From Actinomycetes bacterium (GTDB lineage Bacteria; Actinomycetota; Acidimicrobiia; Acidimicrobiales; Ilumatobacteraceae): 64,000 bases of DNA. Under the pieces are notes generated by a model that made no database searches, was not told where the DNA came from, and was given only the letters and a program-made list of their open reading frames with translations. A program made the position numbers and the translations under genes. Below are positions 1 to 64,000 of the stretch, piece by piece. The stretch covers positions 1 through 64,000 of the forward strand of contig BJGC01000003.1 of NCBI GenBank assembly GCA_014190235.1. The letters run 5' to 3'. The first letter of the stretch is position 1, and each line of letters starts with the position of its first letter.

Positions 1-7
1 TGTCAAC

Positions 8-53
8 TGGAGCCCAAGATGAGAATCGAACTCACGACCTGCGCATTACGAGT
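8..53 (-). repeat. Partial copy of the tRNA-Thr 3' half (att-like)
   Basis: These 46 bases match 442-487, the 3' half of the tRNA-Thr gene, at 45 of 46 positions (the only difference is g at 41 against a at 475). The match runs from the encoded CCA end through the T arm and stops in the anticodon loop; beyond it the 5' half of the tRNA cannot be folded. A tRNA 3'-half duplication that ends at the anticodon loop is the classic footprint of tyrosine-recombinase integration. No integrase is visible in the window, so this is either the far attachment site of a small or decayed insert, or the near edge of an element lying before position 1. Confidence 0.6.
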
Positions 54-89
54 AGTGGACAGCTCTCGCCTGATTGTTCGCGTGACTAT

Positions 90-380
90 CTATCGTTTTC
101 GGTTAGTTACGTTCCGAGCGCCGGTGGTGAGACCGACTAACACGATGACGCCACCTATGGGAAAAGTAAAAATCATGAACCAAGGCAAAGTGCCAAAAGT
201 GCTCGTTCCTTCGTTCATTGCATCATCAATAAAGATTGATGCAACAAGGGTGATGAGCAGTGGAAGAAACGCAAATATTAGTCCACCAAGGACGATCAAT
301 GATCCACGCTTCCTTTGACGTTTTGGTGGCGGAGGCGGCGGAGGAGGGGGGAAACCAGGTAATGCGTTGTCGCCCGACAT
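90..380 (-). CDS. Small proline-rich two-helix membrane protein, unknown function
   Basis: This 96-residue protein is not recognised. It has a run of nine prolines at about residues 11-19, then a basic stretch (KRQRKR), then two hydrophobic segments at about 28-50 and 66-86 and a basic C-terminus, so it is probably a small membrane protein with a cytosolic proline-rich N-tail. The ATG at 380 is preferred over a TTG two codons upstream. It is the only gene between the tRNA-Thr gene and the partial tRNA copy, so it may be cargo or a leftover of an inserted segment. No Shine-Dalgarno sequence is obvious. Confidence 0.5.
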   Translation of the reverse strand: MSGDNALPGFPPPPPPPPPKRQRKRGSLIVLGGLIFAFLPLLITLVASIFIDDAMNEGTSTFGTLPWFMIFTFPIGGVIVLVGLTTGARNVTNRKR

Positions 381-441
381 GGGCAAACTCTAGCAATCAT
401 GTACCTGTGGTCAGGTTCAGGGAGACCTAAGCCGCTGCGTA

Positions 442-517
442 TGGAGCCCAAGATGAGAATCGAACTCACGACCTACGCATTACGAGTGCGTTGCTCTACC
501 GACTGAGCTACCTGGGC
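442..517 (-). tRNA. tRNA-Thr (anticodon CGU)
   Basis: The reverse complement folds as a standard cloverleaf. The acceptor stem GCCCAGG pairs with CTTGGGC (one G-U pair), the anticodon stem ACGCA/TGCGT encloses loop CTCGTAA with anticodon CGT, the T arm carries GTTCGATTC, and the CCA end is encoded (442-444). The discriminator base is U. It reads ACG threonine codons. Its 3' half is duplicated at 8-53. Confidence 0.93.
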
Positions 518-554
518 AAGGCTTCTTATTCTACCGATGAAACCTTAAACGGGA

Positions 555-1079
555 CTACAGATCGGTTGAGGTTGGTCTCATTTTTGTTCCGGGTAAGTAG
601 TAACGGGTCGCCCAAATACCTGCGGGGTTTTCGCCCTGAATCGGCATTCGCCATGTGACGGTTTGAGTTGTTGGGGCGTCAAGATCAATGGCGCACAGTG
701 CGCGCGGCTGATCGTCCGTGTTGTCGACATAGGCATCGGCCCACTCTTTTGGTGTATATCTCGAAGCAATTGCGCGATAGAGATCTCGCCATTTATCGTC
801 CTCGCCTGGCTGATGAACCACCATGACACGCGCTTGATATGTGACTTTGCGGTAAGGAGAATCTTCTTCATCAATGCAGATTGCAATTTTGTTATCTCGC
901 AAGATATTTTTCCAGATGATTGCTGGTGCTCGTGGCGTGAAACACAGCAGGTTTTCTTTGACGATGAACCAGAGCGGAAGAACGCGTGGCATTGCGTCGG
1001 CGTCGACTGTTGCGATGCGCGCGAGTTGTCCCGGTTTGGAGAGAAGAGAATCAAGTTCGTCTTTAGTAAGTCGTGGCAT
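555..1079 (-). CDS. Pyridoxamine-5'-phosphate-oxidase-like flavin/F420-binding protein
   Basis: The 174-residue product has the N-terminal pattern of the PNPOx-like split-barrel family: a short helix (LTKDELDSLLSKPG), then LARIATVDADAMPRVLPLWF, the beta-strand pair that shapes the FMN or F420 pocket. Members of this fold are small reductases or oxidases of unknown substrate. The start at 1079 was chosen because its ATG overlaps the stop of the upstream gene (TAATG), which suggests translational coupling; a longer frame upstream runs inside that gene. It is the last gene of the topA-tmk-holB-doxX run. A general flavin or F420 role is likely; the substrate is unknown. Confidence 0.75.
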   Translation of the reverse strand: MPRLTKDELDSLLSKPGQLARIATVDADAMPRVLPLWFIVKENLLCFTPRAPAIIWKNILRDNKIAICIDEEDSPYRKVTYQARVMVVHQPGEDDKWRDLYRAIASRYTPKEWADAYVDNTDDQPRALCAIDLDAPTTQTVTWRMPIQGENPAGIWATRYYLPGTKMRPTSTDL

Positions 1080-1471
1080 TACGAGTCCTTGCGTTGAGCA
1101 ATGCGCAGCGCCAGCCAGATAAACAGAAACTGAAACGGAAGACGGCCATACGAGATGAGTTGATCCGAAGCGGGGTGGTCTCGCCAGTCCCACGCCATGT
1201 AGAGATTGGCTGGATAGACAGCGATGAAGAGGCCAGCGGCTGCGTATGCGCCGCGACGACGCGTGGCTGGTCTTAAGAGCATTACGCCCACGATGATTTC
1301 GGCGACACCACTTATATAGGTCCAGAATGCTTCGCTGGGCGGGAGCCACGGCGGAACGATGTCATTGAAGAAATCTGGATTTGCGAAGTGAGTGATTCCG
1401 GCAAGAAGCAAGAACATGCCGATTACGAAAGCGAGAAGATCAAATTTCTTGGGCGTGGAGGTGGTGTTCAT
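1079..1471 (-). CDS. DoxX-like membrane protein
   Basis: The 130-residue protein has four hydrophobic segments and the DoxX-family pattern near the first helix (AGITHFANPDFF, VPPWLPPSEAFWTYISG). DoxX-like proteins are small integral membrane proteins often paired with oxidoreductases. Here the gene lies 9 bp after holB and overlaps the start of the flavin-type protein by one base, so the two are probably translated together. The conserved region fills almost the whole length; no truncation is seen. Confidence 0.75.
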   Translation of the reverse strand: MNTTSTPKKFDLLAFVIGMFLLLAGITHFANPDFFNDIVPPWLPPSEAFWTYISGVAEIIVGVMLLRPATRRRGAYAAAGLFIAVYPANLYMAWDWRDHPASDQLISYGRLPFQFLFIWLALRIAQRKDS

Positions 1472-1480
1472 TGGTTCCGA

Positions 1481-2557
1481 TCAGTCGTGGAACGCAAACG
1501 TAGCATCAGTGCTGAGTGAAGGAAGAGACCAAATCAGGTCACGCAATAGCAAAGATTCGTTGACATTGAGTTGGAAACGCTCCATCGCGAGGTGAATGTT
1601 GGTGATCGCGGTGATGTATGCCTCGGGGCGAGGGATATTTGCGTTGGTGACGAGAGCATCACGGTAAGTGCTAGCGACTTCGACCAACCCTCCACGTAGT
1701 TCGTCCGTGCGATGTCGGCGCAATTCACGTTTGTGTTTGTCTTCGAGTGCTGTGCGACCACCTTTTTTCATTCCGAGCAAAGCCATCTGCGCTTCGTATT
1801 GCGCAATTTCTGTTTCGTGTAGTCGTGCCATCGGTTCAGCAGCAGTGGCGATGAGTTCAAGGATTTCTTCGACAATTGCAGCAGCAACAGAGCCAGTGCC
1901 GTCAATGCGATTTGGAATTGTGGCAAAACAGTCACGGCGCTGAACAAGTGTGTCATCACTAGCAAGCAATCGGGCACGCGAGATGCTGCCGTGCGCACCT
2001 TTTGTTGCAATCTTTGCCGTGTCGAGGGAGACTCCTTCACCTTGGAGTGCAGCGATGACTGTGTCATCGTCAAGAGTGACAAAGTTAACCACGACGCAAC
2101 GTGATGCAATGGTAACAAGAAGTGGTGTCATTGCATCAGCGAGCAAAATAAAAAAGACGCCGTCTGCAGGCTCTTCAATTGTTTTGAGTAAACGAACAAC
2201 CCCAGTGTCTTGCATGAGATTGATTTCATGTAGAACAATAATTTTTCTCTTGCTCTCCATGGCGGTAGTTAAAGAGAGTCGGATTGCTTCTTCTGCATCC
2301 TTGACGAGCAAGCTCGCACCCGTTCGTCGGATCTCATGAACATCGGGGTGAGAACCACGCATGACAAGACCAGAGGTGCGATCTGACATGTCGTGCGATG
2401 TCGATAACAGTGATGCAGCGAAAGCTCGGGCGGCTTCGTCTTTGCCACAGCCATCTGGTCCGATGAGTAAGTACGCGTGGACGGGGTTGATGCTGGCAAG
2501 TTGTAGTTTGTTGACTGCAACTTGTTGACCAACAATTGCATCCCACGTAGATGTCAT
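1481..2557 (-). CDS. holB: DNA polymerase III subunit delta'
   Basis: This 358-residue AAA+ clamp-loader subunit opens the beta clamp together with delta and gamma/tau. The N-terminus shows the family pattern (WDAIVGQQ, then P-loop region GPDGCGKD at about 33-40) and the SRC-type motif (ASRCVVVNF) used to stimulate ATP hydrolysis in the neighbouring subunit. The P-loop lacks the usual Ser/Thr after Lys, which fits a delta' subunit that need not hydrolyse ATP. The C-terminal half, with a basic stretch around GGRTALEDKHKRELRRHR, resembles actinobacterial delta'. Its ATG overlaps the tmk stop by ATGA, a common tmk-holB arrangement. Confidence 0.9.
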   Translation of the reverse strand: MTSTWDAIVGQQVAVNKLQLASINPVHAYLLIGPDGCGKDEAARAFAASLLSTSHDMSDRTSGLVMRGSHPDVHEIRRTGASLLVKDAEEAIRLSLTTAMESKRKIIVLHEINLMQDTGVVRLLKTIEEPADGVFFILLADAMTPLLVTIASRCVVVNFVTLDDDTVIAALQGEGVSLDTAKIATKGAHGSISRARLLASDDTLVQRRDCFATIPNRIDGTGSVAAAIVEEILELIATAAEPMARLHETEIAQYEAQMALLGMKKGGRTALEDKHKRELRRHRTDELRGGLVEVASTYRDALVTNANIPRPEAYITAITNIHLAMERFQLNVNESLLLRDLIWSLPSLSTDATFAFHD

Positions 2558-3165
2558 GAGAGTTCTTTTAGACGCTGAGTGACTGCAGTATAAATAGCCT
2601 TCTCGACCTCTTCTTTGGATTGTGTTCCGTCCACAATAATCCAGTCACCTTCAGTATGGATAAGCGTGCGGAACCCATCGTTGACTCGTGAAAAGAAGTT
2701 GGCACCCTCACGCTCAAAGCGATCAGGTGTGCGTTTGGCAAGTCGCTCATTGAGGATCTCTGTGGGGACAGAGATATAAACAACAATGTCAGGAAAATGA
2801 TCATGAAGCGCCCACTTGCTGATGTCGCGAAGTATTGCAACATCAAGTCCACGACCAAAGCCCTGGTATGCAAGCGTTGAGTACACGCTGCGGTCACTGA
2901 CAACATGCTGATCGCGTCCAAGCGCTGGGCGAATCACATCGGCAAAATGTTGGGCTCGGTCGGCTGCCATCAGAAGTGCTTCTGTTCGAGGATTCATATC
3001 GGTGTTGTCGGGGTCTGCCAAAATGCCCCGAAGAAGTGCACCAATACGGGTACCACCTGGTTCGCGCGTGAGCACAGCGTCTAACGATGTTGCCAGACGC
3101 AATGCATGAGTGCTTTTGCCGCAACCTTCAAGACCCTCAAGGGCGATATAGCGAGCGGTTGTCAT
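2554..3165 (-). CDS. tmk: Thymidylate kinase
   Basis: The 203-residue protein phosphorylates dTMP to dTDP. The P-loop is at residues 10-19 (EGLEGCGKST), the DR(S/Y) motif is in SDRSVYSTLAYQG, and the LTREPGGT segment binds dTMP. The length is normal for the family. The gene starts 3 bp after topA and overlaps holB by 4 bp, forming a DNA-replication operon. Confidence 0.95.
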   Translation of the reverse strand: MTTARYIALEGLEGCGKSTHALRLATSLDAVLTREPGGTRIGALLRGILADPDNTDMNPRTEALLMAADRAQHFADVIRPALGRDQHVVSDRSVYSTLAYQGFGRGLDVAILRDISKWALHDHFPDIVVYISVPTEILNERLAKRTPDRFEREGANFFSRVNDGFRTLIHTEGDWIIVDGTQSKEEVEKAIYTAVTQRLKELS

Positions 3166-3168
3166 CTA

Positions 3169-5880
3169 CTAATCATTAGCAGAGTTATGTGGCACTTTTG
3201 ATTTCGCAGCCTTCTTCTGAGAAACCTTCTTCTTCGCAGCAGGCTTCTTGGCAGGCGCTTTCTTTGCCACTGCCTTCTTCTTTGCCCCTGCTTTCTTTGC
3301 GGGTGCACGCTTGCCCCCACGTTTTTTTGGTCCACCATTGATTTCAATATATTCACGGCGTAGTTGTAGAAGTTCGTATGCCCGCTCGTTTGTCATTTCT
3401 TCGAGACGATCTCCGCGAGTCAGGCCGGCATTGGTCTCGCCGTCTGTGATGTAATCACCGAAACGACCTTCTTTGGCGACGACAGGTTTTTGGCTGACAG
3501 GGTCGTTGCCAAACTCTTTCAGCGGCGGTTTTGCTGCAGCCCGTCCACGACCAAACACACGCGGCTGAGCAAGAAGAGCAAGCGCTTCGTCAAGTGTGAT
3601 CGTCAGCAATTGCTCTTCGGTTGTGATGGAGCGACTGTCTTTGCCTTTGCTGACATACGGTCCGTAGCGACCATTTTGTGCGGTGATGAGTTCACCATCA
3701 GTCGGGTCTGCGCCAATTGTGCGGGGGAGCGATAAGAGATCTTCTGCGTCGAGCATTGTGAAGCGATCAATGTTCATCGTTTTAAACAGCGACACCATCT
3801 TTGGCTTTTCCATCCCCGTGGGTGGTTCGTCCATTGTTCCCCACTGCACGTATGGGCCATACCGTCCGGATTTTGCAAAGACTGGGAAACCTTCGCGCTC
3901 TCCAATTGGTGTGTCACCTTTTGGGGCTGCCAACAAGACAAGCGCCGCTTCAAGGGTGAGTTCATCCGGCGTCATCGTGTCTGGTACGCCAGCGGTATTT
4001 TCGCCACTTCGAACGTATGGTCCATACAAACCAGGCTTAACGATGACATCTTCGCCAGTGTCGGGATGTGCACCCAATATAAAGGTATTGAGCAAGGCGG
4101 CGTCAATGGTGTCGAGGTTGCTTGATACCACTGCTTTGAGCCCTGGTAGATGCGGATCGTCCTCTACGCCCCAGTAAAACTTTTTCAGCCACTCCTCTTT
4201 TTGCTGTTCGCCGCGAGCAATAGCATCAAGGTCTTCTTCGACGCCGGCAGTGAAGTCATAGTCGATAAGCGAGTTGAAATGGTTCTCCATCAACTTGATA
4301 ACAGAGAACGCTGTCCATGTGGGGACAAGTGATGTTCCCTTTTTCCAGAGGTAATGACCGCGATCGACCATTGTCGAGATAATGGAAGCCCACGTGCTGG
4401 GGCGACCAATACCTTTTTCTTCTAGTTTCTTGACGAGCGATGCTTCTGTGAAACGCGCTGGCGGAGTGGTGGCATGTCCGATGGCGGTGTACTCGCTCAC
4501 GGGTAGTTGTTGGCCAACCGTGAGGGGCGGCAACAATAATGTGGCTTCGGTATCGTCTTTTTGATCGTCTTCATCAACTGATTCTTCGTACGCTTGGCGA
4601 TAGCCAGCAAAAGTAATCGTGGTTCCGCTCGCGCTGAAGTCACATTCGCTGCGTGCAGTGTCTGTTGATGTGGCAGCCATGCGAATACTTACTGTTACAC
4701 CTGTGGCGTCTGCCATTTGAGATGCAAGAGTTCGTTGCCAGATGAGGCGATACAAACTAAGTTCTTGTTGCTTGAGATCACCTTGTAATTGCTCTGGTGA
4801 ACGCAATGGAAGTGCTGGTCGAATTGCTTCGTGTGCTTCTTGTGCATTTTTTACTTTAGATGAATACACGCGTGGAGATGTGGGAAGATATTGTGCGCCA
4901 AAGTCACTCTTGATGTGCGCCCGAACGTCGCTGATTGCATCTGCACTAAGAACCACACTGTCGGTACGCATATAGGTGATGTATCCGCGTTCGTACAAAC
5001 TTTGAGCAGTGCTCATGACCTGTCGACCAGAGAGACGCAACTTGCGGCCACCTTCTTGTTGCAAGGTGCTTGTCATAAATGGTGGTTTAGGAGAAGATCG
5101 GTATGGCTTGTCTTCAACGCTGCGAACTGTCAGCGCAACACCGTCAAGACCGGTGACCAATGTATTCGCACGTGCTTCAGTTAGCACTAGGACGTCTTGC
5201 TTTGGAATTCCGCTCTGATCAAAATCTTTTCCGGTCGCAAGGCGAGCACCGTCTACTGCAATGAGTTTTGCTGCAAATACTGGCTGGGTGTTTGCTGTTG
5301 CTTCGATATCAAAATACGTTGCCGCCCGAAATGCGATTCGTTCGCGTTCGCGCTCAACAACCAAACGCAAGGCAGGGCTCTGTACACGACCTGCCGATAG
5401 ACCACGATTCACACGACGCCATAAAACTGGCGACACTTCGTATCCGTAGAGACGGTCCAAGATGCGGCGAGTTTCTGCTGCGTCGACAAGTCCGTAATCA
5501 ATTGCACGTGGATTGGCGACTGCTTCGAGAATTGCCTTTTTATTGATCTCGTGAAACACCATTCGGTGTACTTCAACTTTAGGTTTGAGATGTTCGAGCA
5601 GGTGCCATGAGATTGCTTCGCCTTCGCGATCCTCGTCCGTTGCAAGGTATAAGACCGACGCATTTTTCATGAGTAACTTGAGTTCTTTGACGACTTCTTT
5701 ACCGCGAACGGTGAGTTCCCAGTTGGGCTTGAAGCCGTTTTCAACATCTACAGCAAGTCCCTTGCTTGGCAAGTCGGCAATATGTCCAACGGATGAGCGA
5801 ACGTCGAACTCATCGCCGAGATATTGGGCGATGGTTTTTGCCTTGGCAGGGGACTCAACGATGACTAATGGCTTGGACAT
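3169..5880 (-). CDS. topA: DNA topoisomerase I
   Basis: The 903-residue type IA topoisomerase relaxes negative supercoils. The TOPRIM domain opens with VIVESPAKAKTIAQYLG (about residues 6-22) and contains DEDREGEAISWHL. The active tyrosine lies in GYITYMRTDS. The C-terminal third holds several RYGPYV topoisomerase C-terminal repeats instead of zinc fingers, followed by a lysine/alanine-rich tail typical of actinobacterial TopA, which binds DNA and aids processivity. It heads the run topA-tmk-holB-doxX. Its ATG is only about 10 bp below a possible -10 element. Confidence 0.96.
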   Translation of the reverse strand: MSKPLVIVESPAKAKTIAQYLGDEFDVRSSVGHIADLPSKGLAVDVENGFKPNWELTVRGKEVVKELKLLMKNASVLYLATDEDREGEAISWHLLEHLKPKVEVHRMVFHEINKKAILEAVANPRAIDYGLVDAAETRRILDRLYGYEVSPVLWRRVNRGLSAGRVQSPALRLVVERERERIAFRAATYFDIEATANTQPVFAAKLIAVDGARLATGKDFDQSGIPKQDVLVLTEARANTLVTGLDGVALTVRSVEDKPYRSSPKPPFMTSTLQQEGGRKLRLSGRQVMSTAQSLYERGYITYMRTDSVVLSADAISDVRAHIKSDFGAQYLPTSPRVYSSKVKNAQEAHEAIRPALPLRSPEQLQGDLKQQELSLYRLIWQRTLASQMADATGVTVSIRMAATSTDTARSECDFSASGTTITFAGYRQAYEESVDEDDQKDDTEATLLLPPLTVGQQLPVSEYTAIGHATTPPARFTEASLVKKLEEKGIGRPSTWASIISTMVDRGHYLWKKGTSLVPTWTAFSVIKLMENHFNSLIDYDFTAGVEEDLDAIARGEQQKEEWLKKFYWGVEDDPHLPGLKAVVSSNLDTIDAALLNTFILGAHPDTGEDVIVKPGLYGPYVRSGENTAGVPDTMTPDELTLEAALVLLAAPKGDTPIGEREGFPVFAKSGRYGPYVQWGTMDEPPTGMEKPKMVSLFKTMNIDRFTMLDAEDLLSLPRTIGADPTDGELITAQNGRYGPYVSKGKDSRSITTEEQLLTITLDEALALLAQPRVFGRGRAAAKPPLKEFGNDPVSQKPVVAKEGRFGDYITDGETNAGLTRGDRLEEMTNERAYELLQLRREYIEINGGPKKRGGKRAPAKKAGAKKKAVAKKAPAKKPAAKKKVSQKKAAKSKVPHNSAND

Positions 5881-5890
5881 GACTGCTTAG

Positions 5891-5919
5891 GGATAGGTGA
5901 TAGAACCCACTGTTGTCAA
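5891..5919 (-). promoter_or_regulatory. Possible topA promoter
   Basis: On the minus strand a perfect TTGACA (5914-5919) is followed after 17 bp by CTATCC (5891-5896), a weak -10. A start about 7 bp further would lie almost at the topA ATG (5880), implying a very short leader. The -10 match is poor, so this is tentative. Confidence 0.3.
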
Positions 5920-5997
5920 GGCAATACACGCAAACGCTTATTGCATTAGGGCGCGAGGGTGGGGCGAGCGAGTGGTTTGGCGGTACCGTTCGGGGTA

Positions 5998-6993
5998 ATG
6001 CAACATATAACTCCTCCAACATCAGGGGAGTCTGTGCTACCCGCCGTTGGACGAGTGACGCGCCTTGATCGAGGCTGGAGCACTGTGTTGTTTGAGGATT
6101 CCACTGTGATGCGCGTGCGCAATTTTGGAGTTGATATTGCCGTTGGCGATCGAGTGCATGTCACCGCTGATGGTGAGAAAATTCGAGAGGTTTTGTTGCG
6201 CACGAGTGCTCTTGTGCGACGAGCATCATTCGAAGGAGCGTTAGCAGAGCGTCACGTTGTTGCTGCCAATATCGACACGGTGTTCTTGGTGCATGCCGCG
6301 TCATCTGCACCGAACGAACGTCGACTTGAGCGTGAACTCATTCTCGCCTTTGACAGCGGTGCAACACCAGTCATTGTTTTGACAAAGAATGACATTGCCG
6401 ATGCGGAGCATGTCGGTACTCTTGTTGCCACATTGACACAGGTTGCTGCAGGCGTGGAGATACATGTAGTGAGCGGAATCACCGGAAACAATGTTGATGT
6501 CTTGCGTGAATATGCCACTGATGGACGAACAATTGCAATGCTCGGTGCGAGCGGTGTCGGAAAATCTACGTTGATAAATGCACTCGTCGGTCACGCGGTT
6601 CAACGCACAGCAGAAGTGCGTGAAGGTGATCAACGCGGAAGACACACCACAGTTGCAGCAGAATTGGTAGCTTTGCCGTCTGGCGGATGGTTGCTCGATA
6701 CACCCGGCTTACGCGCAGTCACATTGTGGACAAGTGGGCAGGGCATTGAGCGTGCTTTTCCAGATATTTTTAGTCTTGTTGACAACTGCAGGTTCCGAGA
6801 CTGCAAACATCTTGACGAACCAGGCTGTGCTGTTCAGCAGGCGATCACCGATGGAACACTGCCTGAGATTCGTCTACAGAGCATGCGGCGACTTGTTGCA
6901 GAAGAAGAAGCCGTTGAGCGTGAGCAAGAAGAAAAAGAAAAGTCTTATGACAAACGCGGAATGCGTCGGCCTGCCACAGACAGCAACTCGTAG
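5998..6993 (+). CDS. rsgA: Small ribosomal subunit biogenesis GTPase RsgA
   Basis: RsgA is a circularly permuted GTPase that checks 30S maturation. The motifs appear in permuted order: G4 (VLTKNDIAD), then G1 (GASGVGKST), then G3 (DTPGL). An OB-fold precedes them (GRVTRLDRGWSTVLFED). The C-terminal zinc knuckle is present (NCRFRDCKHLDEPGC). The tail is rich in Glu and Lys. The ATG at 5998 was chosen; a GTG at 5959 would add 13 residues. The gene abuts the oppositely oriented histidine kinase gene tail to tail with no gap. Confidence 0.93.
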   Translation: MQHITPPTSGESVLPAVGRVTRLDRGWSTVLFEDSTVMRVRNFGVDIAVGDRVHVTADGEKIREVLLRTSALVRRASFEGALAERHVVAANIDTVFLVHAASSAPNERRLERELILAFDSGATPVIVLTKNDIADAEHVGTLVATLTQVAAGVEIHVVSGITGNNVDVLREYATDGRTIAMLGASGVGKSTLINALVGHAVQRTAEVREGDQRGRHTTVAAELVALPSGGWLLDTPGLRAVTLWTSGQGIERAFPDIFSLVDNCRFRDCKHLDEPGCAVQQAITDGTLPEIRLQSMRRLVAEEEAVEREQEEKEKSYDKRGMRRPATDSNS

Positions 6994-8334
6994 TTATTGC
7001 TGAATAAAGTCAATACCGACAATTGCTCCGTGTGTGGGTGCGTCCAAGACAAATGTTTTTGCCCCGTGATCATCGGCGCATTGTTGAACAATGGCGAGAC
7101 CGAGTCCAGACCCAGGCATTGAACGCGTCGCAGTAGCACGGTAGAAGCGATCAAAGATGCGGGGCTTGTCTTCGTCTGCAATTCCGGGACCATGATCACG
7201 CACTTGTACACGTGCACCAGTGACGATGACCTCAATGTCTGCCCCGATCAAACTGAACTTGATGGCGTTATCAATGAGATTGCTGATTGCGCGCTCAACT
7301 TGTTGTGGGCGGATGTGTATCACCGCTGAATCGTTGACGACTATTGCAATGTTTCCGGTTGTGCGACGACGGGCGCGGATCACAATGTCTGTTGTGAGCT
7401 CACCGAGATTGACGGCCTCAAGATCTTCTGACTGTCGGTGGTCTGTGGTGAGTGCGCTGAGTTCTGTGCTGAGATCAGCAAGTTCATCAACTTCTGCGCG
7501 CATGTCGGCAAGAATTGCCGCTCTGTCGGAGTCTGAAAGACTCGAATGCTCAAGTAACTCTGTGTTGGCGCGCAAACTAGTGAGTGGAGTTCGCAGTTCG
7601 TGACTGGCATCTTGCACGAGTTGGCTTTGCCGATTGAGGCTGGAGCGCAGTGCTGTCAGCATGGTATTGAAACTGGTTGTCAATTGACGTACTTCTGTGT
7701 CGCCACTCACCGTGATCTCATGATCAAGATTCTGTGTGGCGGCAATTGATTCGGCAGCCTGCGCAAGTTGCTCAAGGGGTTTGCTGGTGCGACGTGCGAA
7801 TAACCAACCCAAAAGCGTGGCGGACACAAATCCAATCAAAGCAATCAAGATAAACCAAAGTCGCATTCCGGCTCGCGCATCTTGAATGTCTTGAATATCT
7901 TTGCCGACCTTGATGAGTGCGCCGTTGTTCAGTGGCACTGACAACACTCGGTATGTGCGGTCATCTGCGGTGACCGTACTGCGATGAAAGCCGTCTCTCT
8001 TTTGTGATAGCGCAATATCAGTTGGTGTCAGCAGGAGTTCAATTGGGCCTGCGCTTGCCACAATGTCACCGTTAGCGTTAATAATTTGTGTGACAGTGTC
8101 GAATTCTGCTTGCAGAAGTGAATCCGACAAAGGGCGATTGCGGCGTTGTCCCGGCATTTGTTGATTCGCACGAGTAAGACCGTCTGCGATGAGCTGAACT
8201 CGCGTATCAAGAGTCTTATCGACTTCGTTGCGTAATTGACGAGCAGCAACAACATACGCGCCAGTTCCGACTGCAACGACAACCAAAAGAACGAGTGACC
8301 CAGTAAGGAGTGCGAAGCGTGTACGAAGCGTCAT
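6994..8334 (-). CDS. Sensor histidine kinase (OmpR-type partner)
   Basis: The 446-residue membrane kinase has TM1 at about 8-31, an extracytoplasmic sensor of roughly 125 residues, TM2 at about 158-181, a HAMP linker, a HisKA domain with phospho-acceptor His245 (SHELRTPLTSL), and a catalytic domain with N box (NLIDNAIKFS), G1 (DHGPGI) and G2 (GSGLGLAIV). The architecture resembles MprB-type envelope-stress kinases of actinobacteria; that assignment is by layout only. Its start overlaps the regulator stop by ATGA. The likely target is the divergently placed secreted protein gene at 9189. Confidence 0.9.
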   Translation of the reverse strand: MTLRTRFALLTGSLVLLVVVAVGTGAYVVAARQLRNEVDKTLDTRVQLIADGLTRANQQMPGQRRNRPLSDSLLQAEFDTVTQIINANGDIVASAGPIELLLTPTDIALSQKRDGFHRSTVTADDRTYRVLSVPLNNGALIKVGKDIQDIQDARAGMRLWFILIALIGFVSATLLGWLFARRTSKPLEQLAQAAESIAATQNLDHEITVSGDTEVRQLTTSFNTMLTALRSSLNRQSQLVQDASHELRTPLTSLRANTELLEHSSLSDSDRAAILADMRAEVDELADLSTELSALTTDHRQSEDLEAVNLGELTTDIVIRARRRTTGNIAIVVNDSAVIHIRPQQVERAISNLIDNAIKFSLIGADIEVIVTGARVQVRDHGPGIADEDKPRIFDRFYRATATRSMPGSGLGLAIVQQCADDHGAKTFVLDAPTHGAIVGIDFIQQ

Positions 8335-9026
8335 TTTTCACGCACCACATAGCCGATGCCACGCACCGTATAGACCAACCGTGACTCGTTTCCTTCTTCG
8401 GTTTTGCGTCTGAGATAACCGATATACACATCAAGTGACTTGGAGTGTGTCTCAAAGTCGTAGCCCCAAATTGTTTCGTAGATCTTTTCGCGAGACAGCA
8501 CGATTCCGGGTTGTTGCATCAGTAGTTCAAGTAAATCAAACTCAGTTTTGGTGAGTTGTAATTGCCGTTGACCACGACTTACTTCGCGACGCATGGGGTC
8601 AAGAATAAGATCACCGACCCGTAACTGTGCGGCGTTAGTTGGTGAAAAATTACGACGGAGCAATGCTCGCACTCGTGCAAGTAGTTCGTCTACTGCAAAT
8701 GGCTTCACTAAGTAATCATCGGCACCAGCATCAAGACCTGCAACACGATCACCAACTTCGTGACGGGCGGTGAGCAGTAAGATTGGTGTAGAGATTCCGC
8801 GATGACGAACTTCGCGACAGACAGTAAGCCCATCGGCAAATGGCATCATGACATCAAGAACTGCGGCGTCTGGTTTTTGCTGGGTGAGCGCCTCAAGGGC
8901 GGCGGCTCCGTCATGAACTGCGATGACGTGGTAGTTCTCTAGTTCGAGGACGCGTTGAATGGCCTTGCGTACGGATGGATCGTCCTCGGCAACTAACACC
9001 CGAAAGGTGGATTGAGGTATTTCCAT
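8331..9026 (-). CDS. OmpR-family response regulator
   Basis: The protein of 231 residues (start at 9026) has a receiver domain with acidic pair D15-D16, phospho-acceptor Asp58 (AAVLDVMMP) and the conserved Lys in DDYLVKPFA, followed by an OmpR/PhoB winged helix (TKTEFDLLELLM, VYIGYLRRK, VRGIGYVVRE). An ATG at 9074 would extend it by 16 residues into the operator array, so the inner start is preferred. It is translationally coupled to the kinase. The upstream region carries 11-bp-phased TCTTACC repeats, a typical binding pattern for this family, so autoregulation is likely. Confidence 0.92.
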   Translation of the reverse strand: MEIPQSTFRVLVAEDDPSVRKAIQRVLELENYHVIAVHDGAAALEALTQQKPDAAVLDVMMPFADGLTVCREVRHRGISTPILLLTARHEVGDRVAGLDAGADDYLVKPFAVDELLARVRALLRRNFSPTNAAQLRVGDLILDPMRREVSRGQRQLQLTKTEFDLLELLMQQPGIVLSREKIYETIWGYDFETHSKSLDVYIGYLRRKTEEGNESRLVYTVRGIGYVVREK

Positions 9027-9064
9027 AGAAAGAAAGGTACCCACTGCAAGCCCTCTTGACTGAC

Positions 9065-9126
9065 TCTTACCCATACTGGGCTTGATTCTTTTCTGGTTCT
9101 TACCTAAGTCAGGTCTACTTCTTACC
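9065..9126 (+). promoter_or_regulatory. Phased direct-repeat operator, probable response-regulator site
   Basis: TCTTACC occurs at 9065-9071, 9098-9104 and 9120-9126, with a weaker TCTTTTC at 9087-9093. The starts are spaced 22, 11 and 22 bp, all multiples of one helical turn. OmpR-family regulators bind tandem half-sites at about 11-bp spacing. The last repeat ends 14 bp before a possible -10 (TATCTA, 9141-9146), so it takes the place of a -35 box for the gene at 9189. The target assignment is inference. Confidence 0.55.
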
Positions 9127-9188
9127 TACAGGTCGCAAAGTATCTACAGCCCACAAATGTGGGTCCCCCAAAACGAAAGAGACACATC

Positions 9189-10106
9189 ATGAAGAAACAT
9201 TCTCAGTTCACAAGGATTGCAGTAGCCACTGGACTAGTGCTCAGTAGCAGTGCGGCAGTTCTTGGAGTCACAAGTTTTGCAAGTGCCAAAGGTGGTGCAT
9301 CAGCGCGACTTGCCGTGACAGCAACAACAGTCGTCGGACAACAGCCGATGAAGCACGGCGGCGGTCGTCAACACAGTCCAATGGGCGGCGCAGCAAAATC
9401 AGAGGCACTTGCCAAAGTACTCAACCTCACTGCAACCGAACTTCAGACACAACTCAAATCTGGTAAGTCACTTGCTGATATCGCCAAGACACAAAATGTG
9501 GCGATCAGTGCAGTCACTGCAGTTCTCGTTGCAGACTTCAAGACACACCTTGATGCAGAAGTTGCAAGTGGCGAACACACTCAGGCAGAAGCAACAGCAA
9601 AGTTAGCTGAGTTCACCGCACGAGTCACTGACATGGTGAACGGTGTTCGACCAACAGGTGGGCCAATGGGTGGTAAGCGTGGTCCAATGGGTGGTAATCA
9701 TGGCGGCGCAGCAAGATCAGAGGCACTTGCCAAAGTGCTCAACCTCACTGCAACCGAACTTCAGACACAACTCAAATCTGGTAAGTCACTTGCTGATATC
9801 GCCAAGACACAAAATGTGGCGATCAGTGCAGTCACTGCAGTTCTCGTTGCAGACTTCAAGACACACCTTGATGCAGAAGTTGCAAGTGGCGAACACACTC
9901 AGGCAGAAGCAACAGCAAAGTTAGCTGAGTTCACCGCACGAGTCACTGACATGGTGAACGGTGTTCGACCAACAGGTGGCCCAATGGGCGGCAAGCGTGG
10001 CGGCGGTCGTCAACACGGCCCACGCGGATTCGGTGGTCCCGGAATGTCAGGGTCACAAGCTCCAAGCATGAGCGGAACCGTTGACGGCGCTGCAATAAGC
10101 GCCTAA
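9189..10106 (+). CDS. Secreted protein with two near-identical 106-residue repeats
   Basis: The 305-residue product has a signal peptide (MKKH start, hydrophobic core, likely cleavage after Ala33 in SFASA). The mature part is a tandem duplication of a module made of a helical segment (ALAKVLNLTATELQTQLKSG, SLADIAKTQNVAISAV) and a Gly/Met-rich linker (GGPMGGKRG), ending in a Gly/His/Ser tail. The SLADIAK pattern is common in secreted proteins of unknown role in actinobacteria and firmicutes. The ATG at 9189 was chosen because the signal peptide begins there. It is divergent from the two-component genes, with the operator array between them, so it is probably their target. The function is unknown. 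Confidence 0.8.
   Translation: MKKHSQFTRIAVATGLVLSSSAAVLGVTSFASAKGGASARLAVTATTVVGQQPMKHGGGRQHSPMGGAAKSEALAKVLNLTATELQTQLKSGKSLADIAKTQNVAISAVTAVLVADFKTHLDAEVASGEHTQAEATAKLAEFTARVTDMVNGVRPTGGPMGGKRGPMGGNHGGAARSEALAKVLNLTATELQTQLKSGKSLADIAKTQNVAISAVTAVLVADFKTHLDAEVASGEHTQAEATAKLAEFTARVTDMVNGVRPTGGPMGGKRGGGRQHGPRGFGGPGMSGSQAPSMSGTVDGAAISA
9384..10000 (+). repeat. 318-bp tandem duplication inside the secreted protein gene
   Basis: The segments 9384-9682 and 9702-10000 are repeated at a period of 318 bp (106 codons). Over the first 270 or so bases only about two differences were seen, both early (aaaatc/aagatc and gtac/gtgc); the Gly-rich linkers differ slightly more. Synonymous sites are also identical, so the duplication is recent or kept uniform by recombination. 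The unit count could vary between strains. Confidence 0.85.
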
Positions 10107-10162
10107 ACAATCGAGTAGTTCAACAACTCAGCGGCAAGACGTCGCAATGTAGTTCCCCCCAA

Positions 10163-10203
10163 CAGACGACCGGCGCCCCATATTTGTGGGTGTCGGTTGT
10201 CTG
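10163..10203. terminator. Long hairpin between convergent genes
   Basis: The arms 10163-10180 and 10186-10203 pair over about 17 bp with three G-U pairs around the loop TATTT. It sits between the ends of the secreted protein gene and the STAS gene. There is no clear U-tract, so termination efficiency is uncertain. Confidence 0.5.
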
Positions 10204-10207
10204 GCGT

Positions 10208-10537
10208 TTACGGTGCAGCAATGCTGTGACGAACAATGACTGCCTTATCAAATCCGGTGATCATGAGTCGTTCTCGCAGTCGTGGCTCAGTGCACACGAC
10301 GACGACATCGCCACCGGCAGTACGCGCTTTGCCTGCAGCGCCCAGCAGTAGGCCAAGTGCAGCGTCGTCGAACGATTGTGCGCCGTCAAGATCAACAACA
10401 ACGATTGAGCCAATCGCATCCGAGAGCAGTCGAGTGATGGAATCAGCAAATCTGGGCAAAGTCGCAACATCAATGTCACCGCTGACGGATAACACTTGCT
10501 GTGCGCCTACTGCGCTGCGCCGGAGTGACAATTCCAT
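10208..10537 (-). CDS. STAS-domain protein (anti-sigma antagonist-like)
   Basis: The 109-residue single-domain protein matches the SpoIIAA/RsbV fold: an N-terminal GDID motif (20-23), then the VVVDLDG strand and the helix that normally starts with the phosphorylated serine. In family members the sequence is D-S-(S/T)-G; here it is D57-D58-A59-A60, so the usual phospho-acceptor is replaced by Asp. This suggests a protein that cannot be switched by a serine kinase and may be fixed in one state. It lies 14 bp after the tadE-like gene, so it is probably the last gene of the Tad operon. The partner is unknown. Confidence 0.75.
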   Translation of the reverse strand: MELSLRRSAVGAQQVLSVSGDIDVATLPRFADSITRLLSDAIGSIVVVDLDGAQSFDDAALGLLLGAAGKARTAGGDVVVVCTEPRLRERLMITGFDKAVIVRHSIAAP

Positions 10538-10551
10538 AAGAGCAATGTAGT

Positions 10552-10941
10552 TCAGTTTTGAGCAAGGAGTTCTTGAGGTTCTTGCAACATTGACGAAGAA
10601 CCCCGAATGGTGACGGTTGGTAGTAGACCTGAGAGCAAGGCGAGGCTAATGCGGTGCTGCCAGGACACTGAGACGGTGACAAGATCATCGTCCACTGTGG
10701 TAACAACATCGGCCTTGGCGCCAAGTGTGCGGTGAACTAACTCGGTCGCACTCGCCCCTGGATCTGGCGCAGTGGAGGCTCCGCGAACTGCAATTCTTGA
10801 TACTTCGAGTGCTCGAAAATGATCAGTCATAATGATCGCAATTTGAAAAAGTGCAAAACTCACACACACCACAAGGGGCAAGAGTAAAGCAAACTCGACA
10901 GTTGCCTGACCACGCTCCTTCTGACGCGGTTGTCGTGACAT
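10552..10941 (-). CDS. TadE-like minor pilin / pseudopilin
   Basis: The 129-residue protein starts with a short basic leader followed by RGQATVEFALLLPLVV (about residues 10-25), the TadE signature of a type IV prepilin-like site and hydrophobic helix. TadE-like proteins are minor components of Flp pili. The ATG at 10941 overlaps the stop of the upstream gene (TGATG). The rest is a small extracytoplasmic beta-rich domain. Confidence 0.8.
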   Translation of the reverse strand: MSRQPRQKERGQATVEFALLLPLVVCVSFALFQIAIIMTDHFRALEVSRIAVRGASTAPDPGASATELVHRTLGAKADVVTTVDDDLVTVSVSWQHRISLALLSGLLPTVTIRGSSSMLQEPQELLAQN

Positions 10942-11153
10942 CAAAATGCGTTAGTTGCTCGATCAACGATGGTGTCAATGATGCTGTCAAAAAGTGAGCC
11001 GATTTTTCCGCCACCACCACCCGATGTTGCCCACGTGATAACAAGGATCGCGATGACTGCTGCGACCAACAAGATGAGTGCGTACTCAGTAGTGGCTTGA
11101 CCACGTTGTGACAATGAAGTCCGCAGACGTGTGTAAAACATAAGTAGATGCAT
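10941..11153 (-). CDS. DUF4244-type small pilin-like protein
   Basis: The 70-residue protein carries SQRGQATTEYALILLVAA (about 15-32), a prepilin cleavage-like motif plus one transmembrane helix, then a Gly run and a short amphipathic tail (SLFDSIIDTIVDRATN). This matches the DUF4244 family found in actinobacterial tad loci, a candidate major Flp-like pilin. Its ATG overlaps the tadC stop by one base. An internal ATG at 11141 is possible. Confidence 0.78.
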   Translation of the reverse strand: MHLLMFYTRLRTSLSQRGQATTEYALILLVAAVIAILVITWATSGGGGGKIGSLFDSIIDTIVDRATNAF

Positions 11154-11653
11154 TAGTTGCCTTTCGTAGTAACGATTGTTGAGGGTGGGGAATTAACGTG
11201 TAGTGATGACACGGCGTGACCCACGAGTGGAATAATGCTGAGCAAAATAAAAGAAGGCAAGGTGCAAAACACCAACGGAAACGTCAATCGCACTGGTAAT
11301 CGTCTGATTTCAGTATCAAGTCGTCGACTGCGCTGTGAACGTGCTTCGTCACTCAGACGCTCAACAACAGATATGACGGGTAAACCGTCAAGTGTTGCAC
11401 TGCGTAGAATATCGACAAGCGGAATCGCCTGTGCTCCAAAAATGACGGAGAGTTGTGGCAAAACATCGCTAAGGGGCTCACCCATGTCTAGGCGGTGGGT
11501 AACGGCGTGAATATGTGTTGCGATATCAGACGGCAGCAGTCTCTGGCTGATCGCGAGCGCTTCTGAGATGTCAAGACCTGCGCGAATAGTAACAACGATG
11601 ATGTCAACAAGATTATGAAATGCTTGGTCTCGAGAAACGAGATGACGCTTCAT
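11153..11653 (-). CDS. TadC-like pilus inner-membrane platform protein
   Basis: The 166-residue protein has the T2SSF/TadC core: an N-terminal helical domain (IIVVTIRAGLDISEALAIS, HRLDMGEPLSDVLPQL) and two C-terminal membrane segments (RLTFPLVFCTLPSFILLSII). It forms the platform that couples the ATPase to pilus assembly. The start at 11653 is set by an ATGA overlap with the tadB stop; longer frames upstream are shadow sequence. It is shorter than proteobacterial TadC because the actinobacterial forms carry only one T2SSF domain. Confidence 0.82.
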   Translation of the reverse strand: MKRHLVSRDQAFHNLVDIIVVTIRAGLDISEALAISQRLLPSDIATHIHAVTHRLDMGEPLSDVLPQLSVIFGAQAIPLVDILRSATLDGLPVISVVERLSDEARSQRSRRLDTEIRRLPVRLTFPLVFCTLPSFILLSIIPLVGHAVSSLHVNSPPSTIVTTKGN

Positions 11654-12369
11654 ATGATTGCAGCCGTTGTGTGATGAATCCAACGCCATCCGACATAGTT
11701 GAGCGCGATGCCGACCAGCAGGATAAAGAAAAGTCCCGGCGAAGAAAGAAAATAACTCACTCCAGTTCCAGAAAATGTAGACAAGACAAGACTCGCGACA
11801 GGGAGAACCGTCAGAACTTGCGCAGACAAGCGCGCCTGCGATGTTGCGACGCGCAAGTCTTGGACGTATGCCCAGCGGTCGCGATGCGAACGAGATGCAC
11901 GCTCGAGTGCTGCCGGAACAAATGAGCCACCCACATGAGCAACACACAGCGCAGTCGCTGCACGTGCGAGCGCAGGGTGATCCCAGTCGCAGTGTTCGTG
12001 TAATGCTTGTGGAACGTTTCCGTTGATGCGTGCTCGGTGAGCCACGTGTTGCCAGTGTTGTGACATGGGAGCACACTGTTCGACGGCCGTACAAAAGGCC
12101 TCAACGTTGGAAGCACCCAAACGTATACGCCGCGCAACGTCGTCAAGAAACTGTGCGATGTCGGATTCGTCGCAGACAGTCGACGCCACGGGTTGCCGTC
12201 TCAGTATTGCGGTGAGAGACCTGCGGGGAGAAGTGTCTTTTGTTGTCGGCGACTTAGTAAGCAGATTGTTTGGCGCAAGTCGAGCCCGCATCCGCCGCCT
12301 GTCACACCACACAAAAAATGGGTATGCCGTGAGGAGCATCACCGAGGCAAAGATTTCTAGGAACATCAT
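11650..12369 (-). CDS. TadB-like pilus inner-membrane platform protein
   Basis: The 239-residue protein starts with a membrane helix (FLEIFASVMLLTAYPFFVW), then a long basic cytosolic part, then the T2SSF-type domain (ATALCVAHVGGSFVPAALE, RVATSQARLSAQVLTVLPV) and C-terminal membrane segments. It pairs with TadC as the assembly platform. The double ATG at 12367-12369 was chosen because the helix begins there; an upstream extension overlaps tadA. The gap to tadA is 19 bp. Confidence 0.8.
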   Translation of the reverse strand: MMFLEIFASVMLLTAYPFFVWCDRRRMRARLAPNNLLTKSPTTKDTSPRRSLTAILRRQPVASTVCDESDIAQFLDDVARRIRLGASNVEAFCTAVEQCAPMSQHWQHVAHRARINGNVPQALHEHCDWDHPALARAATALCVAHVGGSFVPAALERASRSHRDRWAYVQDLRVATSQARLSAQVLTVLPVASLVLSTFSGTGVSYFLSSPGLFFILLVGIALNYVGWRWIHHTTAAII

Positions 12370-12388
12370 CTGAAAGAACCTTTCATTT

Positions 12389-13474
12389 CTATCGCTCGCG
12401 GAACTGTCCGACGAATGCTCCGTTGTGCACAATAAGTCGATGTTGATCATCATTTTTTGACAACTCAACAATGTCAGTGATGTGTCGTGATCCTTTATTG
12501 GTTTTACCGAGATGTATCACGACATCGATGGCATTATAAATAAGGTGACGAACTGCCATGATGTCAATATTGGGGACAGCACGCAAGAACATTGTCTCGA
12601 GTCGCGTCATGGTATTTGCGACACCATTGCTGTGCACGCTTGTCCATGATCCGTCGTGCCCAGTGCTGAGCGCGGTCAACATGTCTACAACTTCGTCGCC
12701 TCGGACTTCTCCAACTATTAATCGGTCTGGTCGCAACCTAAGCGCGGTACGAACTAAATGATCGAGCCCAATGGCACCGACATGTTCAGAGTTTTCGGGA
12801 CGAGCCTCAAGACGCACAACGTGTGGTTGTTGAATGCGCAATTCGGCTGTGTCTTCAATGGTGACTACTCTGTCTCGCGGATTGATGAGTGTGCCGAGCG
12901 ACGCCATAAGCGAAGTTTTGCCCGATGATGTTGGGCCAGACACAACAACATTGAGCCGAGCGTCGACAATGTATTGAAGTACATCTGCAATTGCGTCATC
13001 ACAAAAGGCGGCGATTGGCAAAACCGCATCACTGAATCGGCGAATGCACAACACTCCGCCATCAACTGCAATTGGTGGAATCACAGCACATACTCGCGCC
13101 CCACTTGGGAGTCGTGTCTCTACTGTGGGCGAGATGTGGTCAATGCGTCTTCCGGCACGACGAAGAAGGCGCTCAACGATGACGTCGAATTGTCCGGGAG
13201 CAAGTGGCTCTGTAGCCCGGATACCGTCGGCGTCTTCGACCCATACATGGCGACCACTCACGACCATGACTTCATGGATGGCAGGATCATCAACATATCG
13301 TTGTAGTGCACCAAGCCCTGTGATGTCGGCAAGAACTTCGTTAATAATTTGCTGACGCGATTCTGCAGTGCTCAGTGGAGAAATTCGTCGCATGACAGGT
13401 TCGGCATTTTGTTCGGGATGTCCGTCTGCAGCGATTAATGCCTCGCGTAATTGTTCAACCAATGAACTGTGCAT
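12389..13474 (-). CDS. tadA: TadA/CpaF-family secretion ATPase
   Basis: The 361-residue GspE/VirB11-type ATPase powers Flp/Tad pilus assembly. Walker A is at 180-187 (GPTSSGKT), the Asp box precedes RIQQPHVVRLEARPE, and the Walker B/His box region reads LRPDRLIVGEVRG and GSWTSVHSN. An N-terminal domain with VDDPAIHEVMV fits CpaF. It is in the order cpaE-like, tadA, tadB, tadC, DUF4244, tadE. No prepilin peptidase is in the window. Confidence 0.92.
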   Translation of the reverse strand: MHSSLVEQLREALIAADGHPEQNAEPVMRRISPLSTAESRQQIINEVLADITGLGALQRYVDDPAIHEVMVVSGRHVWVEDADGIRATEPLAPGQFDVIVERLLRRAGRRIDHISPTVETRLPSGARVCAVIPPIAVDGGVLCIRRFSDAVLPIAAFCDDAIADVLQYIVDARLNVVVSGPTSSGKTSLMASLGTLINPRDRVVTIEDTAELRIQQPHVVRLEARPENSEHVGAIGLDHLVRTALRLRPDRLIVGEVRGDEVVDMLTALSTGHDGSWTSVHSNGVANTMTRLETMFLRAVPNIDIMAVRHLIYNAIDVVIHLGKTNKGSRHITDIVELSKNDDQHRLIVHNGAFVGQFRER

Positions 13475-13479
13475 CGGTG

Positions 13480-14115
13480 TTAGTCCAGAGGCAGATGACG
13501 TTGAAGTAACTGAGGCAATCGACTCGCCAAAAGTCCAGCATCGACTGCGCGCGAGATGGCTGATTCAAAAGGGATATTGGCCACGACAGGAAGAGACAAA
13601 ACAGATGCGATGTCTTTGCTTGTTAATGCCCGGCCAGGTTCTTCTATCAGCACGATTCCGTCGGGCCGTTGGCCGTTGATAGCTCTGCGCAATGACATGT
13701 AACACGGACGTGTCACAAGGAGCGATCGTTGGGATCGTTCGTGCATCTCTGGAGGTACTGGGCGCGTGCCAGCGTCAATAACAACAGGCATTGGCAAAGA
13801 GAGAAGAACATCAGTGAGATCGCTCCAACGCGGATTGCCGTTGACACGGTCACAACCCTGGTGAATAACAACGAGTCCATTGTCAGCGGATGACCCAAGC
13901 AGTAGTAATGATTCACCGTCGGCAGTGCTGTCTTGATCGAGCCACTCGTTTATGCCTGGCCCTGGTGGTTCGGCCATGCCAAGTGCAGCAGGAGCGTCTC
14001 CACAAAGATCTATCAGCACTGCGCGACCACTGCTGCGCGCCAAAGCAAGAGCAGTTGCCGCCGCTGTCACCGTGGTGCCACTCCCACCTTTGTGCGAATA
14101 AAAAAGATGTATCAC
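13480..14115 (-). CDS. CpaE/MinD-like P-loop ATPase of the Tad locus
   Basis: The 211-residue protein has a deviant Walker A at about 8-15 (HKGGSGTT) and the switch region VLIDLCGD, placing it in the ParA/MinD superfamily. It lacks the receiver-like N-terminal domain of full CpaE. CpaE-type proteins position Tad secretion machines. It is the first gene of the Tad operon, 5 bp before tadA. The DUG-type motifs beyond the P-loop are weakly conserved (VVIDAGTRP). Confidence 0.8.
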   Translation of the reverse strand: MIHLFYSHKGGSGTTVTAAATALALARSSGRAVLIDLCGDAPAALGMAEPPGPGINEWLDQDSTADGESLLLLGSSADNGLVVIHQGCDRVNGNPRWSDLTDVLLSLPMPVVIDAGTRPVPPEMHERSQRSLLVTRPCYMSLRRAINGQRPDGIVLIEEPGRALTSKDIASVLSLPVVANIPFESAISRAVDAGLLASRLPQLLQRHLPLD

Positions 14116-14174
14116 GTGTTTCCCCTCGTCTCCTGAAAGACGAAATGTGTGCCGTGCTGAAGAAGTAAGGAAAC

Positions 14175-15146
14175 CTAAAGCGTGATCTCGTTGCGCAGAA
14201 CCAGTCCCTTTGCATGACGTGCCACATTGTCAATAAAAATCAATGCAGCACGATGATGGGACTGGGGAGTCGTTGCTGAGTTGTGTGGCGTGATGATCAC
14301 ATTCGGCATGTCCCACAGGGCGCTTTGCGTGGGAAGTGGCTCAACTTCAAAGACATCAAGACCTGCACCACCGAGATGCCCTGTTTGCAATGCCGAGACA
14401 AGTGCTTGCTCGTCAACCAACTCTCCTCGCCCGACATTAATGAAGCACGCGCCAGGTTTCATTTTCGCAATAACTTCTGCATTAATAATGTGGCGAGTGT
14501 CTGCATTAAGCGGTAGTGCTATCACTATCCAGTCGGCATCATGTAAGACAACGTGCAATTGGGCCAACGAATATGTTGGACATGGCTCATCGCCTTGCGG
14601 AGTGCGCCGACACGCAATGACATTCATATCGAGAGCCTGAGACAATCGCACCACCTCTTGACCAATTGCCCCTAATCCGATGACAGCAATTGTTGCTCCG
14701 GAAAGTTCTTGAAAACTTCGCTGTTGCCATTCATGACGCTCTTGTGCTCGTTGCCATTCGGGCAAATCACGACTGAGGGCGAGCATGTACATGACAACGG
14801 TTTGAGCAATCGAGGACGACGACGCGCCTGCAGAGTTTGTAATGCGGACTCCACGCTCCAGCATTGTTTGAAAAACGGGGCTGTCAACTCCAGCCGAAAA
14901 AGTATGCAACCACTCTAAGTTTTTTGCTTTCAAAATAGAGATCATCATTTCTCGAGTGCGCGCTGGCCACACATCTCCAGAAAAAAACGCAGTTGTTATT
15001 CGGTCAAGAGTTTTTTCAGCAAACGGTTCGGCGGAGGTGAGTAAAATGGGCTCAATTGTGGGATCGGCCTGCAACAGATCTGCCCCATAGCTATGCCACA
15101 CTGTGTCGCTGACAAACATCACGTGCGATTCTGGGTTGTGCACCAT
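14175..15146 (-). CDS. D-2-hydroxyacid dehydrogenase
   Basis: The 323-residue NAD-dependent enzyme reduces 2-oxo acids or oxidises D-2-hydroxyacids. The Rossmann motif GLGAIG is at 157-162, and the catalytic set Arg240 (NVGRGELVDE), Glu269 (DVFEVEP) and His288 (ITPHNSA) is complete. The substrate cannot be told; glyoxylate/hydroxypyruvate-type reductases share these features. It is separated from the Tad operon by about 60 bp and from the divergent surface protein by about 105 bp. Confidence 0.9.
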   Translation of the reverse strand: MVHNPESHVMFVSDTVWHSYGADLLQADPTIEPILLTSAEPFAEKTLDRITTAFFSGDVWPARTREMMISILKAKNLEWLHTFSAGVDSPVFQTMLERGVRITNSAGASSSSIAQTVVMYMLALSRDLPEWQRAQERHEWQQRSFQELSGATIAVIGLGAIGQEVVRLSQALDMNVIACRRTPQGDEPCPTYSLAQLHVVLHDADWIVIALPLNADTRHIINAEVIAKMKPGACFINVGRGELVDEQALVSALQTGHLGGAGLDVFEVEPLPTQSALWDMPNVIITPHNSATTPQSHHRAALIFIDNVARHAKGLVLRNEITL

Positions 15147-15218
15147 GGCTTTATGTTACGAAGTTTTTCATATTAGGAATGGGCCCATGATGCTTGCCGC
15201 TGTCCCTGCCATCTGGTC

Positions 15219-15246
15219 TTGCGGGGGGGGGTAGTGCTACTAGGGT
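15219..15246 (+). promoter_or_regulatory. Possible promoter with a G9 tract in its spacer
   Basis: TTGCGG (15219-15224) and TAGGGT (15241-15246) are 16 bp apart and end 6 bp before the ATG at 15253. A run of nine G (15223-15231) fills the start of the spacer. Such tracts change length by slippage and can alter promoter spacing, giving on/off expression. Both boxes are weak matches, so the promoter itself is tentative; the tract is certain. Confidence 0.35.
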
Positions 15247-15252
15247 ACGGAC

Positions 15253-16128
15253 ATGTTCAAAACGAAGAAATCCCAGGTTCGTATCCGGTCGACTCATTTT
15301 GGGGCATTGATGCTGACCGCAGGTGTCATTGTCGGTATCGCAATTGGTGGTGTTGGAGGTGTCATTGCTGTGTCGTCATCGTCGTCAAAGATTGTGGCAT
15401 GTGCTAATAAGACCACCGGAGCAATGAGATATTCCACGTCTGGAAGATGCACTAAAACCGAGACAAAAGTATCGTGGAATCTGGCAGGCACGAACGGCAC
15501 AGCCGGAGCAAAAGGTGAGACGGGTACTGCTGGCACGAACGGCACGAACGGCACGAACGGCACAAACGGCACAAATGCGACTGTGGCGATCACACAACTA
15601 TCAACGTGCGGTGTTGGCGGCACATCGTTGTGCAAAGTTGGAGCAGTCGGACCTGGTAGCGGGTTTATTTTCTTTGTTGACTATAACGATCAATACACGG
15701 GGTTTGATTATTTGGAAGCAGCACCGTCTAGCTGTGAGGGAACCGGAAAGCAGTGGTCATCAGATACCACTAATTCGCTTGTCGCAGTCACTGGATGGGC
15801 GGGGCGGGCTGTGGGTGCGGGGAAGGCAAACTCAGCGGCAATGATTGCCAGTGGTGCCACGTCGTATGTGGGGGACAGATCAGGTGCCGCATTTTTTGCT
15901 GAAGCCTCAACGTGTGGATTAAAGGACGATTGGTTTTTGGGATCACTTGGCGAGATGAAGTTGATGTCTGACAATCTTCAGGGTGTTGGTGGTTTTGCCG
16001 CTGGCGGCTATTGGAGTTCTTCTGAGAGCAGCGCGAACGGCGCGTGGTATCAGGGTTTCGACTTCGGGGCTCAGTTCAGCGCCGGCAAGGTCAACGTCGT
16101 CTACGTGCGTCCAGTGCGGGCTTTCTGA
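15253..16128 (+). CDS. Surface-type protein with collagen-like repeats and DUF1566/C-lectin-like variable C-terminus
   Basis: The 291-residue protein has an N-terminal membrane anchor or uncleaved signal (about 18-42), a small Cys-containing segment, a collagen-like Gly-Thr-Asn stretch (about 76-108) and a C-terminal domain of the DUF1566/Lcl type. The end reads GGYWSSSE, then AWYQGFDFG, then YVRPVRAF, the layout of C-type-lectin-fold targets of diversity-generating retroelements. Codons 259-284 are mostly NNC, unlike the preceding codons. It probably displays a ligand-binding domain on the cell surface. No reverse transcriptase or template repeat is seen in the window, so the retroelement link is inference. 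Confidence 0.75.
   Translation: MFKTKKSQVRIRSTHFGALMLTAGVIVGIAIGGVGGVIAVSSSSSKIVACANKTTGAMRYSTSGRCTKTETKVSWNLAGTNGTAGAKGETGTAGTNGTNGTNGTNGTNATVAITQLSTCGVGGTSLCKVGAVGPGSGFIFFVDYNDQYTGFDYLEAAPSSCEGTGKQWSSDTTNSLVAVTGWAGRAVGAGKANSAAMIASGATSYVGDRSGAAFFAEASTCGLKDDWFLGSLGEMKLMSDNLQGVGGFAAGGYWSSSESSANGAWYQGFDFGAQFSAGKVNVVYVRPVRAF
15532..15576 (+). repeat. 9-bp tandem repeats coding Gly-Thr-Asn
   Basis: Five units of GGCACGAAC or close variants lie head to tail (15532, 15541, 15550, 15559, 15568). They encode collagen-like G-X-Y triplets. The exact early copies suggest unit-number change by slippage. Confidence 0.85.
16003..16125 (+). other. Candidate retroelement variable region (VR)
   Basis: This segment codes residues 251-291. 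In codons 259-284, 16 of 26 end in C with changing first and second bases (AGC, AAC, GGC, TTC, GAC, GCC, GTC, TAC), as expected if a template of AAC codons had been mutated at its adenines. In the 14 codons just before it only two end in C. The invariant end (YVRPVRAF) and the hairpin 27 bp after the stop fit known target layouts. No template repeat is visible. Confidence 0.5.
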
Positions 16129-16151
16129 TCTATTTTTCTATTTTTCTATTT

Positions 16152-16184
16152 AAATTTTTTCTGCCGCCAGGCAGAAAAAATTTT
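16152..16184. terminator. Perfect 14-bp hairpin with U-tract
   Basis: The arms 16152-16165 and 16170-16183 pair perfectly around the loop GCCA and are flanked by A and T runs. It can act as an intrinsic terminator for the surface protein gene and, from the other side, for the sigma factor gene. In retroelement targets a hairpin after the variable region also promotes retargeting, so it may have a second role. Confidence 0.75.
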
Positions 16185-16213
16185 TTTGAGAATTGATCCT
16201 CATCAAAGCAAAT

Positions 16214-17173
16214 CTAGACCGAAAGAAGATCGCGCGCGCCAGTGTCGCTACTTGGGTGACGTAGTTTGCTCATCGCCCGTGCTTCAATTTGGCGAATGCG
16301 TTCACGGGTGAGATTGAAGTGATCGCCCACTTCTTCAAGTGTGCGTGGTTCGCCTTTGCCATCGAGTCCGAACCGTAGGCGAAGGATTTCGCGCTCACGT
16401 TCATCAAGTGGGGCAAGAAGGCGTTGGATTTCTTCTGGTAACAATGCCGTTGCAGCAACTTCGAATGGCTGGTCAGCAGAGTGGTCAGGAACGACGTCAC
16501 CAAGTTCGGCGTCTCCGTCTTCGCGCAACGGCTCCGAGAGTGACAATGGTTCGGCAGCAAAGCGCAGTGCTTCGGTGACTTTGTCCTCGGGCATTTCGAC
16601 TTCGCGTGAGAGTTCGGCAAGTGTGGCAGGACGACCGTATTTTAGTTCAAGTCGTGAACGTGCTTTTTGCAAACGTGCGAGTGTGTCGCCAGCGTGGACA
16701 GGCAGGCGAATTGTGCGACCAGTGTTAGCGATTCCGCGCGTGATGGCCTGACGGATCCACCATGTTGCGTAAGTAGAGAATTTAAAACCTTTGCGCCAGT
16801 CGAATTTTTCGACGGCATGCATGAGGCCGAGGTTTCCTTCTTGAATAAGGTCGAGAAGAGGCAAACCCGATGCCTGGTATTTTTTAGCGATAGACACAAC
16901 GAGGCGCAAGTTGGATTGAACAAATGCTCGCTCGGCGATCTCGCCCTCACGTTGCGTGCGACGCAGTTCGCGCTTTTGCTGCACGGTTACTTTTTCTCTG
17001 ACTGCCAGTTCTCCGACAGCAATCTTGCCAGCTTCGATGGCTTTAGCCAGTCGAACTTCGTCGTCTTTGGTGAGCAGTGCGTACTGACCAATATCAGTGA
17101 GGTAGAGGCGGACGAGGTCTTCGTCGTCGCGGTCAACTCGATCTTTGGCCACTGTCACTCCGAAGCTACTCAC
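16214..17173 (-). CDS. RNA polymerase sigma factor, sigma-70 group 1/2
   Basis: The 319-residue protein has region 1.2 ([17 protein letters not shown]), region 2 with core-binding and -10 recognition ([43 protein letters not shown]), region 3 and region 4 with the -35 helix-turn-helix ([20 protein letters not shown]). The absence of a long N-terminal region 1.1 suggests a non-essential SigB/HrdD-like factor or a compact principal factor. It is a single transcription unit on the minus strand. Confidence 0.93.
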
Positions 17174-17263
17174 CGGTCACCCAAGCGGACCGCGTAGGGG
17201 CAGGATACCCAAATCGTTCGCCCACTGCACCGCAACCTGGCTTCTTCTGTCAGAGTTATTGGT

Positions 17264-17605
17264 ATGAGTGAACCTAAGCCAGCACCCGACAGGGGGGCGG
17301 AGGTAGAACTCATGGTGGTGACAATCACGTTGGATGCCAGCGATTTGGGCTCTTTGCTGGCTGTTCTCTCCAAATATGTGGTGTTGGCACGGATGGAAGC
17401 AGGGTGTCGCAACATTGACATGGTGGTGTCTGAGACCCATCATGGTCGCATTCTGTTGGTCGAAAAGTGGGAGTCACCCGCTGCGCAGATTGCCCACTTC
17501 GATGGCAAAAACATGGTGGAAATGGCAAAATCCTGCACGGGGTTGTTGTCGGTTGCCCCGGTAATCGACCTTTGGTCGTCAATTAGCGCCCACGATTTAT
17601 CGTAG
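17264..17605 (+). CDS. Antibiotic biosynthesis monooxygenase (ABM)-domain protein
   Basis: The 113-residue protein has the ABM/YgiN dimeric alpha-beta barrel pattern: LLAVLSKYVVLARMEAGC, then GRILLVEKWESPAAQIAHF. Family members oxidise quinols or small aromatics without a cofactor. The sequence is short and complete. It is in the same direction as the Bax-inhibitor-like gene 62 bp later. The substrate is unknown. Confidence 0.7.
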   Translation: MSEPKPAPDRGAEVELMVVTITLDASDLGSLLAVLSKYVVLARMEAGCRNIDMVVSETHHGRILLVEKWESPAAQIAHFDGKNMVEMAKSCTGLLSVAPVIDLWSSISAHDLS

Positions 17606-17667
17606 ATCAAGGTTTTCTTAAAGGTATAAGGACGACACGGTTGCCACGGTAGGGCTATCTTTTTGGT

Positions 17668-18489
17668 ATGACAAATCCCCTCCTCAATGAAAAATCTATG
17701 AGCACGGCTGTGCAGCGCACCGAAGGAACATCTGGTTGGGCAGCGCCAACACAGACGCCAGGACAATGGAACGCACCAGTCACTGACGGACCTGTGAGCC
17801 AATGGCATGGCAAGGTCATGACAGCGTCGGGTACGGCGAGCGCGACATTGATGCTGTTGCTTCTTTTGATTGCTTCAGCCGGTGTGACTTGGATGTCAAT
17901 ATCTGAGCCAACGCCCGGTGTGGTCACGTTCCCTGTTGGGTGGGTGATTGGAGGTCTCATTATTGGCTTAATTTGCGCGATGGTGTCAATGCTTAAACCA
18001 CCATTGGCACGAGTGCTTTCGCCCGTGTACGCAATTGCAGAAGGTGTTGTTGTCGGTGCGCTGAGTCGCGCGTATGAAGCACAGTACAACGGCATCGTGT
18101 TGCAAGCAGTTGGCGCCACGCTCGGGGTATTTGTGATGATGTTGGTTCTCTATCGCACTCGAATCATCAAAGTAACTGACCGCTCTCGGCGCATCGTGAT
18201 GGGGATGATGATGGGATTGATGGGATTTTATTTGATTTCATTTATCTTTGGGATGTTTGGGGCAATGCCGTCGTTCTTGCACGATTCAAGCCCGTTTGGA
18301 ATTTTGTTTAGTGTGGTTGTCGCCGGTTTGGCTGCCTATAACTTGGCCCTTGACTTCGACATGATCGAGTGGGGTGAGCGCAACAAGATGCCTGCCTATA
18401 TGGAGTGGTACGGTGCGCTCAGCGTCACCATCACCTTGGTCTGGCTGTATCTTGAGATCTTGCGTTTGTTGTCGCGTCTACGTGACTAA
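17668..18489 (+). CDS. Bax inhibitor-1/YccA-family membrane protein
   Basis: The 273-residue protein has a hydrophilic N-terminus of about 50 residues followed by seven hydrophobic segments, with the family motifs GVVVGALSRAYE and AYNLALDFDMIEWG near the end. Actinobacterial members of this family have just this length. They are thought to be ion (proton or calcium) channels. An inner ATG at 17698 is possible. The stop overlaps the convergent hydrolase gene by 3 bases. Confidence 0.88.
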   Translation: MTNPLLNEKSMSTAVQRTEGTSGWAAPTQTPGQWNAPVTDGPVSQWHGKVMTASGTASATLMLLLLLIASAGVTWMSISEPTPGVVTFPVGWVIGGLIIGLICAMVSMLKPPLARVLSPVYAIAEGVVVGALSRAYEAQYNGIVLQAVGATLGVFVMMLVLYRTRIIKVTDRSRRIVMGMMMGLMGFYLISFIFGMFGAMPSFLHDSSPFGILFSVVVAGLAAYNLALDFDMIEWGERNKMPAYMEWYGALSVTITLVWLYLEILRLLSRLRD

Positions 18490-19454
18490 ATAGTTTGCAA
18501 GAAATTTAGAAGTGTGGCGTTAAAGACCTCAGGCTGTTCTTGTTGCGTCCAGTGTCCTGCATCCGGGATTAATACTCCACCCCGAAAATCAGGAAGCGTT
18601 GCTGCCATCGTGTCGATTGCAGTGGGATTCATCAAATTAACTACATCGTCGGCGCCTGAGATAAAAAATGATGGCATTGAGATGCGATCAGGCGAGATAT
18701 CTTTTGTGATCTCGTAGTTGGCATCAAGGTTGCGGTAGTAACTAACGGGTCCAAAGAAACCTGATTGTGTGTATTGCGCTGTGTAGTAATCAAGATCGGC
18801 AGCAGTGAGCCAGCGCCACGGAAGCGGTGGAGGTGTGTTTGCACGCGAAAGAAATCCGGTGCCCTCCATTGGTGGAAGTTCGTCAGGAACACCAGGGAAG
18901 CCATCTTTTGATGCGCCCCACAAGACTTTTGACATTGAGTCGCGGGGGTTGGCATCAAGTTCTTGTTCGGGTGGGCCAATGTTTTGAAAATAACTCATAT
19001 AAAAGAAACGATCACCAAACGCGGCTTTAAAAAGTTCGGTTGGTCGCATTGGCCATTGAGTGAACCCAACACTCACACCAACGACAGCCTTGACGCGTTC
19101 TGGAAACAAACGTGCTGTTTCCCAGACAATGATGGCGCCCCAGTCATGTCCAACAAAGATTGCCTGTTCGTGACCCTGTTCATCAATGAGTGCGCACAAG
19201 TCACCTGCAAGATTATTGATGCCATAAAAAGTGACGTCGTGTGGTGCGCTGCTGTGGCCATAGCCGCGTTGGTCTGGTGCAATGACGTGGTATCCGGCCG
19301 TCGCAAGTGGTTCCATTTGGTGGCGCCAGGAATACGCGCACTCAGGAAACCCGTGACTCAAGAGAATAAGTGGCGCACCAGGCTCGCCTGCTTCGGCAAG
19401 ATGCAGAGTTGCACCATTTACATTAGTTACGCGATGGCGAATCGTTGTTGTCAT
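18486..19454 (-). CDS. Alpha/beta hydrolase, epoxide-hydrolase-like
   Basis: The 322-residue protein has the oxyanion motif HGFPE (34-38), the nucleophile elbow GHDWGA with Asp104, a cap region with paired Tyr-type residues, and the catalytic His in DAGHWTQQEQPE. An Asp nucleophile points to an epoxide hydrolase or haloalkane dehalogenase. The ATG at 19454 overlaps the stop of the upstream gene (ATGA), which fixes the start. Confidence 0.87.
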   Translation of the reverse strand: MTTTIRHRVTNVNGATLHLAEAGEPGAPLILLSHGFPECAYSWRHQMEPLATAGYHVIAPDQRGYGHSSAPHDVTFYGINNLAGDLCALIDEQGHEQAIFVGHDWGAIIVWETARLFPERVKAVVGVSVGFTQWPMRPTELFKAAFGDRFFYMSYFQNIGPPEQELDANPRDSMSKVLWGASKDGFPGVPDELPPMEGTGFLSRANTPPPLPWRWLTAADLDYYTAQYTQSGFFGPVSYYRNLDANYEITKDISPDRISMPSFFISGADDVVNLMNPTAIDTMAATLPDFRGGVLIPDAGHWTQQEQPEVFNATLLNFLQTI

Positions 19455-19999
19455 TGCACTAACGCGATTGCAGTGTCGGAAATATTTTGCAACTGCTCCC
19501 ATGTGAGATCATTAGAGTTCCATATTTTTTCGAATGCACGATCGCTTGCATCGTTGAACCCGTGTCGGTTGCGAAAGTTGTAGAGCCATCGTTGACGATT
19601 AATGTCGATGTCGTGTCGCGAAAGTCTTGCGACGCAGTATGTCTCCCAGATGGCAACTTGAACCAATGTGAGGTCTTCGTCTGCTGGGGCGTTGGCGAAC
19701 TCTGGTGACAATCGATCGCGAACTTTTAGCAGAATTCGGCCAAGGGACTGAGTGGTGGCAGGCTCGCTCTGTTGACGGGGCCGACTGAAGTCTTCAAAGG
19801 CACCGCTTTGAATATTGATGACAATGGGATCTCCAAATTCAATGTGCATTTTTGCCAGTGGGGTGGTTTCATTAATGTCAATTCGAATATTGTGGTTTTC
19901 AAGATGAAATAATCCAATCAGACGTTGCGCTATTCGAGCAATATAGGCGCTGTCAAAATACACATATGTAAAGGTTGTTGGAGTGACCTCAACTGTCAT
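19451..19999 (-). CDS. Uncharacterised protein
   Basis: The 182-residue protein is not recognised. It is acidic and soluble, with an N-terminal beta-rich part (TFTYVYFDSAYIARIAQRL), a middle part that reads like a zincin remnant without HExxH, and a C-terminal helical part rich in Trp, Arg and Asn (RQRWLYNFRNRHGF). It is translationally coupled to the hydrolase at 18486 and lies 11 bp after the ferritin-like gene, so the four genes 18486-21497 probably form one operon. Confidence 0.6.
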   Translation of the reverse strand: MTVEVTPTTFTYVYFDSAYIARIAQRLIGLFHLENHNIRIDINETTPLAKMHIEFGDPIVINIQSGAFEDFSRPRQQSEPATTQSLGRILLKVRDRLSPEFANAPADEDLTLVQVAIWETYCVARLSRHDIDINRQRWLYNFRNRHGFNDASDRAFEKIWNSNDLTWEQLQNISDTAIALVQ

Positions 20000-20010
20000 C
20001 TAACCCTCAG

Positions 20011-20841
20011 TTAGTTATGAGCAGCTTGTGCTTCAAGCACTGCCGCCTTGCGCTCTTCAAGAGCCGCCAACGAGAGATCAGCAATCACATCAATTTCTTG
20101 ATCATCAAAACCTGCCAACTCACGGAATCGACGCGCGAGTCCGATGGGAGATTCCTGGCTTTCGCTGCGGGTTCCGCCGTAAGAAAACAATTTATCTACG
20201 ACGCTCTGGAAATCGAGCGCTTTCTTGCGACGCTCTGGATCATTTTCGGTGATCTTGCGCAACCAGTCACTTCCCATTTTTACGTGGGTGACCTCGTCTG
20301 CGAGCATCCAGTCTTCGGCAAACTCCAAGTACTGATCACCAGCAACTTCGCCAAACTCTTTCATTGTGGTGAAAACATCGATTGCTAAGCCCTCAAGCGC
20401 GCGATTGACGCCAGCAAGCCTCAACACCGGATCGCTGCTGCATGCCGCCTGAAACAACACAGTGTTTTCGGCGTACTCACCGATTTCACTTCCCATCCAG
20501 TCAGACAATTTGATGCTGATTTCGACGTGACGTGCTTCATCCCAGCATTGGCGAGCCATATCAAGTTTTAGTTCGAAAGGTGCTTCTTCGCCTGTTGTGA
20601 AATCCCAGCATGTTCGACCAGCACCTTCAAGTGCTTGAATTTCGCCGACGAAGATTCCGTGCATCAGGCCGCGGGCTGCATCGCTTGCATCGCCGCGTGA
20701 CGGCACAATGCGATTGGCTGCGCGGCTCGGACGCGAGTCTGTGGTGATCGCAGTTCGTTGATCGGCCATGCGATCGTTCATGGTGATTTGGTTGAAACGT
20801 TCGTCGCGGGCGAGGTCTTCAACGGGAAAAAATTTTCTCAT
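20011..20841 (-). CDS. Ferritin-like protein, DUF455-type
   Basis: The 276-residue protein shows ferritin-like di-iron helices: EIQALEGAGRTCWDF, DMARQCWDEARHVEI and DWMLADEVTHVKMG, with E-x-x-H pairs suited to bind two metals. This is the pattern of DUF455 proteins, related to MiaE-type hydroxylases. The substrate is unknown. It overlaps the other ferritin-like gene by ATGA, so the two may form a hetero-complex. Confidence 0.75.
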   Translation of the reverse strand: MRKFFPVEDLARDERFNQITMNDRMADQRTAITTDSRPSRAANRIVPSRGDASDAARGLMHGIFVGEIQALEGAGRTCWDFTTGEEAPFELKLDMARQCWDEARHVEISIKLSDWMGSEIGEYAENTVLFQAACSSDPVLRLAGVNRALEGLAIDVFTTMKEFGEVAGDQYLEFAEDWMLADEVTHVKMGSDWLRKITENDPERRKKALDFQSVVDKLFSYGGTRSESQESPIGLARRFRELAGFDDQEIDVIADLSLAALEERKAAVLEAQAAHN

Positions 20842-21497
20842 GCTAGTGCTCCTTCGTGTTTGAGTGTATTAAAACCGATTGTTCCTGAACCAGTGATGCC
20901 ACCAGCAGCAAGCAATATTTTCTCAAGGCGTGCTTGGTGAGCGGCAGCACGGTCGACTTCTGCAGGAGTTTCGATGAGCGATTGGATCAACATTTCACCA
21001 TCGCGCCAGTCTTCAAACTCGTCTTGCAAGATAAAACGTAAAGAACGCATAGTTGGCGCATCGGTGATGTCGCTTGTGTTGTTGAGATGAAATGTGTAGG
21101 CAGAAATAAAGTGTGGGATAAAAACACGATATACCCCAACAAGTTTTTCGATCGTGAGCTCTGGTGCTTCGGGCTCGGTGAGTGCTTCGATAAAGTTCAC
21201 CATGTCCTCATTTGGCGCAACGCTTAAACGGTCAGGGTTCATCTCGCGCAGTTCTGGGAGACGCTTGTGCCAAAGTTCGGCGTGCCAGGCGTGTTTGTAG
21301 CAATGAGCTCCGAGTCGCATTTTGACGTCTAGTTCTGGAACCGTGGCAATCCAGCCGCCCAAGGCTTCAAAAAGTTTTAGTTCACACCACTTATATGCGC
21401 CCACCCGTCTGGCGGATTCTTCAACGCTAAAAAGGCCTGGTAACTCACGTCGATCCCACGGAGCAAAAGGTGCTCTCGGTTTTTTTGCATCTGCCAT
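20838..21497 (-). CDS. Uncharacterised, possibly ferritin-like protein
   Basis: The 219-residue all-helical protein has candidate metal ligands in KWCELKLFEALGGW, then CYKHAWHAELWHKRL and a late LQDEFEDWRDGE. This spacing resembles a ferritin-like four-helix bundle, but the family is not certain. Tight coupling to the DUF455-type gene supports a joint role. The start ATG at 21497 lies just after an upstream AAGGGGGA-like sequence (reverse strand of tccccctt), a good ribosome site. Confidence 0.6.
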   Translation of the reverse strand: MADAKKPRAPFAPWDRRELPGLFSVEESARRVGAYKWCELKLFEALGGWIATVPELDVKMRLGAHCYKHAWHAELWHKRLPELREMNPDRLSVAPNEDMVNFIEALTEPEAPELTIEKLVGVYRVFIPHFISAYTFHLNNTSDITDAPTMRSLRFILQDEFEDWRDGEMLIQSLIETPAEVDRAAAHQARLEKILLAAGGITGSGTIGFNTLKHEGALA

Positions 21498-21598
21498 GAG
21501 TCCCCCTTAAGTGTGTTCACTGCGATCACGATGATCGGCGTGTGCCGTATATGTCAGGTTAGTGCCCGTATCCCCGACACGGAAGACGCAGCACAACT

Positions 21599-21793
21599 TT
21601 ATGGGTGTGATGCCCGTCGAGCGGTGGGCCGAGACGCCAAAAGTTCGTCCGAGAGTGGCTCGCCGGTGACCTCACAGGTCCAGTATGTGCCAGCTTCTAG
21701 TCGGGAGAGAGCGATCTCGACATCGGCAAGGTCTGTCTCAATGCCGATGAGGTCAATTGGTGTCTCGGTCTTGGCTGTGGGCGAGTCGGTCAT
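21599..21793 (-). CDS. Short TraR/DksA-like protein with degenerate zinc finger
   Basis: The 64-residue protein ends in ALSRLEAGTYWTCEVTGEPL, a clear match to the DksA/TraR C4 finger region where CxxC is normally present. Here only one Cys remains and the second CxxC pair is absent (ARRASHP). It is therefore unlikely to bind zinc. It may be a decayed member or a distinct zinc-less form. The ATG at 21793 is chosen; an ATG three codons earlier is possible. Confidence 0.55.
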   Translation of the reverse strand: MTDSPTAKTETPIDLIGIETDLADVEIALSRLEAGTYWTCEVTGEPLSDELLASRPTARRASHP

Positions 21794-21852
21794 GATGACC
21801 ATTCTAGATGTTCGATGCGTGTCGGGGGGATTTCGCTTGTATCGTGCCGCCC

Positions 21853-22407
21853 ATGTCTTCTTTCCCCGCACTTGATGGTTCAGCCCCACAAACCAAATCA
21901 TTCACCCAAGCCCCGGAGATGGGGATTGATCCACAAAAGCGTTACACGGCCACGATGCAAACCACGCTCGGCAAGATTGTGATTGCACTTGACGCACTCA
22001 AGGCGCCTCAGACCGTGAACAATTTTGTGTTCTTGTCTGGATACAAGTACTACGACGGAATCATCTTCCATCGAATCATCGGTGGTTTTATGTGTCAAGG
22101 TGGCGACCCAACCGGCACGGGCCGTGGTGGACCGGGATACAAGTTCAACGACGAACTACCAAAGGCTGGTCAATACCAATTGGGTTCGATTGCAATGGCA
22201 AACGCCGGACCAAACACAAATGGTTCACAATTCTTTTTGATTAGTGGCGCAAGTGGTGTTGGTCTGCCGCCGAGCTATTCGCTGTTTGGGCAGATTGTTC
22301 AGGGACTCGATGTTCTTGATGCGATGCAAAAAGTAGAAACTGATCGGTCAGATAAACCACTGACGGATGTCGTGATTCAGAGCGTCACGATTAGTGTTGC
22401 CGACTAA
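21853..22407 (+). CDS. Cyclophilin-type peptidyl-prolyl isomerase
   Basis: The 184-residue protein is a cytosolic cyclophilin. It contains the catalytic and binding motifs FHRIIGGFMCQGGDPTGTG, with the catalytic Arg, and IAMANAGPNTNGSQFF. It accelerates cis-trans proline isomerisation. There is no signal peptide. The ATG at 21853 was chosen over an upstream in-frame ATG because the family starts near here. Confidence 0.93.
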   Translation: MSSFPALDGSAPQTKSFTQAPEMGIDPQKRYTATMQTTLGKIVIALDALKAPQTVNNFVFLSGYKYYDGIIFHRIIGGFMCQGGDPTGTGRGGPGYKFNDELPKAGQYQLGSIAMANAGPNTNGSQFFLISGASGVGLPPSYSLFGQIVQGLDVLDAMQKVETDRSDKPLTDVVIQSVTISVAD

Positions 22408-22433
22408 TATCTCAGTGCTGCTGCACTGAAAAC

Positions 22434-23312
22434 TCAGTCGGCAGTTGTGTCAAGTTTCCCGTCGCCGATAGCCCAACGAATTGTGCGCGTGATGACATCA
22501 CCCAGTGGGCGCAAAGCAAATCGTTCAGTGAGTGGGAGCCAAAGAAGCCGCAGATCTGTACGGGCCCACCGAGGGAGTGTGGCAATTGCCGCTGTCGCAA
22601 TCAACGAATAGGGAACGCGCTCTGGCAATGAAAGTGGAGGCTGAAGTAGCAAGTATTTTGCGGCATCACGGGAGTTGCGCGTGCTTGCCAGTTCTGGTCT
22701 AAAAGAACGCAACTGATCTTGCAACTCTTTCTCTGATGTCGGTGGTGAGGGTATGCCGAGTTTGCGAGCAATGACAGCGGTGTCTTCTACGTACGCGTCA
22801 CGCCCAGCTTGGTCGAGCGGAGATTCGCCAAATAATTGATGCACATGTAAAAAACTGTCTATCTCGACAACATGAACCCACAGCAAAAGATGAGGATCTT
22901 GGGCAGAGTACGCACGGCCATCGGCTGCGGTTCCGTGCACTCGAGTGTGCACGCTCAGTACGCGGTCAACGGCTTGTTGTGCGACGCGATCAGAGCCAAA
23001 AGAAGTTGCAGCCAAAAAATCTGCTGTGCGTTGAAGGCGTCCCCACGGGTCATTGCGGTAATCACTGTGTTGAGCAACTCCGGCCATCGCTAATGGGTGC
23101 AAAGACTGCAACAAGATCGCACGCATGCCACCAATGAACATCGAAGCATCTGCGTGCACTCGCCGTATCGGGCGATCCTCTGCAAACCATCCTGGTTCAC
23201 TGGTGTCATTGAGCATTGCCAGTTTGGTCTCGGCGTCAGGGCCAACGACACGGCTACGCAACGCATCGGCAAGCGCTAGGCGGATATCGTCGCGTGATGG
23301 GAGAGAAGACAC
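22434..23312 (-). CDS. MpaB-family oxygenase (DUF2236)
   Basis: The protein of about 292 residues matches the MpaB/latex-clearing-like family with ASMFIGGMRAILLQSLHPLA, GVAQHSDYRNDPWGRLQRT and conserved His residues that likely bind haem. These enzymes oxidise unknown substrates in actinobacteria. The frame is open up to a TTG at 23396 that would overlap the divergent gene; the GTG at 23312 is preferred but not certain. Confidence 0.8.
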   Translation of the reverse strand: MSSLPSRDDIRLALADALRSRVVGPDAETKLAMLNDTSEPGWFAEDRPIRRVHADASMFIGGMRAILLQSLHPLAMAGVAQHSDYRNDPWGRLQRTADFLAATSFGSDRVAQQAVDRVLSVHTRVHGTAADGRAYSAQDPHLLLWVHVVEIDSFLHVHQLFGESPLDQAGRDAYVEDTAVIARKLGIPSPPTSEKELQDQLRSFRPELASTRNSRDAAKYLLLQPPLSLPERVPYSLIATAAIATLPRWARTDLRLLWLPLTERFALRPLGDVITRTIRWAIGDGKLDTTAD

Positions 23313-23387
23313 TCGTCCATGTTGGCACTGGTTAGTGCGTAAAGCATAACGCTCCTTCAGATTTGGCTGGTCAACTACGCTTACGAC

Positions 23388-24524
23388 GTGACTCAAGAGA
23401 CCACGCCCGAGATGAATAGCCCTGAAAAGATGCCCCGCTGGATAATCCGAGCGATTGTCATTTTTTGGATTGGTTTCATCGCCACATTGGTCTTGCGTTT
23501 TTCATTCAGTCGATTGCATTCGTTGTTGTTATTGCTTCTCGTTTCGCTCTTTTTGGCACTCGCGATCGAACCGGGAGTGAATCGCCTCATAGAACGGGGA
23601 TGGGGAAGAAAAAGGGCGACCGGTGGTCTTCTTGTTGTTCTCATTTTTGTAACGATTGGTTTTGTAGTTGCAATTGGGACTGTTGTCGGCAGTCAGGTCG
23701 CCGACTTGTTGCAAAATAGTGAGCAGTATGTCAACGACTCCGTGAAGTTTGTTAATGACACATTTAATACAAGCATCGATCCAGCCGAAGTAAATGACAA
23801 GATCAATGATCCAAATGGACCTGTGCAGAATTTTATTTCAAGCCAACAAGATCAAGTTGTCAAAGTGTCAGTGCAAGCACTCGGAGTTCTTTTTCAGGGA
23901 CTTTCTGTATTGTTGTTCACTTATTATCTTGTTGCAGACGGACCGCGACTCCGACGCGCAATTTGTAGCCGTCTGAAACCTCAAAGACAAAGGCGTGTTC
24001 TTGACACATGGGAACTCGCAATTACAAAAACGGGCGGATATTTATATTCGCGTGCTTTGCTTGCTGCGGTGTCTGCGTTTTTCCATTGGATTTTATTTCA
24101 GTCAGTCGGCACGCCGGCTCCGGTCGCGCTTGCATTGTGGGTAGGACTTGTCTCGCAGTTTCTTCCTGTCGTTGGCACGTATCTTGCAGGCGTTCTTCCT
24201 TTGCTTCTCACGCTGCTCGACTCTCCAGTGCGCGCTTTGATTGTTCTTGGGTTCATCATGGTGTATCAACAAGTTGAAAACTATGTTCTTGCGCCGCGCA
24301 TTACCGCTCGAACACTCGAACTGCATCCTGCACTTGCGTTTGGATCTGCCATTGCTGGAGGTGCGTTGCTTGGTCCGATTGGCGCGGTCTTGGCGTTGCC
24401 TGGTGCGGCGATGATGCAGGCACTAAGTGCGAGTTGGGGTACAAAACATGATGTCATCGAAGATCCACTCACAGTGATTGTTCCTCCAACACCCAAGAGA
24501 CAACGGCGTACGGGTTCATCATGA
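23388..24524 (+). CDS. AI-2E-family transporter
   Basis: The 378-residue membrane protein has the AI-2E exporter/permease layout: N-terminal helices, a soluble segment (about 110-165), then membrane helices with PVVGTYLAGVLPLLLTLL and VYQQVENYVLAPRI, the family signature. Members export small molecules or act as Na+/H+ antiporters. The GTG at 23388 or ATG at 23412 may be the start. It overlaps the asparaginase gene by ATGA. Confidence 0.9.
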   Translation: MTQETTPEMNSPEKMPRWIIRAIVIFWIGFIATLVLRFSFSRLHSLLLLLLVSLFLALAIEPGVNRLIERGWGRKRATGGLLVVLIFVTIGFVVAIGTVVGSQVADLLQNSEQYVNDSVKFVNDTFNTSIDPAEVNDKINDPNGPVQNFISSQQDQVVKVSVQALGVLFQGLSVLLFTYYLVADGPRLRRAICSRLKPQRQRRVLDTWELAITKTGGYLYSRALLAAVSAFFHWILFQSVGTPAPVALALWVGLVSQFLPVVGTYLAGVLPLLLTLLDSPVRALIVLGFIMVYQQVENYVLAPRITARTLELHPALAFGSAIAGGALLGPIGAVLALPGAAMMQALSASWGTKHDVIEDPLTVIVPPTPKRQRRTGSS

Positions 24525-25486
24525 TCCAACAACCGGAGCAATTTGCTCCTGTTGCAGTCATTAATCGCAGCGGCATCGACGAGAGCGTGCACTTTGGTGC
24601 AGTGGTGTGTCTTGATCGTGATGGATCAACGATTCATTCCATTGGAGACAGCAGTGTTGAGATTTATCCGAGATCGTCACTCAAACCACTACAGGCCGTT
24701 GCAATGGTGGAGGCTGGTCTTCGTCTTGCTCCAGAGCAACTCGCACTAGTTTGTGCAAGTCACAACGGTGAGGCGATTCATCTAGAGACTGTGGTGCAGA
24801 TCTTGAAGTCCGCAGGATTATCTGAATCAGCATTACGCAATACTGCTGGTCAATCTCTTGACCCCATATCGGCGGCAACAGCAGTTCAGCAACAGCGTGC
24901 ACCGTCACCGTTGCAGATGAACTGCAGCGGAAAACACGCGGGGATGCTGGCAACATGTGTCATCAATGGATGGTCGACAGATGACTATCTACATAGTGAC
25001 CATCCGTTGCAGACTTCTATTACTGCTGTCATTACGAGGCTCACTCGAAAAGCGCCAGCAGCGATTGGTGTCGATGGTTGTGGCGCACCAGCACATGTCG
25101 TTGGTCTTGTCGATCTGGCACTAGCGGTGCGAGCAATTGCAATTGGTGATATTCAAGAATCTGGAACACAGGTGTACAACGCAATGACTCGTCACCCATA
25201 CATGGTGGGCGGCAATGCACGAGATGTCACTGCGATCATGCAGGGAGTGTCAGGCTTAGTTGCCAAAGATGGAGCAGAAGGTGTGTATGTTGCAGCGATG
25301 CCCGATGGTCGTGCGGTGGCGCTGAAAATTGCCGATGGTTCGGAAAGATCACGATGCACTGTGATGCTGGCGGCTCTTGCAATGCTCGGCATCGACACAT
25401 CAAAGTTGCAAGCAGAACTTCGAGAGTATTCTCTTGGGCATGGTCATCCAGTGGGCGAAGTGCGTGCAATCGGATTCATGAAATGA
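24521..25486 (+). CDS. L-asparaginase II-family protein
   Basis: The 321-residue protein belongs to the AnsA-type asparaginase family (PF06089-like), with SSLKPLQAVAMVEAG, CSGKHAGMLATCV and GVDGCGAPAHVV. These hydrolyse asparagine to aspartate and ammonia, or act on related amides. It overlaps the transporter gene and the next gene by 4 bp each, so all three are co-transcribed. Confidence 0.88.
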   Translation: MIQQPEQFAPVAVINRSGIDESVHFGAVVCLDRDGSTIHSIGDSSVEIYPRSSLKPLQAVAMVEAGLRLAPEQLALVCASHNGEAIHLETVVQILKSAGLSESALRNTAGQSLDPISAATAVQQQRAPSPLQMNCSGKHAGMLATCVINGWSTDDYLHSDHPLQTSITAVITRLTRKAPAAIGVDGCGAPAHVVGLVDLALAVRAIAIGDIQESGTQVYNAMTRHPYMVGGNARDVTAIMQGVSGLVAKDGAEGVYVAAMPDGRAVALKIADGSERSRCTVMLAALAMLGIDTSKLQAELREYSLGHGHPVGEVRAIGFMK

Positions 25487-26460
25487 GCAAAATTCCGTTT
25501 GTAGCACGCATTGATAATGCTCCGCATGCAATGGCAGAGCAGGTATCACCAACTATTCAAAGAGTGATTGCCAACAACCCTTCAAAGTTCACTTATCGAG
25601 GGACCGGCACATACATCATTGGCGATACCAACGTTGTCGTGATCGATCCCGGACCGTTGCTTGACTCCCATCGTGACGCCCTTGATGGGGTCTTGAGTAA
25701 TCGCACTGTTCGAGCAATTGTGGTGACACATTGTCACGCCGACCACTCGCCGCTGGCAGAGTGGCTCAAGACCAAGACAGGTGCACAGACCTATGCAATT
25801 GGTCCGCACGCTGACATCACTGGTCTTGACATTGACGACTTTGCAGATGATCCTGACGAAGATTCACAAGACGATTCAGACAAAACAATTGCAGGCGATG
25901 AGCCACGCGAAACAATTGATGTTGCTTTTCAGCCAGACGTGATCGTGAAAGATGGCGAAACCTTTTTTGATGCTTACGGGATAACGCTGACTGCAGTGTG
26001 GACACCCGGTCACACTTCGAACCATCTCTGCGTGGCGTATGCACAAGAACACGCGTTATTCACGGGAGATCACATTATGGGATGGAGCACGACCGTAGTG
26101 TCACCTCCAGATGGAGATATGCGGAGCTATATGGCTTCACTTGACAAAGTGATTGATCGCAAAGATGCAATATTGTGGCCCACTCACGGCGCCCCAGTCA
26201 CCGAACCAATTGAATTTTTGCAGGCGTATCGCCAACACCGACGTGAGCGCGAGCAACAAATCATCGATGCACTGCAGATTGGTCCCCGAAATATTCAAGA
26301 ACTAGTGAAGGAAATGTATGTCGATGTCGCCAAGGCTCTGCATAAACCGGCTCGACGCAGTGTGTGGTCTCATTTGATTAAATTGCATCAAGATGGTGTG
26401 GTCGTGGTGACTGACGGTAGCGACCCCAAATTAAAATCGCTGTATAAGTTGAAGACCTGA
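25483..26460 (+). CDS. Metallo-beta-lactamase-fold hydrolase with C-terminal winged helix
   Basis: The 325-residue protein has the metal motif THCHADH, then TPGHTSNHLC and LFTGDHIMG, and a C-terminal winged helix with KARRSVWSHLIKL-like sequence, the layout of LACTB2-type nucleases/hydrolases. An acidic insert (DDFADDPDEDSQDD) lies in the middle. The ATG at 25483 is fixed by the overlap with the asparaginase stop; a longer upstream frame is inside that gene. Confidence 0.88.
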   Translation: MSKIPFVARIDNAPHAMAEQVSPTIQRVIANNPSKFTYRGTGTYIIGDTNVVVIDPGPLLDSHRDALDGVLSNRTVRAIVVTHCHADHSPLAEWLKTKTGAQTYAIGPHADITGLDIDDFADDPDEDSQDDSDKTIAGDEPRETIDVAFQPDVIVKDGETFFDAYGITLTAVWTPGHTSNHLCVAYAQEHALFTGDHIMGWSTTVVSPPDGDMRSYMASLDKVIDRKDAILWPTHGAPVTEPIEFLQAYRQHRREREQQIIDALQIGPRNIQELVKEMYVDVAKALHKPARRSVWSHLIKLHQDGVVVVTDGSDPKLKSLYKLKT

Positions 26461-26467
26461 GGAAGAT

Positions 26468-27598
26468 CTACTTCACCACGTTGGCCGGGAGTAGCGCAGG
26501 ATCAAAAAAAGCAAAGAAATCTTTGGTGGCGTTATTCAGGTATCGATTTGGATTGCCCATCCGTTTATCAAGAAGTATTCCGTCTCTTTTTGATTCACCG
26601 GGACGAGTAAAAGTAACAAATTGCGGAAGCGGTTTGTTGATGTCAAGTTGCATCGCAGTTCTACAGTCAAATAAGAGCAAGACTTTTGCGAGAGCGTTGA
26701 TGTCGACATCCCCAACAGCCGCGTATAACAATCGTCCATCATCAAGAGTGCATATTGCTGAACGCATAACGTATGTGACATTATGAAGTTCGCTACCCCA
26801 ATATGTGCCTGGGTATCGAGCAATAGATATTTCGCCTTCGTGGATAACCGGTGGAAGATTTTGTCGAAGTGTTGTCCACGTGCCGTCGTTGAACATGTCG
26901 GTTCCCAAAACACCAATGATGCTTGATCCGTCGGCACGAATTCCAAATGTTGCCTCACCATCAATGAGTGGTCGCACGATGCGTCCCTCGGAAAGATAGC
27001 CACTCTTAATATGGTTAAAGCGAAATCCGCCGTTGAATGCAGCAACAAGTGCGGGGCGTGCGGCGGGCATGACTCGCTTGTAATTATTCCACGGTCCGTC
27101 ACCTGGTATTTCAGTTCCTTTAAAAAGGCCAGCCGTGAGACGTGTTTGATCAATAACAACTGCACTGGCAACGACAGAACCGAGTGAAGCGAGTGGTCGA
27201 ATACTTGTGCTCCACATCACTGGTTGTCCGCCGACACTAGCGAGGACCCGCCATGTTCCTTCATCTTTTAGTGCTGGAGAAATCACTGGTGCAATGTTGG
27301 CTGGAGTCTCTTGTTTTGTATTTGGAGAAGTTGTCGACGGCGTGTCGGTTAGCAATGAAGGCTCGGTTGTAAGAGATAGCGATTCTGCCGGTTTTGCTGA
27401 AGGCGGGCCACTGTGTAGCCAACTTTCGAGTCTGTCGACGACAAAATTAAGTTGATGATTGCGTGCCCACGCAGCGGTGTTCGTTTGCAGATTTTCATCG
27501 CGATGTCGTAGTACATACGATGCGAGTGAAATGAGCGTCAGAGCGGCGAATAAACCTATTAACCCTATGACCGTAGTAATAAGTTTTCGTTTCAGCAT
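26468..27598 (-). CDS. Phosphodiester glycosidase-family protein, membrane-anchored
   Basis: The 376-residue protein has an N-terminal membrane helix (about 5-30), a Ser/Thr/Pro-rich linker and a C-terminal NAGPA-like domain: RPALVAAFNGGFRF, EATFGIRADGSS, and QLDINKPLPQF. NAGPA-type enzymes remove N-acetylglucosamine from phosphodiesters. It probably acts outside the membrane. The convergent neighbour's stop is 7 bp away. Confidence 0.8.
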   Translation of the reverse strand: MLKRKLITTVIGLIGLFAALTLISLASYVLRHRDENLQTNTAAWARNHQLNFVVDRLESWLHSGPPSAKPAESLSLTTEPSLLTDTPSTTSPNTKQETPANIAPVISPALKDEGTWRVLASVGGQPVMWSTSIRPLASLGSVVASAVVIDQTRLTAGLFKGTEIPGDGPWNNYKRVMPAARPALVAAFNGGFRFNHIKSGYLSEGRIVRPLIDGEATFGIRADGSSIIGVLGTDMFNDGTWTTLRQNLPPVIHEGEISIARYPGTYWGSELHNVTYVMRSAICTLDDGRLLYAAVGDVDINALAKVLLLFDCRTAMQLDINKPLPQFVTFTRPGESKRDGILLDKRMGNPNRYLNNATKDFFAFFDPALLPANVVK

Positions 27599-27659
27599 TG
27601 TTCACTCAGGGTAGGGGATGAGTTCACAGAATACTGCTCTAGGCGTCTAAACTTGAATC

Positions 27660-28664
27660 ATGGCAGGTGTCCAACTGATTAAAGTTACTAAAAATTTTGG
27701 TTCCGTGGTTGCTGTCGATGATTTCTCGCTCGATATTGCCGATAAAGAATTCATGGTCTTATTGGGGCCATCCGGATGTGGCAAATCTACAGTGCTGCGC
27801 ATGATCGCTGGCCTTGAAGCGCCAACAAGTGGCGAGGTTTTTATTGGCGACCATCTCATGAACGGAGTCGCGCCCAAAGATCGCGATGTGGCAATGGTGT
27901 TTCAGAGTTATGCCTTGTACCCACACAAGACAGTGAGAGCAAATATTGAGTTCCCGCTCAAAACACGCGGAGTTGATTCGAAACTCCGTGCTGCTGCAGT
28001 CGCTGATGCAGCCGCAGTTTTAGGTCTTGCAGATTTGCTTGATCGCAAACCAGGTCAACTGTCTGGTGGTCAACGTCAACGCGTGGCTCTGGCACGCGCG
28101 TTAGTGCGTGACCCTCAGGTTTTTTGCATGGATGAGCCACTCTCAAACCTTGATGCAAAACTGCGTGGAGAAACACGATCAGAACTTGTTGCATTGCACC
28201 AGCGACTTGGTTCAACATTTGTTTATGTCACTCATGATCAGGTCGAAGCGATGACAATGGGATCTCGTATCGCAGTTATCGTTGCGGGAGTTTTGCAACA
28301 AGTCGGATCTCCGACGGATGTATATGACCGTCCTGCAAATATTTTTGTCGCTACGTTTTTAGGAACTCCACCGATGAATATTTTTCCAGCACAGTTGTTT
28401 GAAGCAGGTGAGCACAGTGTCGGAGTTCGCCCCGAGTATGTGCGGTTTGTTGACTCGCACTCAGGCGGAGTAGAGGCAACAATACGTTTGGTCGAGCATC
28501 TTGGACATGAAGTTCATGTCACAGGTGTTCTCGCAGATGGCACCGTCGTAGTGGCACGACATGGGGGTGAAGAAGCATCTCCACGATCAGGAGACATGGT
28601 GACCGTGTCTGCAGAAGCGCGACATCGTCATCGATTTGACGTGAGTGGTCGTCGGTTAGCCTGA
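27660..28664 (+). CDS. ABC transporter ATPase, sugar-type (UgpC/MsmK-like)
   Basis: The 334-residue ATPase has Walker A at 36-43 (GPSGCGKS), Q-loop (MVFQSYALYPH), signature LSGGQRQRVALARALV, Walker B (VFCMDEPLSNLDAK) and an OB-like C-terminal domain. It energises uptake of a sugar or glycerol-phosphate by the permeases that follow. It overlaps the first permease by TGATG. The set 27660-31886 is one operon. Confidence 0.94.
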   Translation: MAGVQLIKVTKNFGSVVAVDDFSLDIADKEFMVLLGPSGCGKSTVLRMIAGLEAPTSGEVFIGDHLMNGVAPKDRDVAMVFQSYALYPHKTVRANIEFPLKTRGVDSKLRAAAVADAAAVLGLADLLDRKPGQLSGGQRQRVALARALVRDPQVFCMDEPLSNLDAKLRGETRSELVALHQRLGSTFVYVTHDQVEAMTMGSRIAVIVAGVLQQVGSPTDVYDRPANIFVATFLGTPPMNIFPAQLFEAGEHSVGVRPEYVRFVDSHSGGVEATIRLVEHLGHEVHVTGVLADGTVVVARHGGEEASPRSGDMVTVSAEARHRHRFDVSGRRLA

Positions 28665-29557
28665 TGTTTCGTCGTCGCGGAGATGGATTAATTGCTAGCG
28701 CGATGCTGGCACCAGCTATTGCAATTCTGAGCATCTTTGTTGTTTACCCTTTAGGGAGAGCAGTGTGGCTTGGTCACCTACGGTGTGACGCGACAGGACG
28801 TAAGTGTCGCACATCAGGATGGATGCAATATTTTGACGTCTTGCGCTCGAGTGATTTTCAGCATGCACTCAAAGTGACATTTGTTTACGCTCTTTTGACA
28901 GTTCCGGCAGGACTTGTTATCGGAGTTGGACTAGCGGTATTGGCAGATAAGCAAATTCGTGGCATCGGATTTTTCCGAACGATTTTTTCGTCTACGGTTG
29001 CAACGTCTGTTGCTGTTGCTTCGTTGATCTGGTTTGTTTTGTTGCAACCTCAAGTGGGTTTGTTGCCAGATATGTTGTCGATGTTTGGAGTCATGAAGAA
29101 TCCTGGGCTTTTAAATGATGCTGGTACTGCACTGCCAGCCATTGCAATAACCAGCATTTGGGCCAATTTGGGTTTCACGTTCATCATCGTGACGGCAGCC
29201 CTGCAGAGTATCCCAGCAGAGTTATTTGAAAGCGCCATGATGGACGGTGCGGGCGGATGGAAACGATTCACCAATGTGACGATCCCGATGCTGTCACCAA
29301 CACTGTTGTTTGTGAGTGTCGTTCTCGTCACAAGAGCATTTCAGGCCTATGCAGAAGTAGACCTGCTCACCAAGGGTGGTCCAAACCCAGAGCGCTCAAC
29401 AGAGACCGTGACATACTTAATCTACGGTCAGACATCGCTCGTAAAAAATGACATTGGCCTAAAGTCAACAACAGCAGTGCTGCTCTTTGCAATCTTGTTG
29501 GTGCTCAGTCTTGTTCAGTTCCGCAGTCTTGAGCGCAGAGTTCATTATGGCAACTAA
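28664..29557 (+). CDS. ABC sugar permease 1 (UgpA/MalF-like)
   Basis: The 297-residue protein has six hydrophobic segments and the EAA-type loop (ESAMMDGAGGWKRFTNVTIPML) that docks to the ATPase. It resembles the first permease of sn-glycerol-3-phosphate or sugar importers. A short hydrophilic insert (HLRCDATGRKCRTSG) follows the first helix. The stop overlaps the second permease by 11 bp. Confidence 0.9.
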   Translation: MFRRRGDGLIASAMLAPAIAILSIFVVYPLGRAVWLGHLRCDATGRKCRTSGWMQYFDVLRSSDFQHALKVTFVYALLTVPAGLVIGVGLAVLADKQIRGIGFFRTIFSSTVATSVAVASLIWFVLLQPQVGLLPDMLSMFGVMKNPGLLNDAGTALPAIAITSIWANLGFTFIIVTAALQSIPAELFESAMMDGAGGWKRFTNVTIPMLSPTLLFVSVVLVTRAFQAYAEVDLLTKGGPNPERSTETVTYLIYGQTSLVKNDIGLKSTTAVLLFAILLVLSLVQFRSLERRVHYGN

Positions 29558-30395
29558 TACTGCAGTTGCAAAGCAACAAAAATCTTGGCGTGTTTACGGT
29601 CGTTACACGCTTCTCATGTTTGTCACTCTCATCGTCGTGTTTCCGATTTATGCAACAGTTCTTTCTGCATTTAAGTCGGGACCTGACTCCCTTGATCATC
29701 CACGATCCCTCTTGCCAACCGGACTAACTCTTGACACGATGCGTGCAGCATGGAACCTGGGTCATATGGGGCGATTGTTGTGGAATAGCCTCTTTGTTTC
29801 AGTTGCAGTCACCATTGGCGTCATCATCACGTCGGTTCTTGCTGCCTATGCATTTACGTTTATCAATTTTCGGGGACGAAGATTTGTCTTTGGTTTCTGC
29901 CTAGCAACTTTGCTTGTGCCCGTTGAAGCAACTGTCGTGATTAATCAGCGCCTCATCGATTCATTTGGCTGGAAAAACAGTTATCAGGGTCTCATCGTGC
30001 CATTACTGGCAACTGCATTTGGAATTTTTCTGATTCGTCAAGTTTTTATGACTGTTCCAAAAGAACTTATTGAGGCTGCATCGCTCGACGGTGTTGGGCA
30101 CTTCGGTCTACTGCGAGAAGTCGCGATGCCTCTTGCGCGCCCAACACTTGGTGCTCTGGGGCTATTTACATTTCTTGGCACATGGAACCAGTATTTGTGG
30201 CCTCAGGCCGTTGTCGATGATCAGGAACATCGAACAATCCAAATCGGCCTTGATGCATTACGATCTGCAGACATCAATCGATTTAACCTCATTACCGCCG
30301 GCACCGTCATCGGTGCTCTTCCGATCTTTGTTGTTCTCGTTGCGTTCCAACGGCAGTTGGTGCGAGGCCTGACAGCAGGAGCAATAAAGGGCTAG
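29547..30395 (+). CDS. ABC sugar permease 2 (UgpE/MalG-like)
   Basis: The 282-residue protein has six hydrophobic segments and the EAA loop (EAASLDGVGHFGLLREVAMPLARP). The ATG at 29547 was chosen because membrane topology starts soon after; an earlier in-frame ATG lies within the first permease. It ends 27 bp before the binding protein gene. Confidence 0.9.
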   Translation: MATNTAVAKQQKSWRVYGRYTLLMFVTLIVVFPIYATVLSAFKSGPDSLDHPRSLLPTGLTLDTMRAAWNLGHMGRLLWNSLFVSVAVTIGVIITSVLAAYAFTFINFRGRRFVFGFCLATLLVPVEATVVINQRLIDSFGWKNSYQGLIVPLLATAFGIFLIRQVFMTVPKELIEAASLDGVGHFGLLREVAMPLARPTLGALGLFTFLGTWNQYLWPQAVVDDQEHRTIQIGLDALRSADINRFNLITAGTVIGALPIFVVLVAFQRQLVRGLTAGAIKG

Positions 30396-30422
30396 AACCC
30401 CATTTACAAAAGGAGAAAAAAA

Positions 30423-31886
30423 ATGAAGTCCCCCCAAAAGTACCTATTTATCCCGTTGATTATTCTTGCTTCGGCCGTCGGATCGGCATGTAGTTCTGGA
30501 AAGTCAGTGACAAGCGGTGGCAATACTGCTGCATCCTCTGACAGTGCAGTTGTCACAACGTTGCCCGAACTCGCGGCGTGTGACACTACTGCGCTTGATT
30601 CGGTCACTTCACCGATTGAAATCACGTTCTGGCACGGAATGAACACGACACTTGCTGATGAACTTGTAAAACTTACTGACTCCTATAACGCGTCGCAAAC
30701 AAAAGTCAAAATAAAACTTGTTGCTCAAGGCGGTTATGAGCAGACTATTGATGCGTACCTCCAAGGTTCTGAATCAAGTCGACCTGACGTTGTGCAGATG
30801 CCCGAGTACATGGTGCAGTCAATGGTGGACACCAAAACAATGTTGCCAATGCAGTCGTGCGTCAATAATGCAGAATTTGACCTCTCGACGATTGGTGATA
30901 AAGCAGTTACTGCATACAGCACGCAGGGTGCATTGCAGGCAATGCCTTTCAACTTGAGTAATCCAGTGCTGTTCTACAACAAGAAAATCTTTAAGGCTGC
31001 AGGTTTAGATCCAGAAGTATCGCCTAAGAGCCTGGAAGACCTAACGGCGTTCTCTGAAAAAATTATTGCTAGTGGTGCCGCTAAGTATGGAATATCTCTA
31101 GACAGCGCACTCGATAGTGGCGGTGGTTGGTATTTAGAACAGTGGTTCGCCAAAGCAGGTGAGTTATATACAGACAACGATAATGGCCGTACTGCGCGCT
31201 CAACAAAAGTGCTGTTCAATAACAAAACTGGTACGGACTTGTTGACATATTTGCAAGGGTTGCTCACTAGTAAGTTGGCTGTGAGCGTTGGCGACAACGC
31301 GAGCGGACAAGATCAGTTGCTCAAGTTGGTGGACAAAAAAGAACTCACTGCAATGACGATTGCGACAACCGCGGCATTGGGTCCAGTAATAGATGTCATC
31401 AAAGGTGGCCAGTTCAAAGAGCAGATCTCGCTTGAGGACTTGGGCATCGGTCCGATGCCAGGACCAAATGGCACACAAGGCGCACTTGTCGGTGGTGCAA
31501 GCCTCTGGATTGTCGACAAAGGTGACGATGTAAAAAATGCTGCAGCATGGGACTACATCAAGTTCATGGTGTCGGCACAATCACAAAGCACATGGGCTGC
31601 GAAAACTGGTTACCTGCCAGTCAATAAAGCAGCCGAGACGCTAGACCCCTTGAAAACGACCTATGCGACTGATCCACGCTTCAAGGTGGGTTTTGATCAA
31701 TTGATGGCAGCAAAGGATGCGCCTTCTTCGAATGGTCCCATCATCGGACCACTGCGAGAAGTGCGCACTGTCGTGGCGCAGGCCGTGGCGGCAATCTTTA
31801 AGGGTGCAGATGTTGCGACTGCTTTGGCTGAGGCTGAAACCAAGGCCAACCAACTCATCAACGATTACAACGCACTGAACGGCTGA
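30423..31886 (+). CDS. ABC substrate-binding lipoprotein, sugar-type
   Basis: The 487-residue protein is the extracellular binding component. It has a lipoprotein signal peptide with Cys23 (VGSAC), a Ser/Gly/Thr linker and a family 1 solute-binding fold (ITFWHGMN, RPDVVQMPEYMVQ, ALVGGASLWI, AAWDYIKFM) close to UgpB. The AAAAGGAG-like ribosome site at 30410-30417 is strong, in line with the high demand for binding proteins. The ligand is probably a sugar or glycerol-3-phosphate type compound. Confidence 0.92.
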   Translation: MKSPQKYLFIPLIILASAVGSACSSGKSVTSGGNTAASSDSAVVTTLPELAACDTTALDSVTSPIEITFWHGMNTTLADELVKLTDSYNASQTKVKIKLVAQGGYEQTIDAYLQGSESSRPDVVQMPEYMVQSMVDTKTMLPMQSCVNNAEFDLSTIGDKAVTAYSTQGALQAMPFNLSNPVLFYNKKIFKAAGLDPEVSPKSLEDLTAFSEKIIASGAAKYGISLDSALDSGGGWYLEQWFAKAGELYTDNDNGRTARSTKVLFNNKTGTDLLTYLQGLLTSKLAVSVGDNASGQDQLLKLVDKKELTAMTIATTAALGPVIDVIKGGQFKEQISLEDLGIGPMPGPNGTQGALVGGASLWIVDKGDDVKNAAAWDYIKFMVSAQSQSTWAAKTGYLPVNKAAETLDPLKTTYATDPRFKVGFDQLMAAKDAPSSNGPIIGPLREVRTVVAQAVAAIFKGADVATALAEAETKANQLINDYNALNG

Positions 31887-31894
31887 AGAATTTC

Positions 31895-31926
31895 TGAACT
31901 GGGGCGCCTAAAAACGTCCCAGTTCA
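31895..31926. terminator. Hairpin between convergent genes
   Basis: Arms of nine to ten bases (TGAACTGGG against CCCAGTTCA) enclose a 13-14 base loop. The right arm lies within the end of the convergent DUF885 gene, whose stop is at 31908. A T-run follows on the plus strand (CTTTTC). Confidence 0.6.
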
Positions 31927-33578
31927 CTTTTCAAAAGATCAAGACCAAGATTGCCGAGGCTTAATCCATGGGCATGCCATTGTCGTAGGTCAAATGAAGA
32001 GCCGTATTTTTTTTCGGCGTCGTGTCGCAGGTCAAGCCACACGCGTTCTCCTAGTTTGTAGGAGATTGCTTGTGCTGGCCAGCCTAGATATCGATTGATT
32101 TCAGAACGATTGAACTCGTCGTCACTTGAGGAGCGTTCCGACAAGAACTCCAACATCAATGCCGGTGTCCATTGCTCATTTGGGTGCCAACTGGAATCTT
32201 TTGGAATTGATAATCCACAGTGCATTCCCGTGTCAATCACAACGCGTGCAGCTCGAAACGCTTGAGCGTATAGATACCCGAGCCGATACTCAGGATTCTC
32301 AAACATTGCGAACTCATCCATCAGGCGTTCTGCATATAACGCCCAACCTTCACCGTGTCCCGATACAAAATTGTGTCGCTGAAATCGAGAGAGGCGATCT
32401 TTATTGAGAACTGCGACTCCGATTTGCAGATGATGTCCGGGGACACCTTCGTGGTAGGCAGTAGTTGGTTCGCTCCATCGCGGGAAGGATGTGCGACCAT
32501 TTGCTGGATACCACGTTCTTCCGGATCGAACCAGATCTTCACTCGGTGGGGTGTAGTACATTGCAGCGGCACCACCTGGTGGTGAGATCATCGCTTCAAT
32601 TTTGTGAATACGCGGATCAATCTCAAAATGCTTATTTGAAATCAGAAATGACGTCGCATCATCCATGAGTTCTTGCAGCCACGCACGAAGGTTGTCTTCG
32701 CCATGTATTGCTCGCTCGGGATCGGTGTCTAGTAGGTGTCGTACTTCGTTGAGCGAAGCGCCAGGCAGAATCTCTTGGGCACATTTGTGTAACTCGGCAT
32801 CAAGACGTTTTGTCTCGGCCCATCCCCATTCGTATGCATCACGAGCAGAAATCTGCATTCCCAAAAACTGTCGTCGAGCAATCTCGTGTCGTTGAGCACC
32901 GCATGCGTCATCAGTTGTCGCAAGGACAGCATATTCGTTGCGCAAGAAATCAGATGTCGCTGCAAGAGCGGCACCTGCATCACTTGCTGCGCGTTCAAGT
33001 TGTTGCAATGGTGCTCCTTTGACGTTGGCAGCGGCCTGAGCAAACAAGTTGAAAAACCCAGAACGCACTGTGTCTCCGGACCACTGGCGCAATTGATCGG
33101 CGACGGCTAGTACCTGACGCTGTGATGTCACGGTTCCGTTGTCAAGCCCCAGTTGCCACGTTTGGCGCATTTGCGCAAATGCTTCTGGCACGTGAGACAT
33201 GCGCTCGGCGATTACTTCCCATTGCTCAGCGGTGTCTGTTGGCATTAAATCAAAAACACTGCGTGCTTCGTCGACATCACCTGCGATGATGCGGATTGCT
33301 CGTAAATGTTCGCCACCGTCATACGACATCAACGATGCTTCAAGGGCTTCACGCAAAACACCAGCCGCCAATCGATCGTCGTCAGTGTCGGTGACTGCAG
33401 AATTACATTCGGCCAATGTGCGTCTTGCAAGTTGTTCTCGTTCTGCATGACCACTCGGGCTGAAATCTGTCATTTTGTTGTCATGGCCAACGATGCCCAG
33501 ACTCGTTGCTAGCCCTGGATCGAGCTTGGCAAGATTGTCGATATAACGATCGGACAGAGAGAACACTTGTGAGGTCAT
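31908..33578 (-). CDS. DUF885-family protein, putative metallopeptidase
   Basis: The protein of 556 residues matches DUF885: MYYTPPSEDLVRSGRTWY, then PTTAYHEGVPGHHLQ with the HExxHH-like zinc motif HEGVPGHH, and SGHGEGWALYAERLMDE supplying a Glu ligand. This pattern fits a soluble peptidase of the M32-related or M3-like group. The ATG at 33578 was chosen over a GTG three codons earlier. It lies in a single unit, convergent with the ABC operon. Confidence 0.85.
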   Translation of the reverse strand: MTSQVFSLSDRYIDNLAKLDPGLATSLGIVGHDNKMTDFSPSGHAEREQLARRTLAECNSAVTDTDDDRLAAGVLREALEASLMSYDGGEHLRAIRIIAGDVDEARSVFDLMPTDTAEQWEVIAERMSHVPEAFAQMRQTWQLGLDNGTVTSQRQVLAVADQLRQWSGDTVRSGFFNLFAQAAANVKGAPLQQLERAASDAGAALAATSDFLRNEYAVLATTDDACGAQRHEIARRQFLGMQISARDAYEWGWAETKRLDAELHKCAQEILPGASLNEVRHLLDTDPERAIHGEDNLRAWLQELMDDATSFLISNKHFEIDPRIHKIEAMISPPGGAAAMYYTPPSEDLVRSGRTWYPANGRTSFPRWSEPTTAYHEGVPGHHLQIGVAVLNKDRLSRFQRHNFVSGHGEGWALYAERLMDEFAMFENPEYRLGYLYAQAFRAARVVIDTGMHCGLSIPKDSSWHPNEQWTPALMLEFLSERSSSDDEFNRSEINRYLGWPAQAISYKLGERVWLDLRHDAEKKYGSSFDLRQWHAHGLSLGNLGLDLLKSELGRF

Positions 33579-33637
33579 GGTGACCACTATAAAGAATCAG
33601 CGCTGACTGGTATTACGCAGTATCGAAAGAGCGTGTT

Positions 33638-35152
33638 CTAACTTGAACTGTGTTTGCCGCGTAAATGGCGCCCGATATACGCGACGACCACTTGTTGAGT
33701 GTTGTCGTCCAGATAGATATGAATTCTAAAGAGATGAGCCTTTTTACCCCGCCGGATATGGGCCTCGGCTAGTACGCGTCGTTCCTGCCATGTGATGGCG
33801 TAGTCCTGTTCATACTTTTGACGCGAGTTATCGGAGACGTGCGCGGCATAGTCAAGACCAACACTGCGACATGCGAGTTGAAACGAGGTGCCAGAAATCT
33901 CTTTGCTCATCCACGCTCTAGCGACCTCATTAAGGCGGCGGAGATCTTGAAGAACTGCAAAAGGTTCTGGACCTTCGAGCTGCTCGCCGGACTCGAGAGC
34001 ATTTTCGTGGAAAGTTAAGAAGGTAAAGTTTTCCTGAGCAAGGCGGAGTGCTTCTTTCATTGAAGCGACTGCTTTTATTCCTGCAGTTGTGCCCGCACTT
34101 GTCTCGAGGTCAACATTTCTCAAAATGAGTTGATCAACTTGTCCGCTTTTTCTTTCGAGCTTCGTTCGTTGTTCGCCAATCATTCTGTCGGCATCTGCAA
34201 TTTGAGCTTGTAAGTCAACGATATTGCGTTCATATTCGTCGATAGTGGCGTTTTGTGCAGCAAAAAGTTCGGATGGAATACTCGTTAGTGCGTCGGCGGT
34301 TGTGTCGTGATCGAGGTCTTCTTCAAATTCTTCAAAGTCTTCGAAATCATCCCGCGGTGGTGGCGGAACGCGTGGTGATGCCAACGCCAATGCCCCAGTC
34401 TCAATAACAACACGTACTAAGCGATCACGCTCTGCCTTGAAAGAACTGCTTGTTGTTTCTCTCAGCAACAGCGTGAATGGATCAGCCCTGCCGGCCCAGT
34501 AGACGCGTATAGATCCGGGTCCAAGAATAGTGTCACCAGTGAGTTCGTTGAATCCTCTCAGAGCTTCTGGGGTGTTGAGAATCACGATATGAGCTAAGCC
34601 TGAAAGTGGTCCGGCACCGTCTCGAAAAAGTGGAGCCGAGGTGCGTTCGTAATCTGTCACTTCTACGAGTACGGGCAGGCGTCGACTCGGGGCATCGACG
34701 AATGCACCGAAGGTGTTTCCTTGCAGTGATGTTGTGGCGATTGATGACCGAACAACGAGCTGATGATTGGCATCGTAGACCGTGACTTCTTGAAGCACGC
34801 GAGCGACGAGTTGCACAATGAGTGCCTGCGGAAGATCAGTTGATCGTGACGGGGCAATTCGATTGCTTGTAGGGATAAGGACACTTCGAAGATCAAAGGT
34901 AAGCGAACCATTGATGTACACAATAGTGACAGTGAAAGATCTTGTATGACTACCACCAGGGGGACTCTCGTCGATTGACAATCGAAACACTGGATCGTCT
35001 GTTCCTTCGCGTGTGCGCACGAATGTTCCGGCAGGTCTTTTGTCGCTTGGAAAATTATCAAGTAACCAATCAGAGACAATATCGATGACGGTGATTCGTT
35101 GTTGTTGAGAACACGGCTCAGTCGTAAACGAGACTGCGTAAGTCGTTCTCAT
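33638..35152 (-). CDS. Uncharacterised protein with central coiled coil
   Basis: The 504-residue protein is not recognised. It has a beta-rich N-terminal half (1-260), a proline/acidic linker (about 260-285, with DDFEDFEEFEEDL), a coiled coil at about 298-350 and a C-terminal alpha-beta segment ending in VVVAYIGRHL. That C-terminal motif recurs in proteins of unknown role and may be a small RNase- or RelE-like fold, but this is a guess. It follows the gene at 35180 in the same direction with a 27-bp gap. Confidence 0.6.
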   Translation of the reverse strand: MRTTYAVSFTTEPCSQQQRITVIDIVSDWLLDNFPSDKRPAGTFVRTREGTDDPVFRLSIDESPPGGSHTRSFTVTIVYINGSLTFDLRSVLIPTSNRIAPSRSTDLPQALIVQLVARVLQEVTVYDANHQLVVRSSIATTSLQGNTFGAFVDAPSRRLPVLVEVTDYERTSAPLFRDGAGPLSGLAHIVILNTPEALRGFNELTGDTILGPGSIRVYWAGRADPFTLLLRETTSSSFKAERDRLVRVVIETGALALASPRVPPPPRDDFEDFEEFEEDLDHDTTADALTSIPSELFAAQNATIDEYERNIVDLQAQIADADRMIGEQRTKLERKSGQVDQLILRNVDLETSAGTTAGIKAVASMKEALRLAQENFTFLTFHENALESGEQLEGPEPFAVLQDLRRLNEVARAWMSKEISGTSFQLACRSVGLDYAAHVSDNSRQKYEQDYAITWQERRVLAEAHIRRGKKAHLFRIHIYLDDNTQQVVVAYIGRHLRGKHSSS

Positions 35153-35179
35153 CTCGGAGTCCCGAAAGCACTACGGGGT

Positions 35180-35821
35180 CTAGCGAAATGGCTCGAGGGC
35201 CTCATGGATTGACCCCAAGGCAGAAGTAACGGCAGCAGCATCATCTGGTGCGAGTGTAAGCAATCGATCGAAGGCTGCAGACTCAATTGAGATTGATGGG
35301 CTTAATTGGTAGCGATCAATGCTGTCAAGGCTGGGCTCATGGGTGTCGAGTTTGGCCTGGCAACCCACTTCTCGGTCAATCCACACCTGGGCCGCAGTTC
35401 CTAAAGCGTGCGCAGTCCAGCCAGTCTGCAGACTGAATTGCCAAGGGTGTCCAGGCAGAGTGTTGGCATCAAGTTCCAGAAGGTCAGGTGTCTGATTGAC
35501 GGGTACCTGCATTCGCACGATAGGTGCGGAGTGGTCAGCATGTCGCACATCAATGATGACTGTGTCTTGAGCGACGGACAAAACCAACGGATCGTCATGC
35601 AAAATTGTTGTCTCGCAAAATTGTTCTGGAGTCACAACTTCCCAGACCCACGGCCGACCCTTGGTATCAATTGCTGGGACATGCATTCCGACCCATGCGA
35701 TGTCGAGTCCGCGCAATGAGACGGGTTGCCATGAAAGAAGATCAATCTGCTCAGGAAGTGTAGTGAGGGATTTCTTAACGTCGCTCACAATGGTGTCCCA
35801 CACCGCTCCGTTGAAAGCCAT
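35180..35821 (-). CDS. Uncharacterised protein
   Basis: The protein of 213 residues (start at 35821) is not recognised. It has a compact mixed sequence with many Trp and Asp residues (SWQPVSLRGLDIAWVGMHVPA, ITLHDDPLVLSVA-like strands) and no signal or membrane segment. The ATG at 35821 is preceded by a GGTGGGT sequence at good distance; a longer reading frame upstream has a low-complexity start. It is upstream of and probably co-transcribed with the coiled-coil gene. Confidence 0.55.
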   Translation of the reverse strand: MAFNGAVWDTIVSDVKKSLTTLPEQIDLLSWQPVSLRGLDIAWVGMHVPAIDTKGRPWVWEVVTPEQFCETTILHDDPLVLSVAQDTVIIDVRHADHSAPIVRMQVPVNQTPDLLELDANTLPGHPWQFSLQTGWTAHALGTAAQVWIDREVGCQAKLDTHEPSLDSIDRYQLSPSISIESAAFDRLLTLAPDDAAAVTSALGSIHEALEPFR

Positions 35822-35933
35822 ACCCACCCACACGATGATGCCAAGTTCGTTGCCACGGATGGTGGATACCCGATGCACGAGAAACACAACGGAGTATTTC
35901 CTAGAGTTTGCTCCGGCGTGACACACTACTGAT

Positions 35934-36749
35934 GTGCCACAAATTATGCATGGCGATCATCGCATCTACTACGAAGTTCATGGTGACGGGCCACGGATGT
36001 TGTTGTTCAATGGCTCGGGAGCAACTGTGGATAAATCAGCGCTACTGATTGGCGTGTTTGCAAAACACTTCACCGTTGCTGTGCACGATCAACGAGGACT
36101 CGGACGCTCTGGTGTTCCGGTTGGGCCGTACACGATGGCCGAGTATGCGTTAGATGGCGCAAGAGTGCTTGATGAGTTGGGTTGGGACTCTTGCTTGGTG
36201 ATTGGCATAAGTTTTGGGGGCATGGTGGCACAGGAGTTTGCTGTGACATGGCCCGAGCGAGTGCAAAAGTTAGCGCTGCTCTGTACATCGCCAGGTGGTC
36301 GATTGGGGGCTTCGTATCCGTTACATGAGTTGGCAGAATTATCGCCACCAGATCGGGCAGCCGTCTATTTGCCATTGCTTGATACCCGATTTACGTCAGA
36401 TTGGCTACAGCAACATCCAGTCGATGCGGCACTTGTGGCTGACATCGCTGGTCGCCGAAGTGATTCACTTTCGCAAGAGCAAATCCGTGGGGAGCGCGAG
36501 CAGCTTCGGGCGCGATCAGAGCATGATGTTGGTGAGCGACTAGCAGGCGTGACTGCCCCGACATTTGTGGCGGCCGGGAGATTTGACGGAATCGCACCAC
36601 TTGTGAACAGCGAAACGATTGCGGCATTGATTCCGGATGCAACTTTGCATGTTTACGAAGGTGGTCATATGTTTATGGTGCAAGACAGGACTGCGTTGCC
36701 GGATATTTTTTCTTTTCTTTCTCAGGACAGCACGGAGGTAGCCCCATGA
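35934..36749 (+). CDS. Alpha/beta hydrolase
   Basis: The 271-residue protein has LFNGSGAT in the oxyanion region, the nucleophile elbow GISFGGMVAQEF with Ser, and the catalytic His in YEGGHMFM. It resembles 3-oxoadipate enol-lactonase-like hydrolases, but the substrate is not known. The start is GTG 35934 or ATG 35946. It overlaps the sulfatase-like gene by ATGA. Confidence 0.85.
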   Translation: MPQIMHGDHRIYYEVHGDGPRMLLFNGSGATVDKSALLIGVFAKHFTVAVHDQRGLGRSGVPVGPYTMAEYALDGARVLDELGWDSCLVIGISFGGMVAQEFAVTWPERVQKLALLCTSPGGRLGASYPLHELAELSPPDRAAVYLPLLDTRFTSDWLQQHPVDAALVADIAGRRSDSLSQEQIRGEREQLRARSEHDVGERLAGVTAPTFVAAGRFDGIAPLVNSETIAALIPDATLHVYEGGHMFMVQDRTALPDIFSFLSQDSTEVAP

Positions 36750-38191
36750 TGAATGTGTTGTTCATCACGCTTGATCAGTTTCGGGGGGACTCACTGTCGT
36801 GCGCTGGTCATCCGATTGTGCAAACTCCACATTTAGATGCACTTGCATCACAAGGTGTGCGACTTGGCGCTCACTACAGCCAGGCTGCACCATGCAGTCC
36901 AGGGCGAGCATCGCTCTATACGGGCATGTATCAGATGAATCATCGTGTCGTCGCTAACGGCACACCGCTTGATGACCGTTTTGACAACATTGCGCGCATC
37001 GCCGGAAGGGCAGGTTATGAACCTGTGCTTTTTGGATATACCGATCAAGCAATCGACCCGAGACTTGTCGCGGATCGCGATGACCCGCGATTGCAAAGTT
37101 ACGAAGGTGTGTTAGCCGGCTTTGATTGCAAATTAAATTTGATAGCAGGACATGAGCCATGGATTGCATGGCTACGTGACAACGGATACGACGTGAGTGA
37201 TGATGATATTGCTGTGTTGTTAAGTGAGTCCGAGCGACCAGCAGAGTTCAGTGCATCAACATTCTTGACAAATCATTTGTTGGAGTGGCTCGATCAACAA
37301 GACGGTCCGTGGTTTGCACATGCAAGTTATTTGCGACCACATAGTCCGTATGCCGCTGCGGGTGAGTTTGCAACGATGTATGCACCCGAAGATGTGCCGA
37401 TGCCGATTAGTGCTGCCCCAGATCGCCATCCGTTTCATGACGTTCTATTAACTTTGGCGTCAACTGCAGCACCAAGCGATGAGGCAGGCATACGGCACAT
37501 GCGTGCGCAATATTATGGAATGATTTCTGAAGTTGATGCGCAGTTAGGTCGCGTATGGCAGGCCTTGAAGCAACGAGGGATGTGGGAAAACACGTTAATC
37601 ATTGTGACTGCAGATCACGGCGAACAGTTGGGTGATCATGGGCTAAAAGAAAAGGTTGGATACTGGGAATCGAGTTACCACATTGTGGGAATTGTGCGAG
37701 ATCCGTTGAGCCCAGAAGGCCACGGAACAGTGGTGAGTGAGTTCACCGAAAATATTGACATTGTTCCGACCGTGTGCGATGCCCTAGGGGTGGCAATTCC
37801 TTTGCAATGTGACGGACTTCCGTTGACGCCATTTTTAAAGGCAGAGAAACCACGTTGGTGGCGCGATGCTGCATCATGGGAGTTTGACTGGCGTAGTTCT
37901 CTGATTCCGATGGGTGAGTTTGCATGGCCGTGGGACAGGCGTTTAGAGAAATCTAATTTGGTTGTGCGGCGTTCGCGAGATGTTGCCTATGTGCAATTTG
38001 GTGACGGATCATGGCTGTGTTTCGATCTTGCGGCAGACCCGACATGGAGAACGGCTATGCAAGACAACTCCGTTGTGTTGGGCAGTACACAGGCGATGCT
38101 GCAATGGCGCATGCAGCACGCTGACAGAACAATGACTGGTGTTCTCGTTGATGGCGGACTGACTGGTCGCCTTCCTCCAGGAGTATTGTAA
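36746..38191 (+). CDS. Sulfatase / phosphonate monoester hydrolase-like enzyme
   Basis: The 481-residue protein belongs to the alkaline phosphatase/sulfatase superfamily. The metal Asp lies in FITLDQFRGDS and the formylglycine motif is C50-S-P-G-R54, so Cys50 should be converted to formylglycine. The segment HRVVANGTPLDDRFDN, the FGYTD motif and the tail LQWRMQHADRTMT closely resemble phosphonate monoester hydrolases, which also cleave sulfates and phosphodiesters. No formylglycine-generating enzyme is nearby. Co-operonic with hydrolase and GH3 genes. Confidence 0.85.
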   Translation: MMNVLFITLDQFRGDSLSCAGHPIVQTPHLDALASQGVRLGAHYSQAAPCSPGRASLYTGMYQMNHRVVANGTPLDDRFDNIARIAGRAGYEPVLFGYTDQAIDPRLVADRDDPRLQSYEGVLAGFDCKLNLIAGHEPWIAWLRDNGYDVSDDDIAVLLSESERPAEFSASTFLTNHLLEWLDQQDGPWFAHASYLRPHSPYAAAGEFATMYAPEDVPMPISAAPDRHPFHDVLLTLASTAAPSDEAGIRHMRAQYYGMISEVDAQLGRVWQALKQRGMWENTLIIVTADHGEQLGDHGLKEKVGYWESSYHIVGIVRDPLSPEGHGTVVSEFTENIDIVPTVCDALGVAIPLQCDGLPLTPFLKAEKPRWWRDAASWEFDWRSSLIPMGEFAWPWDRRLEKSNLVVRRSRDVAYVQFGDGSWLCFDLAADPTWRTAMQDNSVVLGSTQAMLQWRMQHADRTMTGVLVDGGLTGRLPPGVL

Positions 38192-38215
38192 AGGTCATTA
38201 TCCGGGGGGAATTCA

Positions 38216-40432
38216 ATGACAACTGAATACGCAAAGGCGCTGAAAAAAGTGCGTGACGGTTCTGATCATCACGAACAGGCACGTGTACTGATTTCCCAGA
38301 TGACGCAAGAAGAGCGTTTGCATTGTCTTGATGGTGGCTCACCATTTTGGGAGGGCATAAAAGATATGTCCAAGGGTGGCTATCACCAGAGGACATTTCC
38401 GGCCTGCAGAATCCCGCGGTTAGGAATCCCCGGATTTCATTTTAGTGATGGCCCTCGTGGTGTGGTGATTGGACCAGCTACTGCGTTCCCGGTTTCGATG
38501 GCGCGCGGCGCAAGTTTTGATATTGATCTTGAAGAACGAATCGGTGATGTGATCGGACAAGAATTACGTGCTGTCGGCGCCACGCTATATGGAGGTGTTT
38601 GTGTCAATCTTCTTCGGCACCCAGCGTGGGGAAGAGCTCAAGAGACATACGGTGAAGATCCTCACCATGTAGGCGAGATGGGTGCTGCGCTCACACGTGG
38701 TGCACAACGACATGTGATGGCGACCGTGAAACATTTTGCACTTAACAGCATGGAAAACGCCCGTTTTCGTGTTGATGTAACGATTGATGAACGAACATTG
38801 CACGAAGTCTATTTGCCGCACTTTAAGCGCATCATTGATGAAGGTGTGGCGTGCGTAATGAGTGCATACAACTCTGTCAATGGCGATTTTTGCGGGGACA
38901 ACGAAGCATTGTTGACGGGCATCTTGCGAGACGAATGGGACTTTGATGGATTTGTTGTTTCGGACTGGATCTTTGGACTGCGCGATGGTGTGAAATCTGT
39001 GCGAGCGGGCCTTGATGTTGAGATGCCGTATCGAATGATGCGACATGCTCCGATAGTGGAGGCAGTTGCGACTGGAGAACTGTCAATGGATGTTGTTGAT
39101 CGTGCCGTTGAGCATACATTGTCAACGATGTTGCGATTTGGAGTTGGTGAGATGCCAACCCAACCTGCAGATGTATTGGCGCAATCTTCCCATCGGGCAC
39201 TAGCCCGTGAGGTGGCTCAGAAATCAATGGTGTTGCTACGCAATGAATTAGTTGATGGGGTTGCCGTTCTCCCACTGCAGCGAGCATCGCTCACTCGTGT
39301 GGCTGTTATTGGTGAACTAGCGCGCAAGAGAAATCTTGGTGATGGAGGTTCAAGTGATGTGATGGCACCTGAAGTTGTGAGCGCACTGACTGGGATTCAA
39401 AATGCATTGAATGGTGTTGATGTGTCGTACGACGACGCAACCGATATGCCCCAAGCCGTAGCGCATGCGGTGGCGAGCGAGATTGCCATAGTTGTTGTTG
39501 GCTATACCAAAGCAGACGAAGGTGAATTTATTGGTACGAGTAGTGACACCACTCATTTGGCATCGCATATTCCGGCAGTAGATGATCCAGCACTTGTAGA
39601 AGAATTCACCGCGTTTAAGGCTGCGCAGGAGTGGGCTTTGCCAGTTGTTATGAAAGATATTGAGCGAGATGTCAATTTTGCCGTTGGTGGTGATCGCGCG
39701 TCATTGCGACTTGCGCCTAAAGATGTCGAACTAATTCGAGCGATTGCCAAGGTTCAGCCGCGAACAATTGTTGTGCTTGTCTGTGGGTCTGCTGTGCTGA
39801 TTGATGAATGGCATGATGACGTTGCTGCCGTTGTGGTGTCGTGGTACTGCGGTATGCAGGGTGGACACGCCTTGGCAGACATCTTGACAGGTGCTGTTAA
39901 TCCGAGTGCATGTTTGCCGTTTGTGATTCCAGAACAAGAAGATGATCTTGTGTTTTTTGATCGCGATGCAAAAGAGATCACGTATGAGTATTTTCATGGA
40001 CAATGGCTACTCGATAAAAATAATCGTCGGGCAGCGTATCCATTTGGATTTGGACTGTCGTATACAACTTTTTCTTACTCCAATGCCCATCTCAAGGCAG
40101 ACGGCGATGCGATAGCGGTGACAGTGGATGTCACCAATACCGGTGCTGTGAGTGGAGCCACTGTGGTGCAAATATACGCAGGGCTATCAGGATCAAAGAT
40201 TGAGAGACCACGCCGTCGCTTAGTGGGGTTTGGGCGAGTTGATCTGACCGCCGGACAGACACATGCCGTCGTGGTGCAGGTGCCGCTGCGTAGTTTGGCT
40301 ATCCGTGATGTGAACTCGCATGATTGGCTACTTGAAAGCGGGAGTTGGAACATAGAAATTGCCCAGTTTTCGGGTGATTCCCAAGCACTCTTGCAGTCGG
40401 TCGTTGTCGCCGAGCAGAGATACCACTCGTAA
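38216..40432 (+). CDS. GH3-family beta-glucosidase
   Basis: The 738-residue enzyme has the GH3 catalytic barrel with KHFALN and nucleophile Asp250 (FVVSDW), an alpha-beta sandwich and a C-terminal fibronectin III-like domain (VTVDVTNTGAVSGATVVQ). No signal peptide is seen, so it should act in the cytosol on imported oligosaccharides. The GGGGGGAA ribosome site at about 38202 sets the ATG at 38216. The nearby sugar ABC importer is a plausible source of substrate. Confidence 0.93.
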   Translation: MTTEYAKALKKVRDGSDHHEQARVLISQMTQEERLHCLDGGSPFWEGIKDMSKGGYHQRTFPACRIPRLGIPGFHFSDGPRGVVIGPATAFPVSMARGASFDIDLEERIGDVIGQELRAVGATLYGGVCVNLLRHPAWGRAQETYGEDPHHVGEMGAALTRGAQRHVMATVKHFALNSMENARFRVDVTIDERTLHEVYLPHFKRIIDEGVACVMSAYNSVNGDFCGDNEALLTGILRDEWDFDGFVVSDWIFGLRDGVKSVRAGLDVEMPYRMMRHAPIVEAVATGELSMDVVDRAVEHTLSTMLRFGVGEMPTQPADVLAQSSHRALAREVAQKSMVLLRNELVDGVAVLPLQRASLTRVAVIGELARKRNLGDGGSSDVMAPEVVSALTGIQNALNGVDVSYDDATDMPQAVAHAVASEIAIVVVGYTKADEGEFIGTSSDTTHLASHIPAVDDPALVEEFTAFKAAQEWALPVVMKDIERDVNFAVGGDRASLRLAPKDVELIRAIAKVQPRTIVVLVCGSAVLIDEWHDDVAAVVVSWYCGMQGGHALADILTGAVNPSACLPFVIPEQEDDLVFFDRDAKEITYEYFHGQWLLDKNNRRAAYPFGFGLSYTTFSYSNAHLKADGDAIAVTVDVTNTGAVSGATVVQIYAGLSGSKIERPRRRLVGFGRVDLTAGQTHAVVVQVPLRSLAIRDVNSHDWLLESGSWNIEIAQFSGDSQALLQSVVVAEQRYHS

Positions 40433-40458
40433 GGAAAAGGTTGTCATAGTCTTTAGCA

Positions 40459-41001
40459 ATGAGCACAGACAGGAGTTCTGGTCAGATGTTGCACAATGGT
40501 TGTGCAGCGTGCGCAATTATTGACAAACTTGACGGAAAAATAGATGGAAAATTATCTAACCTCGCCCACTGGAAACTAGTTCCCGAGCATAAAAGATGGC
40601 AAGCCACCCGTAAGGCACAAGATAAGGCTGCAGACAAGGTAACAAGTTTTGCGGGCTCATTGAACTTTGTGTACATCCATGCGGTGTGGTTTGCGATCTG
40701 GGTGTCTCTTAATGTGGGAGCAGTTGGTGCATCGTTGAAGTTTGATAAGTATCCGTTTGGTCTACTGACGATGCTGGTCAGCCTTGAAGCAATCTTTCTC
40801 TCAACTTTTGTAATGGTGAGTCAGAATCGACAGGCAGCACGCGCAGACTCGCGTTCAAGAGCGGACTTTGAAGCAAATATTCAGTCGCTGATCTGGTCTG
40901 TACACATCGGGCAGCAGGTCGGGCTTGACATCGAGCATGTGGAGATACTCTGCGCTATGGCAATTGATGAGTCACGCATTGAACCAGGCGCAGCAACGTA
41001 G
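40459..41001 (+). CDS. DUF1003-family membrane protein
   Basis: The 180-residue protein has an N-terminal Cys-rich segment (NGCAACAIID), then the DUF1003 core with two membrane helices (SLNFVYIHAVWFAIWVSLNV and a following helix with LEAIFLSTFVMVSQNRQ). Members are small membrane proteins of unknown function. A 26-bp gap follows the GH3 gene in the same direction. Confidence 0.85.
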   Translation: MSTDRSSGQMLHNGCAACAIIDKLDGKIDGKLSNLAHWKLVPEHKRWQATRKAQDKAADKVTSFAGSLNFVYIHAVWFAIWVSLNVGAVGASLKFDKYPFGLLTMLVSLEAIFLSTFVMVSQNRQAARADSRSRADFEANIQSLIWSVHIGQQVGLDIEHVEILCAMAIDESRIEPGAAT

Positions 41002-41011
41002 GACCCTATCA

Positions 41012-41491
41012 CTAGTCGATCTGTCGTGAACTTGCTTGCCACGGAGACATCTCAAGACCAGTTCCTGACATGAGATGAAAAAGCAAGGATGAGTGCTCAA
41101 CGCCAATATATTTGCGCGTCAGTCGAATTAATTCATCCCGAAATAACACGCCATGCTGTTCGAGGCCAACAATGAGATGAGCAATCTCATGTAAAATAGT
41201 TGGCACCGAAGAGCGTGCACGATATAGACAGACTGAGTGTTCTTGAATATTGGCAATTGCAACATTTTGGCTTTGAGATGGCGTGATATTGACCGTGGGT
41301 GTTTCGATGTTTTCGTTCATGCAGACTGAATTGATGAACTCATCAATTTTGGAACGAGGTATCTTGCGCACGCCGAGCACAGTTTCCGTGACGGCTTCGC
41401 AGGAATAGACCAGAGCCTGCTCCGGGGAACAACCCCCAAAGTTGTCAACACTGTTTCGGACATCTTGAATGTATTGCTCAATCTCGGTCAT
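41012..41491 (-). CDS. Putative zinc metallohydrolase (TIGR04338-like)
   Basis: The 159-residue protein has a zincin motif HEIAHLIVG (with the upstream PTILHEIAH) and a later Glu/His-rich helix. It resembles the small actinobacterial TIGR04338 metallohydrolase family. Its ATG overlaps the DUF2786 gene stop by ATGA, and such pairs recur in actinobacteria. The substrate is unknown. Confidence 0.75.
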   Translation of the reverse strand: MTEIEQYIQDVRNSVDNFGGCSPEQALVYSCEAVTETVLGVRKIPRSKIDEFINSVCMNENIETPTVNITPSQSQNVAIANIQEHSVCLYRARSSVPTILHEIAHLIVGLEQHGVLFRDELIRLTRKYIGVEHSSLLFHLMSGTGLEMSPWQASSRQID

Positions 41492-42162
41492 CCGATCTCA
41501 CCCCGAATACCAGTGTCAAATGATCGTCCTGCAGATCCGAATCCTCGTCCAGCACGTTGTCCAGAGGAATATGCTTTTCCCTTGCCTGCTGAGTTATATC
41601 GCGTGACAAGACGTGGCACTTGTGCGCGCATTTCATTGTTGGCGCGGGTCATGCGGTCTGCTAGTACGAGACCAGCACCAGCGGTCTCAGAGATGAACTC
41701 TGTGCGCATTGTCGCGAGTGCATCTTCAACACCAACACGAAAACCTTTCCACCACGAGATGCGCCATGAGCGATCACCCCGCGGTAATAGTCTCGTCCCC
41801 AAGATGTCGGCTGCGGCAAAAAGCGTGCGTGCCGCAAAGATGTCAGCTTCGCGTCCATACAAGACGAGAATGCATGTATCTATTTCGTCCTCGCTTCGGT
41901 AACCCGTGCAGGAGTGCTTGAGTGCAATTGCATACAGAAGGCCTAGTCGTTGCACCCGGTATTTGCCGAACACACGAACTTCTTGTACGACAACTGAGTT
42001 ATCTTGCTGTTGGGGTTCACTGTTGAAGTCGTGCTCGGTAAAACCATATTTCTGCATCAACTTTGATGCCAAGGCTAATGCTGTTTCGGCTTCTGGCTGG
42101 GGGGTGGTGATGTGATTAGCGCGTGCAAGAAGAGCACGAATGGTGTCTCCGCGATTTGTCAT
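41488..42162 (-). CDS. DUF2786-domain protein
   Basis: The 224-residue protein starts with the DUF2786 pattern (IRALLARANHITTPQPEAETALALASKLM) and has a C-terminal domain with ARVP-type basic residues (RTFDTGIRGEIG-like tail). The family is often in phage and mobile regions but also in chromosomal pairs with a metallohydrolase, as here. The function is unknown. Confidence 0.8.
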   Translation of the reverse strand: MTNRGDTIRALLARANHITTPQPEAETALALASKLMQKYGFTEHDFNSEPQQQDNSVVVQEVRVFGKYRVQRLGLLYAIALKHSCTGYRSEDEIDTCILVLYGREADIFAARTLFAAADILGTRLLPRGDRSWRISWWKGFRVGVEDALATMRTEFISETAGAGLVLADRMTRANNEMRAQVPRLVTRYNSAGKGKAYSSGQRAGRGFGSAGRSFDTGIRGEIG

Positions 42163-42171
42163 TCGTGCCGG

Positions 42172-42984
42172 CTAATCAATATGTGGCCGAAAGACAGCCG
42201 GTCGCTTTTCGAGAAATGCGGTGACTGCCTCTTTGTGCTCGTCTGACTCCCAGCATTTAGTGAGCAGTCTGGTTTCTCTTCGTTGCACTTCAGTGAGATC
42301 TGATTCAACAAGGTTTTCTGTCAGCAGAGACTTAATCATCGACAGTTGTAGATCTGGATTTGCAGCATAACTATTGGCGACATCAAGTGCGTGTTCGAGT
42401 ATTTTTCCGGGCTCACACAATTGATCGACGAGTCCGATAGCAAATGCTTGTTCACCGGTAATCACTCGACCAGAGAGGAATAGATCCGATGCTCGACCAA
42501 GCCCGACGCGTGCTGCCAATAAATGTGTACTTGCAAGTTCTGGAACAAGGCCCATTTTAATAAAACCAGTTCCTAGTTTGGCTTGCGGTTCGGCGATGAT
42601 TTGGTCCATCGGCAATGACATTGTGAGTCCGACACCGATTGCAGGGCCGTTGATGGCAGCGATAATTGGTTTACATTGTCGAATCAATTGCACCCAATCA
42701 AGACCGCGCGGCAGACCACCAATTCCACCTGCCGTGTCGTCACCTGGATCTGTTCCGGATAGTCGTTTTTGGAACGTGTCTTGCATGTCGGCTCCAGCGC
42801 AATAGCCTCTCCCTGCTCCCGTCATAATGATGGCGCCGATTGAAGGGTCGTTATTGGCAGCAGTAATAGCGTGAGCTTGTTCGGCAGACATTGTCGGGGT
42901 CCAAGCATTAAGCCGATCAGGGCGATTGAGTGTGATGATTGCGACCGCTCCTCTGGTTTCGTATGTGATTTGGGTGTAGTGCAT
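42172..42984 (-). CDS. Enoyl-CoA hydratase/isomerase
   Basis: The 270-residue crotonase-fold enzyme hydrates enoyl-CoA or isomerises it. The oxyanion-forming segments are GAGRGYCAGADM and GPAIGVGLTMSLPMD. The C-terminal EKRPAVF pattern is common in the family. It is 9 bp from the DUF2786 gene and may be co-transcribed. It is unlikely to be the same step as the hydratase at 52172. Confidence 0.9.
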   Translation of the reverse strand: MHYTQITYETRGAVAIITLNRPDRLNAWTPTMSAEQAHAITAANNDPSIGAIIMTGAGRGYCAGADMQDTFQKRLSGTDPGDDTAGGIGGLPRGLDWVQLIRQCKPIIAAINGPAIGVGLTMSLPMDQIIAEPQAKLGTGFIKMGLVPELASTHLLAARVGLGRASDLFLSGRVITGEQAFAIGLVDQLCEPGKILEHALDVANSYAANPDLQLSMIKSLLTENLVESDLTEVQRRETRLLTKCWESDEHKEAVTAFLEKRPAVFRPHID

Positions 42985-43084
42985 CTTTCGCCCCTGTCTC
43001 GTTTTTGCCGTCTGTTGTCTGTTGCTTCATCATAGAGATTTGCTGGTGGTGGAGTCGCACGTCTGTCGTGTGTGACAATACGGT

Positions 43085-44011
43085 ATGGCCTCTAAATCGG
43101 ACTTCGAGAAACTTCTCGCCAAGCACGTTGCCGCTGGAAAACTGACGGCAGACGAAGCCAAGTTGCTAGACACTGCGCCACGATTTGGACTTGAATCACG
43201 CGAGGTCTTGTCATATCTCGGTGGTCTCGTTGCGCTGATCGGTTTGGCGCGAATCTTTGCTGGTCCACTCTCGCATGCTTCTGCGATAGCCGTGGCAGTA
43301 GTTTTCTGTCTCTTAGGTGTGGTTATTGGCGCAGGGTCATTTAAGTTACTGAGTTCACCAACATGGAAAAGTCGCCTCGCCGAAGTATTAGAAATTATTG
43401 CCGTCATATGCGAAGCAATCGCAGTTGCAATTGCTCTCACAGAAGTAGGTGCGGCATCTGAACTCGCCGTGTTTCTGACTGCAGGCGGTGTCGCCACGTG
43501 GGCAATGGTGCGCCGGCAGCGTGCTGTTTTTTCGTCTGCAATTTTGCTGTCACCCGCCGTGTTGATCTCGTCTATTGCGCTTTGTGCGGTTATTGATTTG
43601 CCTGGTACAAAAAATAGTTTGATTATTGGAGTTGCTGCAGCAGGATTGATCGCTATCGGAACGCGACCGATCAACTTGGCAGCGATCCCACGAATTGTTG
43701 GAGCCTTCACGATTGTTGGCTGCGCTATCGGTTGGTATCAAGAATTCGATGGCATTCTTATGACACTTCTGACACTCGTAATTGCTAGCGCGTATTTTGC
43801 ATGGGCAATACGCACTCGTTGGTTTGTGCTCGTGGCGAGCAGTGTCGCGACAGTATTTTTTGGACTCTCGTTTCTTATCAGCCACGTTGTGCATAATGAA
43901 ATGATTCAAGGATTATTGATGCTGGTGGCGGGTGCCGTCACTTTGGCAGCCGTAGGCGTGTATGCCCGCAACCGCCCTAGTCAACAATTGCCTGCTGCAC
44001 CAACTGCTTGA
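43085..44011 (+). CDS. DUF2157-like multi-helix membrane protein
   Basis: The 308-residue protein has a short soluble N-terminus (FEKLLAKHVAAGKLTADEAKLL), a pattern seen in DUF2157-type proteins, followed by about nine hydrophobic segments. The function is unknown. Its last 35 bp overlap the convergent serine hydrolase gene (43977-44011), so the two 3' ends share coding sequence. Confidence 0.7.
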   Translation: MASKSDFEKLLAKHVAAGKLTADEAKLLDTAPRFGLESREVLSYLGGLVALIGLARIFAGPLSHASAIAVAVVFCLLGVVIGAGSFKLLSSPTWKSRLAEVLEIIAVICEAIAVAIALTEVGAASELAVFLTAGGVATWAMVRRQRAVFSSAILLSPAVLISSIALCAVIDLPGTKNSLIIGVAAAGLIAIGTRPINLAAIPRIVGAFTIVGCAIGWYQEFDGILMTLLTLVIASAYFAWAIRTRWFVLVASSVATVFFGLSFLISHVVHNEMIQGLLMLVAGAVTLAAVGVYARNRPSQQLPAAPTA

Positions 44012-45209
44012 GTTCGCTGCGCAAAGGATGCGTACTCGATGGAAGCAGTTGCGTCATCAACAACACGCTGGTGTCTTGAACTGGATCAACACTGAATGTG
44101 GTACTCGCGGCTCCACCCCAACCAAATTCGCCGATTGAGCCAGGAATCTTCGCCTTTATCGGATCAATCGTGACGCTGACGCCAAGCCCAAACCCCACGC
44201 CATCGTTTGTTTCGCCCGATAACGGACGCCCAAACTCACTGAGGTCGACATTGCCCGGCAAGTGATTTGACGCCATGTAGCGAACAGTGCTCGGCGCCAA
44301 GAGTCGAACACCGTCTAGTTCTCCGCCACGACGCATCATTTCAGCAAAGCGCAAGTAGTCGGGAGCAGTTGACATCAGACCACCACCGCCTAACCAAGCC
44401 GCTGGTGGTCGCAGGGCAGCTTTGCCGGCAGTTTCAAGACGCATCGCCTCAAGCGATGATGGCTTGGCTCCGTATAACGCGGCCAAGCGGTGTGCTTTAT
44501 CTGTCGAGACAGAGAAGGCCGTATCGGTCATGCCGAGTGGCTCAAATATACGTGTGCGAAAAAATTCGTCAAGCGACATTCCAGAAGCAACTTCGACAAC
44601 TCGACCAAGGACATCAGTTGCCATTGAATAGTTCCACTCTGTTCCGGGTTGAAAAAGTAATGGCAAGGATGCAAGACGGTCACACGTCGCTGCAAGGTCA
44701 AGTTTTGTCGGAATGCCCCAGTCAAAGCCTGCATCACGATATAAGGCGTCAACTGGATGGGCCATCATGAAGCCATACGTCAGACCACTTGTATGAGTCA
44801 GTAAATGCCAGATTTCCATTTGTCGGACAACGGGATCAAGGAAGTATTTTGCTGTTGAACCGTTCCTCCATACCTTTTGATCAGCAAAAGATGGAATGAA
44901 CTGACTGACAGGATCTTTCAACTCGAACTTTCCTTCTTCCCATAACATCATGGCTGCGACTGCAGTAATAGGTTTTGTCATCGAGTAGATGCGCCAAATA
45001 GTGTCGGCTGTGACTGGCTCGTTTGCTTCTCTGTCGCGGTGCCCATAGGTAGAAAAATGGGCGAGTTCGCCGTGTCGCATGATGGCGATGAGCCAGCCCG
45101 CAAGTTGTCCGTTATCGACGTAGTGGCGAAAGTGGTCATCGATTCTGTGAAGCCGAGATGCATCAAGACCAATTTCTGATGGCTTTGCGTAGATCGCTGG
45201 CTTGCTCAT
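43977..45209 (-). CDS. Serine hydrolase, beta-lactamase-like
   Basis: The 410-residue protein has the SxxK motif at Ser76-Lys79 (YSMTKP), the YSM motif (WNYSMATDVLGRVVE) and a final GWGGAAST motif, the family C/EstB pattern. Such proteins act as esterases or peptidases. The ATG at 45209 is set by an ATGA overlap with the upstream AhpD-like gene; longer frames upstream run through that gene. No signal peptide is seen. Confidence 0.87.
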   Translation of the reverse strand: MSKPAIYAKPSEIGLDASRLHRIDDHFRHYVDNGQLAGWLIAIMRHGELAHFSTYGHRDREANEPVTADTIWRIYSMTKPITAVAAMMLWEEGKFELKDPVSQFIPSFADQKVWRNGSTAKYFLDPVVRQMEIWHLLTHTSGLTYGFMMAHPVDALYRDAGFDWGIPTKLDLAATCDRLASLPLLFQPGTEWNYSMATDVLGRVVEVASGMSLDEFFRTRIFEPLGMTDTAFSVSTDKAHRLAALYGAKPSSLEAMRLETAGKAALRPPAAWLGGGGLMSTAPDYLRFAEMMRRGGELDGVRLLAPSTVRYMASNHLPGNVDLSEFGRPLSGETNDGVGFGLGVSVTIDPIKAKIPGSIGEFGWGGAASTTFSVDPVQDTSVLLMTQLLPSSTHPLRSELKQLVQQAIVD

Positions 45210-45586
45210 TTGACGAACTCTTTGAATGCAGCAAAGGCACGTGGTCCGTAAACGGTGGCGGGGCCACCATTCATTAAAATTGTGACGCCAATTACTTCTG
45301 CAACTTCTTGTTCGGTAGCACCAGCGATTGCTGCACCGCGTGCGTGCGAGGCGATGCATCCATCGCAGTGGCTACTGATGCCGATCGCCAATGCAATCAA
45401 CTCCTTTGTTTTTTTAGACAATGCCCCCTCAGCGAGCGCTGCTGTGTGCAAGCCACCAAAGCCGTCGTAGACGGTAGGTATCAGCGCGCGGAGTTCGCGG
45501 CCCATCGGGGCGAGTTCGGCGAGAACACCTCGACCAGGACTAGCGGCGGACGGGGCATGGACGTGATCTGGAGTCTGTTCGGTCAT
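45206..45586 (-). CDS. AhpD-like / carboxymuconolactone decarboxylase-family protein
   Basis: The 126-residue protein has the redox motif C74-D-G-C77 followed by His81 (HCDGCIASHARGA), typical of AhpD-like proteins that reduce peroxides or peroxiredoxins, as well as of related decarboxylases. It overlaps the serine hydrolase gene by 4 bp. The upstream intergenic region holds a DnaA-box pair. Confidence 0.85.
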   Translation of the reverse strand: MTEQTPDHVHAPSAASPGRGVLAELAPMGRELRALIPTVYDGFGGLHTAALAEGALSKKTKELIALAIGISSHCDGCIASHARGAAIAGATEQEVAEVIGVTILMNGGPATVYGPRAFAAFKEFVK

Positions 45587-45661
45587 CTCCTGAGTCTGCC
45601 GTATTCTGGGGCTACCTGTGAAAAGCCATATAAAATAAGGCTAAAAAATGGTGGTGTGACA

Positions 45662-45682
45662 GTATCCACACCCTGTGGATAA
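45662..45682. promoter_or_regulatory. Inverted pair of DnaA-box-like sequences
   Basis: GTATCCACA (45662-45670) and TGTGGATAA (45674-45682) face each other across CCC. The second is a perfect reverse complement of TTATCCACA; the first differs at one base. The region between the divergent genes at 45586 and 45749 is AT-rich. It may be a DnaA-sensitive promoter or a titration site; it is not an origin because dnaA and dnaN are absent. Confidence 0.4.
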
Positions 45683-45748
45683 TCCTTTGCTACAACTACA
45701 TCAGGCGGTACAACTCAGGCACTCGTGTCTGAAGAACGGAGAAATGTT

Positions 45749-46057
45749 ATGTACACACTTGGAGCACTTTTACTACTGTCGGTTCTACTCGGCGCGGCGA
45801 CCGGAGTTATTGATTCGGTACTGGGTCTTGTTCAGGCAGACAAATTGATCAAGCAAATTCCTGTCATTGGAGCACATTGGGGACTACTAGTCGCAGTTCT
45901 GATGTGCTGGTTGACCGACCTGAATCCGATTGATGGATGGGGCGTTGGGTTCGACGAAAGATGGATGGTCATCGTGGCCAACGGAGCAATCATTTATGGC
46001 ATGGGGCCGCTGAAAGATGCGGTGGTGTCAATGGTCAATAAGGGTCTGCGCGCCTAG
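45749..46057 (+). CDS. Small membrane protein, unknown function
   Basis: The protein of 102 residues has three hydrophobic segments (ALLLLSVLLGAATGVID, AHWGLLVAVLMCWL, MVIVANGAIIYGMG) and no recognised domain. The ATG at 45749 was chosen because GGAG lies 7 bp before it, whereas the GTG at 45725 has none. A strong terminator follows directly, so it is a single-gene unit. Confidence 0.65.
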   Translation: MYTLGALLLLSVLLGAATGVIDSVLGLVQADKLIKQIPVIGAHWGLLVAVLMCWLTDLNPIDGWGVGFDERWMVIVANGAIIYGMGPLKDAVVSMVNKGLRA

Positions 46058-46079
46058 TTCCCCTGCACCAGATTCTTTC

Positions 46080-46115
46080 AAAAGAGTCGTCCGACACTGG
46101 TCGGGCGGCTCTTTT
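46080..46115 (+). terminator. Strong intrinsic terminator
   Basis: A 16-bp stem with two G-U pairs (AAAAGAG and CCGAC arms) closes around ACT and ends in a CTCTTTT run. It lies 23 bp after the small membrane protein gene. Confidence 0.9.
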
Positions 46116-46193
46116 GTATTTCTGGGATGACGTCACACAACCTGTGTGCTGCATCGCATACAACACTGAGACCTGGGGTACCGTGCGTTTGTG

Positions 46194-46634
46194 ATGGAGA
46201 CCGTTCTCATTGTAAATACAGCAGCAACTTGCGTGATGACAGGTGTTATTTGGTTTGTGCAACGCGTGCATTATCCCTTACTTGCCATTGTCGGAACAGA
46301 GCGAGCAATCATTGTGGCCCAGCAACACCAACGTCGAACAGGTCAAGTCGTGGCGCTACCAATGGCGGCAGAGGGAGTGACGACGCTGTTGCTTCTGCTC
46401 AATCAACCAAACGGTGTGAGCACGATTCTCCCATGGATTGGAGCAGTGCTTTTGGCGCTTGCACTTGGATGCACTGTCACATTGTCGGTGCCCCTGCACG
46501 GTCGGATGGCTACAACTCCGTCCATTGATACTGGTGCACGACTAGTACGAACTAACTGGCCACGAACAGTCGCGTGGACACTGCGAGCTGGAGTGTGTGT
46601 TGCGATGCTACTTCAGATGTCGGAGAGTTTCTGA
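46194..46634 (+). CDS. DUF1772-like membrane protein
   Basis: The 146-residue protein has four membrane helices and a conserved start (VNTAATCVMTGVIWFVQRVHYPL) and a histidine/glutamine middle (QQHQRRTG), similar to DUF1772-type proteins. A GTG one codon upstream is also possible. It overlaps the DUF2071 gene by TGATG. Confidence 0.7.
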   Translation: METVLIVNTAATCVMTGVIWFVQRVHYPLLAIVGTERAIIVAQQHQRRTGQVVALPMAAEGVTTLLLLLNQPNGVSTILPWIGAVLLALALGCTVTLSVPLHGRMATTPSIDTGARLVRTNWPRTVAWTLRAGVCVAMLLQMSESF

Positions 46635-47374
46635 TGGCGTTTGTTGAGCGTGAGTCTGCACCGCGAGAGGACTGTCCGACTCCAATTCGGCGTGCGGTGA
46701 TGAAGCAGGGTTGGTATGACTTGGCGTATATCCATTTTCGCTATGACCCAGAAGCTGTGGCAGAAATTTTGCCAGATGGAATAGACGTTGACATGCACAA
46801 CGGATCGGCATGGGTGGGTTTGATTCCATTTTCGATGCGAGGTATTGGGATTCCACATCTCCCGTCTATTCCGTATCTTGGTTCGTTTCCAGAAGTGAAT
46901 GTACGCACTTACGTCGTGCGAGATGGTATCCCTGGTGTGTGGTTTTGTTCGCTTGACATCAATCGTCTTGTGCCAACAATTGCCGCTCGCACGACCTATC
47001 AGTTGCCCTATTGCTTCGGGCGTGCCAACAATGAGCGCATCGGTGATGAATTGCACACGAGCGTGAAACGGCGTTGGCCTCGTGGCGAAGCACACACTGA
47101 TATTCGCATTCGAATTGGTGACGCGATTCAAAAGCCTTCATCGCTGGAAGTTTTTTTAAGTGCCCGTTGGGGTTTGTACTCCCTCACGCGCTCTGGACGA
47201 TTGCGTTATGCACCCGTGCAACACCCGCGATGGCCATTACAACATGCACAACTGATATCACTCGACGACACACTCATTGAGGCTGCCGGGCTTCCAACAC
47301 CAGTTGGTGAGCCACACGTGATGTTTTCGCAGGGTGTTCCAGTGCGCGTCGGGCTCCCAAGATCTGTGGGTTAA
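46634..47374 (+). CDS. DUF2071-family protein (YqjF-like)
   Basis: The 246-residue protein has the DUF2071 pattern: DLAYIHFRYDPEAVAEIL, AWVGLIPFSMRGI, then FPEVNVRTYV and GVWFCSLDINR. The family is soluble and of unknown role. It is coupled to the upstream membrane gene. The stop is 16 bp from the convergent phosphonate gene. Confidence 0.87.
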   Translation: MAFVERESAPREDCPTPIRRAVMKQGWYDLAYIHFRYDPEAVAEILPDGIDVDMHNGSAWVGLIPFSMRGIGIPHLPSIPYLGSFPEVNVRTYVVRDGIPGVWFCSLDINRLVPTIAARTTYQLPYCFGRANNERIGDELHTSVKRRWPRGEAHTDIRIRIGDAIQKPSSLEVFLSARWGLYSLTRSGRLRYAPVQHPRWPLQHAQLISLDDTLIEAAGLPTPVGEPHVMFSQGVPVRVGLPRSVG

Positions 47375-47390
47375 TACTAAAGACGCTTGC

Positions 47391-47948
47391 CTATGTCAGC
47401 GCAATGCGCTGAAGCAGTGGAATAAATTGGCCAAAGTGTGTGGCTCGTGGATCAAGATCTTTGCCAGTGTCATCCCAGTTGCGTAGTTGAATTGCCGCTC
47501 CAGATTGCGGATGTGATTCGAAGCGTCGTTGTTCGTCGGTACTCATTGGACCACCTTGAAGAACAAGACTTGCCACAGAGGCTTGACTCAACGTGCCGTG
47601 GTAGAGCAAATCTGTGGCACAGCGCCAGCGTTTGGCGTCTACGTGTAATGCAATAGGAGCAGTGACATCAGGCCGAAATAACTTTGAGAGAGATTGAGCA
47701 CCAATTGCCTCATGCTTTGCGTCAATCTCAAAGGCTGTGGTGGTGGATCCGTTCTCAGCCAGATCAATCAGATGTCCGATGTCGTGGAGCAATGCTGCAA
47801 CTATCAACTCATCAGATGCACCTGAGTCTTGTGCCAATGTTGCACACTGAAGAGCGTGCGAAATTTGAGTGACGTCCTCACTGTAGAATTCGTTGCCGAA
47901 GTTTGTGTAAATGTCAATGACTTCAGAGACAGAAGAAAATTGCTTCAT
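47391..47948 (-). CDS. HD-domain oxygenase, PhnZ/TmpB-like
   Basis: The 185-residue protein is an HD-fold protein with iron ligands at His31, His55-Asp56, His79, His102 and Asp159/160. The segments DVTQISHALQCA, HVDAKRW and QGGPM match PhnZ, a mixed-valence di-iron oxygenase that cleaves 2-amino-1-hydroxyethylphosphonate to glycine and phosphate, and TmpB, which acts on the trimethylated analogue. A Tyr conserved in PhnZ is Phe here with Tyr next to it. It overlaps the dioxygenase gene, so the pair probably forms a C-P bond cleavage route. Confidence 0.78.
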   Translation of the reverse strand: MKQFSSVSEVIDIYTNFGNEFYSEDVTQISHALQCATLAQDSGASDELIVAALLHDIGHLIDLAENGSTTTAFEIDAKHEAIGAQSLSKLFRPDVTAPIALHVDAKRWRCATDLLYHGTLSQASVASLVLQGGPMSTDEQRRFESHPQSGAAIQLRNWDDTGKDLDPRATHFGQFIPLLQRIALT

Positions 47949-48703
47949 TCGACTGGCCTGCCTTGAAAATCATTAATAAGAGAAACTTGCACCGTACTCG
48001 CAGTGTGGGGAGTTTCACGAAATTCTTGCAGTTTTGTTTCATAGTACGCGTCACGCAAGTCTCCTTCTCGAAGTGCATTAAACGTGGGGTACATCGCACG
48101 ACGATCAGTGTCAGAAGTATTTGTTCCGCTGCGATGCGGAGTGAGCGAGTGGAACCACAGCACATCTCCAGCACGCGCCTCAACGGGTTGCCATGTCATG
48201 TCAGCGACAGTTTGGTCGGTGATGCATCCAAGATCATTTGTTGGTAAAAGCTTTTGGTGTCGGGCATTGACAACTTCTAGACAACCATTAGCAATGAGTG
48301 AGTCATCTATGGCAATCATGCACGAGACATGAGTTTTGACAAATGGGTAAGCAGGTGCATCTTGATGCGGCGCATACCCGGCACCACCAGACAGCTTGTA
48401 GTTGATTTTTTCTTTGTAGAGCACTGCTGTCTCACCAAGTAATGCGCTTGCAATCTCGATAATTGGACCAGACGTGAGCAATGTTTTGAGATGTGCGTGG
48501 AAGGGGATGAAGTTTTCTGTCCGACAGAGTCGGGGACCGTGATCTGTCATTTCTCGATAGTGCAACCAATCGCCATTGTCTGACCACGCTTGTACTTCGT
48601 CGACCCAGTGACGAATGTTGCGCATTTCAGGGACAGAAAAGGGCTGTGTCAGCAACCAGCCCTCGCGCTGATAGTGCTGTTCCTGTGCGGCGGTAATGCC
48701 CAT
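47945..48703 (-). CDS. Phytanoyl-CoA dioxygenase-like enzyme, PhnY/TmpA-like
   Basis: The 252-residue Fe(II)/2-oxoglutarate enzyme has the ligands His113-x-Asp115 (PHQDAP) and His190 (PHRSGTN), with Arg191 after it. PhnY and TmpA are enzymes of this family that hydroxylate the carbon next to phosphorus in aminoethylphosphonates. The tight ATGA overlap with the PhnZ-like gene strongly supports this assignment. The substrate may be 2-aminoethylphosphonate or a methylated form. Confidence 0.75.
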   Translation of the reverse strand: MGITAAQEQHYQREGWLLTQPFSVPEMRNIRHWVDEVQAWSDNGDWLHYREMTDHGPRLCRTENFIPFHAHLKTLLTSGPIIEIASALLGETAVLYKEKINYKLSGGAGYAPHQDAPAYPFVKTHVSCMIAIDDSLIANGCLEVVNARHQKLLPTNDLGCITDQTVADMTWQPVEARAGDVLWFHSLTPHRSGTNTSDTDRRAMYPTFNALREGDLRDAYYETKLQEFRETPHTASTVQVSLINDFQGRPVE

Positions 48704-48792
48704 AGAGCAAGCGTACCCAGAGTCTTCCTTGTGACCTTTGATTTCTAGTGGTGATAAGTTTCAAAGTACACGGGGAAGAAACGGGGCGAATC

Positions 48793-49983
48793 ATGACATA
48801 CGCAGGATCACGAGTTTTGTATGACGCCGATAGCCACATTATGGAGTTGCCTGATTTCTTGCGTAAATACGCCGATCCCGCTATTCGTAATGATGTTCCA
48901 GAGGTGAGTTATTCGGCATCATTGGTGACCGACGAAGAAGTCGCCATCATCATGAATCAGGGTGGGGTGCACAGTGATGAACATATTTCACAACAAGTTG
49001 CGATGGGCGACACTCTGATTGCTAAGTCCAAAGAGATACAGGGACTCGGCGCGTTTAATCGTGACGATCGCTCTGTGGCGATGGATATGTTGGGATTTAA
49101 GAAACAGTTAGTTTTTGCTACACATAGTTTACGTTTGCCGTTTTCGGCAAGTTCTAAAGTAGACCCAATTTTGCGCTATGGCGCGACGCGCGCGCACAAT
49201 CGACACATGGCAGATTTTTGTGGCAACGATGATCGGTTGATGGGTGTCGCGGCGATTCCGCTGACAGATCCAGAAATGGCAATTGCCGAGTTGGACTGGA
49301 TTCTGTCCAACGATGCTCATGAAGCGGTATGGATTCCGCACACGCATGCAGGAGGTCGTTCGCCAGGACATGTGGAGTTTGATCCGTTTTGGGCGCGCCT
49401 AGAAGAAGCGGGTATGGCTTTTGTCTTGCACGTCGGTGGTGCACCGTTGCAGTCACATCCTGCGTGGGCAAATACAGGTCGTGCTGCCGTCAAAGACTGG
49501 ATGGGCGGCGGCGAAAACCTGAGGGCAAAAGATTCTGCAGTGTTGCATCATGCGCCCGAGCAGTTCTTGTCAGCGATGGTGCTTGATGGAGTGTTTGAAA
49601 GATTCCCTCGTCTACGTGGAGCAAGTGTTGAATTGGGTGCTGGTTGGATGCCAGAGATGTTGGTGCGTCTTGACTGGACTGTGAGCACATTCAGCCGAGT
49701 CGATCAGTATGTTTCTCAATTCACACGCACTCCGACTGAACAATTGACGCAACAGTTTGCCGTTACACCGTATGTGTTTGAAGATGTAGCCGGTTTCATT
49801 GAGCGCTCAAACGATGAGTTGTATCTTTTTTCGAGTGATTATCCACATACCGAGGGAGGCCGTGACCCCATTGGGCGATTCGAGAAGAACCTCGGTGGCG
49901 CAACTGCACAAACGATGGAGCGTTTTCATTCTGAAAACTTTTTAAGAGTTTTTCCACATGCAAGAGTGAAGGTCACCGCCTAG
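48793..49983 (+). CDS. Amidohydrolase-family protein (ACMSD-like)
   Basis: The protein of about 396 residues shows the metal-binding start DADSHIMELP, then HTHAGGRSPGHVEF, and SSDYPHTEGGRDP near the end, which is typical of metal-dependent TIM-barrel hydrolases of the ACMSD type. These decarboxylate or hydrolyse cyclic acids. The ATG at 48793 has a GGGG sequence in front; an upstream GTG at 48748 is possible. It is followed by a beta-propeller gene. Confidence 0.87.
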   Translation: MTYAGSRVLYDADSHIMELPDFLRKYADPAIRNDVPEVSYSASLVTDEEVAIIMNQGGVHSDEHISQQVAMGDTLIAKSKEIQGLGAFNRDDRSVAMDMLGFKKQLVFATHSLRLPFSASSKVDPILRYGATRAHNRHMADFCGNDDRLMGVAAIPLTDPEMAIAELDWILSNDAHEAVWIPHTHAGGRSPGHVEFDPFWARLEEAGMAFVLHVGGAPLQSHPAWANTGRAAVKDWMGGGENLRAKDSAVLHHAPEQFLSAMVLDGVFERFPRLRGASVELGAGWMPEMLVRLDWTVSTFSRVDQYVSQFTRTPTEQLTQQFAVTPYVFEDVAGFIERSNDELYLFSSDYPHTEGGRDPIGRFEKNLGGATAQTMERFHSENFLRVFPHARVKVTA

Positions 49984-49992
49984 AATTAAACA

Positions 49993-51252
49993 ATGAGTGG
50001 TTATTGGAAAAGTGTTTGGCCTGCAGAAGATGCAGGCGCGAGTCGTCAACAGATTCCGCACAAAATGGCAGGGCCAAAGCTTGGTCCGCGAGCACGACCA
50101 ACCGTGGTGTCGCGAGATGTCGTAGCCGCAACCATGGTGGTGGTGCGCGGCGATGACGAGATGTACCTTTTGCGTCACACTGCTGGCGACGACGCAGTGT
50201 CGTGGGTAGAACGTATTGATCCACTCACACTTGAGCCAATCGCACAGTCAGTGCAGTTGGCTGGTGGCCCATTGTGGCCTGGTGGCATGGCGGTGCATGA
50301 GAACGGCTCGATATATGTGGTCTTTGGCAATCATGCTCACCGTTTGGCTCCAGACTTGACGGTGTTGGCGTCGATTACTTTGCCGCGCCTGCGCCCGTAC
50401 AACAGTTTTGTCATTCTTCCAAGCGGACACATCGCAACAAAAGACTTCTCAGGTCCGCGCCCTGGTTCGACCGACGCACACACAATGGAGCCGACAGAAC
50501 TTTTGATTCTCGAGCCAGAAGACTTACGAATTGTTGCACGACTTGAGATGCCAGAACCATCCATTGCGCGCCTCTCTGCTGATGAAAATATTATTTATGT
50601 TGTCGGCACAACAAGTTTGATGCGCGTGCACTGGAGCGACAACACACTCTTGCTTGACAAGAGATTTAAGGCAGAGTATCGAACATTAGAAGGACAAACA
50701 TTTGGTTGGGATGCCGTCATCGCTGCTGGCTCAGCATGGTTTCTTGACAACGGCGAGGGATCACATTTGTACGCCGGAACATTTCGTGGCATCGGAGTAT
50801 CGCCTGCTCCATTGCATCTCGTCCGCGTCGATGTACTGACAGGTGCAGTCAACATGGCTGAAATTTGTGGTTTGCCGCAAGGCCTCATCGCTAATCCACC
50901 CGTCATTGATGAACGTCGATGCATTGCGGTTGGATATGACAGCGGCAATGGTGTCATCACTGCATTCGACTTTGACGATGACGGTTCAATGACAGTGCGC
51001 TGGACGCGTCAGCAAAACCACGCAAGCCACATGGTGTTCTATGCCGATACAGGTGAACTGGTGACGGCGGACTATCGACCTGAATCTGATGTAAAAGAGC
51101 AACTCGTTGTCTTGGACATCAAAACTGGCCTAGAAAAAACCCGCATCGACACAGCAAGTCCAATTCAAACGGTTGTGTTTCCGGCAGTCGGAGCAAACGG
51201 AGATCTTTACTGGACAAGTACATGGACCCTGACGCGAGTCCGTTGGCGCTAG
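49993..51252 (+). CDS. Beta-propeller protein, unknown function
   Basis: The 419-residue protein has repeated beta-strand blocks (VSWVERIDPLTLEPIAQ, GSIYVVFGNHAHRLAPDL, GDLYWTSTWTLTRV) that suggest a six- or seven-bladed propeller similar to strictosidine-synthase/SMP30-type folds. No signal peptide is seen. It is 9 bp after the amidohydrolase gene, so they probably share a pathway. The reaction is unknown. Confidence 0.75.
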   Translation: MSGYWKSVWPAEDAGASRQQIPHKMAGPKLGPRARPTVVSRDVVAATMVVVRGDDEMYLLRHTAGDDAVSWVERIDPLTLEPIAQSVQLAGGPLWPGGMAVHENGSIYVVFGNHAHRLAPDLTVLASITLPRLRPYNSFVILPSGHIATKDFSGPRPGSTDAHTMEPTELLILEPEDLRIVARLEMPEPSIARLSADENIIYVVGTTSLMRVHWSDNTLLLDKRFKAEYRTLEGQTFGWDAVIAAGSAWFLDNGEGSHLYAGTFRGIGVSPAPLHLVRVDVLTGAVNMAEICGLPQGLIANPPVIDERRCIAVGYDSGNGVITAFDFDDDGSMTVRWTRQQNHASHMVFYADTGELVTADYRPESDVKEQLVVLDIKTGLEKTRIDTASPIQTVVFPAVGANGDLYWTSTWTLTRVRWR

Positions 51253-51261
51253 TTTAAAATT

Positions 51262-52140
51262 TTAGAGTCTGTTCGGGGCAACGGCTTCGAGTAGTTCCCA
51301 TTCGCTACCAGCGATCTCTGGCGTAGCGCTTGCAGCAGCAATTTCTATTTCTGTTGCGCCGGCATCAATGTGTTCTTGCATGCGCGCAAGAATTGTCTCG
51401 AGGTTTCCCCATGCAACATACGTGTCGACCAATCTGTCGCTTCCGTTATCACTCCAGTCGGCCTGGGTAAAACCTTGCGATGCCCACTGATTTTGATATG
51501 CAGGGAGCGGTAAGTAAATAGAAATTGCTCGTCGTCCAGCTTCACGTGCAGCAATCGGGTCTGTCGAGAGACAACACGGCAACAGCACATTGAGGGCTTT
51601 ATCTGGTCCAAGAATTTTGCGTGCTTGGGCAGTGTGTTCGGGTGTTTGCATATATGTGTTGGCTCCATCAGCGACTTCTGCTGCGACTGCCAACATTTTT
51701 GGTCCGTGTGCAGCAACAAAGATCTTTACGGGTGGGCCATTGAACGGAGTGTTCATCGGTGTGTAGTCGCGAATGGCGGTGACGTATTCACGAATCTTTT
51801 GGACGGGGTTTTCCCACGGAATGCCCCGGATCTGTGACGCGAGGGGATTAGAAACACCTAATCCCTGGATAAATCGACCACCAGAAAATTCGGAGAGAGT
51901 GCGTGCTGCTTGAGCACTCGCAATGTAATCGCGCCCGTAGACATGTGCAATGGCGCTGGCAACACCAATGCGAGTGGTGTTCGCCAAGATGAAGCCAGCA
52001 GTGACATAAATTTCGCGACCAAATATGTCGGGCATCCACACATATTTGTATCCCAACGACTCGAGTCGTTGAACGTGTTCTACGATTTGTGTAGGACTCA
52101 TGTAATCGGGAATTGTCATTACTCCAGCAACTGGGGACAT
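51262..52140 (-). CDS. LLM-class F420-dependent oxidoreductase
   Basis: The 292-residue TIM-barrel protein has the luciferase-like pattern (ADGANTYMQ, PVKIFVAAHGPKMLAVAAEVA) and a HVYGRDYIA start region. Actinobacterial members use F420 and act on diverse ketones, aldehydes or alcohols. It is the last gene of the minus-strand operon led by the palindromic promoter. Confidence 0.9.
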   Translation of the reverse strand: MSPVAGVMTIPDYMSPTQIVEHVQRLESLGYKYVWMPDIFGREIYVTAGFILANTTRIGVASAIAHVYGRDYIASAQAARTLSEFSGGRFIQGLGVSNPLASQIRGIPWENPVQKIREYVTAIRDYTPMNTPFNGPPVKIFVAAHGPKMLAVAAEVADGANTYMQTPEHTAQARKILGPDKALNVLLPCCLSTDPIAAREAGRRAISIYLPLPAYQNQWASQGFTQADWSDNGSDRLVDTYVAWGNLETILARMQEHIDAGATEIEIAAASATPEIAGSEWELLEAVAPNRL

Positions 52141-52171
52141 AGTTCTTTCTCTTCTCTTTTCTTACACGGAT

Positions 52172-52933
52172 TTATGAACGAATAAATCGGGGAGTGCGTC
52201 GCTCAGCCATGGCTTGTGCGCCTTCGGCGAAGTCATTGGTTCGTCGAAGGCGAAGTTGTTCTGCCATTTCGTGATCGGTCGCTGCTGCTATTTGGTCTAC
52301 AAGGTTGCCACGCAAAGTTGCTCGAATTGATTCGACAGCCAATGGTGCCGACCCAGCAATCTCAATTGCGCACATCAAGGTTCTTTCTTCCAGCCTTTCG
52401 TGCGGCACGATGTAATCCGCAAGACCCATAGTCACAGCCTCCTCGCCATTAACTCGGCGACCCGTGTAGAGCAGTTCTGCTGCGCGTTGCTGGCCAACCA
52501 GACGAGGCAACGTGACGGAGAGTCCAAAGCCCTGATGAAAACCAAGTCGTGCGAAGTTGGCGCTGAACCGTGCCTCAGGCGACACAACGCGAAAGTCAGC
52601 AGCAAGTGCGACGCCGAGTCCGCCACCAATGGCTGCTCCTTGAATTGCCGCAACGATGGGCTTACGCGTGCGAAACAGTCGTATTGCTTCACGATAAAGA
52701 TCTTGCGTTGATGATGTTGGTGCTGAACCAGAAAAATCAGCACCTGCGCAGAAATTTTTTCCTTCTGCACAAAGAACGACAACGCGACAGGAGTCGTCAT
52801 TGTCGAGTTCTTCTAGGGCATCGGCAAGTTCAGAGATCATTTCTGTCGAGAAATAATTGTGTGGTGGTCGCAGAAGCCGAACAGAAGCGACATGTTCTGC
52901 TACTCGCGCCACGCCAACGAAAGGATCACTCAT
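52172..52933 (-). CDS. Enoyl-CoA hydratase/isomerase
   Basis: The 253-residue crotonase-fold enzyme has oxyanion segments AEGKNFCAGADF and GAAIGGGLGVALAADFRV. The C-terminal AERRTPRF pattern is typical. It overlaps the dienelactone hydrolase gene by ATGA and lies 31 bp before the LLM gene. In this divergon it probably handles an unsaturated CoA ester from ring opening. Confidence 0.92.
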   Translation of the reverse strand: MSDPFVGVARVAEHVASVRLLRPPHNYFSTEMISELADALEELDNDDSCRVVVLCAEGKNFCAGADFSGSAPTSSTQDLYREAIRLFRTRKPIVAAIQGAAIGGGLGVALAADFRVVSPEARFSANFARLGFHQGFGLSVTLPRLVGQQRAAELLYTGRRVNGEEAVTMGLADYIVPHERLEERTLMCAIEIAGSAPLAVESIRATLRGNLVDQIAAATDHEMAEQLRLRRTNDFAEGAQAMAERRTPRFIRS

Positions 52934-53685
52934 GAGCCTCTATCTGGCTGAAGATTTCGTTGAAATAGATCAAGCAAGACGTCCCAATGACGTTGATCAG
53001 CGACAACGTCGTATGCAGGTCGATCGTTGAAAGCGAAACCGTGATGTTTCCCCCAATATCGCTCGAGCCGACCACGTACTCCGGAGTCTTTCATTGCCGC
53101 CTCGCAGCGATCAACCATATCCATTGGCACGTAGTCGTCATGTTCGGCGCAACCGACATAGATTTCGCCTTTTATTTCGCCAAACCGAATGTGCGGAGAA
53201 TCTGCAGCTTCGGTATGTAGTCGAACACCGTAGAACGATGCTGCGGCTCGAACGCGGTCCGCATGTTCTGCAGCGATCCATAATGCAAATGGCCCGCTCA
53301 TGCAGTATCCAACGCAACCAACCCGCGTAGCGTCAGCAACATTGTCTGCATCGGCGTATGCAAACAAGACAGCAGCATCGCGCGCCACCATTTTGTTACC
53401 GATGCCACGCATAAGTTCTGTCATCCGCGCCATTGAGTCTTTGCTAGCGAAGTCCAATTCAAATTCTGATGTTGCGCGGTAATACAGATGGGGCAACATG
53501 ACGTAATAACCCTGCTGCGCAATCGTTCGTGCCATCTGATGCAAGAGCGGTCTTTTGCCTGGAGCATCCATTAAGAACAACACAACAGGAAATTTTGTGG
53601 AGTTGTTGTCTGTCGCGTCAGGATGAACGATATAGACCCCCATTGACCCTTCGCCAGTGTCAATTTCGATGTCTTGCTCAACCAT
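52930..53685 (-). CDS. Dienelactone hydrolase-family protein
   Basis: The protein of about 251 residues has the nucleophile Cys in GCVGYCMSGPFALW, an Asp in CAEHDDYVP and a His in GKHHGFAF, the Cys-Asp-His triad of dienelactone hydrolase. It could open a lactone ring, the product of a Baeyer-Villiger oxidation. The ATG at 53685 lies 4 bp outside the palindrome; the predicted transcription start is near it, so the mRNA is probably leaderless. An upstream extension inside the palindrome is not used. Confidence 0.9.
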   Translation of the reverse strand: MVEQDIEIDTGEGSMGVYIVHPDATDNNSTKFPVVLFLMDAPGKRPLLHQMARTIAQQGYYVMLPHLYYRATSEFELDFASKDSMARMTELMRGIGNKMVARDAAVLFAYADADNVADATRVGCVGYCMSGPFALWIAAEHADRVRAAASFYGVRLHTEAADSPHIRFGEIKGEIYVGCAEHDDYVPMDMVDRCEAAMKDSGVRGRLERYWGKHHGFAFNDRPAYDVVADQRHWDVLLDLFQRNLQPDRGS

Positions 53686-53688
53686 TGC

Positions 53689-53736
53689 GTCAATGTAGCA
53701 CTTTTCGACATCCATGTCGAAAAGTGCTACATTGAC
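53689..53736. promoter_or_regulatory. Perfect 48-bp palindrome with two mirror promoters
   Basis: The arms 53689-53711 and 53714-53736 are exact reverse complements (23 bases each) around the central CC. On the plus strand TCGACA (53705-53710) and TACATT (53728-53733) are 17 bp apart, close to -35/-10 consensus. By symmetry the same promoter exists on the minus strand. The two start codons lie 27-28 bases from the centre, so both mRNAs probably lack a leader. A dimeric repressor such as the TetR protein at 54622 could close both promoters at once. Confidence 0.75.
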
Positions 53737-53740
53737 CCTC

Positions 53741-54610
53741 ATGCCTTCCAATCACGTAATGACAGCAGGCATTCATCTTCCCCAGGCTGGACCTGCTGCA
53801 TCAGGAGATGCCATGACCAGGGCGGCCGTGTTGGCCGAAGAACTTGGATACGCCGACGTATGGGTCAGTGATCATGTGGCAGTTCCGACTGGCGCTGAGT
53901 ACCCGCCGTCTGCCTACATATATGAACCACTAGTCGCATTGACATGGGTTGCGGCGTGTACGCATCGTGTCGGACTTGGCACAACAGTGTTGGTGTTGCC
54001 GATGCGAAATCCTTTGGTGCTTGCCAAGATGGTGGCGTCAATTGATCAGCTCAGCAATGGTCGAATCATTTTGGGAATTGCGGCCGGATGGCTGGAAGCA
54101 GAATTTGATGCACTCGGTGTGCCTTTTGTTGAGCGAGGTGCGCGCACTGATGAGGCAATTGAAATCATGAAACGAGTGTGGACAGATGATCACATCACGG
54201 CAGATTTTCCGGTACACGGTGCACGGTTTGTGTCGATGCGAACCAAACCACAACCAAGTGGTCATGTACCGCTGTGGGTAGGTGGGCATGCTGATGTCGC
54301 GTTAGCGCGTGCGATTCGCGTGGGCGATGGTTGGCACGGAGCATTCTTGTCGCCTGAGCAGACAGGGCGACGAGTCAAGAAACTTCGCGCTGAAAGACCA
54401 GAATCTAATTTTCAGATTTCAATGCGAACGCGATGGGATGCCCTAGAGGACGACCACGACATTATTTTGGCTGAGATTGATCATTATCAAGAAGTTGGCG
54501 TGACGCATCTTGTTCCTGAACCACGTCAAAGAACAGCAGATGGTTATCTCCGCGCAATTGAAGCCCAAGCAGATGTACTTCGCCGTGCAGGCGTAACAAT
54601 GACGGAATAG
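53741..54610 (+). CDS. LLM-class F420-dependent oxidoreductase
   Basis: The protein of 289 residues is a luciferase-like TIM-barrel enzyme (ELGYADVWVSDHV, VGLGTTVLVLPMRNPLVLAK, GRIILGIAAGW), distinct from the copy at 51262. It is probably F420-dependent. The ATG at 53741 lies 5 bp outside the palindrome and close to the predicted transcription start, so translation is likely leaderless. It leads the plus-strand operon. Confidence 0.92.
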   Translation: MPSNHVMTAGIHLPQAGPAASGDAMTRAAVLAEELGYADVWVSDHVAVPTGAEYPPSAYIYEPLVALTWVAACTHRVGLGTTVLVLPMRNPLVLAKMVASIDQLSNGRIILGIAAGWLEAEFDALGVPFVERGARTDEAIEIMKRVWTDDHITADFPVHGARFVSMRTKPQPSGHVPLWVGGHADVALARAIRVGDGWHGAFLSPEQTGRRVKKLRAERPESNFQISMRTRWDALEDDHDIILAEIDHYQEVGVTHLVPEPRQRTADGYLRAIEAQADVLRRAGVTMTE

Positions 54611-54621
54611 ACGAGAGAATC

Positions 54622-55335
54622 ATGGTGAGTCGTGTGCAAAAACAAAAAGTAGTCACTTCAGAAATCACGCGTGGTGGATGGGTGGCAAGTGGTGTCGCCG
54701 CAGAACGCCGGGCAACATCTGATACATCACAAACAATAAAAGCAAAACGAACACGGCAGAATTTACTTGATGCGGCGCGTCTTACTTTTGCAGAGTACGG
54801 ATACACCCAAGCGACGGTAGAACAGATCGTTGCGACAGCAGGCGTGGCACGCGGAAGCTTCTACACATATTTTGAATCAAAGTTAGATATCTTTCGCCAT
54901 CTTGTTGCATTGATTGATAAAACTATTGAGCGTGAGGTTGTGTCGTTTGAGCGCCGTCGCAGCGGGAATCCCATCGACAATCTTCTCATCTCGAACCGCA
55001 ACTACCTTGCTGTCGTTCGTGCCAATGCGGACCTCTATCGTCTTGTCGAAGAGGTGGCCGCTCAAGATAGTTCTGTGAATGCGGCACGTATTCGTTCGAG
55101 GCGCGAACATATTTCTCGTGTGGCAAGTTCAATTCGGCGTTGGCAGTCGCATGGTTTGGCCGACTCCACCATTGACGCAATCACGACGGCTACCGCTCTT
55201 GTGTCAATGCTTTCAGGTGTTGCCCAGTGGTTGCAGATGAGCGATGTAACAATTTCTGATCACGATGCAGTGGAGTCTTTGACAAAGATCTGGATCAGTG
55301 CGTGCGGATTACAGGCAGGAGCAGTGCCGCCGTGA
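54622..55335 (+). CDS. TetR-family regulator
   Basis: The 237-residue protein has a long basic N-terminus and a TetR helix-turn-helix (TVEQIVATAGVARGSFYTYF, about 75-94), followed by a helical ligand domain. It is the second gene of the operon that starts at the palindrome, so autoregulation and control of the divergent operon are likely. The acyl-CoA or ketone product of the pathway may be its inducer. It overlaps the next gene by GTGA. Confidence 0.92.
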   Translation: MVSRVQKQKVVTSEITRGGWVASGVAAERRATSDTSQTIKAKRTRQNLLDAARLTFAEYGYTQATVEQIVATAGVARGSFYTYFESKLDIFRHLVALIDKTIEREVVSFERRRSGNPIDNLLISNRNYLAVVRANADLYRLVEEVAAQDSSVNAARIRSRREHISRVASSIRRWQSHGLADSTIDAITTATALVSMLSGVAQWLQMSDVTISDHDAVESLTKIWISACGLQAGAVPP

Positions 55336-56591
55336 AAAGTATTCCAACGCAAGCATCAGTGCGCACAGCAGTTGATCAGTGGATCTCGTCGACATGGGAT
55401 CCCAACATGGGATTGCTTGCATGGCGAGAAGAATTCGTATCGTCAGGATGGGCAGTTCCATCGTGGCCGGAGCAATGGCACGGACGCGGCTTGCCGGCGT
55501 GGGCCGATGCCGTTGTGGCAGATGCACTGCGAGCAGCGGGTGCAGTAGGTCAGCCGCTTGGCGGAGGAATGTCACTCGCTGCGCCAACACTTTTGGAACA
55601 CGGATCAGATGAACTACGAACACGTTTGCTTCGTCCAACATTGACGGGCGAACTCACGTGGTGTCAGTTATTTAGCGAGCCAGGGGCCGGATCTGATCTT
55701 GCAAGTCTGACAACAACTGCAGTACAGGATGGCGACGAATGGATCGTCAACGGGCAGAAGGTATGGAACACCAGCGCACACCATGCTGATTTGGGCATGC
55801 TTGTTGTGCGCACTTCTTGGGACGTTCCCAAACATCAAGGAATTTCGTACTTTGTATTACCAATGCATCAGTCGGGTGTCGACGTGCGTCCAATTAGGCA
55901 GATGAATCAGCACTCGTCGTTTAATGAGGTGTTTATGACGAATGCACGAATTCCTGCCGACCATCTCGTAGGTCAGTTAAATGATGGTTGGCGAATCGCG
56001 CGCACAACATTGTCCCATGAGCGCGGTTTTGCAACAATGCGCCGACCGCAATTTGGCAAATCAGGTTCTCCAATTGGTCGCACACTGGCAGAAGCAGAAG
56101 CAGAAGCCCACGAACATTTTCAGACGTATGTGTGGTATCCGCAGCGTGCAGGTCGCGCTGATCTGGTGATTAGCCGAGCGCAAACTGTTGGTGCCCATGT
56201 CGATCCATTGGTGCGTCAAGAAATTGCGCGACTGCATTCTTTCGTCAAAGCAAACGAGTGGACAGCAGCACGCGCCCGAGCAGCCAGAGCGCTCGGACGT
56301 CCTCCAGGGCCAGAGGGCTCATTAGGCAAACTTGCTGCCTCAGAAGTGGCGCGACGAGCAGCGGTCGTGCATGCACTCATTTCGGGAGCAAGCGCAATGT
56401 TGTGTGATGGACCCGATGTCCTTGATGCTGTGATTGCAGAGGTACTGGTATCGACCCCAGCGCAATCAATCGCTGGAGGCACCGACGAGATTCAGCGCTC
56501 GATTATTAGTGAAAAGATTTTGGGTCTTCCGCGCGACCCTGTCACTGATACAGATCGAGCATTTCGCGATGTGGTGCAGGGGTATTCCTGA
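55332..56591 (+). CDS. Acyl-CoA dehydrogenase-family protein
   Basis: The protein of 419 residues has the ACAD signatures CQLFSEPGAGSDLASL and the C-terminal AQSIAGGTDEIQRSIISEKI. It uses FAD to oxidise an acyl-CoA. The GTG at 55332 overlaps the TetR stop, so it is preferred over the upstream ATG. In the divergon it would feed the enoyl-CoA hydratase. Confidence 0.92.
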   Translation: MKSIPTQASVRTAVDQWISSTWDPNMGLLAWREEFVSSGWAVPSWPEQWHGRGLPAWADAVVADALRAAGAVGQPLGGGMSLAAPTLLEHGSDELRTRLLRPTLTGELTWCQLFSEPGAGSDLASLTTTAVQDGDEWIVNGQKVWNTSAHHADLGMLVVRTSWDVPKHQGISYFVLPMHQSGVDVRPIRQMNQHSSFNEVFMTNARIPADHLVGQLNDGWRIARTTLSHERGFATMRRPQFGKSGSPIGRTLAEAEAEAHEHFQTYVWYPQRAGRADLVISRAQTVGAHVDPLVRQEIARLHSFVKANEWTAARARAARALGRPPGPEGSLGKLAASEVARRAAVVHALISGASAMLCDGPDVLDAVIAEVLVSTPAQSIAGGTDEIQRSIISEKILGLPRDPVTDTDRAFRDVVQGYS

Positions 56592-56649
56592 GTTTCTTCA
56601 CGTGTTCCCCAACAGGATTTGACTGAAACTCTGGCACTAGTCTGAGGTC

Positions 56650-57081
56650 ATGCCCCAAAATATAAACTCTTTATCTGTTGAGTATCTTTTTACGATTAAT
56701 GCAACTCTCGCTGACCCGGTGGTGATTCCAAATGGTCCACTCGGTACGAGAGTGATCGTGCCCGTGACGGGCGGAACATTTAGCGGTCCACGAGCAAGCG
56801 GAACCATTGCAAGTGTTGGCGCCGACTGGTTGACAATGCGAGGCAACGGTACAGCGCAACTTGATGTTCGTATTATTTTGACAACTGATGACGGTGCGTC
56901 TATTTATATGACATACACCGGAGTGATGGCGCCTGGTGCGGATGGACCACAGATCGTGACGGCTCCTTTGTTTCAAGCAGGCGACGAGCGATATGCGTGG
57001 CTCAACGACATTCAAGCAGTTGCGATCGGAAAACCAGGTCAAAATCGCGTCGACTACGAAGTGTATAAAGTGATTGGTTGA
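56650..57081 (+). CDS. DUF3237-family protein
   Basis: The 143-residue protein has the DUF3237 pattern (SVEYLFTINATLADP, GGTFSGPRASGTIASVGADW, YMTYTGVM). The fold is a beta-barrel of unknown activity, often near monooxygenase genes. It is coupled to the monooxygenase gene by TGATG. Confidence 0.85.
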   Translation: MPQNINSLSVEYLFTINATLADPVVIPNGPLGTRVIVPVTGGTFSGPRASGTIASVGADWLTMRGNGTAQLDVRIILTTDDGASIYMTYTGVMAPGADGPQIVTAPLFQAGDERYAWLNDIQAVAIGKPGQNRVDYEVYKVIG

Positions 57082-58904
57082 TGCCGCAGATGTCATCAAC
57101 GACAGATCAACAACTGCAGAGCGATCCTCCTTTCGATCCCGATGCGTTACGACTAAAATATCGCCAAGAGCGCGACAAGCGTGTACGCGTTGACGGCAAT
57201 GAGCAGTACCAAGATGTTGTTGGTGATTTTGCCCACTATCTCAACGACCCATATGTCGAGCCATTAGTGCGCGAACCGTTGTATGACGACGTTGAAGTTG
57301 TCATCATCGGCGGTGGATTCGGTGGCTTGCTGACAGGAGCACGTCTGCGCGAAGCAGGTATTCAAGATTTGCGAGTCATTGAAAAGGGTGGAGATTTTGG
57401 AGGAACGTGGTACTGGAACAGATACCCAGGGGCCGCATGCGACGTGGAGTCGTATATCTACCTGCCACTTCTTGAGGAATTGGGCTATATCCCAAAGGAA
57501 AAATACACCCATGCTCCCGAGATTTTAAAACACAGTCGTGCGATTGGCGAGCACTTTGACTTGTACCGTAACGCGTGTTTTCAAACAGAAGTAACAGAGG
57601 TGCGTTGGGATGACGATGCACAGCGGTGGATTATTTCAACAAATCGTGATGATCGAATGCGTGCACGATTTGTCTGCATGGCAAATGGTCCGTTGCACCG
57701 TCCAAAGCTTCCCGGAATTGCTGGAGTCGAAACATATCGTGGGCATTCATTCCACACCAGTCGTTGGGATTATGACTACACAGGCGGAACATCTGATGGT
57801 GGCTTGTCGAGACTTGCCGGAAAGCGCATCGGAATCATCGGCACTGGTGCAACGGCTGTGCAATGTGTCCCGCATATTGGAGCCGCAGCCGGAGAACTCT
57901 TTGTTTTTCAGCGCACACCATCATCAATTGATGTGCGTAATAACCGCGACACCGATCCAGCATGGGCAAAATCACTAGAGCCTGGTTGGCAAAAGCGACG
58001 GATGGAGAACTTCAACAACTTGGTATCGGGAATTCCTGAATCTGAAGATCTCGTAGGGGACGGCTGGACCGACATCATTGGCAAGTTGCTTGTGATGGTC
58101 CGCAACAATGCGAATGCAGATTTTTCTCCAGAAGGTCTTGCACAAACAATGGAACTTGCTGATTTTGAAAAAATGGAACAGATACGTTCCCGAGTTGATC
58201 AGATTGTTCATGACAACTCCACCGCAGAAGCGCTGAAGCCCTATTACCGACAGTTCTGCAAGCGACCATGTTTCCACGACGAGTACTTGCAGACATTCAC
58301 CCGCCCCAATGTGACGCTTGTCGATACCGCTGGACAAGGTGTTGACCGCATCACCGAACGCGGAATCGTCGCCAACGGCGTGGAGTATGAACTGGACTGC
58401 ATTATCTACGCCACGGGTTTTGAAGTTGGAACAGAGTATTCAAGACGAGCCGGCTATGAGATCATCGGTCGAGATGGCATCACATTGACAGAAAAATGGG
58501 CTGACGGCGCTTCGACTTTTCATGGTTTCCACACACGTGGATTTCCGAACTGCTTTATTATTAGCAATCTTCAGTCTGGGTTCACAGTGAATTTCCCACA
58601 TATGCTCAGCGAGCAGGCAACTCACCTTGGATACATTCTGAGTCATGCGGAAAAAAATGGCATCACCAGAATTGAAACAACAAAAAAAGCAGAAGACGAA
58701 TGGGTGCAAAAAATTATTTCGCTATCGCAAATGAATGTTAAGTTTTTGGAGTCCTGCACTCCTGGTTATTACAACAACGAGGGAAAACCCAGTGATCGGG
58801 CAATACAAAACGGATCATTTGGCGGGGGATCAGTAGCGTTTATTCAACTTCTTGAAAACTGGCGTGCAGACAAAAGCTTTGCCGGTCTTGAACTAACTAA
58901 GTAG
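57081..58904 (+). CDS. Flavin-containing Baeyer-Villiger monooxygenase
   Basis: The protein of about 607 residues has the FAD Rossmann motif at about 77-82 (GGGFGG), the Baeyer-Villiger fingerprint YRGHSFHTSRWDY and the NADPH motif GTGATAVQC. It inserts oxygen next to a ketone to give an ester or lactone. Its length and long N-terminal extension fit cyclopentadecanone/steroid-type enzymes. The ATG at 57081 is preferred. It is the last gene of the operon and likely the key oxidative step. Confidence 0.93.
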   Translation: MPQMSSTTDQQLQSDPPFDPDALRLKYRQERDKRVRVDGNEQYQDVVGDFAHYLNDPYVEPLVREPLYDDVEVVIIGGGFGGLLTGARLREAGIQDLRVIEKGGDFGGTWYWNRYPGAACDVESYIYLPLLEELGYIPKEKYTHAPEILKHSRAIGEHFDLYRNACFQTEVTEVRWDDDAQRWIISTNRDDRMRARFVCMANGPLHRPKLPGIAGVETYRGHSFHTSRWDYDYTGGTSDGGLSRLAGKRIGIIGTGATAVQCVPHIGAAAGELFVFQRTPSSIDVRNNRDTDPAWAKSLEPGWQKRRMENFNNLVSGIPESEDLVGDGWTDIIGKLLVMVRNNANADFSPEGLAQTMELADFEKMEQIRSRVDQIVHDNSTAEALKPYYRQFCKRPCFHDEYLQTFTRPNVTLVDTAGQGVDRITERGIVANGVEYELDCIIYATGFEVGTEYSRRAGYEIIGRDGITLTEKWADGASTFHGFHTRGFPNCFIISNLQSGFTVNFPHMLSEQATHLGYILSHAEKNGITRIETTKKAEDEWVQKIISLSQMNVKFLESCTPGYYNNEGKPSDRAIQNGSFGGGSVAFIQLLENWRADKSFAGLELTK

Positions 58905-58909
58905 AAAAA

Positions 58910-59704
58910 TTATTTCTGTGGCGTCAAAGACGCAAGGGTCAGCGTGATGTCTTCGGTGTAGTGAATTGCGCCGATAATTGAATCATTTTTAATATCGGCG
59001 ACTCGGTGCATTTTTATGATGAGTCCGTCTGATGGGCGAAGCCAGAGAGTGACCGTGGAGATACCGCTTGATTTTTTTCCGGCGACATCGGTTGCTGTGA
59101 CGATGACAGTATCGACTACGTCTTTGCCAACCAAAAGACTTTCTTTTCCGACAAGTTTGGCGGTACGCGAGTTCACAGTGTCAGCCCCGGTACATATTGA
59201 TGTCATTGAAGTCGTTGAGGTGGGAGAAGGCAAGACCACCGCAACTGGTTCGCAGATGAAAGTTCTCTTGTCGTGAACTTTAAAAAAAATGTGATCAGTG
59301 GTGGACTGTGACTCAGTAAGGTCGTCATTTATCCAGCACCATATATTGGTATCGGAGCGCCGCTCAAAGACGTCCCATCGCCAATCAAATCCACATTTTG
59401 ATGCCGTAATCGTGATTGCAGACTCTGCTGGATAAATATGGCTTTCGGTGAGCGGACCATCGAGGGCTTCACGACCATTTGTGATGTATGTGTAAACGCC
59501 CTCTGGGATAACAGCATGGCGGGCGCTAAGACCAGCATCGGTGGGGCCGGCCATTGTCGTAGACGCCCGAGCCCGATAGTCATTTAGGGCATCGTTCACG
59601 CTCACCACGGACGGGTCAAGAGATATCCACCACCACCCCCCGCAGGCGAGCAGCACAGCAATAATAACAATCCCCCCAAGCCAGCCGCGCCGAGAAAGAC
59701 CCAT
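58910..59704 (-). CDS. Membrane-anchored protein, unknown function
   Basis: The 264-residue protein has an N-terminal membrane helix (WLGGIVIIAVLLACGGWWW, about 8-26) and an extracytoplasmic domain with several Cys residues and acidic stretches. No family is recognised. It is oriented towards the monooxygenase gene, with only 5 bp between the ends. The SDTNIWCW and ICTGADTV segments may form disulfides. Confidence 0.6.
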   Translation of the reverse strand: MGLSRRGWLGGIVIIAVLLACGGWWWISLDPSVVSVNDALNDYRARASTTMAGPTDAGLSARHAVIPEGVYTYITNGREALDGPLTESHIYPAESAITITASKCGFDWRWDVFERRSDTNIWCWINDDLTESQSTTDHIFFKVHDKRTFICEPVAVVLPSPTSTTSMTSICTGADTVNSRTAKLVGKESLLVGKDVVDTVIVTATDVAGKKSSGISTVTLWLRPSDGLIIKMHRVADIKNDSIIGAIHYTEDITLTLASLTPQK

Positions 59705-59767
59705 AGACGCCAGTATTGCCCAGAAATAGACGGGTCAAGGCTTAATCCGCTGTTCATGAATGGCCCC

Positions 59768-59796
59768 TTGTGTGGATCTGTATATAGGTGTACAAT
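59768..59796 (+). promoter_or_regulatory. Probable promoter of the repeat-protein gene
   Basis: TTGTGT (59768-59773) and TACAAT (59791-59796) are 17 bp apart. A start about 7 bp later leaves a leader of roughly 30 bases that ends in the ribosome site AAGGGGAG at 59821-59828, 6 bp before the ATG at 59835. Confidence 0.55.
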
Positions 59797-59834
59797 TATC
59801 TAATAATGAGTCCGATAGTTAAGGGGAGAAGACA

Positions 59835-60920
59835 ATGAAGACAATGAAGACACTAGTGATCTCGGCAGTCGCAGTTCTCGGTCTGCTGGCCACAACACAG
59901 GTTGCCAATGCATCTTCGCATGTAAAGGCGACAAAAAAGCAAACCGTCAAGTTCAGCGTGACTGGCGATTGCAAAGACGAAGAAGAAATGATCGAGGGTG
60001 AGTCGAAAGACGATTGCAAGATTGTTGTGAAAATTTCACCGACAACCCCAACTCGATCTGCAATTCTAGAACAGCTCAATGATGATGATGAGTGGGATGA
60101 AGTTTCTACTGCAAAGTCAAAGTCTGGCAAGATTACGTTTTCGATTGATGCAACAGACGAAGACGATGCCTGGCTCGATGGCGACTTCACCTTTCGGGTC
60201 ACTGTAAAAAAATCTGGCACCAATAAGGCAGTTGAGTCTGACGAATACACGTTTACTTTCACCCCTGCTGAATCAACAGACGAAGATTCTGATTCTAGTT
60301 CTGGCTCCGGAAGTGCGAAGCAGAAGGGCAAGTCAACCGGTAATACAAAACTAGATTCCGTTCTTGACAAAATGGACGACAAGAACACCACATTTGACGA
60401 CAATTGCGAGAAGTCATTTGGGGCAGATTGCAAATTGATGTTTACAACAACTGGGCCAAACTGGGCCAAACTGTCTGCTGCAAAATGGCAACCAATGTGT
60501 GAGAAGTTGCTCAAGCAAACTGCGGCTAATTGCAAGTTGATGTATGGCGCAACAGCCCCACCTCCTGGCTCAAACAATCAGCCAAGTTCGGGTGGCTCAA
60601 ACAATCAGCCAAGTTCGGGTGGCTCAAACAATCAGCCAAGTTCGGGTGGCTCAAACAATCAGCCAAGTTCGGGTGGCTCAAACATAAAAATTACGGAAGC
60701 AGACATCAAAAAGGCATGTACTGCTGCAGGGATTACGAATTGTGACTCCGTCATCAAATTGTTGTTGGGTCCCACACCGCCGAGCCAGGCAGACATGACC
60801 AAGTTACTCGGAAGCAAGATGGACGCATTTTTCAAGGCGATGCCTCAACAGCCAAGTTCGGGTGGCTCAAACAATCAGCCAAGTTCGGGTGGCTCAAGCA
60901 ACACTCAACCAATAAAGTAG
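59835..60920 (+). CDS. Secreted Cys-containing protein with Ser-Gly-Asn-Gln-Pro repeats
   Basis: The 361-residue protein has a signal peptide (cleavage likely after Ala26), an acidic beta-rich domain (about 30-150), a Ser/Gly linker, a small Cys-containing helical domain (about 170-235), then SSGGSNNQP repeats, a second Cys-containing helical segment (ITEADIKKACTAAGIT) and more repeats. No family is recognised. The strong ribosome site and promoter suggest high expression. It is likely to be exported; the repeats may be a wall-spanning linker. Confidence 0.75.
   Translation: MKTMKTLVISAVAVLGLLATTQVANASSHVKATKKQTVKFSVTGDCKDEEEMIEGESKDDCKIVVKISPTTPTRSAILEQLNDDDEWDEVSTAKSKSGKITFSIDATDEDDAWLDGDFTFRVTVKKSGTNKAVESDEYTFTFTPAESTDEDSDSSSGSGSAKQKGKSTGNTKLDSVLDKMDDKNTTFDDNCEKSFGADCKLMFTTTGPNWAKLSAAKWQPMCEKLLKQTAANCKLMYGATAPPPGSNNQPSSGGSNNQPSSGGSNNQPSSGGSNNQPSSGGSNIKITEADIKKACTAAGITNCDSVIKLLLGPTPPSQADMTKLLGSKMDAFFKAMPQQPSSGGSNNQPSSGGSSNTQPIK
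60567..60674 (+). repeat. Four exact 27-bp tandem repeats
   Basis: The unit GGCTCAAACAATCAGCCAAG plus TTCGGGT occurs four times without a mismatch (60567, 60594, 60621, 60648) and again around 60850-60890. It encodes GSNNQPSSG. Exact identity points to recent slippage or recombination and probable copy-number variation. Confidence 0.9.
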
Positions 60921-60960
60921 AAAAATCTCGTCTGTAGGGACGAACACACCACTCTTGGGT

Positions 60961-60992
60961 GGAGTTAACAAGTCAAGTGGCTTGCTAACTCC
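60961..60992 (+). terminator. Hairpin terminator
   Basis: GGAGTTA-A-CAAG pairs with CTTG-C-TAACTCC, an 11-bp stem with one mismatch, followed by a CCTTTG stretch. It lies 40 bp after the repeat-protein gene. Confidence 0.65.
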
Positions 60993-61030
60993 ATCCTTTG
61001 TGCGTAATGGGGGAACGGTACGATTTGTAG

Positions 61031-61774
61031 ATGACGGCTGACGAGAATACACATCGTGCAAAAGATGTTGTCGGACTGCTTGAGGGTTTGTCGACTACGC
61101 GCGCGATTCGTCGTTATGTTGATGAACCAATTCCAGAAGGCGTGTTGCGAGACATCATGTTCGCAGCGACCAGGGCACCGAGCGGATCAAATCGGCAGCC
61201 TTTTCGGTTTCTTGTTCTCACTGATTCAGCCGTCGCGCAACAAGCAAAAGCGCTTATCGCAGTTGGTGCACAAAAGATGTGGGCCCAAAAACGTGTCAAT
61301 GATGGTTATGACGTCGGTACCGGAATTCAAGCAGATTCACCAAAATCACGAATGGCAAATGTCATGCAAGAATATGTAGACAACTTTGAGCGGGTACCAG
61401 TTTTGGTGTTGGCGTGTCTCGTGCGATACCGCGAACCAACACCGTCGGAAGGTGCGTCGGTGTATCCGGCGTGCCAAAATATTTTATTAGCGGCGCGCGC
61501 ACTTGGTTATGGTGGAGTCTTGACAGGTTTCCAAGGTTTCGCGGAAACAGAGTTGCGGGAAATTCTGCATATTCCAGATGACACTGCATTGGCTGGCGCG
61601 ATCACGCTCGGGAAACCCGTTGGTCATCATGGTCCGGTGCGACGATTTCCGATGGATGAACTGATCTATGGCGACCAGTGGGGAACATCTCCGCTGTGGG
61701 CAATAGATCCACCTGGCACTGCTGTGATGGCGCGTCGGACCCCGGCAGAAAATCCGACAGTCACCAAGAAGTAG
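61031..61774 (+). CDS. Nitroreductase-family protein
   Basis: The 247-residue flavoprotein has the FMN-binding start TTRAIRRYVDEPIPEGVL and APSGSNRQPFRFLVL, then the GYGGVLTGF motif. It reduces nitro groups or related substrates with NAD(P)H. The family dimerises. The gene has no close operon partner. Confidence 0.92.
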   Translation: MTADENTHRAKDVVGLLEGLSTTRAIRRYVDEPIPEGVLRDIMFAATRAPSGSNRQPFRFLVLTDSAVAQQAKALIAVGAQKMWAQKRVNDGYDVGTGIQADSPKSRMANVMQEYVDNFERVPVLVLACLVRYREPTPSEGASVYPACQNILLAARALGYGGVLTGFQGFAETELREILHIPDDTALAGAITLGKPVGHHGPVRRFPMDELIYGDQWGTSPLWAIDPPGTAVMARRTPAENPTVTKK

Positions 61775-61824
61775 TGTTGGCACAACTCATCTTTTGAGCT
61801 TGAGCATCTGGGGGGATGACCAAC

Positions 61825-62874
61825 ATGATTAACACGCCACGAACTATGGATGAGTTGTCGACACAATGGCTCTCAGACGCGTTATCCGCAAAGGTCACTG
61901 AGTTCTCTGTGCAAATCATTGGCGCAGGGCAGGGATTTATGGGACAACTAGGTCGCGTTCAACTCAGTGGGGTCGGCGCACCAAAGAGTGTGATTGTCAA
62001 ACTCCCAACGGCAGACCCCGGCGGCCAAGTGATGGGACAGATGATGCGTGTGTGGGAACGCGAACATCGTTTTTATACCGAAGTTGCTCCACGAATGGGA
62101 GATGTTCGACTAGCAAAGTGTTTGTACTCAACGGCCGAGCCGTATGCGCTGATTCTCGAAGACCTTGCGCCGGCGGAGTCGGGAGATCAAGTGGCTGGTC
62201 CTACCCCAGATCAAGCACGTCGCGTGATTGATGCTGCTGCAATTCTGCATAGCTCATGGTTTGATCATCCAGATTTAGCACTTCTAGATTGGATGCCCGA
62301 CATCTCCGATCCGATGACGGCGACAATCGGTTCTTTGTTTGATGTGGGCTGGCCCACTTTTCTGGAGAGATACGAGTCTTCGTTGCCCACTCGTGTCTTG
62401 CGGTGGTGTGAGACGTTCGCTCCAATGATCGAGAGTTGGATCCAGACCTACAGTAATTGGCCCTGCACACTGACGCATGGTGATTTCAGGTTGGACAATA
62501 TGTTTTTTGGAGATGACGGAACGCTCACGCTCATCGACTGGCAGTTGTCGATGCGTGCTCCCTGCACCACTGATCTTGTGTATTTCATCGGAACGAACTT
62601 GCCACGGGAGATGCGCCGAACAATGCAAGATGAGTTGATAGATCGCTATGTCGCGGGTTTGCTGGCTGGTGGTGTGTCGGCTGAATGGGCAAATAAAGAA
62701 AAAATATTTCAAGGGCTCGCTGAAGGAGTGCTATTTTTCTGCACATCTTTTGGTGCAAGTATTTTGTCGCTTGACCCCGCGAACGAGCGTGGTGCCGCGC
62801 TCATGGACTCGCTTGTTCGTAGAGCATTTGCCGCGGCAGACGATTTAGATGCCGGAACGCGAATTGGTCTCTAA
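61825..62874 (+). CDS. Phosphotransferase-fold protein (APH/choline-kinase-like)
   Basis: The protein of about 349 residues has the catalytic motif THGDFRLDN and the metal-binding IDWQLS that replaces DFG, the pattern of aminoglycoside-phosphotransferase-like small-molecule kinases. A related group is found next to acyl-CoA dehydrogenase genes. The ATG at 61825 lies 9 bp after a GGGGGG tract; an ATG at 61816 is also possible. It overlaps the convergent selenoprotein gene by 4 bp. Confidence 0.87.
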   Translation: MINTPRTMDELSTQWLSDALSAKVTEFSVQIIGAGQGFMGQLGRVQLSGVGAPKSVIVKLPTADPGGQVMGQMMRVWEREHRFYTEVAPRMGDVRLAKCLYSTAEPYALILEDLAPAESGDQVAGPTPDQARRVIDAAAILHSSWFDHPDLALLDWMPDISDPMTATIGSLFDVGWPTFLERYESSLPTRVLRWCETFAPMIESWIQTYSNWPCTLTHGDFRLDNMFFGDDGTLTLIDWQLSMRAPCTTDLVYFIGTNLPREMRRTMQDELIDRYVAGLLAGGVSAEWANKEKIFQGLAEGVLFFCTSFGASILSLDPANERGAALMDSLVRRAFAAADDLDAGTRIGL

Positions 62875-63407
62875 GACTCTTGGTCGGTGATACAAGCCAG
62901 AATTTCGGCAAAATATTTGTCAGCCAGTGACTGCATTTCTTCGTTTGTACGGTCTTGAATTGGGTGCGTTGTGAACACCCGTTTTATGTCGGGAAACCCT
63001 AATGCAAGAGATTGAGAGGTTGCCGCCGTCACAAACTCAGCCGAAGCGACAAACATTGACGGAATGCCACGAAGTTCAAGATCTGCAATGTCGTGCACAC
63101 TGCACGACGTACAACTGCCTCAATCAGCGAGAGCCTCAATAACGAGATTACAATTCATCGCTATCTCGTGGCGCATGTCGACTGGAGCAGGCTTTGTAAA
63201 GGTTGGTTTAGAAAAGCGCAACACTTTTGCTCCGCGGCCGATCAGTAATTCTTCAACTCGATCAAGAAACACGTTGCCCCGCGGTTTAGAGATGTCGAGC
63301 AATCCAACAGTGAGTCCTGCAACATCTCGGGGGCGCGACAACAGTTGACGTGTGGCAGGAACCGACTCGTTCGTAGGATCAAGAATAATAAGGCCAGCAG
63401 AAGTCAT
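62871..63407 (-). CDS. UGSC-motif selenoprotein with in-frame UGA (Sec96)
   Basis: One continuous frame of 178 residues runs through a TGA at 63120-63122. The residues around it read LAD-U-GSCTSCSVHD, so Sec96 starts a U-G-S-C motif followed by two more Cys. The UGSC proteins are a family in which this position is selenocysteine, cysteine or threonine. Downstream of the UGA, codons remain fully conserved in pattern (DIADLELRGIPSMFVASAEF), which would be unlikely after a real stop. A perfect hairpin starts 12 bases after the UGA. The family is thought to be redox or thiol-linked. The upstream partner gene lies 14 bp away. Confidence 0.78.
63090..63108 (-). promoter_or_regulatory. Candidate bacterial SECIS hairpin
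   Basis: On the mRNA, GUCGUGC (63108-63102) pairs perfectly with GCACGAC (63096-63090) around the loop AGUGU. The loop lies 19-23 bases after the UGA, within the 16-37 base range known for bacterial selenocysteine insertion elements. It overlaps codons for SCSVHD. Confidence 0.6.
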
Positions 63408-63421
63408 CGCCTATAAGTATG

Positions 63422-64000
63422 TCACGACCCGACGACGCGAGTCACAGGATCACTGCCAATGGCACTGTTTGCCCACCCAGCAACGATGGACGAAAAGAGC
63501 CCCGCCCCGCCCCCGGCGAATGTGAGCAAGATTCCGCCAGGTCTGAATTTGGGAAGTGTGGCGTCACGCAGATGCGGAGGAATACCTTCTGCGATTCCGC
63601 TGGCGCCACGAACAAGTTGTTCGCCGGGTGTGTGTGAACGCTCAATGAGTTGAGTGATTAACTGTTCACGAGTCCAGCCCTCTTGTGCAAAAAGTCGGCC
63701 ATGATCTGGGCTAATAATCAAAATAGCATCGAACCCGATCACGAGTTTTGGGTGGTGTACGGTTTGCAAACATGCAACAAGTGAATTGGTGAGTTCGTCT
63801 GCTGTGCGGGCAAGTTGGTCGACAACACAACGCGGCCCTTCGCCTGCAAAGACAGTAACTGCGTTTTGTCCAAGCGCAATGCCACGTTCTGTGGCGAGCG
63901 ATGTGAATGGCGAGCCAAGTTCATCTTCTGCAAAACAAAAAGAGATTTTTCCGGGGTTGCCGTGCGTAGCGCGGTCTACTTCTCCGGGGCGACCACCACC
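63422..64000 (-). CDS. Partner of the UGSC protein, partial at the window edge
   Basis: The frame is open from the right edge to the stop at 63422, at least 192 residues with no start in the window. It contains GKISFCFAEDELGSPF, ISPDHGRLFAQEGWTREQL and a Gly-rich end (GGILLTFAGGGAGLFSS). It lies 14 bp before the selenoprotein gene and should be co-transcribed. The function is not known; a joint redox or hydrolytic step with the UGSC protein is inference. A TTG at 63769 is an internal frame position, not a likely start. Confidence 0.65.
   Translation of the reverse strand, partial: GGGRPGEVDRATHGNPGKISFCFAEDELGSPFTSLATERGIALGQNAVTVFAGEGPRCVVDQLARTADELTNSLVACLQTVHHPKLVIGFDAILIISPDHGRLFAQEGWTREQLITQLIERSHTPGEQLVRGASGIAEGIPPHLRDATLPKFRPGGILLTFAGGGAGLFSSIVAGWANSAIGSDPVTRVVGS

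Follow-up and report, generated by a model that had tools for sequence, protein, structure and literature searches.

A UGSC-family selenoprotein gene with a probable selenocysteine UGA and a nearly constant partner gene in a genome of Ilumatobacteraceae

A selenoprotein family containing the motif UGSC was described from ocean metagenomes in the GOS survey of 2008, which counted 255 of its selenoproteins (PMC2398784), and a survey of 2021 assigned 8.2% of selenoprotein genes to it. It is one of the most abundant families of selenoproteins in aquatic metagenomes. A thioredoxin-like fold was suggested for the family in 2008, and a fusion of UGSC to a domain called ‘Unknown_1’ is mentioned in the same survey (PMC2398784). 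According to a 2026 review, the functions of families such as UGSC are largely uncharacterised.

The gene analyzed here belongs to this known and common family. Compared with the 2008 description (PMC2398784), nothing essential differs: there is a profile score above the curated cut-offs (NF041046, PF24696), a U-x-x-C motif, Sec forms with rarer Cys homologues, and an occurrence in aquatic bacteria. What is less known is a nearly constant, unnamed partner gene, and the fold predicted here looks alpha/beta and not like the thioredoxin-like one suggested in 2008. By description only, ‘Unknown_1’ can be compared with the partner: it is a conserved domain of aquatic origin that is fused to UGSC in one protein (PMC2398784), and the partner is linked to UGSC genetically. 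Within the accessible text of open-licence papers, a literature search found no paper about the partner and none combining ‘selenoprotein’ and ‘Ilumatobacter’, and the pairing of UGSC with the partner was met nowhere except in the 2008 fusion to ‘Unknown_1’, which is possibly the same thing. Taken as a whole, the best explanation (probability about 0.9) is that the gene encodes a UGSC selenoprotein, decoded by SelB under the guidance of a hairpin, that works with the protein encoded directly upstream.

The stretch of DNA that was analyzed (the window) comprises 64,000 nucleotides, positions 1 to 64,000 of contig BJGC01000003.1, from a genome of 2.02 Mb in 55 contigs that is 96% complete. The relevant features of the window and of the same contig past its end are as follows.

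62871..63407, minus strand: gene for a selenoprotein of the UGSC family, with 178 codons between the start of ATG 63405-63407 and the stop TAG 62871-62873
63120..63122, minus strand: in-frame TGA, probable Sec, residue 96 (U-G-S-C), with TGA at the same site in 91/92 rows
63090..63108, minus strand: SECIS-like hairpin with 7-bp arms (63102-63108, 63090-63096) around loop 63097-63101
63422..64000, continuing to contig position 64864, minus strand: partner gene, 480 aa, ending 14 bases before the UGSC start, own stop TGA
From 64888, plus strand: tRNA-Sec, on the same contig as UGSC, past the window end
Beyond tRNA-Sec on the same contig, minus strand: selB and selA
Ending at 69027 on the same contig, plus strand: selD

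Two apparent open frames, one of 95 aa (63120-63407) and one of 75 aa when counted from a GTG (62871-63098), share one reading frame and are a single intact gene of the UGSC family, as the preliminary description of this DNA had proposed. Their joined product has 178 residues, with U at position 96 and, as counted before, 82 codons beyond it. Its score against the NF041046 profile (UGSC family (seleno)protein) is 154.2 bits with a cut-off of 125, whereas the separate halves, at 60.1 and 55.7 bits, both fall below that cut-off. With PF24696, whose cut-off is 25 bits, the joined product reaches 145.8 and the halves reach 49.9 and 55.5, so that both halves are recognisably UGSC individually. The TGA at 63120-63122 is followed by GGC AGT TGT, which reproduces the U-G-S-C motif pointed out earlier; U96-G-S-C99 is of the U/C-G-S-C type of Sec/Cys motif that membership requires. 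Judged from record titles, and with isolate names used for part of the habitat assignment, the closest relatives that bear a name are largely from fresh water and not from the sea, and belong to Ilumatobacteraceae and other Acidimicrobiia or Actinomycetota. A UGSC protein 66% identical to this one occurs in L174, titled Ilumatobacter nonamiensis YM16-303. Note that an annotation treating all UGA codons as stops would cut this protein in two in this genome.

Conservation was assessed over 92 rows (loci L020-L110), which include the gene itself and some loci that overlap the same place. TGA is present at the Sec site in 91 of these rows, the exception being L088, which has Cys. Due to this retention of TGA, a sequencing error at the codon is very unlikely. 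Among 200 genomes sampled from the family Ilumatobacteraceae, 141 have a UGSC match (131 above the cut-off), and one internal TGA is found in all but one of the matches listed. Occurrence in the phylum sample is patchy (28 of 396 genomes, 20 above the cut-off), mostly with TGA and in some cases with no internal stop. Among these 28, G217 (E 8e-4) and G330 (E 9e-5) are weak partial matches. When 55 rows were aligned with C substituted for U, the columns without variation were P11, U96 (Cys in L088), G97, C99, D106, F125, H148 and P149. The expectation that Sec, Cys or Thr would occupy position 96 was borne out in part: Sec (TGA) predominates and a few rows have Cys (TGC/TGT), with Thr in none of the rows examined.

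A search of the genome returned exactly one match above cut-off each for selA (396.3 bits), selB (249.4 bits), selD (323.4 bits) and tRNA-Sec (63.6 bits), the last with the anticodon TCA (a UCA tRNA-Sec). The selenocysteine genes for which a search had been recommended were thus each found once and on the same contig, and the partner, UGSC, selA, selB, selD and tRNA-Sec all lie inside about 6 kb. Across the 200 genomes of the family sample, a selA match is present in 151; UGSC and selA occur together in 131, UGSC only in 10, selA only in 20 and neither in 39 (Fisher p 1.2e-17, kinship ignored). Eight of the 10 genomes (among 141) that have UGSC without a selA match are less than 90% complete, and the other two, G006 and G193, are at 90 and 92%. 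Separately, three genomes of the window's genus (G070, G166 and G197) have no UGSC, selA or partner match, as if the three had been lost together; counter to joint loss, G104 has selA alone and G136 has selA with a partial partner match.

Bacterial SECIS elements are hairpins located just 3′ of the UGA, with the loop about 16-37 bases away and a G early in the loop. A 7-bp hairpin (GTCGTGC-AGTGT-GCACGAC) was found at 63090-63108 as previously described, with its loop occupying bases +19 to +23 past the UGA. On folding, the stem gains one A-U pair and reaches 8 bp, which leaves a loop of three bases, GUG, that starts 20 bases past the UGA, a geometry that fits the bacterial rule. Folding of the mRNA upheld the hairpin itself, but by energy it stands out only moderately: an equally good fold is reached by 14 of 200 dinucleotide shuffles, and its rank in a synonymous null is 0.010. 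For the homologues as well, energy relative to synonymous recoding gave a weak signal (mean z -1.18, with 16 of 87 segments ranking at ≤0.05). The energy-only test was set aside on these figures and replaced by pair conservation with a synonymous null.

For pair conservation we used 87 distinct segments, after dropping identical ones and L088 (no TGA). The 7-bp stem is complete in 78 of the 87, compared with a mean of 3.8 and a maximum of 11 in 1000 draws from the synonymous null, and 593 of 609 stem cells are paired. Compensating changes are seen in which Ser TCG->TCA occurs together with His CAC->CAT, and in which Cys TGC->Trp TGG is paired with Val GTG->GTC. All seven pairs are also made by 10 of 14 further TGA homologues (one makes just 3), while six TGC/TGT (Cys) homologues make 1 to 5 of the 7. 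In fixed register, the contrast between 101 Sec rows and 6 Cys rows has p 3.9e-9, with kinship ignored and L217 left out as its U codon could not be located; with the stem free to lie anywhere the contrast is weak (p 0.025), one Cys homologue having a 10-bp stem elsewhere. Three divergent TGA segments (TSGTVRDG type) make only 4 of the 7 pairs, so these paralogues must rely on another structure or on none. The case for the hairpin, as read from these alignments, rests on conservation and covariation and not on folding energy.

Given the joined profile match, the sel machinery, the conservation of both TGA and hairpin, and the contrast with the Cys homologues, we strongly infer that the UGA at 63120-63122 is decoded as selenocysteine, and the read-through put forward in the preliminary description is supported to that extent. 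A miscalled base in a single assembly, or a nonsense mutation, would appear as just such a mid-frame TGA; a pseudogene or an error of this kind is nevertheless extremely improbable when the same-site TGA recurs in all rows but one, the protein is strongly conserved on either side of it, and selA, selB, selD and tRNA-Sec adjoin. A program-made list of open reading frames gives exactly the two frames expected if translation simply ended at the UGA and a separate gene began at the GTG at 63096-63098. We consider this very improbable, since the family profile spans the UGA, the invariant G97 and C99 would go untranslated, and a fixed-register hairpin accompanies the UGA homologues. If UGA stood for an amino acid such as Trp or Gly throughout the genome, the open frame would look identical locally, but the probability of this is close to negligible: TGA serves as an ordinary stop within this operon, at the end of the partner gene 14 bases before the UGSC start, the tRNA with the TCA anticodon is tRNA-Sec, and homologues without TGA have Cys at the site and not Trp or Gly.

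Selenocysteine decoding being the reading we retain, a further alternative concerns the partner, which might be a chance neighbor carried along with the selenium genes. This would agree with the arrangement in the window's genus, where selA, selB, partner and UGSC form a single cluster wherever contigs are long enough. It is unlikely, however, because UGSC and partner stay side by side in most of the other genera sampled, without selA or selB in the stretch, because divergent paralogues retain the UGSC-partner pair with the order either way, and because presence agrees in 27/28 and 27/29 genomes of the phylum sample. In that sample of 396 genomes, UGSC is found in 28, the partner domain in 29 and both in 27, the exceptions being G217 (UGSC only) and G375 and G540 (partner only). 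The family sample of 200 genomes gave 141 with UGSC, 145 with the partner and 136 with both; all five of the 141 that lack a partner match (G060, G106, G154, G161 and G192) are less than 90% complete, and 9 of the 145 have the partner without a UGSC match. At the level of single loci, the partner adjoins UGSC in 86 of 92 rows, 81 times upstream and 5 times downstream. Five of the remaining six rows lie ≤402 bases from a contig end; the sixth, L027, has 1428 bases of room with no partner there, and its partner is found elsewhere on the same contig. In a second set of 21 loci (L201-L220 plus L088, which is in both sets), the partner was found in 20; the exception, L205, has UGSC but no partner within the sequence examined. 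Joint function of UGSC and the partner is thus the reading we prefer over chance adjacency, and with a near-constant partner the orphan UGSC family becomes testable, with a handle on its function. As a separate observation, contig C272 of G375 carries five partner-domain matches in a genome with no UGSC match, a possible solo or split form.

Residues 1-101 of the partner are thioredoxin-like and contain the motif C20-A-T-C23. In the structural model, this N-terminal part matches thioredoxins along 79-101 residues (Z 8.5-9.2; rmsd 2.2-3.7), which gives a thioredoxin fold (from the model) with CxxC (from the sequence). The partner differs from thioredoxin in that its sequence lies far below the family cut-off (16 bits, E 0.01, against the TIGR01068 equivalog with a cut-off of 96.8) and in that this part is fused to a domain without a model. 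A profile search with the partner gave no Pfam match with E under 0.1, and a sequence search of solved structures gave thioredoxins only; 51 aligned homologues have scattered weak family matches, most often to thioredoxin models. Residues from about 130 to 480 form a conserved domain for which neither Pfam nor NCBIfam has a model, and in which Cys212, Cys310, Asp161, Lys306 and Glu313 are invariant. A fold search with the model returned no convincing match for this C-terminal part. Foldseek listed a class I fumarase (7xky_A, E 8e-4), but with a query TM of 0.23 and an rmsd of 14.8. In the alpha domain of class I fumarases, three Cys ligate an iron-sulfur cluster; in the partner, C212 and C310 are the only Cys at invariant positions. 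Distant paralogues (26-37% identity) keep the C-terminal domain, which can still be recognised between paralogues at 32-37% identity, and have no thioredoxin part.

The predicted structure of the UGSC protein (pLDDT 94.8) alternates strictly between strands and helices, with five of each. Sec96 opens helix 97-112, following strand 88-94; the N-terminus of a helix is a usual place for a reactive selenol or thiol, and the modeled layout appears suited to a selenol redox center. The 50 fold matches listed for the model (Z 8.9-11.7) have titles that are mostly those of receiver, Rossmann-like, flavin or cobalamin proteins. No thioredoxin-titled entry is among these 50, an absence that excludes no family, and a sequence search of solved structures with UGSC gave no match.

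In the mechanism that we propose, SelB and Sec-tRNA(Sec) would decode codon 96, a UGA, under the direction of the hairpin, from which 11 bases separate it, with SelA and SelD supplying Sec-tRNA and selenophosphate. UGSC would be an alpha/beta protein in which the pair Sec96-x-x-Cys99 serves as the redox center: Sec96 would attack the substrate, and Cys99 would resolve the product to form a selenenyl-sulfide. The CxxC thioredoxin-like domain of the partner would most likely re-reduce this selenenyl-sulfide, and its C-terminal domain most likely binds, holds or activates the substrate. The reductant role cannot be general, since the partners of divergent paralogues are without the thioredoxin-like domain. 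Judging from the sequences, we give a UGSC-partner complex and this redox cycle roughly even odds. A broader proposal, for and against which we see the balance as equal, is that UGSC is not a stand-alone thioredoxin-type protein but the small alpha/beta selenol subunit of an undescribed two-protein selenoenzyme. The larger subunit would carry the unnamed domain, a built-in thioredoxin-like domain would recharge the enzyme in one branch, and paralogues would have been recruited to different catabolic gene sets.

When neighborhoods were compared across loci, with example loci inspected by eye, no widely shared neighbor besides the partner and the sel genes indicated a substrate. Inspected in the same way, the divergent pairs at L076, L089, L102, L105 and L106 lie near amidase-, CoA-transferase-, enoyl-CoA hydratase- and amidohydrolase-like genes. 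Such neighbors of divergent paralogues offer hints of catabolic substrates.

The idea that UGSC is the sole selenoprotein of the genome was rejected. Searches were tried with PF02627, PF00578 and PF10262, and the PF00578 search found a second one.

L221 1554-2645, contig C11 of the window's genome: second selenoprotein, NF041054 (WAxxUGC_long), 542.5 bits with a cut-off of 300, TGA at 1890 and a predicted hairpin after it

This WAxxUGC_long ResA-like selenoprotein resembles UGSC in having U beside G-C and a hairpin after the UGA in the same genome. It differs in its Thioredoxin/ResA-type profile matches, with no UGSC profile match listed, and in its location elsewhere in the genome. Within the window, a CMD (AhpD-like) family gene at 45245-45478 (minus strand) has no in-frame stop; AhpD-like proteins are selenoproteins in other organisms, according to the 2008 survey (PMC2398784). 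The protein encoded at 59835-60920 looks secreted and carries nine-residue repeats in tandem, of the SNNQPSSGG type. Finally, the records of L114, L121, L163 and L189, titled Bifidobacterium breve or Ferrithrix thermotolerans, look mislabelled; they correspond to the UGSC contigs of G115, G185, G117 and G040, which are placed in Ilumatobacteraceae.
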